A stretch of 32,245 bases of DNA from Vicinamibacterales bacterium. GTDB taxonomy: Bacteria; Acidobacteriota; Vicinamibacteria; Vicinamibacterales; CAVVIG01. Numbering within the stretch: position 1 is the first letter of the stretch; each line of letters opens with the position of its first letter. Both the position numbers and the translations under genes were made by a program. Of this stretch, positions 1-32,245 are shown piece by piece. Location: positions 1 to 32,245 of the forward strand of contig JANWLS010000124.1 in the NCBI GenBank assembly GCA_025450765.1. Direction: 5' to 3'. A model generated the notes under the pieces. That model did not search any database. It saw nothing but the letters and a program-made list of their open reading frames with translations, and had not been told where the DNA came from.

Positions 1-886
1 CGCCCGTGCAGTCCGCGATGACGCCCGGGTTGCGCGCGTCGTCTTCCTTGATGTTGAAGACGATCTTCATGAGGTCCGACCCGATGTCGGCGATCTTCGT
101 GAAGATGCCGCCCGCGATGCGCAGCGCCGCTGCGCCGAGCGACTCGCCGATGGCGAAGCCGATGAAGCACGGGCCCGCGTAGTCGCCGGGGATGAAGAGC
201 AGGATGCAGAGCATCATCGTCAGCTCGATGCTGACGAGGAGCATGCCGATGCTCATGCCGGACTTCAGCGGAATCGCGTAGACCGGGTAGGGCTTGCCGC
301 GCAGGCTGGCGTGCGCCGTGCGCGAGTTCGCCAGCGTGTTGATGCGGATGCCGAACCAGGCGACGCCGTAGCTGCCGGCGATGCCGAGCAGGCTGAAGGC
401 GAGGATGATGATGACCCGGATCGCCTCGAAGTGCAGCAGCACGCCGAAGTAGAAGACCATGATGATCCCGATGAACACCTCGAGGATCAGGATGAACTTC
501 CCCTGCGTGATGAGATAGGTCTTGCAGGTCTCGTAAATGAGGTCCGAGACCTCGGCCAGCGAGCGGTGCACCGGCAGGCCCTTGAGCTGCTTGTAGATCA
601 CCAGCCCGAACAGCATGCCGAGGCCGCAGATGAGCAACCCCCACATCAGCAGGGTCGGCGCATCCAGACCCAGGAAGGGGACGCCGCTCAGGTTCGGCAG
701 CACCAGCTCCGCCTCGCCGCCGACGTGGTGCGCCAGTGCCGGGGCGCCGCCCGCCACCTGCGCCGACAGCGGCGTCACCCAGAGGAGCCAGCCCGCCATC
801 GCCGCCAGACCACCGACCCACCCGAAGGCACGGTGCAGCACGCGGCTTCGCACGTCGCCGCTCCGCCCAGATCTCTTCACGCTCAT
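1..886 (-). CDS. hppA: Membrane-bound ion-translocating pyrophosphatase, N-terminal part (cut by window edge)
   Basis: This encodes the first 295 residues of an H+- (or Na+-) pumping pyrophosphatase, an integral membrane enzyme that couples PPi hydrolysis to cation export. The visible part has an N-terminal hydrophobic segment, then several long membrane helices. Near the window edge it carries the family signature GGIFTKIADIGSDLMKIV followed by KEDDARNPGVIADCTG, which leads into the pyrophosphate-binding acidic loops. The start is ATG at 886, with a GAGAGG ribosome site at 891-896. The catalytic C-terminal half and the residue that decides K+ dependence lie outside the window, so the pumped ion cannot be called. 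It is on the same strand as the DUF502 gene but is separated from it by a 118-bp gap holding a hairpin repeat. Confidence 0.9.
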   Translation of the reverse strand, partial: MSVKRSGRSGDVRSRVLHRAFGWVGGLAAMAGWLLWVTPLSAQVAGGAPALAHHVGGEAELVLPNLSGVPFLGLDAPTLLMWGLLICGLGMLFGLVIYKQLKGLPVHRSLAEVSDLIYETCKTYLITQGKFILILEVFIGIIMVFYFGVLLHFEAIRVIIILAFSLLGIAGSYGVAWFGIRINTLANSRTAHASLRGKPYPVYAIPLKSGMSIGMLLVSIELTMMLCILLFIPGDYAGPCFIGFAIGESLGAAALRIAGGIFTKIADIGSDLMKIVFNIKEDDARNPGVIADCTG

Positions 887-901
887 GACACCTCTCTCAT
901 C

Positions 902-935
902 AATCGGGGCTCTGCCCCGAACCCCGGCTCACTTC
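902..935. repeat. Hairpin repeat, short copy (see 21538-21682)
   Basis: A 24-base block at 902-925 contains the perfect hairpin CGGGGC-TCT-GCCCCG and is followed directly by GGCTCACTTC (926-935). Both blocks recur in the same orientation at 21538-21561 and 21617-21626, where 55 extra bases separate them. The copy lies between the end of the DUF502 gene and the start of hppA. It looks like a REP-type intergenic element; whether it affects transcript ends is unknown. Confidence 0.75.
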
Positions 936-1004
936 GCGCCGTGCGCGCCGTCGGCGATAACCCGAAACGATGGATTATACACAGTCGCAGACAAGGGCCT
1001 CAGG

Positions 1005-1631
1005 CTAGCGGCCGGCCGGGCGCCCTCGCCCCAGCGGCAGCTCAGCCGGGCTGGCCACATGGGCGGGCAGGGCCATCCCGCCCGTGAGGAAGATACGAAT
1101 CCCCTCTTCCACACTGAGGTCGGGGAACGACGCCCGGGCGCGCGGGCAAATCATGATGTCGCCCAGATACACGTGATTGGTCGGCACGAACACCGCCACC
1201 ATCGCCTCGGGCCCCGTGCCGCGGTCCACGGTGAACTCACGCGTCAGAAAGCCGAGGGCGAGGCCGCGGTCGGCATCCTCGATGAGCACCACCCGCTTGA
1301 ACCCGTACTCGTTATCCGGGTTGAACGCCGCAATCAGCTGCTTCACGGGCGCGTAGATGGTCCGGAACACCGGCACCTTCAGCAGGTAGGGCTCGGTCCG
1401 CTGGAGAATGCGCTTGCCGATGACGTTGGTCGCAAAGGCCCCGACGAGCAGGATGGCCACGGCGGTCGTCGTGATCCCGAGGCCCGGGATGCGTTGACCG
1501 AGCAGGCGATCGTAGAGCGGCGTCGTGAGGCCGTCGACGACCCCGAACAGCCAGACGAGGGCGGCCACGCTGACGAACAGCGGCACCGTCACGAAAAAAC
1601 CGGCGATGAAGCTGCGGCGGAGCCACTGCAT
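1005..1631 (-). CDS. DUF502 family membrane protein
   Basis: This 208-residue protein matches the DUF502 family by its architecture. It has an N-terminal membrane helix (about residues 8-30), a second helix (about 52-75, rich in A/V/L and ending FATNVIGKRIL), then a soluble domain with the family-typical region around LKVPVFRTIYAPVKQL (about 84-99) and FVPTNHVYLGD. The biochemical role of the family is unknown. The start ATG lies at 1631, and the gene follows secF on the same strand after a 107-bp gap, so it may be a distal member of the sec transcript. The C-terminal 25 residues are low-complexity and probably not conserved. The family call is firm; no function is claimed. Confidence 0.8.
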   Translation of the reverse strand: MQWLRRSFIAGFFVTVPLFVSVAALVWLFGVVDGLTTPLYDRLLGQRIPGLGITTTAVAILLVGAFATNVIGKRILQRTEPYLLKVPVFRTIYAPVKQLIAAFNPDNEYGFKRVVLIEDADRGLALGFLTREFTVDRGTGPEAMVAVFVPTNHVYLGDIMICPRARASFPDLSVEEGIRIFLTGGMALPAHVASPAELPLGRGRPAGR

Positions 1632-1738
1632 GTGTCGGATCTGAACAGGTCAGGCGGGTAGGGCGATCACTCGCTGCAGGTGGACCGCCGGCGCGCGGCT
1701 CCGCGCACCAGCGATCAAATTTTCTTCGTTCCCCGACT

Positions 1739-2776
1739 CTAGGACGCCCGGCGCTTGCGCTGCGGACGCGACCGCGCCCCGCGCGAGGCCGACGGCCGCT
1801 CGGCCGCCGCGCCCGCGCCCACGGACACCCCGCCCTTGCCGGCGGTGCTCGCCACCATCGCCGCCGCCGATCCGCGTCCTTTCCAGAACGTGACGACGGT
1901 GCCGGCGATGAACACGCTCGAATAGGTGCCGGTGATGACGCCGACGATCATCGTGAACGCGAAGCCGTGCAGCACCTCGCCGCCGAACAGATAGAGCGCG
2001 ATGGCGCTCAGCAGCGTGGTCCCCGAGCTGATCACCGTCCGGTTCAGCGTCTGGTTCACGGCCTTGTTCATCACGTCCTTGATCGGCAGGTTGCGCAGCA
2101 GCCGCGCGTCCTCGCGGATCCGGTCGAAGATGACGATCGTGTCGTTCGTCGAATAGCCGCTCATCGTCAGGATCGCCGCAATGACGTTGAGTGACAGATC
2201 GACGTGGAAGAACGCGAGAAACGCGAAGGTGACGAGCAGGTCGTGCACGGTCGCGATGACCGCGCCGACCGCGAAACTGAAGCGGAAGCGGAAGGCGATG
2301 TAGATCAGCAGCCCGACGAGGGACAGCACCATCGCCAGCGTCCCTTTTCGGGTGAGCTGCTGCCCGACGACGGGACCGACCACCTGGGTGCCGACTACGT
2401 TGAAGTGGCCCAGGTTCGCTTTCCGGAGCGCCGCCTGCACCTCGTCTGACGATTGGGTGAGCTCGTTGCCCGATTCATGCCCGACCTGCGGCACGCGAAT
2501 CATCACTTCGCGCAGCCCCGGCGTGCCATAGGCCTGCACGACCGCCTGGCTGCCGCCTCCCGGCATCCCCTTGTCGAGGGCCGCGCGCACCTGCTCGATC
2601 GACGGCTCGCGATCGAACTGCGCGATGACCACCGTGCCGCCCGAGAACTCGATGCCGAGCGGGATGCCGCGCGTGTAGATGGCGGCGACCCCCGCGATGA
2701 TGATGACCCACGACAGGATCAGCGCGTGCCAGCGCCAGCGGACGAAATCGAACTTCGGGTCCTTGAAGATATGCAT
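1739..2776 (-). CDS. secF: Protein translocase subunit SecF
   Basis: SecF pairs with SecD in the inner membrane and uses the proton motive force to pull secreted proteins through SecYEG. The 345-residue product has a first membrane helix (about 18-35) and the early motif IPLGIEFSGGTVV. A periplasmic domain follows, then a C-terminal block of five helices with the conserved SGYSTNDTIVIFDRIRED motif, whose Asp/Arg belong to the proton pathway. A basic, Ser/Arg-rich cytoplasmic tail of about 45 residues follows the last helix and is longer than in many SecF proteins. secD ends only 10 nt upstream, so the two are co-transcribed and probably translationally linked. Confidence 0.97.
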   Translation of the reverse strand: MHIFKDPKFDFVRWRWHALILSWVIIIAGVAAIYTRGIPLGIEFSGGTVVIAQFDREPSIEQVRAALDKGMPGGGSQAVVQAYGTPGLREVMIRVPQVGHESGNELTQSSDEVQAALRKANLGHFNVVGTQVVGPVVGQQLTRKGTLAMVLSLVGLLIYIAFRFRFSFAVGAVIATVHDLLVTFAFLAFFHVDLSLNVIAAILTMSGYSTNDTIVIFDRIREDARLLRNLPIKDVMNKAVNQTLNRTVISSGTTLLSAIALYLFGGEVLHGFAFTMIVGVITGTYSSVFIAGTVVTFWKGRGSAAAMVASTAGKGGVSVGAGAAAERPSASRGARSRPQRKRRAS

Positions 2777-2786
2777 GGAACGGATC

Positions 2787-4340
2787 TCAGATGCTCAACG
2801 TGGCCACCTGGCGGCGGCGCGCCAGCACGGCCTCGAAGATCGTGCGCGAAACGAAGGTCGACGTGAACAGGTTGGCCAGCAGGCCGAAGGTCAGCGTGGT
2901 CGCGAACCCGCGGATCGGGCCGGTGCCGAACTGGAAGAGGAACGCCGCCGAAATGAGCGCCGCGATGTGCGTGTCCAGCAGCGTCCAGAACACGCGGTTG
3001 AAGCCGACGTTGAGCGAGGCGCGCACGCCGTGCGACGCTGCGAGCTCTTCCTTGATCCGCTCGAAGATCAGCACGTTCGAATCGACGCCCATGCCCATCG
3101 TGAGCACGAAGCCGGCGATTCCGGGCAGCGTCATCGTGGCGCCGAGATACGCCATGAATCCCAGCAGGATGAGCAGGTTGAGCAGGAGCGCGACGATCGC
3201 GTTGATGCCGGCGAGCTTGTAGTAGCCGAGCATGAACACGAGCACCAGGAACAATCCGACGAGCGAGGCGATGATGCCGTCGCGGATCGAGTCGGCGCCG
3301 AGCGACGGGCCGATCGTCTGCTCTTCGAGGTACGTGAAGCTCGCCGGCAGCGAGCCCGACTTGAGGATGAGCGAGAGGTTCTGCGCCTCCTCCTGCGTGA
3401 AGTTGCCCGTGATCCGGCCGTCGGTCGAAATGCGGCCGTCGATCCGCGGCGCCGACTGGACGCGTCCGTCGAGGATGATGGCCAGGTTGCGGCCGATGTT
3501 CGCGCCGGTCGCGTCGCCGAACTTCCGCGAGCCCGCGCCGCTCAGGGTGAAGCTCACCGCCGGCTGCGCGTTCTCGTCGAGCGTCGGCCGCGCATTGCGC
3601 AGGTCGGCGCCCGTGACGACGGGCACGCGCTTCACGAGGTAATACACCGTGCCCGTGTCGCCGCCGGAGGAGTCGGCCTGCCCCGGCACCACTTCATCGT
3701 CGGCCGGGACGGCGCCACCGGTCGGCTGGAGCAGCTGTTCGCGGGTCGACGCCGGTCCGCCATCCACCAGGCTCAGCTCGAGCACGCCCTGCGAGCCGAT
3801 GACGTCCTTCGCCCGCGCGACGTCGGTCGCGCCGGGGAGCTGCACCAGGATCTGATCGCCGGTACTTCCCTGAAGCGCGATGCTCGGCTCCGCCACGCCG
3901 AGCTCGTTGACGCGCCGCTCGATCGTCTCGCGCGACTGCTCCACCGCCTGCTGGCGCATGGAGTTGGCGATGTTCGGCTTCATCTCGAACGTGTAGGTGC
4001 CGTTGACGCCCGACACGCGGTTGTAGTTCGTCCCGAGGTCCGACGCCGCGTCACGGAAGGCGTTGTCCTCGGCGGGCGTCACGCCGGTGACCTTGAAGGA
4101 GGTGGCGCTCACCAGGTCGAGGCCGCCCACGGTGACCTTCTTGGCCGCGAGCCCCTGCCGCAACCCCTCCATCTCGGTCTGCGTCTGGAATTTCAGCGCA
4201 TCGTCCGTGTTGACGCGCAGGACCAGCTGGACGCCACCCTTCAGGTCCAGTCCGAGGGGGATTTTCGAGGCCGGGTAGACCGCGTAGGCCGCAATCGCCG
4301 TGATGGCGAGGATAAGGACGATTTTCCAGCGGAGCGTCAT
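2787..4340 (-). CDS. secD: Protein translocase subunit SecD
   Basis: SecD is the larger partner of SecF in the accessory Sec complex that drives late steps of protein export. The 517-residue product starts with one membrane helix (about 5-22), followed by the IPLGLDLKGGVQLVLRV motif. A large periplasmic P1 region of about 300 residues comes next, then TIGPSLGADSI, which opens the C-terminal set of five helices. The proton-pathway motif GMGVDSNVLIFERIKEE is present; most SecD proteins have VDAN here. The P1 region carries a Gly/Ser/Asp-rich insertion near GQADSSGGDTG. yajC ends 20 nt upstream and secF starts 10 nt downstream. Confidence 0.97.
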   Translation of the reverse strand: MTLRWKIVLILAITAIAAYAVYPASKIPLGLDLKGGVQLVLRVNTDDALKFQTQTEMEGLRQGLAAKKVTVGGLDLVSATSFKVTGVTPAEDNAFRDAASDLGTNYNRVSGVNGTYTFEMKPNIANSMRQQAVEQSRETIERRVNELGVAEPSIALQGSTGDQILVQLPGATDVARAKDVIGSQGVLELSLVDGGPASTREQLLQPTGGAVPADDEVVPGQADSSGGDTGTVYYLVKRVPVVTGADLRNARPTLDENAQPAVSFTLSGAGSRKFGDATGANIGRNLAIILDGRVQSAPRIDGRISTDGRITGNFTQEEAQNLSLILKSGSLPASFTYLEEQTIGPSLGADSIRDGIIASLVGLFLVLVFMLGYYKLAGINAIVALLLNLLILLGFMAYLGATMTLPGIAGFVLTMGMGVDSNVLIFERIKEELAASHGVRASLNVGFNRVFWTLLDTHIAALISAAFLFQFGTGPIRGFATTLTFGLLANLFTSTFVSRTIFEAVLARRRQVATLSI

Positions 4341-4360
4341 GAGACTCTTTCCTTGAAGCC

Positions 4361-4720
4361 TTACTGGGCGGCCGGCTGTTCGCTCTGCACCGGCTCCTGC
4401 CCCTGGTAGCCGCCGATGGCGTTCCGAGCCACTTCCACCCGGACCTTGTCAGCGAGCTGCAGCTGGATGGTCCGATCGCTCAACTTCACGATATTGCCGT
4501 AGAAGCCGCTGGTGGTGACCACTTTGTCGCCCACTTTCAGGGCGTCGAGAAACTCCTGCACCTTCTTCTGCTTCCGCTTCATCGGGAGCAGGATGATGAA
4601 ATAGAAGATGGCCAGGACAAGGACGAAGGGAAGCAGCTGGATGAGCGCGCTCGAAGAGCCGCCATCCGCCGACAAGCCCATCGCGAAGGCCGTCAGGTCG
4701 GTCAGCGTACGAATATCCAT
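4361..4720 (-). CDS. yajC: Preprotein translocase subunit YajC
   Basis: YajC is a small single-pass membrane protein of the SecDF-YajC complex. The 119-residue product has one clear membrane helix (about residues 25-47, LIQLLPFVLVLAIFYFIILL), then the diagnostic PMKRKQKKVQEFLDALKVGDKVVT stretch (in two parts: basic patch, then the GDKVVTTSGFYGNIVKL beta region). The N-terminus is somewhat longer than in E. coli and contains a Gly/Ser run. It sits between tgt (15 nt upstream) and secD (20 nt downstream), the arrangement found in very many bacteria, which makes the call secure despite the short length. Confidence 0.95.
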   Translation of the reverse strand: MDIRTLTDLTAFAMGLSADGGSSSALIQLLPFVLVLAIFYFIILLPMKRKQKKVQEFLDALKVGDKVVTTSGFYGNIVKLSDRTIQLQLADKVRVEVARNAIGGYQGQEPVQSEQPAAQ

Positions 4721-4735
4721 TCAACCTTCGCGTAT

Positions 4736-5896
4736 TCAGACGCACCGCCGGGCGCCGTAGGCGTCGAGAAAGGCTGCCCGGAAAGAATCGAACCGGCGGA
4801 ACACTATAGCCTCCCTTATCTGGCTCATCATGTCAAGGTAGAAGGCCAAATTATGCAACGTGTTAAGACTGGCCGCCGTGATCTCGCCGGCGAGAAACAG
4901 GTGGCGCAGATAGGCTCGGGAGGCGTGCTGACAAGTGTAGCATCCACAAGCCTCGTCCACCGGCCGGTCGTCCTCGGCCCACTGCGCGTTCTTAATATTG
5001 ATAGGACCTTGCCGCGTAAACAGCTGTCCGTTTCGTGCATTTCTGGTCGGTAATACGCAGTCAAACAGGTCGATTCCGCGGGCAACGGCCTCCACCAGGT
5101 CCACCGGCGTGCCGACGCCCATTAAGTAATGAGGGCGGTCGGCCGGAAGCGCCGGAACCGTCTGCTCGACCATCTCGTACATCACCGTCGGGGACTCGCC
5201 CACGCTCAGGCCGCCGATCGCATACGCCTCGAAGCCAAGGTCCACCGTGGCCCGCGCGCTCGCCTGGCGAAGCCGCGGATAAATGCCGCCCTGCACGATC
5301 CCGAACTGCGCCTGGCCCGGGTTCGTGACGATGAGATCCGCCGCGCCGCGCTGAATCGCCTCGAAGCGGCCGCGCGCCCGGGCCGCCCAGCGCCGCGTCC
5401 GCTCGACCGCCGCTTCCGCCGCCGCTTCGTCTGCCGGGTTCGCGATGCACTCGTCGAGCACCATGGCGATGTCCGAACCGAGCTGCGCCTGGATCTCAAC
5501 CGCGCGCTCCGGCGTGAGCAGGTGCGCACGTCCGTCGAGGTGCGAGCGGAACGTCACCCCCTCCTCATCAACGCGTCGACGCTCCGCCAGGCTGAACACC
5601 TGATAGCCGCCGCTGTCGGTGAGGATGGATCGGGTCCACCCGATGAAGCGATGGAGGCCGCCGCGGCGCGCGATCAGATCGTCGCCCGGACGCAGGAACA
5701 GGTGATAGGTGTTGCCGAGGATGATCCCGGCTCCCATCGCTTCGAGATCGCGGTGCAGGATGGCCTTGACCGCGCCTTGCGTGCCGACCGGCATGAACGC
5801 CGGCGTCTGCACGTCGCCATGCGCCGTCGTCATCACGCCGCGGCGCGCGGCACCGTCGGTCGCCTCGATCCTGAACGCGAAGGGCGAAGAGCTCAC
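4736..5896 (-). CDS. tgt: tRNA-guanine(34) transglycosylase (queuine/preQ1)
   Basis: Tgt exchanges guanine 34 in GUN anticodons for preQ1 during queuosine synthesis. The 386-residue protein has the expected TIM-barrel motifs: GNTYHL, the base-pocket LTDSGGYQVFSL containing the general acid/base Asp, GIVQGG, GGLSVGE, and DLFDCVLPTRNARNG with the nucleophilic Asp. The zinc site is CGCYTC followed about 26 residues later by the His of TLHNL. The start is GTG at 5896, fixed by the normal N-terminus FAFRIEATDGAARRG. The 50-bp gap to divergent ddl is short. A weak -10-like TAACAT lies 6 nt before the GTG, so the transcript may be nearly leaderless. It opens the tgt-yajC-secDF operon. Confidence 0.96.
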   Translation of the reverse strand: MSSSPFAFRIEATDGAARRGVMTTAHGDVQTPAFMPVGTQGAVKAILHRDLEAMGAGIILGNTYHLFLRPGDDLIARRGGLHRFIGWTRSILTDSGGYQVFSLAERRRVDEEGVTFRSHLDGRAHLLTPERAVEIQAQLGSDIAMVLDECIANPADEAAAEAAVERTRRWAARARGRFEAIQRGAADLIVTNPGQAQFGIVQGGIYPRLRQASARATVDLGFEAYAIGGLSVGESPTVMYEMVEQTVPALPADRPHYLMGVGTPVDLVEAVARGIDLFDCVLPTRNARNGQLFTRQGPINIKNAQWAEDDRPVDEACGCYTCQHASRAYLRHLFLAGEITAASLNTLHNLAFYLDMMSQIREAIVFRRFDSFRAAFLDAYGARRCV

Positions 5897-5946
5897 GTCT
5901 CTATGTTAAGTTACGAAGGCACGCACGCGTGGAGAGACGATCGACG

Positions 5947-7038
5947 ATGAAAAAGATGAGGGTCGGCGTGTTGTACGGTGGCCGATCGGGCGAGCACGAG
6001 ATCTCGCTCGCCTCGGCGGCGGCGGTCATCGCTCACCTCGATCCCGCGCGATACGAAACGGTCCCGATCCGGATCGAGAAGGACGGACGATGGCGAGTCG
6101 CCGCGCGGCCGCCTGAATCGATCAAGGCGAGCGAGGTGATCGAGGCCTCGCGCGGCGCGACGGCTCGCACGGAGATCGCCGAGCGCGAAGCCTACCTCGC
6201 GCCCTGTCCGGGAGACACGACGTTCCACCTCGACGTGATGTTTCCCGTGCTCCACGGTCCATACGGCGAGGACGGCACCGTGCAGGGGCTGCTCGAGCTC
6301 GCCGACGTGCCGTATGTCGGCGCCGGCGTGCTCGGATCGGCCGTCGGCATGGACAAGGCGGCGATGAAGCTCGTCTTCGCCGCAAGCGGCCTCCCCATCG
6401 TCAAACACGAGACCGTGCTGCGCCGCGACTGGCTGACCGATACGCGCGGGCTGGTGAAAGGGCTGATCGCCTCGCTCGGGCTGCCGGTGTTCGTGAAGCC
6501 GGCGAACCTCGGCTCGAGCGTCGGCATCTCGAAGGTGAAAACCGAGGACCAGCTCGCGCCCGCGATGGACCTGGCGGCCGGCTTCGATCGCAAGATCGTG
6601 ATCGAAGCGGCCGTGCCGAACGCGCGCGAGATCGAATGCGGCGTGCTCGGCAACGATCGCCCCAACGCCTCCATCCCGGGCGAGATCCGTCCGCCGGCCA
6701 CGCGCGAGTTCTACGACTACGAGGCGAAGTACCTGGACGAGGCATCGGAGACGATCATTCCCGCGCCGCTCTCACCGGCGCAGGTGGTCGAGGTTCAGCG
6801 CCTGGCCGTCGCCGCCTTTCGCGCGATCGATGCGGCCGGCTTCGCACGCGTCGACTTTCTCCTCAACAGGCAGACGGGCGATCTTTACCTCAACGAGGTG
6901 AACACGATCCCCGGCTTCACCACGATCAGCATGTTCCCGAAACTGTGGGAGGCGAGCGGCCTCTGCTACAGCGAGCTGCTCGATCGCCTCATCGAGCTCG
7001 CACTCGAACGTCACGCCGAGAAGCAAGAACTGAAGTGA
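5947..7038 (+). CDS. ddl: D-alanine--D-alanine ligase
   Basis: Ddl makes the D-Ala-D-Ala dipeptide for peptidoglycan in an ATP-grasp reaction in the cytoplasm. The 363-residue protein begins with the GGRSGEHEISLAS nucleotide-fold motif and has FPVLHGPYGEDGTVQGLLEL, PVFVKPANLGSSVGISKV (ATP-grasp loop), EIECGVLGN, and the metal-binding DFLLNRQTGDLYLNEVNTIPGFT near the C-terminus. The start is ATG 5947, preceded by GGAGAGA at 5931-5937; an upstream in-frame GTG at 5929 overlaps that site and is not preferred. It stands alone, divergent from tgt. An imperfect hairpin (7036-7047 with 7066-7075) overlaps the stop codon but lacks a T tract. Confidence 0.96.
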   Translation: MKKMRVGVLYGGRSGEHEISLASAAAVIAHLDPARYETVPIRIEKDGRWRVAARPPESIKASEVIEASRGATARTEIAEREAYLAPCPGDTTFHLDVMFPVLHGPYGEDGTVQGLLELADVPYVGAGVLGSAVGMDKAAMKLVFAASGLPIVKHETVLRRDWLTDTRGLVKGLIASLGLPVFVKPANLGSSVGISKVKTEDQLAPAMDLAAGFDRKIVIEAAVPNAREIECGVLGNDRPNASIPGEIRPPATREFYDYEAKYLDEASETIIPAPLSPAQVVEVQRLAVAAFRAIDAAGFARVDFLLNRQTGDLYLNEVNTIPGFTTISMFPKLWEASGLCYSELLDRLIELALERHAEKQELK

Positions 7039-7168
7039 TCGCGCATCCGTGCCGAAAAGATCGGTGATGCGATCAGTCGATGTCGTGCACGCGCGCCGCT
7101 CGCACGCGATCATCGCGCGCGACGGCCAATCGAGTGCGGCGATTTTTGACATTTACTGCACTTTGTGC

Positions 7169-7196
7169 TTGACATCTTCTTTTTCTCATCGATAAT
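7169..7196 (+). promoter_or_regulatory. Sigma70-type promoter of the microprotein locus
   Basis: A perfect TTGACA (7169-7174) is followed after 16 nt by GATAAT (7191-7196), five of six matches to the -10 consensus. The surrounding stretch is T-rich and much lower in GC than its neighbours. A second TTGACA lies at 7146-7151. It is the best-matching housekeeping promoter in the window and points at the tiny basic genes downstream, with a predicted leader of about 90 nt. Confidence 0.8.
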
Positions 7197-7202
7197 CTAC
7201 AT

Positions 7203-7291
7203 CTTGTATGAGGGTGGTGTGCTCAGGCCACCCGTAGTGACGCCTCGGTTCCGGTTGTAAACCCTGGGCATCCTACCCAACAGGAGGAAGA
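7203..7291 (+). promoter_or_regulatory. Structured leader of the first microprotein gene
   Basis: The predicted 5' leader can form GGGTGG/CCACCC (7212-7217 with 7228-7233, 10-nt loop) and a small GGG-CATCCTA-CCC hairpin just before the ribosome site AGGAGG (7282-7287). It also contains CGGTTCCGG (7245-7253). Three similar pieces recur before the second microprotein gene. It matches no riboswitch class that I recognise; a regulatory role is inferred only from the repeated structure. Confidence 0.45.
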
Positions 7292-7339
7292 ATGGCGAAG
7301 AAAGCCGCCGGTAAGAAAAAGGGCGCCAAGAAGCGCTAA
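7292..7339 (+). CDS. Lysine-rich 15-residue microprotein, copy 1
   Basis: The gene encodes MAKKAAGKKKGAKKR, with 8 basic residues among 15 and otherwise only Ala, Gly and the initial Met. A strong AGGAGG ribosome site (7282-7287) sits 4 nt before the ATG, and a consensus promoter lies about 100 nt upstream. A near-identical second copy follows 201 nt later. The composition recalls the Lys/Ala tails of histone H1-like and ribosomal proteins, so nucleic-acid binding is a natural guess. No domain is present and no family is recognised. The good ribosome site, promoter, duplication and terminator argue that it is translated; its function is unknown. Confidence 0.6.
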   Translation: MAKKAAGKKKGAKKR

Positions 7340-7540
7340 GCCGGCCACCAACCGGTTCCGGGGGTGGTCAGGCCGACACCCCTATTGTGTGTGCTGCATC
7401 CTCGCAGCGGAGTTTTGAGGATGCCCGATGCGCAGAGTCTCGACACCGACGGGTCGGCGTGCCAGGCGGCAGCGGCCCGAGGTAGCGAGCCAGACTCTCG
7501 CACTCGTTCAACCAAGCCAATGAAGGGGGGTATTCAGCGA
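7340..7540 (+). promoter_or_regulatory. Intercistronic region with repeated hairpin
   Basis: This 201-nt spacer between the two microprotein genes repeats pieces of the first leader: CGGTTCCGG (7353-7361), a GGGGTG/CACCCC hairpin with a 10-nt loop (7361-7366 with 7377-7382), and a GCATCCT-containing loop in the hairpin GCTGC-ATCCTC-GCAGC (7391-7406). No good promoter is visible inside, so it probably belongs to one transcript from 7169. The rest shows no clear feature. Confidence 0.4.
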
Positions 7541-7594
7541 ATGGCCAAGAAAGCCAAGGGCGGCAAGAAGAAGGCTGGCGCCAAGAAGCGGTAA
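7541..7594 (+). CDS. Lysine-rich 17-residue microprotein, copy 2
   Basis: The gene encodes MAKKAKGGKKKAGAKKR, which aligns with copy 1 along its whole length apart from two extra residues. A purine run AAGGGGGG (7523-7530) lies 10 nt before the ATG and can serve as a ribosome site. A longer in-frame start at 7520 would add MKGGIQR but would place the start inside that purine run, so 7541 is preferred. The stop is followed 17 nt later by a strong terminator. Like copy 1 it is almost wholly Lys/Arg, Ala and Gly and is likely to bind RNA, DNA or another acidic partner. That role is inference from charge alone. Confidence 0.6.
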   Translation: MAKKAKGGKKKAGAKKR

Positions 7595-7611
7595 GCCTTC
7601 ACCGCCAAGAT

Positions 7612-7638
7612 AAAGGGGGCGGCGGTCGCCCCCTTTTT
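7612..7638 (+). terminator. Intrinsic terminator after the microprotein genes
   Basis: A perfect 10-bp stem (AAAGGGGGCG at 7612-7621, CGCCCCCTTT at 7627-7636) with a 5-nt loop runs into a T tract (7634-7638). It ends the microprotein transcript. The A run on its left side could also let it work, more weakly, for the convergent HEAT/cyclophilin gene that ends at 7660. Confidence 0.9.
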
Positions 7639-7659
7639 ACTGTACCGACCTCGTGTCGA

Positions 7660-9768
7660 TCACTCGCCCGACATTTCTTTTCCGTCCCAGACGCGGATCC
7701 GCGTAATCACATCCCACGGTTCGATCTTCGAGACCACGTCCAGACCGGAGACGACGCGGCCGACCACGGTATAGCCGGCGTCGAGGCGCGGCTGCGGCGA
7801 CGTCGTGATGAAGAACTGACTGCCGCCCGTATCGCGCCAGTCGAGCGCGATGCCCACGGTGCCCGGTGCGTACATCCGCTCGTTCAGCTCATCACGAATC
7901 GTGAACCCCGGACCGCCGTCGCCGTCGCCGCGCGGGTCGCCATCCTGCACGACGAAATCCGGCACCACCCGATGAACGGGCACGTGATCGAAGAACCCGC
8001 GCCGGGCGAGCTGCATCAGCGTCTCGCTGGTGATCGGCGCATCAATCACCGCCAGCTCGACGACGATGGTCCCTTTCGCGGTATCGATGAAGAGCTCGGG
8101 CGAGACGGTCGGCGCGACGAGCGAGGGCTCCTGGTAATAGGAATCGGGATGGGTGGTCGGCGCCGGACGAATCGTCTGCCCCGCGTGCGTGGCCGGATCG
8201 ATCGCCTTGAGCAGGTCGGCCGCTTTCACGCGCACCGCCCAATCCGGATCGGCGAGCGCCTTCGTGAGCGTCGGCTGCGCCGCCGAGCCGCCGTATCCGG
8301 AGAGCGCCTGGAGCGCCGCGGCGCGCGCGACGTAGGTTGAATCCTTGAGCCCCCGCGCGTAGGCCTCTTCGAGCGCCGGAGCGGCGTCGGCCGGCTTCAC
8401 ATCCCCCAGGTCCTGTGCCGCCGCCTTGCGGATGAACGGATCGGAGCTCTTCAGCTTCTCCAGCAGGAGCGGCTCGATGTCCGGTGCGCGCAGCTTCGTC
8501 AGCGCGGCGAGCACCGCCGGCACGACGCGGCTGTCCGGATCGTCGAGCATCTGGTGGAGCCGCGTCCCGACCTGATCGAGCGGGAACCGCGTCAGCGTCC
8601 CGGCGAGCGCGGCGCGCACGCTCCAATGCGGGTCGGGATCGAGTCCGGAGAGGATCAGCAGGAAATCCTGCGGGTTCACCTGAGCCACCGCCTCGATGGC
8701 GGCTGCGCGGATGGCCGGCGACGGATCGGACACGAGGTCGAGCAGGCGATCCGCCGTCCCCGGTGCATGCAATGCGCCGAGCGCCTCCACGGCTTCGATC
8801 CGGAGGCCGTGCGGCGTGTGGGGCGCGAGCAGCGGCAGCAGCACCGGAACCGCACGCGCGTCGCCGATCTCGCCGAGCGATCGGACGGCTTCCAGCGCGG
8901 GCGGCAGGCTGCGATCCGCCGCTTTCACCATCGCGATCAGCACATCGACCGCCTGCTTGTCGCGAAGCGCACCGAGCCCGCGCGCGCTGAACGCCGGCGT
9001 CCACGTGCCCCGGGCCTGCGCCAGTGTCAGCAGCGCCGGCGCCGCGCGTCGATCGTTCAACCACTGGAGCGCGTAGGCGACGGGCCACCAGCTGACGCGC
9101 GGCTGCCCGCCTTGATCGAGCACCGCCGATGCCATCGCGTCCCACGCGTGCAGGCGCGCCAACGCGGAGATGCCGAGGCGGAAGACGCCCGCGGCCGTGC
9201 CTCGATCCTCCCCCATGTCGTCGATGGGCGTGCTCGCCAGCGCACCGCTCTGCACGATGCCGGACACCAGCGCGCCGATCGGCGCGGCGCCCTGCTGGTC
9301 CCCGATGAGCCCGAGCGCTTCCGCCGCGCTCCCCTGGACGAGCCGCGATGAGTCTTTCAGCGCCTGCACGAGCGACCCCACGGCCGACCTGTCGCCAACC
9401 AGCCCGAGTGCAAAGGCGGCCATCTGCCGCACCTCGGGCTCAGGATCGGACAAGGCGCGTTCGAGCGGGGCCACGCCGTCGCCCAGGCGGACGCGCCCGA
9501 TCGCGAGCGCCGCCCGCCGCCGGATGTGGGCGGCCGGATCGTGCAGGAGGGCGACCAGATCGGGGCCCGACGGCTGGCGCAGCATCCGCTGGTCTTCGAG
9601 CTGGAGAATCCAGCCCACTTTCTGCGCATCGGTGACGGGCGGCGCCGGCGCGACCGCCGGCCGTGGCGGCTTGCACGCGACGATCACCGCGCCTGCCAGC
9701 AGGCCGACGATGGTCGCCACGAAGGTTGGGAACGCGCGTGTCGCGCGACGTGGACGTGGTGCAGTCAT
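7660..9768 (-). CDS. HEAT-repeat lipoprotein with C-terminal cyclophilin domain
   Basis: The 702-residue product joins a long HEAT-repeat solenoid (about residues 55-520) to a peptidyl-prolyl cis-trans isomerase domain (about 556-702). The N-terminus carries a membrane signal ending in the lipobox-like IVAC at Cys32, so it is probably a lipid-anchored envelope protein. The solenoid shows repeated AAHIRRRAALAIGRV- and EPEVRQMAAFALGLV-type helices. The cyclophilin part keeps HRVVPDFVVQDGDP (Arg about 600) and GGSQFFIT (Gln about 651), so it may be active, although the family Trp for cyclosporin is not obvious. The start is ATG 9768, overlapping the stop of the upstream gene as ATGA; the much longer in-frame extension overlaps that gene and is rejected. 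It may be an envelope folding factor that selects clients through the solenoid (inference). Confidence 0.85.
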   Translation of the reverse strand: MTAPRPRRATRAFPTFVATIVGLLAGAVIVACKPPRPAVAPAPPVTDAQKVGWILQLEDQRMLRQPSGPDLVALLHDPAAHIRRRAALAIGRVRLGDGVAPLERALSDPEPEVRQMAAFALGLVGDRSAVGSLVQALKDSSRLVQGSAAEALGLIGDQQGAAPIGALVSGIVQSGALASTPIDDMGEDRGTAAGVFRLGISALARLHAWDAMASAVLDQGGQPRVSWWPVAYALQWLNDRRAAPALLTLAQARGTWTPAFSARGLGALRDKQAVDVLIAMVKAADRSLPPALEAVRSLGEIGDARAVPVLLPLLAPHTPHGLRIEAVEALGALHAPGTADRLLDLVSDPSPAIRAAAIEAVAQVNPQDFLLILSGLDPDPHWSVRAALAGTLTRFPLDQVGTRLHQMLDDPDSRVVPAVLAALTKLRAPDIEPLLLEKLKSSDPFIRKAAAQDLGDVKPADAAPALEEAYARGLKDSTYVARAAALQALSGYGGSAAQPTLTKALADPDWAVRVKAADLLKAIDPATHAGQTIRPAPTTHPDSYYQEPSLVAPTVSPELFIDTAKGTIVVELAVIDAPITSETLMQLARRGFFDHVPVHRVVPDFVVQDGDPRGDGDGGPGFTIRDELNERMYAPGTVGIALDWRDTGGSQFFITTSPQPRLDAGYTVVGRVVSGLDVVSKIEPWDVITRIRVWDGKEMSGE

Positions 9769-10922
9769 GGCGCCGGCTCGGTTGCCCGCGAGGAAACGAC
9801 CGCACCGGCTGCCGTATCGCACACGAGCAATCGTTCGGTCGCCTGCTCCACCCGCTCGGGCACAATCGTGACACCAATCCCCGGGCCTTCGCCGGGAACG
9901 GCGATCGTGCCGTCGCTCCGTACCTCGATCGGGGGCTCGATCAGATCCGGCACGTAATACCGACGGCTCGCCGCCACGTCGCCGGGCAGCGTGAAGTTGG
10001 GCAGGGTCGAAAGGTGAATGTTGTGGGCGCGCCCGATGCCGGACTCGAGCATGCCGCCGTGCCACACCGGAATGCCGTGGGCCGCGCACAGGTCGTGCAG
10101 CGCGATCGACTCGCGGAAGCCGCCCATCCGTCCGGGCTTGACGTTGATGATGCGGCAGGCGCGCATCGCGATCGCCTCTTCGGCGATGTGGACGCTCTTG
10201 ATCGATTCGTCGAGGCAGATGGGGGTGCGCAGCTGCGCCTGCAGCGCCGCGTGATCGCGCACGTCATCTTCGTCGAGCGGCTGCTCGATCATCATCAGGT
10301 CGAAGCCGTCCAGCGCCTTCAGGCGCGGGGCATCGCCCGGCACGTACGCCGCATTGGCGTCCACCATCAGGGGCACCGGGCCGAAGCGGCGCCGGATCAT
10401 CTCCACGGCTTCCCGGTCCCAGCCCGGCTTCACCTTGATCTTGATGCGGCGATAGCCCGCCGCGAGCTCCTTCTCGACACGCTCGGCGAGATCGTCGAGT
10501 GAGTCCTGGATGCCGATCGAGACACCCGAGGCGATCGGCTGTCCGTTTCCGCCGAGCACGCGCCACAGCGGCTCGCCCCGCAGCCTGGCGTAGAGATCCC
10601 AGGCCGCCATCTCGAGCCCGGCCTTGGCCATGTTGTGACCGCGGACATCGCTCAGCGCCGGATAGATTTCGCGTGGATGTGCGATCTCCAGGCCGAGCAC
10701 GCGGGGCACCAGGAAACGGCTGAGGATGTGCCAGGAAGTTTCGGTGGTCTCGGGACTGTAGAACGGCGTCTGATCGGCGACGCATTCGCCGTATCCGACG
10801 ACCCCGCCGGCCTCGGCCCGGACGAGCACGAACGTGCGATCGTAGGACCGGCCGAAGCTCGTTTCGAAGAACCGCACCAGGGGCAGACGAAGGAGCCGCA
10901 GCTCCACCCGCTCGATTTTCAC
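9765..10922 (-). CDS. menC: o-Succinylbenzoate synthase / N-acylamino-acid racemase (enolase superfamily)
   Basis: The 385-residue protein belongs to the MenC/NAAAR branch of the enolase superfamily. It has RIKIKVKPGWD (the catalytic KxK), VPLMVDANAAY, LMMIEQPL and CLDESI (three metal ligands), NVKPGRMGG (second catalytic Lys) and the branch-specific WHGGMLESGIGRAHN. MenC members dehydrate SHCHC to o-succinylbenzoate in menaquinone synthesis, but close relatives racemise N-acylamino acids. No other men gene lies nearby, so the substrate is open. The start chosen is GTG 10922, where homology begins at KIERVEL. An extended -10 (TGCTATCAT, with TATCAT at 10938-10933) lies 10 nt upstream with no ribosome site, as for a nearly leaderless mRNA. 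Confidence 0.85.
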   Translation of the reverse strand: MKIERVELRLLRLPLVRFFETSFGRSYDRTFVLVRAEAGGVVGYGECVADQTPFYSPETTETSWHILSRFLVPRVLGLEIAHPREIYPALSDVRGHNMAKAGLEMAAWDLYARLRGEPLWRVLGGNGQPIASGVSIGIQDSLDDLAERVEKELAAGYRRIKIKVKPGWDREAVEMIRRRFGPVPLMVDANAAYVPGDAPRLKALDGFDLMMIEQPLDEDDVRDHAALQAQLRTPICLDESIKSVHIAEEAIAMRACRIINVKPGRMGGFRESIALHDLCAAHGIPVWHGGMLESGIGRAHNIHLSTLPNFTLPGDVAASRRYYVPDLIEPPIEVRSDGTIAVPGEGPGIGVTIVPERVEQATERLLVCDTAAGAVVSSRATEPAP

Positions 10923-10932
10923 GGCGCTCGCG

Positions 10933-10938
10933 ATGATA
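10933..10938 (-). promoter_or_regulatory. -10 box of the menC-like gene
   Basis: Read on the minus strand this is TATCAT preceded by TGC, an extended -10. The GTG start at 10922 is 10 nt away, leaving a leader of only a few bases. It is half of a divergent promoter pair in a 67-bp gap. Confidence 0.55.
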
Positions 10939-10974
10939 GCATGCCGGCTTGCCGCCGAACGGCCGAGCTCAAGG

Positions 10975-10980
10975 TATACT
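10975..10980 (+). promoter_or_regulatory. -10 box of the deoxynucleoside kinase gene
   Basis: TATACT matches five of six bases of the -10 consensus and ends 9 nt before the GTG start at 10990. No Shine-Dalgarno fits between, so the transcript would be leaderless or nearly so. No strong -35 is seen at the normal distance (TTGCCG is 20 nt upstream). Confidence 0.55.
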
Positions 10981-10989
10981 GCGCGGATT

Positions 10990-11631
10990 GTGGAGCTCAG
11001 GCACCTCGCGATCGAAGGTCCGATCGGCGTTGGCAAGTCGGCGCTCGCCGAACGCCTGGCGTCGCGCCTCGACGCCGCACTCGTGCGCGAGGACGCCGAC
11101 AACCCCTTCCTGACCGATTTCTACGGCGCGCGGCCCGGCGCCGCGCTCCAGGCCCAGCTCTTTTATCTGCTCAATCGCCATCGCCAGCTCACCGCGCTGC
11201 GACAGACCGATCTCTTCAGCCAGTCGACGGTCTGCGATTACGTCTTCGAGAAGGATCGGATTTACGCGTACTTGAACCTGGACGACAACGAGCTCTTCAT
11301 CTATCAACGGCTGTACGATCTCCTGTCGCCCGACGTGCCGGCGCCCGATCTCGTCGTCTATTTGCAGGCGCCGAAAGAAGTCCTGCTGCGCAGGCTCAAA
11401 GGGCGATCAAACGATCCCGAGCTCGACGCCGTGCGCCCGAGCCCGGAATACCTGCGCGAGCTGAACGAGGCGTATCAGCACTTCTTCTTTCACTACTCCG
11501 CCACACCGCTGCTCGTCGTCGAAACCTCCCAGTTCTCGCCGGCTGCCGACGACCAGGCCCTCGATGATCTCGTCCGCCAAATCCAGTCGATGGGCGCCGG
11601 GACGCGCTACTACGTGCCAAGACATTCCTGA
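10990..11631 (+). CDS. Deoxynucleoside kinase
   Basis: This 213-residue enzyme should phosphorylate deoxyribonucleosides (probably deoxyadenosine/deoxyguanosine) for nucleotide salvage. It opens with the P-loop EGPIGVGKSALAERLA. It then has the substrate-site region around NPFLTDFY, the DYVFEKDRIYA block of the dNK family (the DR of the ERS/DR-type motif), and the LID-like LLRRLKGRSNDPE. The start is GTG 10990, where homology begins (VELRHLAIEGPIG). An ATG at 10933 would add an Arg/Ser-rich tail lying across the promoter region and is rejected. accD starts 26 nt after its stop but has its own -10-like box. Confidence 0.88.
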   Translation: MELRHLAIEGPIGVGKSALAERLASRLDAALVREDADNPFLTDFYGARPGAALQAQLFYLLNRHRQLTALRQTDLFSQSTVCDYVFEKDRIYAYLNLDDNELFIYQRLYDLLSPDVPAPDLVVYLQAPKEVLLRRLKGRSNDPELDAVRPSPEYLRELNEAYQHFFFHYSATPLLVVETSQFSPAADDQALDDLVRQIQSMGAGTRYYVPRHS

Positions 11632-11641
11632 CCAGGCTCTG

Positions 11642-11650
11642 TGGTAAAGT
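11642..11650 (+). promoter_or_regulatory. Extended -10 just before accD
   Basis: TGGTAAAGT fits an extended -10 (TG, one base, TAAAGT at 11645-11650). Only 7 nt separate it from the accD ATG at 11658, so transcription from here would start at or beside the start codon. There is no ribosome site between it and the ATG. Confidence 0.5.
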
Positions 11651-11657
11651 CCGGCTT

Positions 11658-12572
11658 ATGGCCTGGTTCAAGAAGACCCGGACACCGTTTGCCCCGAGCG
11701 ACAAGTCGAGTCGCGTCCCGGAAGGGCTGTGGGTGAAGTGCCCCGGCTGCTCGCAGGCCATCTATAACAAGGATCTCGCCGCCGGCGCGAACGTCTGTCC
11801 GAAGTGCCGCCATCACTTCCGCCTTTCGGCAGCCGAGCGGCTCAAGAGCCTCTTCGACGATGAGAACTGGGACGAGCTGGATGGGGACCTGGTCTCCACG
11901 GACCCGCTCCACTTCACCGACACCAAGCCCTACCGCGAGCGCCTCGAAAAGACGATGGCCGGCAGCGGCCTGAAGGACGCCGTCCGCACGGCGCGCGGCC
12001 GCATCGATGGGATCGAGACCGTCGTCGCCGCGATGGAGTACGCCTTCATCGGCGGCAGCATGGGCGTGGTGGTGGGCGAGAAGATCACGCGGGCCATCGA
12101 GCGGGCGATCGTCGATCGCCTGCCGGTGGTCATCGTCTGCTGCTCGGGCGGCGCGCGGATGATGGAAGGCACGCTGTCGCTGATGCAGATGGCGAAGATC
12201 AGCGCGGCGCTCGCGCGGCTCGACCGCGCGCGCCTGCCGTACATCGCGGTACTCACCGACCCGACGACCGGCGGCGTGACGGCGAGCTTCGCGATGCTCG
12301 GCGACCTGAACATCGCCGAGCCGAAGGCGCTCATCGGCTTTGCCGGTCCGCGCGTGATCGAGCAGACCATCCGCCAGAAGCTGCCCGACGGCTTTCAGCG
12401 CAGCGAGTTCCTGCTCGAGCATGGCTTCGTCGATCTGGTCACCGACCGGCGCGACATGAAGCCGACGCTATCGCGCGCGCTGCGCTTCATGGGTGCCGTC
12501 CCGAAGCCGGTCGCCGCCGCCGCGCCGCCGGTGCCCGCCGCCGAACCGGCTCCCGCCGTTTCGAATTCCTGA
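11658..12572 (+). CDS. accD: Acetyl-CoA carboxylase carboxyltransferase subunit beta
   Basis: AccD with AccA moves CO2 from carboxybiotin to acetyl-CoA, making malonyl-CoA for fatty acid synthesis. The 304-residue product has the N-terminal zinc ribbon (CPGC at about 30-33, CPKC at about 49-52), then the crotonase-like carboxyltransferase domain with GSMGVVVGEKITRAIE, CCSGGARMMEGTLSLMQMAK (oxyanion loop), TDPTTGGVTASFAMLGD and FAGPRVIEQTI. A Pro/Ala-rich tail of about 25 residues ends the protein and is probably flexible. folC follows after 26 nt, the frequent accD-folC arrangement. Confidence 0.97.
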   Translation: MAWFKKTRTPFAPSDKSSRVPEGLWVKCPGCSQAIYNKDLAAGANVCPKCRHHFRLSAAERLKSLFDDENWDELDGDLVSTDPLHFTDTKPYRERLEKTMAGSGLKDAVRTARGRIDGIETVVAAMEYAFIGGSMGVVVGEKITRAIERAIVDRLPVVIVCCSGGARMMEGTLSLMQMAKISAALARLDRARLPYIAVLTDPTTGGVTASFAMLGDLNIAEPKALIGFAGPRVIEQTIRQKLPDGFQRSEFLLEHGFVDLVTDRRDMKPTLSRALRFMGAVPKPVAAAAPPVPAAEPAPAVSNS

Positions 12573-12598
12573 GGCGGCCAGGCGCCGCAATCACCCGC

Positions 12599-13876
12599 AT
12601 GGATCCGCTCGAGGAGCTTTTTTCACTCGAACAATTCGGGATCAAGTTCGGTCTCGAGAACATGCGCGCGATCTGCGCAAGCCTCGGACATCCCGAGCGC
12701 GCCTGGCGCAGCGTGATCATCGCCGGCACGAATGGCAAGGGCTCGGTTGCGGCCTTTGTCGAGACCGCGCTCCGTGCGGCCGGTTTCCGCACCGGCCGCT
12801 ACACGTCGCCGCATCTCGTCTCACTCGAAGAACGCTTCGGGATCGACGGACGGCCGGTCGCGACGGCCCGGATGCGGGAGGCCGTGGCCATCGTGCTCCG
12901 GCATGTCGCCTCGCTGCGCGCGACCGGCGTCCTGGACGTGCAGCCGACATTCTTCGAAGCGACCACGGCCGTGGCGTTCGAGCTGTTCCGGCACGCGGCG
13001 GTCGACGTCGCCGTGCTCGAGGTCGGGATGGGCGGGCGGCTCGACGCCACCAACGTCGCGGAGCCGATCGCCGGGGCCATCACCACGATCGATTTCGATC
13101 ACGAGCGCTACCTCGGATCAACGCTGGCCGCCATCGCCTTCGAAAAGGCCGGCGTCATCAAGCCGGGCATGACGGTGATCGTCGGCGAACGGAAGCCGGA
13201 ACCCGTCGACGTGATCGCGCGCGCGTGCCGCGAGCGCAGCGCGACGTTTGTGGCCGCGGCCGATGGCGTGCGCGCATCGACGGGTTCCGGTGGCGAACGC
13301 ACGCGCCTGACGCTCCGGACACCTGCGGACGAGTACGGCACGATCACACTGGGGCTGCTCGGTGCGCACCAAGTCGATAACGCCATCGTCGCCGTGCGGC
13401 TGCTGGAGGCACTTCGGGAGCAGGGCCTGGACATCCCGCGCGCGGCGATCGTGACAGGGCTGGAGGAGGCGCGGTGGCCAGGTCGCCTCGAATGGCGCCG
13501 CCTGCCGGAGGGGCGGGTGCTGCTGGATGCGGCGCACAACCCCGCAGGTGCCGTCGCGCTGGCCGGCTATCTGCGGCAGGCACGGCCGGCCGGGCTGCCG
13601 CTGGTGTTCGGCGCGATGAAGGACAAGGCGATCGCCCCGATGCTCGACGCGCTCCTGCCCTGCGCCACCAGGCTCATCGCGACACAGCCGACGAATCGGC
13701 GCGCGGCGGACCCGGCCGACGTCGCGGCCCTCGCGCGGCGCATCCGCCCCGCAGTACCCGTCAGCGTGGTGCCGGAGCCGGCAGCTGCCGTCCGCGAAGC
13801 CTTCTCCGGCGCCGGCGAGGCCTGCGTCGCAGGCTCCATTTTCCTCCTGGGCGATGTGATCAGCGCGCTCGAATAA
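12599..13876 (+). CDS. folC: Bifunctional folylpolyglutamate / dihydrofolate synthase
   Basis: FolC adds glutamate to dihydropteroate and to reduced folates. The 425-residue Mur-ligase-type protein has the P-loop IIAGTNGKGSVAAFVETAL, YTSPHLVSLEERFGIDG, the metal/substrate block FFEATTAVAFELF, VLEVGMGGRLDATNV, the KAGVIKPG segment with the Lys region, GAHQVDNAIVA, WPGRLEW and DAAHNPAGA in the C-terminal domain. Length and motif order are normal. It is co-oriented with accD upstream and lptD downstream (58-nt gap). Confidence 0.95.
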   Translation: MDPLEELFSLEQFGIKFGLENMRAICASLGHPERAWRSVIIAGTNGKGSVAAFVETALRAAGFRTGRYTSPHLVSLEERFGIDGRPVATARMREAVAIVLRHVASLRATGVLDVQPTFFEATTAVAFELFRHAAVDVAVLEVGMGGRLDATNVAEPIAGAITTIDFDHERYLGSTLAAIAFEKAGVIKPGMTVIVGERKPEPVDVIARACRERSATFVAAADGVRASTGSGGERTRLTLRTPADEYGTITLGLLGAHQVDNAIVAVRLLEALREQGLDIPRAAIVTGLEEARWPGRLEWRRLPEGRVLLDAAHNPAGAVALAGYLRQARPAGLPLVFGAMKDKAIAPMLDALLPCATRLIATQPTNRRAADPADVAALARRIRPAVPVSVVPEPAAAVREAFSGAGEACVAGSIFLLGDVISALE

Positions 13877-13934
13877 TGCTATTCTTCGAAAGCTTCGCGC
13901 GCCTGCCTCTTTCGAGTGTTGCCCGGCTTCCTTG

Positions 13935-16244
13935 ATGAAGCGTCTGCTGCTGTTGATCCTCTGTGCGGGCCTGCTCGGCCCGATGGCCCCGGCGCGCGCG
14001 TCGGCGCAGCAGGGCCCTCCCGGGTTCGATCGCTCCGCGAGCAACACGCGTGAACGGATCGGCGAGAACCATTGGCGGCTGACCGGCGCCGTGGAGCTCG
14101 ATCGGCTCGACATGCGGATCTTCGCGGCCCAGGTCGACATCTATACCGACACGCACAAGGCCGACGCCGTCGGCAACGTCCTGGTGACCCAGGGCGGCGA
14201 CCGCATCTCCGCGGACCGTGCCGTCATGGACACGACGACGCACCTGGGAACCTTCTACCACGCGACCGGCATCTCCACGCTCTCCGGGACAAGCGCCGTC
14301 AACATGTTCGGGACGCGCGACCCGGACGTGTACTTTTATGGCGACGTCATCGACAAAATCGGCCCCAAGAAATACAAGATCACGCATGGCGGCTTCACGA
14401 CGTGCGTGCAGCCGGAGCCGCGCTGGCAAATCATCGCCGGTACGGCCATCGTCAATATCGGCCACTACACGATCTTGCGCAATGCCGTCCTCGAAGTGAA
14501 AGGCGTGCCACTCCTGTACCTGCCGGTGATGTACTACCCGACGAAGAAGGACGACCGGGCCACCGGGTTCCTGATTCCGCAATACGGGATGTCGAGCATC
14601 AAGGGCCAGTCGATCAGCAACGCGTTCTTCTGGGCGATCAACCGAAGCCAGGATGCCACGGTGTACAACGACTGGTATTCGAAGACCGGCACGGGCGTCG
14701 GCTCGGAATACCGCTACAACTACGGCCAGAACTCCAACGGCAGCTTCCGCGCCTATCTGCTCAACCAGCACGAGGCGGAGTACCAGTCGTCGTCCGGGGT
14801 GACGACCATCCCCGGCCAGCGCAGCTACGAGATGCACGGCACACTCAACCAGGCGCTCTTCGCCGGGCTGCGTGCCCGCGCCAACGTCGATTACTTCTCG
14901 AGCCTCACGGCGCTCCAGACGTACAACACGAACATCTACAACTCCTCGCTGAACCAGCGGAACTACGGCGGGAACATCTCGGGCGCGTGGGGAGCCTACA
15001 ACCTCAACGCGACGATGAACCGCGCGGAGTACTTCTACGGGAGCCAGAGTTCGTCGGTGACGGGCGGGATGCCGACGATCGACTTCACGCGATCACCCCA
15101 GCGCATCGGGTCCACGCCGGTCTACGTCTCGGTCGCCAGCGAGTGGGCGAACCTGCTGCGGGAAGCGCAGGCGACGGGGACGCCGGTTCAGAATACCGGG
15201 CTCGATCGATTCGATCTCCTGCCGACCGTGCGTGTCCCGTTCACGAAGTGGCAGTTCTTCACGGTGAACTCCACCGTGTCGTGGCGCGACACCCAGTACA
15301 CCCGCAGCCTCGATCCGATCACGAGGCAGATTACCGACAGCGGGCTCTCGCGCCGCTACTGGGATTTCCAGGCACAGATGGTCGGCCCGGTGCTCGAGCG
15401 GATCTGGGACACGCCGGACAACGGCTTCGCGGACAAGTTCAAGCACTCGATTCAACCCTACCTCAACGTCGAGCGCGTCTCGTCGATCGACAACTTCAAC
15501 CAGATCGTGCAGCTCGATGGCGTCGACGCGGTCGTCGGCCCGGCGACGAACGTCTCCTACGGCGTGAACAGCCTGCTGTTCGCGAAGGTGAAGGGCGGCG
15601 GCGCCGTCAGTCAGGCGCGCGACATCCTCGATCTCGGCTTCGCGCAGTCGTACTACACGAACGCGTTGACCGCCCAGTACGACCAGCAGTACGAAACGAG
15701 CTTCACGGGCGCGCCGCCCAGTCACTTTTCGCCGATGGCCTTCTCGCTCCGCGCCGTCCCGACGACCAATTATTCCGCGACCGTCCGCGCCGAGCTCGAC
15801 AGCCAGTACCACGCCCTTCGGACGATTTCCGTGAACGGGAGCGCGGCCTTCGGGAGGCTGATCCAGACGACCATCGGCTGGAGTCATCGGGGCTATATTC
15901 CCGAGCTCAGCGGCTTCAACGACCCGACTCAGCTTGACAATTACGTGAACGGATCGATCACCGCGCACACGCACAGCAACCGATTCGGCGGCAGCTACAC
16001 GTCCAATTACGATATCCTCCGGGGGACGATGCTCCAGCTGCGCTTGAGCGGGTATTACACCGCGCAGTGCTGCGGGATCGTCGTCGACTACCAGACGTAC
16101 AATCTGACGGGGATCAACACGCTGCTGCCGATCGCGCAGGACCACCGGTTCAACATCTCGTTCACGCTGGCCGGGATTGGCACCTTCGGCAATTTCTTCG
16201 GCGCGCTGAGCGGCACGCCGGCCACGACGATGGCGCCGCGCTGA
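13935..16244 (+). CDS. lptD: LPS-assembly protein LptD
   Basis: LptD is the outer-membrane barrel that inserts lipopolysaccharide into the outer leaflet. The 769-residue product has a signal peptide ending at ASAQQ (about residue 25), an OstA/LptA-like N-terminal domain (about 45-150), the family block LYLPVMYYPTKKDDRATGFLIPQYG, and a long barrel full of aromatic-alternating strands. Cys157 and the adjacent Cys712-Cys713 pair sit where E. coli LptD has the cysteines of its inter-domain disulfides, which supports the call. The start is ATG 13935 (a TTG precedes it). It shows that the host makes an LPS-type outer membrane. No lptE-like gene is next to it. Confidence 0.88.
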   Translation: MKRLLLLILCAGLLGPMAPARASAQQGPPGFDRSASNTRERIGENHWRLTGAVELDRLDMRIFAAQVDIYTDTHKADAVGNVLVTQGGDRISADRAVMDTTTHLGTFYHATGISTLSGTSAVNMFGTRDPDVYFYGDVIDKIGPKKYKITHGGFTTCVQPEPRWQIIAGTAIVNIGHYTILRNAVLEVKGVPLLYLPVMYYPTKKDDRATGFLIPQYGMSSIKGQSISNAFFWAINRSQDATVYNDWYSKTGTGVGSEYRYNYGQNSNGSFRAYLLNQHEAEYQSSSGVTTIPGQRSYEMHGTLNQALFAGLRARANVDYFSSLTALQTYNTNIYNSSLNQRNYGGNISGAWGAYNLNATMNRAEYFYGSQSSSVTGGMPTIDFTRSPQRIGSTPVYVSVASEWANLLREAQATGTPVQNTGLDRFDLLPTVRVPFTKWQFFTVNSTVSWRDTQYTRSLDPITRQITDSGLSRRYWDFQAQMVGPVLERIWDTPDNGFADKFKHSIQPYLNVERVSSIDNFNQIVQLDGVDAVVGPATNVSYGVNSLLFAKVKGGGAVSQARDILDLGFAQSYYTNALTAQYDQQYETSFTGAPPSHFSPMAFSLRAVPTTNYSATVRAELDSQYHALRTISVNGSAAFGRLIQTTIGWSHRGYIPELSGFNDPTQLDNYVNGSITAHTHSNRFGGSYTSNYDILRGTMLQLRLSGYYTAQCCGIVVDYQTYNLTGINTLLPIAQDHRFNISFTLAGIGTFGNFFGALSGTPATTMAPR

Positions 16245-16264
16245 GCGCGGTCAGGGGGATCACC

Positions 16265-17278
16265 ATGATCGAGGTGCTCGTCACCGGCGGAGCCGGGTTC
16301 ATCGGCAGCAACTTCGTCCGCCACGCGCTCGCGGCCCACGCCGACTGGCGCGTCACGACGCTCGACAAGCTGACCTACGCCGGCCGCGCCGACACGCTCC
16401 ACGACGTCCTCGACGACCCGCGCCACACGTTCATCCGCGGGGACGTGGGGGACCAGTCGCTCGTCGAGCCGCTCCTCGCCCGCTCGCAGATCGTCGTGCA
16501 TTTCGCGGCGGAAACGCACGTCGACCGCTCCATTTCCGGGGCGCTGCAGTTCGTGCAGACCGACGTCATCGGCACGGCGGTGCTGCTCGAAGCCGCCCGG
16601 AACGCCCGGCGCCTGCAGCGCTTCATCCAGATCTCGACCGACGAGGTCTACGGATCCGTCGCGACCGGCGCGAGCCGCGAGACCGACGAGCTCAAGCCGC
16701 GCAACCCGTATTCGGCCAGCAAGACGGCCGCCGACCGCCTGGCGTACAGCTATTTCGCCACCTACGGCGTGCCGGTGATCATCGTGCGGCCCTCGAACAA
16801 CTACGGCCCGTACCAGTATCCCGAGAAGGTGATTCCGCTGTTCGTCACCAACGCGATCGACGAGAAGGCGCTGCCGCTCTACGGCGACGGCCAGAACGTC
16901 CGCGACTGGCTGCACGTGAGCGATCACTGCCGCGCGCTGGATCTCCTGATCGCCAGGGGCGATATCGGCGAGGTGTACAACGTGGGCGGCGGCAATGATG
17001 TCCGCAACATCGATCTCACGCGGCGCATTCTCGCGCTGCTCGATCGACCCGAGTCGCTCATCGCGCCGACGCCGGACCGGCCCGGGCACGATCGGCGGTA
17101 CTGCCTCGACTCGACGAAGATCCAGGCGCTTGGCTGGCGACCCGACATGCCCTTCGAGCGCGGCCTGGAGGATACGGTGACGTGGTATCGCGAGAACGAG
17201 TGGTGGTGGCGCCCGATCAAGGATGGTGACGCCTCGTTCCGGGCGTACTACGACGCGCACTACGCCCGGCCGCGCTGA
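16265..17278 (+). CDS. rmlB: dTDP-glucose 4,6-dehydratase
   Basis: RmlB makes dTDP-4-keto-6-deoxyglucose, the entry to rhamnose and other deoxysugars of the envelope. The 337-residue extended SDR has TGGAGFIGSNFVRH (NAD binding), TLDKLTYAGR, HFAAETHVDRSI, the catalytic STDEVYG, NPYSASKTAADRL with the Tyr/Lys pair, RPSNNYGPYQYPEKVIPLF and HVSDHCRAL. The start is ATG 16265 with AGGGGG upstream. An open stretch reaching back into lptD is not part of it. The usual partners rmlA, rmlC and rmlD are not adjacent. Confidence 0.94.
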   Translation: MIEVLVTGGAGFIGSNFVRHALAAHADWRVTTLDKLTYAGRADTLHDVLDDPRHTFIRGDVGDQSLVEPLLARSQIVVHFAAETHVDRSISGALQFVQTDVIGTAVLLEAARNARRLQRFIQISTDEVYGSVATGASRETDELKPRNPYSASKTAADRLAYSYFATYGVPVIIVRPSNNYGPYQYPEKVIPLFVTNAIDEKALPLYGDGQNVRDWLHVSDHCRALDLLIARGDIGEVYNVGGGNDVRNIDLTRRILALLDRPESLIAPTPDRPGHDRRYCLDSTKIQALGWRPDMPFERGLEDTVTWYRENEWWWRPIKDGDASFRAYYDAHYARPR

Positions 17279-17282
17279 CGAC

Positions 17283-18230
17283 ATGCGCGACACGGTTCTG
17301 GTGACCGGCGGCGCCGGGTTCGCGGGCCAGGCGCTGCTCGAGGCGCTGGCCGGCCACGGCTTTCGCCTGACGGCCTGGCATCGGCCGGGCGGCTCGCCGC
17401 CGAGTGCTCCCGGCGTGCAGTGGCGGGGCGTCGATCTGCTGGATGCCGCCGCCGTGCGCGCGGCCGTCGCCGACACCCGGCCGTCGATGGTCTATCACTG
17501 CGCGGGCGCCGCGCACGTCGGCCATTCCTGGCAGCACGCCGATGCGACCCTGCGCGTCAACGTGCTCGGCACGCATCACCTGCTCGACGCAATCCGGCTC
17601 GCCCGCCTCCAGCCGAAACTGCTGATTCCGAGCTCCGCGATGGTGTATGCGATTGCGGATGCACCGATTTCGGAGCAGGCGCCCCTGCGGCCGCGCAGCC
17701 CCTACGCGCTCAGCAAGCTCGCACAGGAGATGGTGAGCCGCCACGGCCTCGAGCCCGGCATGCCGCCCGCGTCCATCGCGCGATCGTTCAATCACCTCGG
17801 TCCACGCCAGGACGCGACGTTTGCCGGGTCGAGCTTCGCCAGGCAGATCGCCTCCATCGAAGCCGGCCTGACCGCGCCGGTCCTGAAGGTCGGCAACCTG
17901 GAAGCCGAGCGCGACTTCACCGACGTGCGCGATACCGTGCTCGCCTACCGAGCCATGGTGGAACAGGGGCAGCCGGGCTCCACCTACAACGTCTGCAGCG
18001 GACGCGCCATCGCCGTCGGCGAGTTGCTCGATCGGATGCTCGCCCGCAGTACGGTGGCGATCCGGATCGAACGGGATCCCGCACGGCAGCGCCCGCACGA
18101 TCAGCCGCGGCTCGTCGGCGATCACGCGCGCATCCGGCGCGAGCTCGGTTGGGAACCTCGGATTCCCCTCGACCAGACGCTGGAGGATCTGCTGACCTAC
18201 TGGCGAACGCGGGTGAGGGTGAGCGTGTGA
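17283..18230 (+). CDS. NAD-dependent sugar epimerase/reductase (GDP-deoxyhexose reductase-like SDR)
   Basis: This 315-residue extended SDR starts with TVLVTGGAGFAGQALLEAL and has VYHCAGAAHVGHSW, the serine region LIPSSAMVYA, and RPRSPYALSKLAQEMV with the catalytic Tyr/Lys. It also has ARSFNHLGPRQD and a C-terminal RPHDQPRLVGDHARIRRELGW region (in parts) typical of GDP-4-dehydro-6-deoxymannose reductase (Rmd)-like enzymes. It likely reduces or epimerises a nucleotide-activated deoxysugar made from the same pathway as rmlB, though RmlB products are dTDP-linked and Rmd uses GDP-linked sugars, so the substrate is open. The start is ATG 17283, 4 nt after rmlB, and its stop overlaps the next gene. 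Confidence 0.8.
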   Translation: MRDTVLVTGGAGFAGQALLEALAGHGFRLTAWHRPGGSPPSAPGVQWRGVDLLDAAAVRAAVADTRPSMVYHCAGAAHVGHSWQHADATLRVNVLGTHHLLDAIRLARLQPKLLIPSSAMVYAIADAPISEQAPLRPRSPYALSKLAQEMVSRHGLEPGMPPASIARSFNHLGPRQDATFAGSSFARQIASIEAGLTAPVLKVGNLEAERDFTDVRDTVLAYRAMVEQGQPGSTYNVCSGRAIAVGELLDRMLARSTVAIRIERDPARQRPHDQPRLVGDHARIRRELGWEPRIPLDQTLEDLLTYWRTRVRVSV

Positions 18231-19216
18231 GAGTGTTGGTGACGGGCGGCACCGGCTACCTCGGACGAGCCGTGGTCCGTGCTCTCGTCGCCCGGGGCCA
18301 CGTGCCCGTCGTGTTCGCGCGTTCGGCGGCCGCAAGTGGCCTGCCGGGCGTGCTCATCGCTGGCGACGTGCGTGATCGCGCGGCCTTCGAATCGGCGGCC
18401 GCCCGCTGCGATGCCATCTGCCACATGGCGGCGCTCGTCAGCGTGTGGCGCCGGCGGCGCGAAGATTTCGACGAGGTCAACGTCGGCGGGCTTCGACACG
18501 CGCTGGCCGTCGCCGGTACGCACCGGATCGCGCGCGTGCTCTACACCTCGTCGTTTCTGGCGCGGCCTCCTGCGTGCGGCCGGCTCCCGCACGGCAACGA
18601 TTACCAGCGGACGAAGATCGCGGCCGAGCAGGTCGCGGCCGAGGCGGCCAGCCGCGGCGCGCCGATCATCCGTCTGTATCCGGGTGTGGTGTATGGGCCA
18701 GGGGAGACGAGGGAAGGGAACCTCGTCGGCCGGATGATGAAGGATCATCTCGCCCGGCGGCTGCCCGGCCTCATCGGCCCCGAGCGCGTCTGGTCGTTGG
18801 CGTTCGTCGATGATGTCGCCGCCGGCCATGTCGCGGCGCTCGAGCGTGCGCGCCTCGGAGCGCAGTATGGCCTTGGTGGAGAGAACGTGCCCCAGATCAC
18901 ACCCTTCGAATTCATGCGGGAGCGGATCGGCACGCCGCTACCCCGCCGCATTCCCTACGCCGCGGCCGATCTGATCGGCCGGGTGGAAGTGGCTCGCGGG
19001 CGCTGGCTGGGCGGCGCGCCTCGGCTGACGCCGCGGACGGTGGATATCTTCCGGCACGACTGGCCTGTCGACTCGAGCGCGGCCGTGCGAGATCTCGACT
19101 ACGCCATCACGCCGCTTCGCGAGGGATTGTCACGAACGCTCGCCGATCTGCAAGAATCCGAGCGCGTCCTGAGCGCGAGGACAGGTCGTGCGGGTGGAGC
19201 CCCACGACACACCTGA
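18227..19216 (+). CDS. NAD(P)-dependent SDR, HpnA / 3-beta-HSD-like
   Basis: The 329-residue product has VRVLVTGGTGYLGRAVVRAL, ICHMAALVSVW, VLYTSSFLARPP, NDYQRTKIAAEQV (catalytic Tyr/Lys), RLYPGVVYGPGE and SLAFVDDVAAGHVAAL. This pattern is shared with hopanoid-associated sugar epimerases (HpnA) and 3-beta-hydroxysteroid dehydrogenase-like proteins. The GTG start at 18227 overlaps the upstream stop as GTGA, so translation is coupled. It directly precedes the isoprenoid kinase and UbiA genes, so a lipid or isoprenoid-linked substrate is possible, but no hopanoid cyclase gene is present in the window to test this. Confidence 0.75.
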   Translation: MRVLVTGGTGYLGRAVVRALVARGHVPVVFARSAAASGLPGVLIAGDVRDRAAFESAAARCDAICHMAALVSVWRRRREDFDEVNVGGLRHALAVAGTHRIARVLYTSSFLARPPACGRLPHGNDYQRTKIAAEQVAAEAASRGAPIIRLYPGVVYGPGETREGNLVGRMMKDHLARRLPGLIGPERVWSLAFVDDVAAGHVAALERARLGAQYGLGGENVPQITPFEFMRERIGTPLPRRIPYAAADLIGRVEVARGRWLGGAPRLTPRTVDIFRHDWPVDSSAAVRDLDYAITPLREGLSRTLADLQESERVLSARTGRAGGAPRHT

Positions 19217-19219
19217 GTC

Positions 19220-20584
19220 ATGCAGGCCACCCGTAGCACCACGCTCGTGACGCACGCCGAAGATCGTCGACAGGTGCTGCACATGTCGATGGCGGCCTTT
19301 GCGCTGCTCCTGCGCGTGCTCACGTGGGAAGAAGCGTTGGCCTGCGCCCTCGCCGCGCTGCTGTTCAACCTCTTCGTTCTTCCGCGCGTCGGCGGTCGCC
19401 GCCTCTTTCGAGACGCCGACATCGCCCGGGGTTATCCGGCCGGGATCGTGCTGTACCCGCTGTCGGTGTCGCTGCTCATCGTGCTCTTTCCCACCCGCCT
19501 CGATATCGCCGCTGCCGCGTGGGGCATCATGGCGCTCGGCGACGGGATGGCGACGATCGTCGGCCGACGGTTCAACACGCGTCGGCTGCCGTGGAACGGC
19601 GACAAGACGGTCGGGGGCCTGCTGGCCTTCATCATCAGCGGCGCCATCGGAGGGACGCTCCTCGCGCTCTGGGTGCGGCCTGGCGTCTCGCCGGTTCCGT
19701 CGCTGCTCTTCGCGGGCGCAGCCCCGGCGTTCGCCGCCATCGCGGCCGGTTTCGCCGAGAGCATCCCGATCCGGCTCGACGACAACATCTCGGTTCCGGC
19801 GATCGCCGCGCTGATCCTGTGGAGCATCAGCCTGGCCTCCATCGACATCAGCACGGCTCACGCTGCCGTGATCCTCCGACTGGCCGGCATCGGGCTCCTG
19901 GCGAACCTGGCCGCGGGATGGATTGGCTGGCGCCTGCGCACCGTCTCGGTCCCGGGCGCGATCGCGGGTGTGGCCATCGGGACGATCGTGTACGCCGGCG
20001 CAGGCCCTGGCGCGTGGGGATTGCTGATGGCGACGTTCATCTGCGCGGCCGTCTGCTCGCGCCTCGGTGTGCGGCGCAAACGCCTGCTCGGGATCGCGCA
20101 GGAGCGCGGTGGCCGGCGTGGGCCGGGCAACGCCATCGCCAACTGCGGCGTCGCGGCCGGCGCGGCGCTCCTCGTCGCCTGCTCGGGTCACACCGAGCGG
20201 GCGCGCCTCGCCCTGGTCATCGCCTTCGCCGCCGCCGGCAGCGACACGGCGGCGAGCGAGATCGGCAAGGCGTGGGGACGCCATCCGTTTCTCTTCACGC
20301 GCGGTACGTTCGTGCCCGCCGGGACCTCGGGCGCGATGTCGCTCGAAGGCACGGCGGCCGGCCTGCTGGCGGCATTCGGTCTCGCGGCGATCGGTGTGGC
20401 CGCGGTGCTGGTACCATGGGCGCACGTGTGGGTCGTGGTTGTCGCCGCCACGGCGGGATCGTTCGTCGAGAGCGTGCTCGGCGCGACGCTCGAAGCGTCC
20501 GGGACCCTGAACAACGACGCGTTGAATTTCCTGAACACGGCCGCCGCGGTGGCCGTCGGCCTGGTGCTGGCCGTCATCGCCTGA
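19220..20584 (+). CDS. Fused polyprenol/phytol kinase-like (VTE5) and DUF92 (VTE6-like) membrane protein
   Basis: The 454-residue, many-helix protein joins two families. Residues 1 to about 215 resemble CTP-dependent polyprenol/phytol/dolichol kinases, with LGDGMATIVGRRF (106-118), LPWNGDKTVGG (123-133) and DDNISVP (187-193). Residues about 216-454 are DUF92, with GSDTAASEIG (340-349), VPAGTSGAMSLEGT (365-378), GATLEASG (421-428) and NNDALNFLNT (431-440). In plants the separate homologues VTE5 and VTE6 phosphorylate phytol and then phytyl-phosphate. The fusion could therefore turn an isoprenoid alcohol into its diphosphate in one polypeptide (inference). The UbiA gene downstream would use such a diphosphate. 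It starts at ATG 19220, 3 nt after the upstream stop. Confidence 0.82.
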   Translation: MQATRSTTLVTHAEDRRQVLHMSMAAFALLLRVLTWEEALACALAALLFNLFVLPRVGGRRLFRDADIARGYPAGIVLYPLSVSLLIVLFPTRLDIAAAAWGIMALGDGMATIVGRRFNTRRLPWNGDKTVGGLLAFIISGAIGGTLLALWVRPGVSPVPSLLFAGAAPAFAAIAAGFAESIPIRLDDNISVPAIAALILWSISLASIDISTAHAAVILRLAGIGLLANLAAGWIGWRLRTVSVPGAIAGVAIGTIVYAGAGPGAWGLLMATFICAAVCSRLGVRRKRLLGIAQERGGRRGPGNAIANCGVAAGAALLVACSGHTERARLALVIAFAAAGSDTAASEIGKAWGRHPFLFTRGTFVPAGTSGAMSLEGTAAGLLAAFGLAAIGVAAVLVPWAHVWVVVVAATAGSFVESVLGATLEASGTLNNDALNFLNTAAAVAVGLVLAVIA

Positions 20585-20594
20585 GGAAGGACAC

Positions 20595-21539
20595 TTGAGT
20601 CAGGGAGCTGCAGTGACGCCGGGCGATCGCGCATCGCGGTGGCGCGCGTACATCGCGCTCGGTCGTCCCTTCACCCTCATCGCCCCGGCGCTCGGCATGG
20701 CGTCCGGTGCCGCGACCGCGGTTGGCGCGCATCCACCAGAGCCGTGGCTGTGGATGCTCGTGGTCTATCCGGCCATCGGCGCGCTGATGGCCGCCGTGCT
20801 CAACGCCGGCAACAACGCCCTCAACCAGATTTACGATCTCGACATCGATCGGGTGAACAAGCCGAAGCGTCCGCTCCCGAGCGGGCGCCTGACGGTGCGC
20901 GATGCCTGGGTCTTCACCGTCATCACGTACGTGGCGGCCCTGGTGCTGGCCTGGCTGGTGATGCCCGGCGGGCGCCACGGCTGCTTCTGGCTGGTGCTCG
21001 GCGCCGTGGTGGCGACGTTCATCTATTCCGCGCCGCCGCTCCGCACGAAGGCGCGCGGCCTGTGGGCGAACATCACCATCGCGATCCCGCGCGGCACGCT
21101 GCTGAAGGTGGCGGGCTGGTCGGCGGTGAAGCCGATCACCGGGCTCGAGCCGTGGTACATCGGCCTGATCTTCGGGCTGTTTCTGTTGGGTGCCTCGACG
21201 ACGAAGGATTTCGCGGATATGGAAGGCGACCGGCAGGGCGGCTGCCGCACGCTGCCGCTCATCTACGGCGTGCGCCGGGCAGCCTGGATCATCTCGCCGT
21301 CGTTCGTGGTGCCGTTCCTGCTGATCCCGATCGGCGCGTGGACCGGAATTCTCACCGGTCACTTCTGGCTGCTGCAGGCGCTTGGCGCGGTGATGACGAT
21401 CTACGGCGTGTATGTCTGCTACCTGATGCTGCGGCGCCCGGAAGATCTGGCGGTTGAAGCGAACCACGTCTCCTGGGCGCACATGTACCGGATGATGTTC
21501 GTCGCGCAGATCGGCTTTGCGCTGGCTTATCTTCTTTAA
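20595..21539 (+). CDS. UbiA family prenyltransferase
   Basis: UbiA enzymes move an isoprenyl group from its diphosphate onto an acceptor inside the membrane. The 314-residue protein has eight to nine helices and both Asp-rich motifs: NQIYDLDIDRVNKPKRPLPSG (N77, D81, D85, in parts) and KDFADMEGDRQGG (D205, D208, D212). It also has YSAPPLRTKARG. The second motif and YSAPPLR resemble chlorophyll synthase, homogentisate phytyltransferase and archaeal DGGGP synthase more than UbiA or MenA, so the acceptor is not settled. The start is TTG 20595 with GAGGAAGG upstream; GTG 20613 with its own GGGAG is an equal alternative. It follows the kinase fusion by 10 nt. Confidence 0.88.
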   Translation: MSQGAAVTPGDRASRWRAYIALGRPFTLIAPALGMASGAATAVGAHPPEPWLWMLVVYPAIGALMAAVLNAGNNALNQIYDLDIDRVNKPKRPLPSGRLTVRDAWVFTVITYVAALVLAWLVMPGGRHGCFWLVLGAVVATFIYSAPPLRTKARGLWANITIAIPRGTLLKVAGWSAVKPITGLEPWYIGLIFGLFLLGASTTKDFADMEGDRQGGCRTLPLIYGVRRAAWIISPSFVVPFLLIPIGAWTGILTGHFWLLQALGAVMTIYGVYVCYLMLRRPEDLAVEANHVSWAHMYRMMFVAQIGFALAYLL

Positions 21540-21682
21540 TCGGGGCTCTGCCCCGAACCCCCGCCTCCGCGCGAAGCGCTTCGGCGGGCCAGCCGTAGCC
21601 TTGGCGAAGACCGGCCGGCTCACTTCACTCGCTCGCGCTTCGCCAGCTCGCTCCGTCCGTTCGCGGGCCCGCTTTGCGGGCC
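21538..21682. repeat. Modular hairpin repeat, long copy
   Basis: This copy begins on the last two bases of the ubiA stop codon. It contains the 24-base core with CGGGGC-TCT-GCCCCG (21538-21561), a perfect 12-bp palindrome CGAAGCGCTTCG (21572-21583), GGCTCACTTC (21617-21626) and a second hairpin GGCCCGC-TTT-GCGGGCC (21666-21682). The core and GGCTCACTTC are shared with 902-935. It fills the whole gap between the convergent ubiA and sigma genes. It may act as a bidirectional transcript end, although no T tract is present. Confidence 0.7.
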
Positions 21683-21683
21683 G

Positions 21684-22382
21684 TTAGCTCCTGGGATCGA
21701 CCGAAAGCTGTGCGAAGACGGCGGCCACCACGCGGTCGCAGCGTGGCGCGTGGAACTGGAACGTGCCGGGCAACACGGTGCCGAGGCGCGCGGTAACCGC
21801 GCGGCGGATCATCGCTCGCGCGCGGTGCAGGCGAGTCTTCACGGCTTCCTCGCCCAGCTCCAGGCTCTCCGCCGTCTCGCCCGTCGTCAAGCCCTCGATA
21901 TCCCGGAGCATGAACACCGTCCGGTACATCTCCGGCAAGGCATCGACGGCCGACTCGAGGACGCCGCTCAATTCCCGCGCGTAGGCCTGGCGTTCGGGGC
22001 CGGCCTGTGGTGACGCGAATGCATCCATGGCTTCAACACGATCCTGTTCGCCCCACGGGGCCTGCGTGTGGGCCTCGACCCGCCGCAGCTTCCGCCGCCG
22101 GCTGAACGCCTCGCGCAGGGCGATCTGCGTGAGCCAGGTCGAGAACTGAGCCCGCTCCTGGAATTGTGCCAGGTGTGTGAAGGCGTTGATGTAGGCCTGC
22201 TGCATCACGTCTTCCACGTCCGACTCGTCCTTCACCACCGCGCGCGCCACGCGATAGAGCCGCTGATTGTGACGGCGCATCAGGATCTCGAAGAGCGCGC
22301 TCTCCCCCGATTTCACACGCCTGACGATGTCGAGATCGGACAGGGCGGAGTTGAGCGCCAGATCCCTCGCAAGCATCTGCAT
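21684..22382 (-). CDS. ECF-type RNA polymerase sigma factor
   Basis: The 232-residue protein has a sigma region 2 (LFEILMRRHNQRLYRVARAVV, in parts, then DVEDVMQQAYINAFTHLAQF and FSTWLTQIALREAFSRRRK). It then has a region 4 helix-turn-helix (ALPEMYRTVFMLRDIEGLTTGETAESL, ending LGEEAVKTRLHRARAM). A C-terminal tail with FQFHAPRCDRVVAAVF is kept in some ECF proteins and carries a Cys and a His. No anti-sigma gene is adjacent on either side, so control is unknown. ATG 22382 is preferred; an ATG at 22376 is also possible because TTATAG lies 8 nt before it, and GTG 22433 would add 17 residues. Convergent with ubiA, divergent from the radical SAM gene. Confidence 0.85.
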   Translation of the reverse strand: MQMLARDLALNSALSDLDIVRRVKSGESALFEILMRRHNQRLYRVARAVVKDESDVEDVMQQAYINAFTHLAQFQERAQFSTWLTQIALREAFSRRRKLRRVEAHTQAPWGEQDRVEAMDAFASPQAGPERQAYARELSGVLESAVDALPEMYRTVFMLRDIEGLTTGETAESLELGEEAVKTRLHRARAMIRRAVTARLGTVLPGTFQFHAPRCDRVVAAVFAQLSVDPRS

Positions 22383-22462
22383 GGCTATAAGAGTCGGCCA
22401 GCGGCCGCTCGGTTGCAAGACGGGCGGCTCCACCGTTCGCCGGGCGCTGCGCGCTCAATGCC

Positions 22463-22492
22463 TTGACACGTGCTCTCGGGACGAGACATGAT
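22463..22492 (+). promoter_or_regulatory. Possible promoter of the radical SAM gene
   Basis: A perfect TTGACA (22463-22468) is followed after 18 nt by CATGAT (22487-22492), four of six matches to the -10 consensus. The ATG is at 22513, giving a leader of about 14 nt with a weak AGAG ribosome site. Confidence 0.45.
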
Positions 22493-22512
22493 GGGCGAAT
22501 AAAGAGCGAAAC

Positions 22513-23553
22513 ATGGCCTCAGCCGCCCAGTCATCATTGTTTCCGCTCGCGGCGCCGATCACCACGCGCGAGATTGCGCGGCGTGTGAAGGATGGCGGCG
22601 TGGCCGCGCTCACCGAAGCCAGGCTGCGCGCGGATGAGGCACGCTACCAGGAAATCCATTGCCGGTCGGCGTTGAATCCCGTGAAGGGGATGCCGTTCGG
22701 CTGGACGCTGAATCCGTATCGCGGGTGCACGCACGGCTGCCACTACTGCTTCGCCCGGCGCTACCACACGCAATTCGAGATGGACGGAGGCGACGAATTC
22801 GCTTCGGTCATCCTGGTGAAGGCCAACCTGCCCGACGTCCTCCGTCGAGAGCTCGATCGTCCGGCCTGGAAACGCGAGCTCGTGGCACTTGGGACAGCCA
22901 CCGATCCGTATCAGCCCATCGAAGGTCACTACAAGCTCACGCGTCAGGCGCTCCAGTTGCTGGCTGAGAGCCGCACACCGGTGAGCGTCGTCACGAAAGG
23001 GCCGATGGCCCTTCGCGATCGCGACCTCTTCGTGGAGTTGGGGCGTCGGGCGCGGTGCACCGTCTGTTTCAGCGTGCCGACCGTGGATGACGAGGGTTGG
23101 CGCCTGCTCGAGCCCGGCACGGCACCGCCGCTCCAGAGGTTGCGCGCCATGCGGGCGCTCGTCGAAGCGGGAGTCCACGCCGGCGTCCTGATGGCGCCGA
23201 TCGTGCCCGGCATGACATCATCCCGCGCAAAGCTGGAAGCGACGGTGAAAGCGGCCGCGGACCATGGGGCGCGATTCGTCGGCACCAGCGTGCTGTACCT
23301 CGAGGGCGGCACGCGGGAGCATTTCCTCCGATTTCTCCAGAGCGTGTATCCGAACCTCGCGGATCGATACGGCCGGCTGTATCGTGGCAAGTACGCCTCG
23401 AAGCGCTACACCACAGAGCTTCACGCGCTCACGTCGCTGCTCCGGGAGCGATATGGAGTGATCCGCCGGGAGCGGCCCGATCCTCCACCCAACGAAGACG
23501 CCAGCGACGTGGAGGATCCGCACCAGAACGTCTTCGCCTTCCAGGATGCATAA
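22513..23553 (+). CDS. Radical SAM protein, Rv2578c / SplB-like family
   Basis: The 346-residue protein carries the radical SAM cluster motif CTHGCHYC (residues about 72-79, inside NPYRGCTHGCHYCFARRYH), preceded by ALNPVKGMPFGWTLNPYRG. Further blocks are LGTATDPYQPIEGHYKLTRQ, SVVTKGPMALRD, FSVPTVDDEGWRLLEPG and MAPIVPGMTSS. This pattern is that of the Rv2578c/PA0069 family, distantly related to spore photoproduct lyase SplB. The reaction of the family is not established as far as I know; a DNA-repair role is sometimes inferred from the SplB likeness. It stands alone, and its 3' end lies beside a terminator that works for the opposite strand. Confidence 0.88.
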   Translation: MASAAQSSLFPLAAPITTREIARRVKDGGVAALTEARLRADEARYQEIHCRSALNPVKGMPFGWTLNPYRGCTHGCHYCFARRYHTQFEMDGGDEFASVILVKANLPDVLRRELDRPAWKRELVALGTATDPYQPIEGHYKLTRQALQLLAESRTPVSVVTKGPMALRDRDLFVELGRRARCTVCFSVPTVDDEGWRLLEPGTAPPLQRLRAMRALVEAGVHAGVLMAPIVPGMTSSRAKLEATVKAAADHGARFVGTSVLYLEGGTREHFLRFLQSVYPNLADRYGRLYRGKYASKRYTTELHALTSLLRERYGVIRRERPDPPPNEDASDVEDPHQNVFAFQDA

Positions 23554-23579
23554 AAAAAGGCCGGCACCGGGCCGGCCTT
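23550..23579 (-). terminator. Intrinsic terminator of the Clp ATPase gene
   Basis: A perfect 9-bp stem (AAGGCCGGC 23557-23565, GCCGGCCTT 23571-23579) with a 5-nt loop is followed, on the minus strand, by a run of seven T (the A run at 23552-23558). It therefore ends transcription of the Clp-like gene 22 nt after its stop. On the plus strand it lacks a T tract beyond two bases, so it is a poor terminator for the radical SAM gene. Confidence 0.88.
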
Positions 23580-23600
23580 GAAACTGACGTCTCCGTCGCG

Positions 23601-25904
23601 CTACGTCCCGCAGAGGAGGCTCGCGTGCTCGGGCGTCCCGCGTATCGGCGTCGGCTCGATGACGATCTCGCCGTCGCGCAGCATGACGCGGTAGGCGCCG
23701 CCGGCGCGCCACTGCTCGCTGATCGGCAGCTTGATGCGGTCGTCGATGATCCGCTTCAGGAAACGAGCGCCGTAGGCAGGACTGTAGCCCTCCTTGACCA
23801 GCTGCTCGAGCGCATCCTCATCGACCGTGAGGCTGCGGCCCGAGTGAGCCAGCAAGTCCGTGATCCGCTCGATCTCGAGCCGTGCGATCTGCCGCACCTC
23901 GTCGCGGGTGAGCGGCGCGAAGAGCACGATCTGGTCGATGCGGTTGCGGAACTCGGGCGGGAACCGCCGTTCGAGCTCGCGCGACACATCGGTGTGCACC
24001 TGGTCGATCGTCACCTCTTTCGAGAGGAAGCCGAGCGGATTGGTGAGCTTGCGGAAGTGCTCCGAGCCGGCGTTCGACGTCATGATGATGATCGCGTCGC
24101 TCAGGTAGACGCGCTTCCCACGACCGTCGGTGAGCCAGCCCTCGTCGAACGCCTGCAGGAACAGGTTCAGGAGCGGCGGGCTCGCCTTCTCCACCTCGTC
24201 GAGCAGGAGCACGGTGCACGGATTGTCCCGCAGTTGATTGGTGAGGACCCCGCCGCGCTCGGCGCCGACGATGCCTCGCGGCATGCCGATCAGCTTGTCG
24301 ACCGCCACAGTACCGTCCTGGTACTCCGACATGTCGATCCGGATCATCTTCTTCTCGTCGCCGAAGAGAAATTCGGCGACGGCCTTGGCGAGCTCGGTCT
24401 TGCCGACGCCGGTCGGCCCGAGGAAGAGCAGCACGCCGTCCGGCCGATCGAACCGGCCCTTCAGCGGCCCCTTGTTCAGCACCAGACGGCGGGCGACCGC
24501 ATCGATCGCTTCGTGCTGACCGATCACGCGGCGCTGCAGCCGCGTCTCGATATCGCGGAACCGATCGGTGACGTCCCGGAACACCATGTCCTCGGGAATC
24601 TGCGCGACGCCCGAGACGACCGAGACGACGTCGCCGGCGGTCACGTCGGCCCGTCGATCCATCTCGGCCTTCACGGCCGCCGTATCGAGCCAGCCGATCA
24701 CCTTGTCCGGCAGGTGCAGATGCCGCATATAGCGCGGCGAGAGCTCGAGCGCCGTATCGACGGCCTCCTGATGAATCCGCACCGAGTAATTCCGCTCAAG
24801 CCGCGGACGCAGCTCGTCGAGAATGTGCCGCGTCTCGTCGATCGACGGCTCGGCGACGTGGACGGTCCGGAAGCGGCGGGCCAGCGCCTCGTCTTCCTGG
24901 ATGTATTCCTTGTACTCGCTCAGCGTGGTCGCCGCGATCATCCGGATTTCGCCGCGCGCCAGCACCGACTTGAGCACGTTCGCCGCGTCGGACGGCGCCC
25001 CGAGGGCCGATCCCGCGCCGACGATGGTGTGCGCTTCGTCCACGAAGAGGATGAAATGTGGACGCTCGCGCAGCTCGCGCAGGACGTTCTGGATCCGATC
25101 CTCGAACATCCCGCGGAGCATCGTCCCGGCCACCATGCTGTTCATCTGCAGGTTGATCACCTGGCAGTCGCGCAGGCGGACGGGGATCGATTCCGGTTCG
25201 AACTCGATGCGACGCGCCAGCCCTTCGACGATGGCCGTCTTGCCGACGCCCGGTTCGCCGATCAGCATGACCGAGTTGGCGCGCTCGCGATGACAGAGAA
25301 TCTCGAGCACCTGCTGGATTTCCCGCTCGCGGCCGAAGACGGGCGGCACCTTGTCCTGGTGGGCCAGCAGATTGAGATTGACGGCGAAGTGCCGGAGGAA
25401 CGATGGCAGCTCGAAGCGCTTGCGCAGCCGCTCGTCGCGCAGCTCCAGATCGTGCACACGACCGGCCACGCGGGAGATCAGCTGATGCGGCTCGACGCCG
25501 TACCGGTGCAGGATCGCCACCGAGACGCCCTGCGTTTCCTCGAAGATCGCCGAGAAGAGATCGTAGGCCTCGATCGTCTGCCGCCCGGCGCGGCTCGCGT
25601 GATGGAACGCCAGCTTGAAGAGCAGCTTCGTCGCCGGCGAGACGTGCGGTTCCTGACGCACGTACGCCGAGGCCGCCTGCAGGTGCTGTTCGATTTCCCG
25701 CAGCACCGCACCCGGGTTGAGCTGCAGGTCGTGCATGACTTCGGCGAACAAATCCCATTCGACCTGTGCGAAGGCCAGGAAGATATGTTCGTTCGTGAGC
25801 AGCGGATGTTCGTGCCGGCGCGCTTCATCGAACGCGCGATCCACGACCCGCTGTGCGGTTTCTCCGATCTTGCTCGGGGAGATGTCGAATTCGTCGACGT
25901 GCAC
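23601..25904 (-). CDS. ClpA/ClpC-type double AAA+ ATPase with altered pore loops
   Basis: The 767-residue protein has a Clp N-domain pair (about 1-150) and two AAA+ modules. D1 has GEPGVGKT (216-223) and ILFVDEAHT (Asp289-Glu290). D2 has GPTGVGKT (496-503), LLLDEVEK (569-570) and EFRNRID (Arg fingers). There is no ClpB/ClpC middle domain between D1 and D2, as in ClpA. LGF (624-626) sits where ClpC/ClpA carry the ClpP-docking loop. Unusually, the D1 pore loop is MLRG (262-265) instead of KYRG, and the D2 loop is GIVG (544-547) instead of GYVG, so both substrate-gripping tyrosines are missing. The start is GTG 25904 with GGGAGGG upstream. No clpP or clpS is in the window. Confidence 0.88.
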   Translation of the reverse strand: MHVDEFDISPSKIGETAQRVVDRAFDEARRHEHPLLTNEHIFLAFAQVEWDLFAEVMHDLQLNPGAVLREIEQHLQAASAYVRQEPHVSPATKLLFKLAFHHASRAGRQTIEAYDLFSAIFEETQGVSVAILHRYGVEPHQLISRVAGRVHDLELRDERLRKRFELPSFLRHFAVNLNLLAHQDKVPPVFGREREIQQVLEILCHRERANSVMLIGEPGVGKTAIVEGLARRIEFEPESIPVRLRDCQVINLQMNSMVAGTMLRGMFEDRIQNVLRELRERPHFILFVDEAHTIVGAGSALGAPSDAANVLKSVLARGEIRMIAATTLSEYKEYIQEDEALARRFRTVHVAEPSIDETRHILDELRPRLERNYSVRIHQEAVDTALELSPRYMRHLHLPDKVIGWLDTAAVKAEMDRRADVTAGDVVSVVSGVAQIPEDMVFRDVTDRFRDIETRLQRRVIGQHEAIDAVARRLVLNKGPLKGRFDRPDGVLLFLGPTGVGKTELAKAVAEFLFGDEKKMIRIDMSEYQDGTVAVDKLIGMPRGIVGAERGGVLTNQLRDNPCTVLLLDEVEKASPPLLNLFLQAFDEGWLTDGRGKRVYLSDAIIIMTSNAGSEHFRKLTNPLGFLSKEVTIDQVHTDVSRELERRFPPEFRNRIDQIVLFAPLTRDEVRQIARLEIERITDLLAHSGRSLTVDEDALEQLVKEGYSPAYGARFLKRIIDDRIKLPISEQWRAGGAYRVMLRDGEIVIEPTPIRGTPEHASLLCGT

Positions 25905-26081
25905 GGTGCCCTCCCTCCACAGGGTGCGGCAGCAAGAATCAGGCCAGCACGATCGGTGTCGCGCGCGTCCCCGCGCGTGCATCGGCGCGCGCATGATGCG
26001 CAGCGCTCTCGGAAGAAGGCGGTCGGGCTTTCCCGACGAGCCGCATGTCGGCGAGGGGCAGGAAGGAACGTCCGCGGCGTC

Positions 26082-26948
26082 TCAGGACCGGACAGGCGCG
26101 TGCGAGGAGCCGCGAGAGCCGAGCAGTGCGGCAATGCGATCGGGCGTCGGCGGGTGCGTGCTGAAAAGCGAGAGCAGCCCAGCCGCCGAGAACGGCTTGA
26201 TGATGAACAGGTGCGCCGTAGCCGGGTTGGCGGCCATCGGGATCCGCTGCGACACGGCCTCGATCTTCCGCAGAGCCTCGACGAGCCCGTCGGGACTGCC
26301 GACCAGCGCCGCACCGGCCGCATCGGCGGCATATTCGCGCGAGCGGGAGATCGCCGCCTGGATCAGCATGGCCGCGATCGGCGCGAGGATGATGGTCGCC
26401 AGGAGCGCGAATGGATTCTGGCCGCTGCGGTCATCGCGCCCGCCGAATCCGCCGAAGATGGCGGCGAACTGCGCGGTGCGCGCGAGCAGCATCACGGCGG
26501 CCGCGAGCGTGGCGGCGACCGAGCTGGTGAGGATGTCGCGATGACGCACGTGCCCGAGCTCGTGCGCAATCACCCCTTCCAGCTCGCGATCGTCGAGGAG
26601 GCGCAGGATGCCTTCGGTGGCGGCGACGGCCGCGTGCGCCGGATTACGGCCCGTCGCGAACGCGTTCGGCGACGGATCCGGAATGATGTACACGCGCGGC
26701 TGCGGCAGGCCGGCGCGCCGCGCCAGGCCCGCGACCACCTGATAGAGGCGATGATCGGGGCCGACTTCCTGGGCCCGATACATCTTCAGGACAATCTTGT
26801 CCGAGAACCAGTACGACGCGAAATTCATCGCCGCCGCCACGATGAAGGCGACGACGAGCCCTGCGCTGCCGCCGAAGGCGCCGCCAATGGCGAGCAGCAG
26901 TCCGCTCATCACCCCGAGCAGCAGCGTCGTCTTCAGCACATTGTGCAT
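26082..26948 (-). CDS. htpX: Membrane zinc metalloprotease HtpX
   Basis: HtpX is an inner-membrane M48 protease that removes damaged membrane proteins. The 288-residue product has two N-terminal helices (about 5-22 and 28-47), the zinc motif HELGHVRH (His, His with Glu) after DRELEGVIA, two more helices after it, and the third-ligand region [13 protein letters not shown]. The C-terminal [15 protein letters not shown] block is typical. The start is ATG 26948, 10 nt after the M20 peptidase stop, so the two share a transcript. A 177-bp gap without any recognised feature separates it from the Clp-like gene downstream; both are protein-quality genes and may be expressed together. Confidence 0.95.
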
Positions 26949-26958
26949 GGTGCGTTGA

Positions 26959-28122
26959 TCAATCCTGGCGCTGGAGGGCCAGCGCGTCGAGCCGCGCGAG
27001 CAGGCCGGCGATGAGCGCCGCGCGCGGCGCCAGCGCGTCGACGAGCACATGCTCATCCAGCGCGTGCGCCCCCGCGCCGACGGCGCCAAGACCATCTAAT
27101 GTTGGAACCCCGAGCGCGGCGGTGAAATTCCCGTCGGACCCGCCGCCCGTCTCGCCTTCGCCGAGCGTGAGGCCGAGATCGCCCGCCACCGCGCGCGCTG
27201 TCTCGAAGAGCTCGACCACGGCCGGCGTCCGCTCGAGCGGTGGGCGATTCAGGACGCCCCGACAGTCGAGAGACGTGCGGAAATCAATCGGCTTCAGTTC
27301 TGCGAAGCTGGCGGCGAGCTCGCCCCAGGCCTGGCTCGTGGGGACGCGGACGTCCACCAGCGCATGCGCGTGTTCAGGAATGACGTTCGACTGCAGCCCG
27401 CCGTTCGCGCGCACGACGTTGACGTGCACGCCGCGCTCGAGATCCTGAAACGCGTTGATCCGAAGGATCTGGTGCGCCAGCTCGGCGACCGCGCTGGCGC
27501 CCCGCAGCGGCTCGAGTCCCGCGTGGGCAGCGACACCGGTGACCGCGACCTCGAAGTGACCGCAGCCCTTGCGCGCCGTCTTCACCGCGCCACCGGGGAG
27601 CGACGGCTCGAGCACCAGGACCGCCGCACTTTGGCGCGCTTCATCCTCGAGCACCTCGCGCGACGATGCGCTCCCCACCTCTTCGTCAGTGGTCCAGAGC
27701 ATCACGATCGGGCGCCGGCGGTCGGGCACGAGCATCTGCAGCGCGCGCACGGCGAGCATCGCGAGCGCGATGCCGGCCTTCATGTCGAAGACGCCCGGGC
27801 CGGACAGCCGGCCGTCGTGCACCTCGCACGGCATCCGGGCGAGCTGGCCGACGGGCCAGACCGTATCGAAGTGGCCGAGGATGAGGATTGGCGCCGCCGA
27901 CGGCGCCTGCGGAGTGATTTCCGCGCGCACGAGGTCGCCCGCGCGCTCCCGCGGGAGTAGCGTGACGGCCGCGCCGATCGCGCGGAGTCGCGCAGCCAGC
28001 TCCGCTCCACAGCGATCAACGGCGGTCTTCTCGGTGGTCGGCGATTCGAGGCGGGCCAGCGCCTCGATGGTGTCGAGCAGCCACGGCTGCTCGGCGGTAC
28101 AGAAGGAAAGGAGCGGCAGCAT
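26959..28122 (-). CDS. M20 family zinc peptidase (glutamate carboxypeptidase-like)
   Basis: The 387-residue protein has the M20 metal-site motifs in order: LGHFDTVWP (His-Asp), [10 protein letters not shown] (bridging Asp), TTDEEVGS (the catalytic Glu-Glu), a dimerisation domain with [10 protein letters not shown] (His), and the last-ligand region ALDEHV after GGGSDGNF and [12 protein letters not shown]. The pattern matches the carboxypeptidase G2 / glutamate carboxypeptidase branch, which cuts C-terminal Glu from peptides or folates, but the substrate cannot be read from sequence. No signal peptide is visible, so it is probably cytoplasmic. The start is ATG 28122; GTG 28125 is adjacent. It is divergent from the 28152 gene with a 29-bp gap. 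Confidence 0.9.
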
Positions 28123-28138
28123 CACAGCAGCCCAAGCG

Positions 28139-28144
28139 TATAAT
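28139..28144 (+). promoter_or_regulatory. Consensus -10 box of the 28152 gene
   Basis: A perfect TATAAT ends 7 nt before the ATG at 28152, so transcription would begin at or next to the start codon; there is no ribosome site. On the minus strand the same bases read TATACG (28142-28137), a weaker box for the divergent M20 gene, so the two promoters would overlap. Confidence 0.65.
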
Positions 28145-28151
28145 CAATCGT

Positions 28152-28751
28152 ATGCGCAAGCCAGCTTTCGCAGTGGCCGCTGCCCTCGTGTTCGTCACCA
28201 TCGGCGCATCCGCCCAACCGCCGGCGCCGCAGCCATTCCCGACGACGAACGGACCGTCGACCGCACCGCCGTCGCGGCAGCAACCGCCGCCGCCCGCATC
28301 CGCGTCGCCCGCGCGGAGCCAGGCGCAGCCGCCGGCGACGACGGCACCGAACGGTCAACCGGATCAGAACGCGGATCTCGCGGCGAAGCTGGGTGTTCCC
28401 GTCTATCCGTCGGCGCAATTGCTGGGGTCGTATGACGCGGGACGGGGGCAGACGTTCTATCTGTTTGGTTCGACGGCGGCGTTCAACGATCTGGTGGCGT
28501 ACTACAAATCGGTGCTGAAGCAGGGCGGGCACATGGTGTTCGACGCGCCGGCCACCTATTCGTTCGAGGTGGGCAAGTTCGATGAGGATACGATGGCGTT
28601 TCCGCCTGGGGTCACGATCAAGGACTTCCAGTCGGAACCGACCGGCGGATATCCCAATCCCAAGCCGGGCGGTCAGCCGGCTGTCTTCCCGAGCGTGATT
28701 CAGATCGTGACGGCACCCGCCCCCGCCCCGGCGCCCCCGGCCGGCCGCTGA
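28152..28751 (+). CDS. Secreted proline-rich protein of unknown function
   Basis: The 199-residue protein begins with a signal peptide (MRKPAFAVAAALVFVTIGASAQ, in one helix, cut after ASA at about residue 21). It continues with a Pro/Ala/Gln/Ser-rich linker of about 55 residues and then a compact domain starting LGVPVYPSAQLLGSYDAG, with YLFGSTAAFNDLVAYYKSVL and FDEDTMAFPPGVTIKDF. The tail is Pro/Ala-rich again. The linker plus small folded domain suggests a periplasmic or surface protein reaching into the cell wall. I recall similar domains in acidobacterial proteins but can name no function. It has a perfect -10 and no ribosome site. Confidence 0.7.
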   Translation: MRKPAFAVAAALVFVTIGASAQPPAPQPFPTTNGPSTAPPSRQQPPPPASASPARSQAQPPATTAPNGQPDQNADLAAKLGVPVYPSAQLLGSYDAGRGQTFYLFGSTAAFNDLVAYYKSVLKQGGHMVFDAPATYSFEVGKFDEDTMAFPPGVTIKDFQSEPTGGYPNPKPGGQPAVFPSVIQIVTAPAPAPAPPAGR

Positions 28752-28794
28752 GGACCAGCAGCCGGCCAGCCGCGTGCACCCTTAGTGGCGCGCT

Positions 28795-29177
28795 TCGAAG
28801 GCAAGTTCGCCTGGCGGCCGAGTCCGGCTTCGGCGGGGCGCTCGGCGGCCGTCTTCACCGATGCTGCGTGTGAATCGAAGCCAAAGAACGTCGATTTCGG
28901 AAACGCCTGCGCCATCACGATCGTCGAGGCGCCGGCGAGGGCCATGGCCTGCTCCGGCGGCAGCCGGAACGTGCCATCCATGTGCTCGATGTAGCCCGAC
29001 GCCGCCTGCGCGTGCAGTCACTCGCGCGTGAGGCGTGGATGTGTGTGTCCGGCTGGCCAAATCGTCGGCGGCGATCGGTGTGCCATCCGCCATCGCGCGA
29101 TAGAGACCGAGCTCCTCGCCGACGATGATGCTGGCGAGCATGGCCGCGCCGCCCATATCGGCGACCAGCTTCCCCAT
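28795..29177 (-). pseudogene. Remnant of a class I SAM-dependent methyltransferase
   Basis: From ATG 29177 (AGGAG upstream), the frame reads MGKLVADMGGAAMLASIIVG followed by EELGLYRAMADGTP, the winged-helix dimerisation domain of Rv2258c-like methyltransferases. The frame then shifts near 29022-29026, and the continuing homology RE-stop-LHAQAASGYIEH shows a TGA at 29018-29020 where Trp is expected (REWL). In the new frame MDGTFRLPPEQAMALA runs straight into GASTIVMAQAFPKSTFFGFD near 28934. This skips roughly 80-100 residues, including the SAM-binding GxGxG. The C-terminal half is absent. Frameshift, nonsense codon, internal deletion and truncation together show a dead gene. Confidence 0.75.
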
Positions 29178-29348
29178 GAATTCTGCGCTCCTGCCAGGAC
29201 CGCCACAATGGACGGTGCTGTCAGGATTGCGAAATTTTGGCGACAGCTCGACGATTGTCCGGCTGCAGTCCGGCCAGGCTCTTCGATACCGGACGAACGG
29301 CAGAGGGCGCCGGTTTTGCTCCGAATGTTTATCGGAGGATGGACCAGC

Positions 29349-29516
29349 ATGCGAAAGGACTTCTCGATTGCCGGGCTGGCCCTCGCGGGCGCGCTCTACG
29401 TCGCGGCCAGGCATCCACTCGCCGCGGCGCTCACGATGGCGCTCGGCATGGGGTTTGGCCTCGCGGCGCTCACGATGGAGCCAGCCACGACGCGGACGGC
29501 GTTCGAAAAACGATGA
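29349..29516 (+). CDS. Small membrane protein, 55 residues
   Basis: The predicted peptide has a short charged start (MRKDF), two hydrophobic stretches (about 7-22 and 26-43) separated by ARHP, and a polar tail ending TAFEKR. GGAGG at 29334-29338 lies 10 nt before the ATG, a good ribosome site. The segments ALTMALGMGFGLAALTM suggest a short internal repeat. It ends 41 nt before the antiporter gene on the same strand. A longer open frame upstream overlaps the decayed methyltransferase and lacks a better start. No family is recognised; it could be a small helper of the membrane or a chance ORF, and the ribosome site tips the balance. Confidence 0.45.
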   Translation: MRKDFSIAGLALAGALYVAARHPLAAALTMALGMGFGLAALTMEPATTRTAFEKR

Positions 29517-29542
29517 CGTCGCCCGCCTGAGTCCCGATCGCC

Positions 29543-29548
29543 TACACT
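29543..29548 (+). promoter_or_regulatory. -10-like box of the antiporter gene
   Basis: TACACT (four to five matches to TATAAT, depending on alignment weight) ends 9 nt before the ATG at 29558. No ribosome site is present between, which fits a leaderless start like those at 10990, 11658 and 28152. Confidence 0.4.
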
Positions 29549-29557
29549 GATCGTCCG

Positions 29558-30616
29558 ATGTTCTCTCGAGCCGACTGGCTGCTCTTCGGGGGCAGCGCGC
29601 TCACGATCACGCTGGCCGGCCTCACTCATGACGGCGGCGGCGCGGTCGCTGCCCTCGCGTGCGCCGCGCTCTCCGTCGCGCTCCTGGCCACGCTCGTTGG
29701 CCGGTCCGTCGAGCAGCTCGGCAACCGGTTCGGTCCCGGGGCGACTGGCGTGTTGCAGTCGGGTCTCGGCAACCTCCCCGAGCTGTTCATCTCGCTGTTT
29801 GCCCTGAAGGCCGGGCTGGTCGAGGTCGTCCGTGCGGCCCTGATCGGCTCCATCCTCGGCAACCTGCTTCTCGTCATGGGCCTCTCGTTCATCGTCGGCG
29901 GGCTGAAGCACGGCCCGCAGAACCTCGACTCCGAGCGCGCCCGCAGCGTCACGGTGCTGATGATCCTGTCGGTGGCGGCGATGGTCGTCCCCTCAGCCGC
30001 TTCGTACGTCCATTCGCCGGCCGCCCCGCACGAAGACGTGCTCTCGACGATCGCCGCGATCGTCCTGCTCGTGCTGTTCGCGCTCACGCTGCCGGCGTCG
30101 CTCAAGCGGAACGCCACGCCGCTGTCGTCCGAGAGCGTCGCGCACGAGGAGCCCCGCTGGCCGGCGGCCGTGGCGATTGCGCTGCTCGCGATCACCGCAG
30201 CCCTCGCCGCGCTCGTGTCCGACTGGTTTATCGCGGCCCTCGAACCGGCGATGCACGTGCTGCACATTTCCGAGGCGTTCGCCGGGCTCGTGGTCGTGGC
30301 GCTGGCGAGCAACGCGATCGAGAACGTGGTCGGCATCCAGCTCGCCCTCCGCAATCAATCGGAGTACGCATTTTCAGTGATCGTGAATTCTCCCCTGCAG
30401 ATCGCGCTGGTGCTCGCGCCGGCGCTGGTGATCCTGTCGGAGCTGTTTGGCTTCACCGTGCTGACGCTGGTCTTCTCGCCGATGCTGGTGGTGTCCGTCG
30501 CCCTGGCGGTGATTCTCGTGGCGTTCATCACCGTCGACGGCGAATCGAACTGGATGGAAGGCGCCGCGTTGATCGCGATCTACACCGTGATCGCCGCCTC
30601 CTTCTGGTGGGGCTAG
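29558..30616 (+). CDS. Calcium/proton antiporter (CaCA superfamily, Cax type)
   Basis: The 352-residue membrane protein has about 11 helices and two copies of the CaCA alpha motif: GNLPELFISLFALKAGLVEV with GSILGNLLLVMGLSF in the first half, and ALASNAIENVVGIQLALRNQ with VNSPLQIALVLAP in the second. The Glu in each (NLPE and NAIE) is the ion-binding residue of Ca2+/H+ exchangers. It should export Ca2+ (or another divalent ion) in exchange for H+. Its TAG stop (30614-30616) lies in the CTAG that borders the transposon-like element on its right. Before that insertion its stop would have overlapped that of the convergent thiC. Confidence 0.9.
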   Translation: MFSRADWLLFGGSALTITLAGLTHDGGGAVAALACAALSVALLATLVGRSVEQLGNRFGPGATGVLQSGLGNLPELFISLFALKAGLVEVVRAALIGSILGNLLLVMGLSFIVGGLKHGPQNLDSERARSVTVLMILSVAAMVVPSAASYVHSPAAPHEDVLSTIAAIVLLVLFALTLPASLKRNATPLSSESVAHEEPRWPAAVAIALLAITAALAALVSDWFIAALEPAMHVLHISEAFAGLVVVALASNAIENVVGIQLALRNQSEYAFSVIVNSPLQIALVLAPALVILSELFGFTVLTLVFSPMLVVSVALAVILVAFITVDGESNWMEGAALIAIYTVIAASFWWG

Positions 30617-30617
30617 G

Positions 30618-30642
30618 GGGTCAGATCTTGATTCTTGCACGA
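30618..30642. repeat. Left terminal inverted repeat
   Basis: The sequence begins GGGTCAGATCTTGATTCTTG. It pairs with the reverse complement of 31676-31700 at 23 of 25 positions (mismatches at bases 14 and 23). Confidence 0.85.
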
Positions 30643-30794
30643 GTGTCCAGCAGTTGAGACACTTCAACGTTCGCAAAAGCTGACCGCAGCCTCTCGCCTT
30701 CCTGCGCAGTTTCTGCCATATCGAAGAGACATCCCCGCGAACGCGGCGGAATTGACCGGCACGCGAGCGGTACCGCCCTTGCCCCACTCGCGGT

Positions 30795-31697
30795 ATGAGT
30801 CGCCCCCTCCGCCTCCACGCACCTGAACTCCTGCACCATCTATTCGCGCGGGGCAACAACAAGGGCGGCATCTTCGAAGACGATGAGGACTACGCCACGT
30901 TTCTCGATCTGCTGGCAATCGCCACGGCGCGCTTCAACGTGCACTGCGCGGCCTATTGCCTGCTCCGTAACCACTATCACCTGGTGCTCGTGCCGCATCA
31001 GCACAAGCTCTCTCGGCTGATGCAGCAGCTGAACTCGGTGTACAGCCAGCGGTTTAATCACCGCCACAGCCGTGTCGGACACGTGTTGCAAGGCCGCTTT
31101 GGTTGTCGCATCGTGCAGGACGGTGCGTATGCGCGGGCCGTTTTTCGCTACGTGGCCTTGAATCCTGTGGCGGCCGGCCTCGTGCAAAAGCCGGAGGCCT
31201 GGAGATGGAGCAGTTATGGCGCCGCTCTGGGAACAACGCCGGCCGAGGATTTTCTCGTCATGAATCATCTCTGGCGCGCGTTCGGGACGTCGGATGAAGG
31301 GATCGGTCGCGGACGATTTGCGACCTTTGTCGCCGCGGGACTCCTCGAGCCTCCGGACTCGAGCCTGCTACACGGTTCGGACGACCTTTCCGGCCGACTT
31401 GCGTCGGCGCTCAAGCCTCACGCGTCAAATGTGGACTTTGTCTACGCTCACCGATTCGCGGCGCGCCCGAGCATCGGGACCTTGCTGGAAGCCTGCCCGG
31501 ATCAGTGCAGCCTCGAAGAAGCGGCACGCACCGCGTTCTTCCATCACGGCTACACGCTGGCGGAACTGGGCCGCGCCGTCAGTCGCGATCCCTCAACGGT
31601 GTGTCGGTGGGTTCGTCGCGCAGCGGCGCGACACAACGGAGACGCCCACGCGGGCTTGTCATCAATCGTGGACGATCATGCAAGAAACAAGATCTGA
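30795..31697 (+). CDS. REP-associated tyrosine (Y1) transposase
   Basis: The 300-residue protein has the Y1/HUH nuclease fold: LFARGNNKGGIFEDDEDY, the metal-binding HYH of NHYHLVLVPH (about residues 57-59), and VGHVLQGRFGCRIVQD. The candidate catalytic Tyr is in FRYVALNPVAAGLVQ (about 117). A C-terminal helix-turn-helix (TLAELGRAVSRDPSTVCRWV, about 252-271) is extra to the minimal Y1 domain and likely helps DNA binding. The stop codon and last residues are encoded by the right terminal repeat. The ATG at 30795 starts the normal MSRPLRLHAPELLHH N-terminus. All catalytic motifs are intact, so it may still be active. Confidence 0.88.
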   Translation: MSRPLRLHAPELLHHLFARGNNKGGIFEDDEDYATFLDLLAIATARFNVHCAAYCLLRNHYHLVLVPHQHKLSRLMQQLNSVYSQRFNHRHSRVGHVLQGRFGCRIVQDGAYARAVFRYVALNPVAAGLVQKPEAWRWSSYGAALGTTPAEDFLVMNHLWRAFGTSDEGIGRGRFATFVAAGLLEPPDSSLLHGSDDLSGRLASALKPHASNVDFVYAHRFAARPSIGTLLEACPDQCSLEEAARTAFFHHGYTLAELGRAVSRDPSTVCRWVRRAAARHNGDAHAGLSSIVDDHARNKI

Positions 31698-31699
31698 CC

Positions 31700-31700
<1 letters not shown>
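31676..31700. repeat. Right terminal inverted repeat
   Basis: The inverted partner of 30618-30642, ending AAGATCTGACCC. It contains the TGA stop of the transposase gene (31695-31697), and its last base is the C of the CTAG shared with the thiC stop codon. Confidence 0.85.

Positions 31701-32245
<545 letters not shown>

What the first reader, a model, noticed from the sequence alone, without database searches (positions are those of the whole stretch)
7292..7594. Tandem pair of lysine-rich microproteins with their own promoter and terminator
Two genes of 15 and 17 codons encode MAKKAAGKKKGAKKR and MAKKAKGGKKKAGAKKR. Each has a purine-rich ribosome site; the first follows a near-perfect sigma70 promoter and the second precedes a strong terminator. 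Duplicated tiny ORFs with full expression signals are unlikely to be chance, and gene finders would miss both. By charge they could neutralise RNA, DNA, polyphosphate or membranes; this role is inference.
Basis: partly seen in the sequence, partly recalled or inferred. Interest (0 to 1): 0.7.

Follow-up and report, generated by a model that had tools for sequence, protein, structure and literature searches.

The report
Paired lysine-rich microproteins with RNA leaders
Two unannotated genes of only 15 and 17 codons, which encode near-identical strongly positive mini-proteins each behind its own folded RNA leader, are conserved across a whole order of soil and groundwater bacteria and look like stripped-down versions of the DNA-coating tails of histone H1.

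Summary
The locus is found in 57 of 60 relatives. ORF lengths vary only by whole codons. Single-difference codons are synonymous 120:58 (ORF1) and 593:43 (ORF2), where neutrality predicts about 22% synonymous. The family is confined, as far as searched, to one Acidobacteriota order, with fixed gene neighbours.

Across 93 distinct peptides K is 48% and A 30%, with no D, E, L, I or aromatic residue.

Most likely the locus supplies a disordered polycation that binds polyanions (DNA, RNA or polyphosphate), with dose set by the leader RNAs. The function is inferred. No Rfam family matches, and no Pfam match reaches its cut-off.

The parts
7143..7168 (+). conserved upstream promoter element TTTTTGAC ... 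TTTGTGC abutting the -35 box
   Evidence: near-invariant TTTTT..(N)..TTgTGC immediately upstream of TTGACA in 65 distinct loci
7169..7196 (+). sigma70-type promoter TTGACA-16-GATAAT
   Evidence: 11 of 12 consensus bases; spacer always 16 in the 65 loci found by the motif; the extended pattern has one match in each of 10 of 11 genomes searched
7200..7210 (+). conserved sequence around the expected transcript start, CATCTnGTATG
   Evidence: near-invariant in loci with this leader; the transcript start itself is inferred from spacing
7211..7271 (+). leader RNA 1: H-type pseudoknot. P1 7211-7217 with 7228-7234 (the outermost pair does not form in this genome); 3-nt loop 7218-7220; P2 7221-7227 (GCTCAGG) with 7263-7269 (CCTGGGC)
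   Evidence: covariation on 64 leaders: score 0.171 vs 0.120 shuffled (0/500), 36 double-changed cells vs 16, 81% of cells paired vs at most 48% for slid versions; RNAalifold finds P2 unprompted
7282..7289 (+). Shine-Dalgarno of ORF1, AGGAGGAA
   Evidence: sequence; AGGAGG-type site conserved in the alignment
7292..7339 (+). ORF1, MAKKAAGKKKGAKKR (15 aa)
   Evidence: synonymous:nonsynonymous 120:58 among single-difference codons in 22 sequences, neutral synonymous fraction 0.22
7360..7390 (+). terminator T1 between the ORFs (GGGGGTGGTCAGGCCGACACCCC then a weak U-tract)
   Evidence: terminator-like hairpin in 43 of 57 two-ORF loci, 1.2 expected; in this genome the fold is not better than shuffles (z 0.9)
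7428..7513 (+). leader RNA 2, centred on GTGCCAGGCGGCAG at 7459-7472
   Evidence: motif conserved and usually single-copy in a genome; covarying closing stems in two sets of relatives; the closing stem was not tested on this genome itself
7522..7530 (+). Shine-Dalgarno of ORF2, GAAGGGGGG
   Evidence: GA.. and most of the following G-run invariant across 39 loci
7541..7594 (+). ORF2, MAKKAKGGKKKAGAKKR (17 aa)
   Evidence: synonymous:nonsynonymous 593:43 among single-difference codons in 39 sequences
7612..7638 (+). terminator T2 (AAAGGGGGCGGCGGTCGCCCCCTTTTT)
   Evidence: -18.7 kcal/mol, z -2.9; terminator-like sequence after the last ORF in 87 of 100 loci by a simple pattern

Best explanation
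A single strong promoter makes a transcript of about 430 nt that carries two almost identical, intrinsically disordered polycationic microproteins. Shown by sequence evidence: both ORFs are under purifying selection as proteins; ORF1 is preceded by an H-type pseudoknot RNA and ORF2 by a second, different structured RNA; an intrinsic terminator lies between them in most relatives; the two peptides evolve in step; longer members are histone-H1-tail-like. Inferred: the peptides bind polyanions non-specifically (nucleoid DNA most likely, RNA or polyphosphate as alternatives) like a detached H1 C-terminal tail. What is selected is charge and composition rather than sequence, and the two leaders plus the leaky terminator set the dose, perhaps autogenously, with free peptide binding its own leader RNA.
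For: Coding: ORF lengths all multiples of 3; strong synonymous bias. Composition: 93 distinct peptides of 14-65 aa with K 48%, A 30% and no D, E, L, I, F, W or Y; ends KKR or KKK in 89 of 93 (the MAK start and a K minimum were search criteria). Continuum to H1-like: single ORFs of 35-65 aa at the same locus behind the same pseudoknot leader; the 65-aa member hits PF07382 HC2 at E 0.0015 and NF038052 at 0.00094, both below the curated cut-offs. Total K+R per locus is similar for pairs (mean 19.8) and single long ORFs (17-30). Leader 1 covariation, and P2 detectable in 41 of 75 leaders next to an ORF versus 0 of 20 leaders without ORF1. Leader 2 covariation. Step-wise co-evolution of the two peptides: mean edit distance 3.8 within a locus versus 7.4 shuffled, 0 of 2000 shuffles as low. 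No gene to regulate downstream: a peptidyl-prolyl isomerase gene faces the operon in the window, and the same neighbours recur elsewhere.
Against: No binding, expression or phenotype data. Weak Hc2 matches of low-complexity proteins may reflect composition only. Ordinary HU proteins are present, so the peptides do not replace them. A 15-mer with about 9 positive charges may bind anything. Control by the leaders is inferred from conservation alone.
Confidence: 0.55

Rival explanations
1. Structural microproteins of the ribosome or another RNA particle (like bTHX, bL36 or archaeal/eukaryotic eL41), with the pseudoknot leader acting as a ribosomal-protein-type autogenous repressor site.
For: Tiny, very basic, strong conserved promoter, order-wide, pseudoknot leader near the SD; a strong promoter fits a ribosome-stoichiometric product.
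Against: Length varies from 14 to 65 aa and order of residues is free, whereas known ribosomal microproteins are sequence-specific; no similarity of the long member to ribosomal proteins in the PDB search (only histone H2B tails at E 0.05-0.3).
Confidence: 0.15
2. Leader peptides: ribosome pausing on lysine-rich codons of ORF1 controls the terminator T1 (attenuation), as in amino-acid biosynthesis operons.
For: Lysine-rich ORF directly followed by an intrinsic terminator in 43 of 57 loci.
Against: The only gene after T1 is the same peptide again; the next gene is convergent, so there is no regulated biosynthetic gene. Selection acts on the amino acids (A, G, T, R positions too), not just on lysine codons. 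No support for an antiterminator pairing between leader and pre-T1 segment (318 of 2000 shuffles as good). ORF2 persists alone with T2 in many genera.
Confidence: 0.1
3. Dual-function RNA: the transcript acts mainly as a regulatory RNA through its conserved 5' end, and the peptides are secondary.
For: The 5' end (CATCTnGTATGAGGGTGG) is almost invariant and two structured domains are conserved.
Against: Peptide-level constraint is at least as strong; pseudoknot P2 disappears where ORF1 is gone, which ties the structure to the ORF; no Rfam match; 6S RNA is elsewhere in the genome.
Confidence: 0.12

Closest known systems
Histone H1-like bacterial proteins: chlamydial Hc2 (PF07382, NF038052) and Pseudomonas AlgP (C-terminal KPAA repeats; PMC9239181)
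   Same: lysine/alanine-rich, disordered, no acidic residues; long members have AKK, PAKK and TKK repeats; AlgP binds DNA and polyphosphate granules
   Different: 14-17 aa in most genomes with no other domain; two near-identical copies in tandem; structured RNA leaders; below every curated cut-off
Ribosomal microproteins with autogenous pseudoknot leaders (kind: bTHX, eL41; r-protein leaders)
   Same: tiny, basic, strong promoter, pseudoknot close to the SD
   Different: length and order of residues are free; no known homologue; ribosome association untested
Lysine-rich C-terminal tails of actinobacterial HU (HupB type)
   Same: composition (own knowledge for HupB)
   Different: free-standing; the HU proteins recovered from these genomes have no such tail
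Amino-acid leader peptides (attenuators)
   Same: short ORF rich in one amino acid followed by an intrinsic terminator
   Different: no downstream biosynthetic gene; conserved as protein

Membership tests
Histone H1-like proteins Hc2/AlgP | K/A/P-rich low-complexity repeat composition | tested here: met
   K 48%, A 30%, no D/E/aromatic in 93 peptides; repeats in long members
Histone H1-like proteins Hc2/AlgP | score above the curated family cut-off | tested here: not met
   PF07382 19.1 bits versus 40; NF038052 19.4 versus 135, for the longest member only
Histone H1-like proteins Hc2/AlgP | binds DNA / compacts nucleoid | not testable with these tools
   no binding assay possible
Attenuator leader peptide | intrinsic terminator after the ORF | tested here: met
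   43 of 57 loci, 1.2 expected
Attenuator leader peptide | regulated biosynthetic gene downstream on the same strand | tested here: not met
   convergent PPIase-type gene next in the window, conserved neighbourhood in relatives
Ribosomal microprotein | sequence similarity to a known ribosomal protein | tested here: not met
   no hit for members of 26-65 aa in Pfam, NCBIfam or PDB; the 15- and 17-mers are too short to search
Ribosomal microprotein | physically part of the ribosome | not testable with these tools
   needs proteomics or a structure
Known structured RNA family (Rfam) | match above gathering score | tested here: not met
   none in the window or in 13 relatives' loci; the best weak hits are chance-like
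6S RNA | this locus is the genome's 6S RNA | tested here: not met
   6S found at contig C142 (68.4 bits, cut-off 46.4)
H-type pseudoknot cis-regulator | two interleaved helices supported by covariation upstream of the SD | tested here: met
H-type pseudoknot cis-regulator | changes translation in response to a ligand or the product | not testable with these tools
   needs reporter assays

The most novel reading that the evidence does not exclude
An order-wide family of minimal 'free histone tails': a polycationic microprotein, encoded twice in one transcript behind two different new classes of structured leader RNA, each leader sensing free peptide (or the polyanion load) to keep the dose of positive charge constant, with the two copies kept matched by selection or conversion.
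Probability: 0.25. Interest if true: 0.85.

Novelty: new variant of a known kind. Interest (0 to 1): 0.66.

Why it matters
It is a well-supported case of conserved bacterial proteins as short as 14 residues that standard gene callers are expected to miss, found in a major soil phylum. The size series from 14 to 65 aa at one locus is a natural experiment on how little sequence a polycationic 'histone-tail' function needs. The two leader RNAs have no Rfam match, and the matched evolution of two separate copies is unusual and testable.

Tried and rejected
Chance or artefact: excluded by conservation and codon statistics. 6S or another Rfam RNA: no. Attenuator for a downstream gene: no such gene. 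Long-range pairing of the pseudoknot loop (CCGGTT) with AACCGG before T1: looked attractive in the window but is not significant over 47 loci (318 of 2000 shuffles as good). RNAalifold on the whole unanchored intergenic region found nothing; anchoring on GTGCCAGGCGGCAG was needed. Near-leaderless mini-ORF ATGAGGGTGG... within leader 1: reading the alignments by eye, it has a stop in most genomes but is ATG-TAG in L008 and open into ORF1 in L006, while P1 keeps compensatory changes, so RNA structure explains it better. An independent promoter for ORF2: none detected in the window. Promoter pattern search had the spacer wrong by one base and is void; repeated correctly. Other phyla: 31 genomes, one hit with an in-frame stop; a wider sample could not be centred. 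No paper on this locus was found (one search failed).

Full report
Observation. The two ORFs, the promoter and the terminator are at the stated places. ORF1 is 7292-7339, ORF2 7541-7594. The promoter TTGACA-16-GATAAT is the only promoter-like site found between 6700 and 8200. The hairpin of the terminator after ORF2 is strong (-18.7 kcal/mol, z -2.9). The window lies in a metagenome-assembled genome of 3.3 Mb in 239 contigs.

Are they genes? Yes. The region matches 57 of 60 related genomes, 41 of 42 genera. Every recovered ORF keeps frame, from 14 to 65 codons. Among codons that differ by one base, ORF1 shows 120 synonymous to 58 non-synonymous changes and ORF2 593 to 43, where 22% synonymous is expected without selection. 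Pairs of sequences are not independent, so these are not P-values, but the bias is very large. A degenerate pattern, ATGGCNAARAAR...AARAARCGNTA, hits 26 of 396 Acidobacteriota genomes, all of the same order. It hits none of the 4 genomes from other families of the class and none of the roughly 350 genomes from the rest of the phylum. Of 31 further genomes reached through named loci of various phyla, one matched, with an in-frame stop. The order is probably Vicinamibacterales: related named records are Acidobacteria of subdivision 6, and one relative is a single 7,480,314-bp contig, the size I recall for Luteitalea pratensis (the naming is inference).

Neighbourhood. In the loci tested, the neighbours recur: secF-secD-yajC-tgt on the minus strand, ddl on plus, often a further stretch of about 1-2 kb, the microprotein pair, then the PPIase/HEAT gene and an enolase-superfamily gene on minus, and a kinase, accD and folC on plus (not every gene was detected in every locus, and the PPIase query was partly out of frame, so its absences are not informative). 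In the window nothing on the same strand directly follows the pair: the next gene, 7660-10089, is convergent. Its product has HEAT-like repeats and a PPIase-like C-terminus by inspection.

The peptides. Over 93 distinct peptides, K is 48%, A 30%, with no D, E, L, I, F, W or Y, and 89 end in KKR or KKK. The MAK start and a minimum K content were search criteria, so those two are not independent findings. In one family (f8) the pair is replaced by a single ORF of 35-65 aa behind the same leader, for example MAKKAAAKKAVKKKVVKKPAAKKPAAKKPAVKKPAAKKAAAKKAVKKTVKKAVKKAAAKKGAKKR. Its best library hits are histone H1-like Hc2 models at E about 0.001, below the curated cut-offs. The total of K+R per locus is about the same for pairs (mean 19.8) and single long ORFs (17-30). 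HU proteins recovered from these genomes lack long lysine tails.

Matched evolution. The two-ORF state recurs across most families of the order, and the two ORFs have different, separately conserved leaders, so the duplication is old. Yet ORF1 and ORF2 peptides of one locus are more alike than those of different loci (mean edit distance 3.8 versus 7.4 after shuffling; 0 of 2000 shuffles as low). Of 57 loci, 17 have identical peptides, 1.06 expected, 6 at most in shuffles. In these 17, 3 to 8 of 15-18 codons differ, once AGT versus TCG for the same serine. Gene conversion followed by synonymous drift, or selection for matched peptides, would explain this; the data do not separate them.

Leader RNA 1. 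In leaders directly upstream of an ORF, P1 (7211-7217 with 7228-7234) and P2 (7221-7227 with 7263-7269) interleave, with a 3-nt first loop and no nucleotide between P2's 5' strand and P1's 3' strand, the geometry of an H-type pseudoknot. RNAalifold finds P2 without being told. On 20 sequences, and again on 64 aligned without structural guidance, the covariation score exceeds all 500 shuffles, and slid versions pair far less. In 20 genomes where the leader is not followed by ORF1, no leader has a significant P2, versus 41 of 75 where it is. The longer search stretch lowers power there, but mean helix scores fall too (12.3 versus about 17). P2 is therefore tied to ORF1.

Promoter. TTTTTGAC...TTTGTGC-TTGACA-16-CATAATCTACATCTnGTATGA is almost invariant in 65 loci. 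Its core pattern occurs once in each of 10 of 11 genomes. The covariance model of the leader finds it in 123 of 162 genomes of the order, once each, except in one genus.

Between the ORFs. A terminator-like hairpin follows ORF1 in 43 of 57 two-ORF loci, 1.2 expected. In the window its U-tract is weak and the fold is unremarkable. Further on, GTGCCAGGCGGCAG is conserved and nearly unique per genome. Around it the RNA can form a hairpin whose closing stems covary: 4 of 21 pairs with double changes in one set, 6 of 19 in another. ORF2 therefore has its own structured leader, followed by an unusual G-run SD (GAAGGGGGG).

How it probably works. Shown: selection on both peptides, structured leaders, terminators, single detectable promoter, matched evolution. 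Inferred: ORF2 is expressed by read-through of T1; the peptides act as charge-dense disordered tails on DNA, RNA or polyphosphate; leader RNAs set dose, perhaps by binding the free peptide. A ribosomal role, attenuation and a dual-function RNA are weighed as rivals. AlgP, a bacterial H1-like protein that binds polyphosphate granules and DNA (PMC9239181), shows that such tails can have this kind of role.

Novelty. The composition is of a known kind (H1-like tails), but free-standing members of 14-17 aa, in matched pairs, behind two unclassified structured leaders, were not found in the libraries and papers searched. I file it as a new variant of a known kind, not as a member of Hc2/AlgP, because the curated cut-offs are not met.

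Noticed in passing
L243 around 1996 (G057:C2:92995), L244, L247: In one genus (g40 of family f14) a second copy of the same promoter and leader lies directly upstream of ftsZ (after ftsQ and ftsA), similar almost to the start codon, with P2-like pairing apparently changed in step. It suggests the leader works as a portable expression element.
   Followed up: partly
L157 (G053, family f6) 841-1377, locus minus strand: A third lysine-rich microprotein ORF (MAKKAAKKAAKKPAKKTAKKR) follows the pair.
   Followed up: no
window 7208-7237: Near-leaderless mini-ORF ATGAGGGTGGTGTGCTCAGGCCACCCGTAG (MRVVCSGHP) inside leader 1; a stop in this frame is common in relatives but the ORF is broken or open in a few.
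   Followed up: partly
L222 (G052, family f5) ORF2: ORF2 is a 52-aa H1-like protein ending in KKGCKAC, unlike the usual KKR end; a recent frame change or fusion is possible.
   Followed up: no
window 7143-7168: Almost invariant TTTTTGAC and TTTGTGC elements just upstream of the -35 box; a conserved transcription-factor site or UP-type element is possible.
   Followed up: partly
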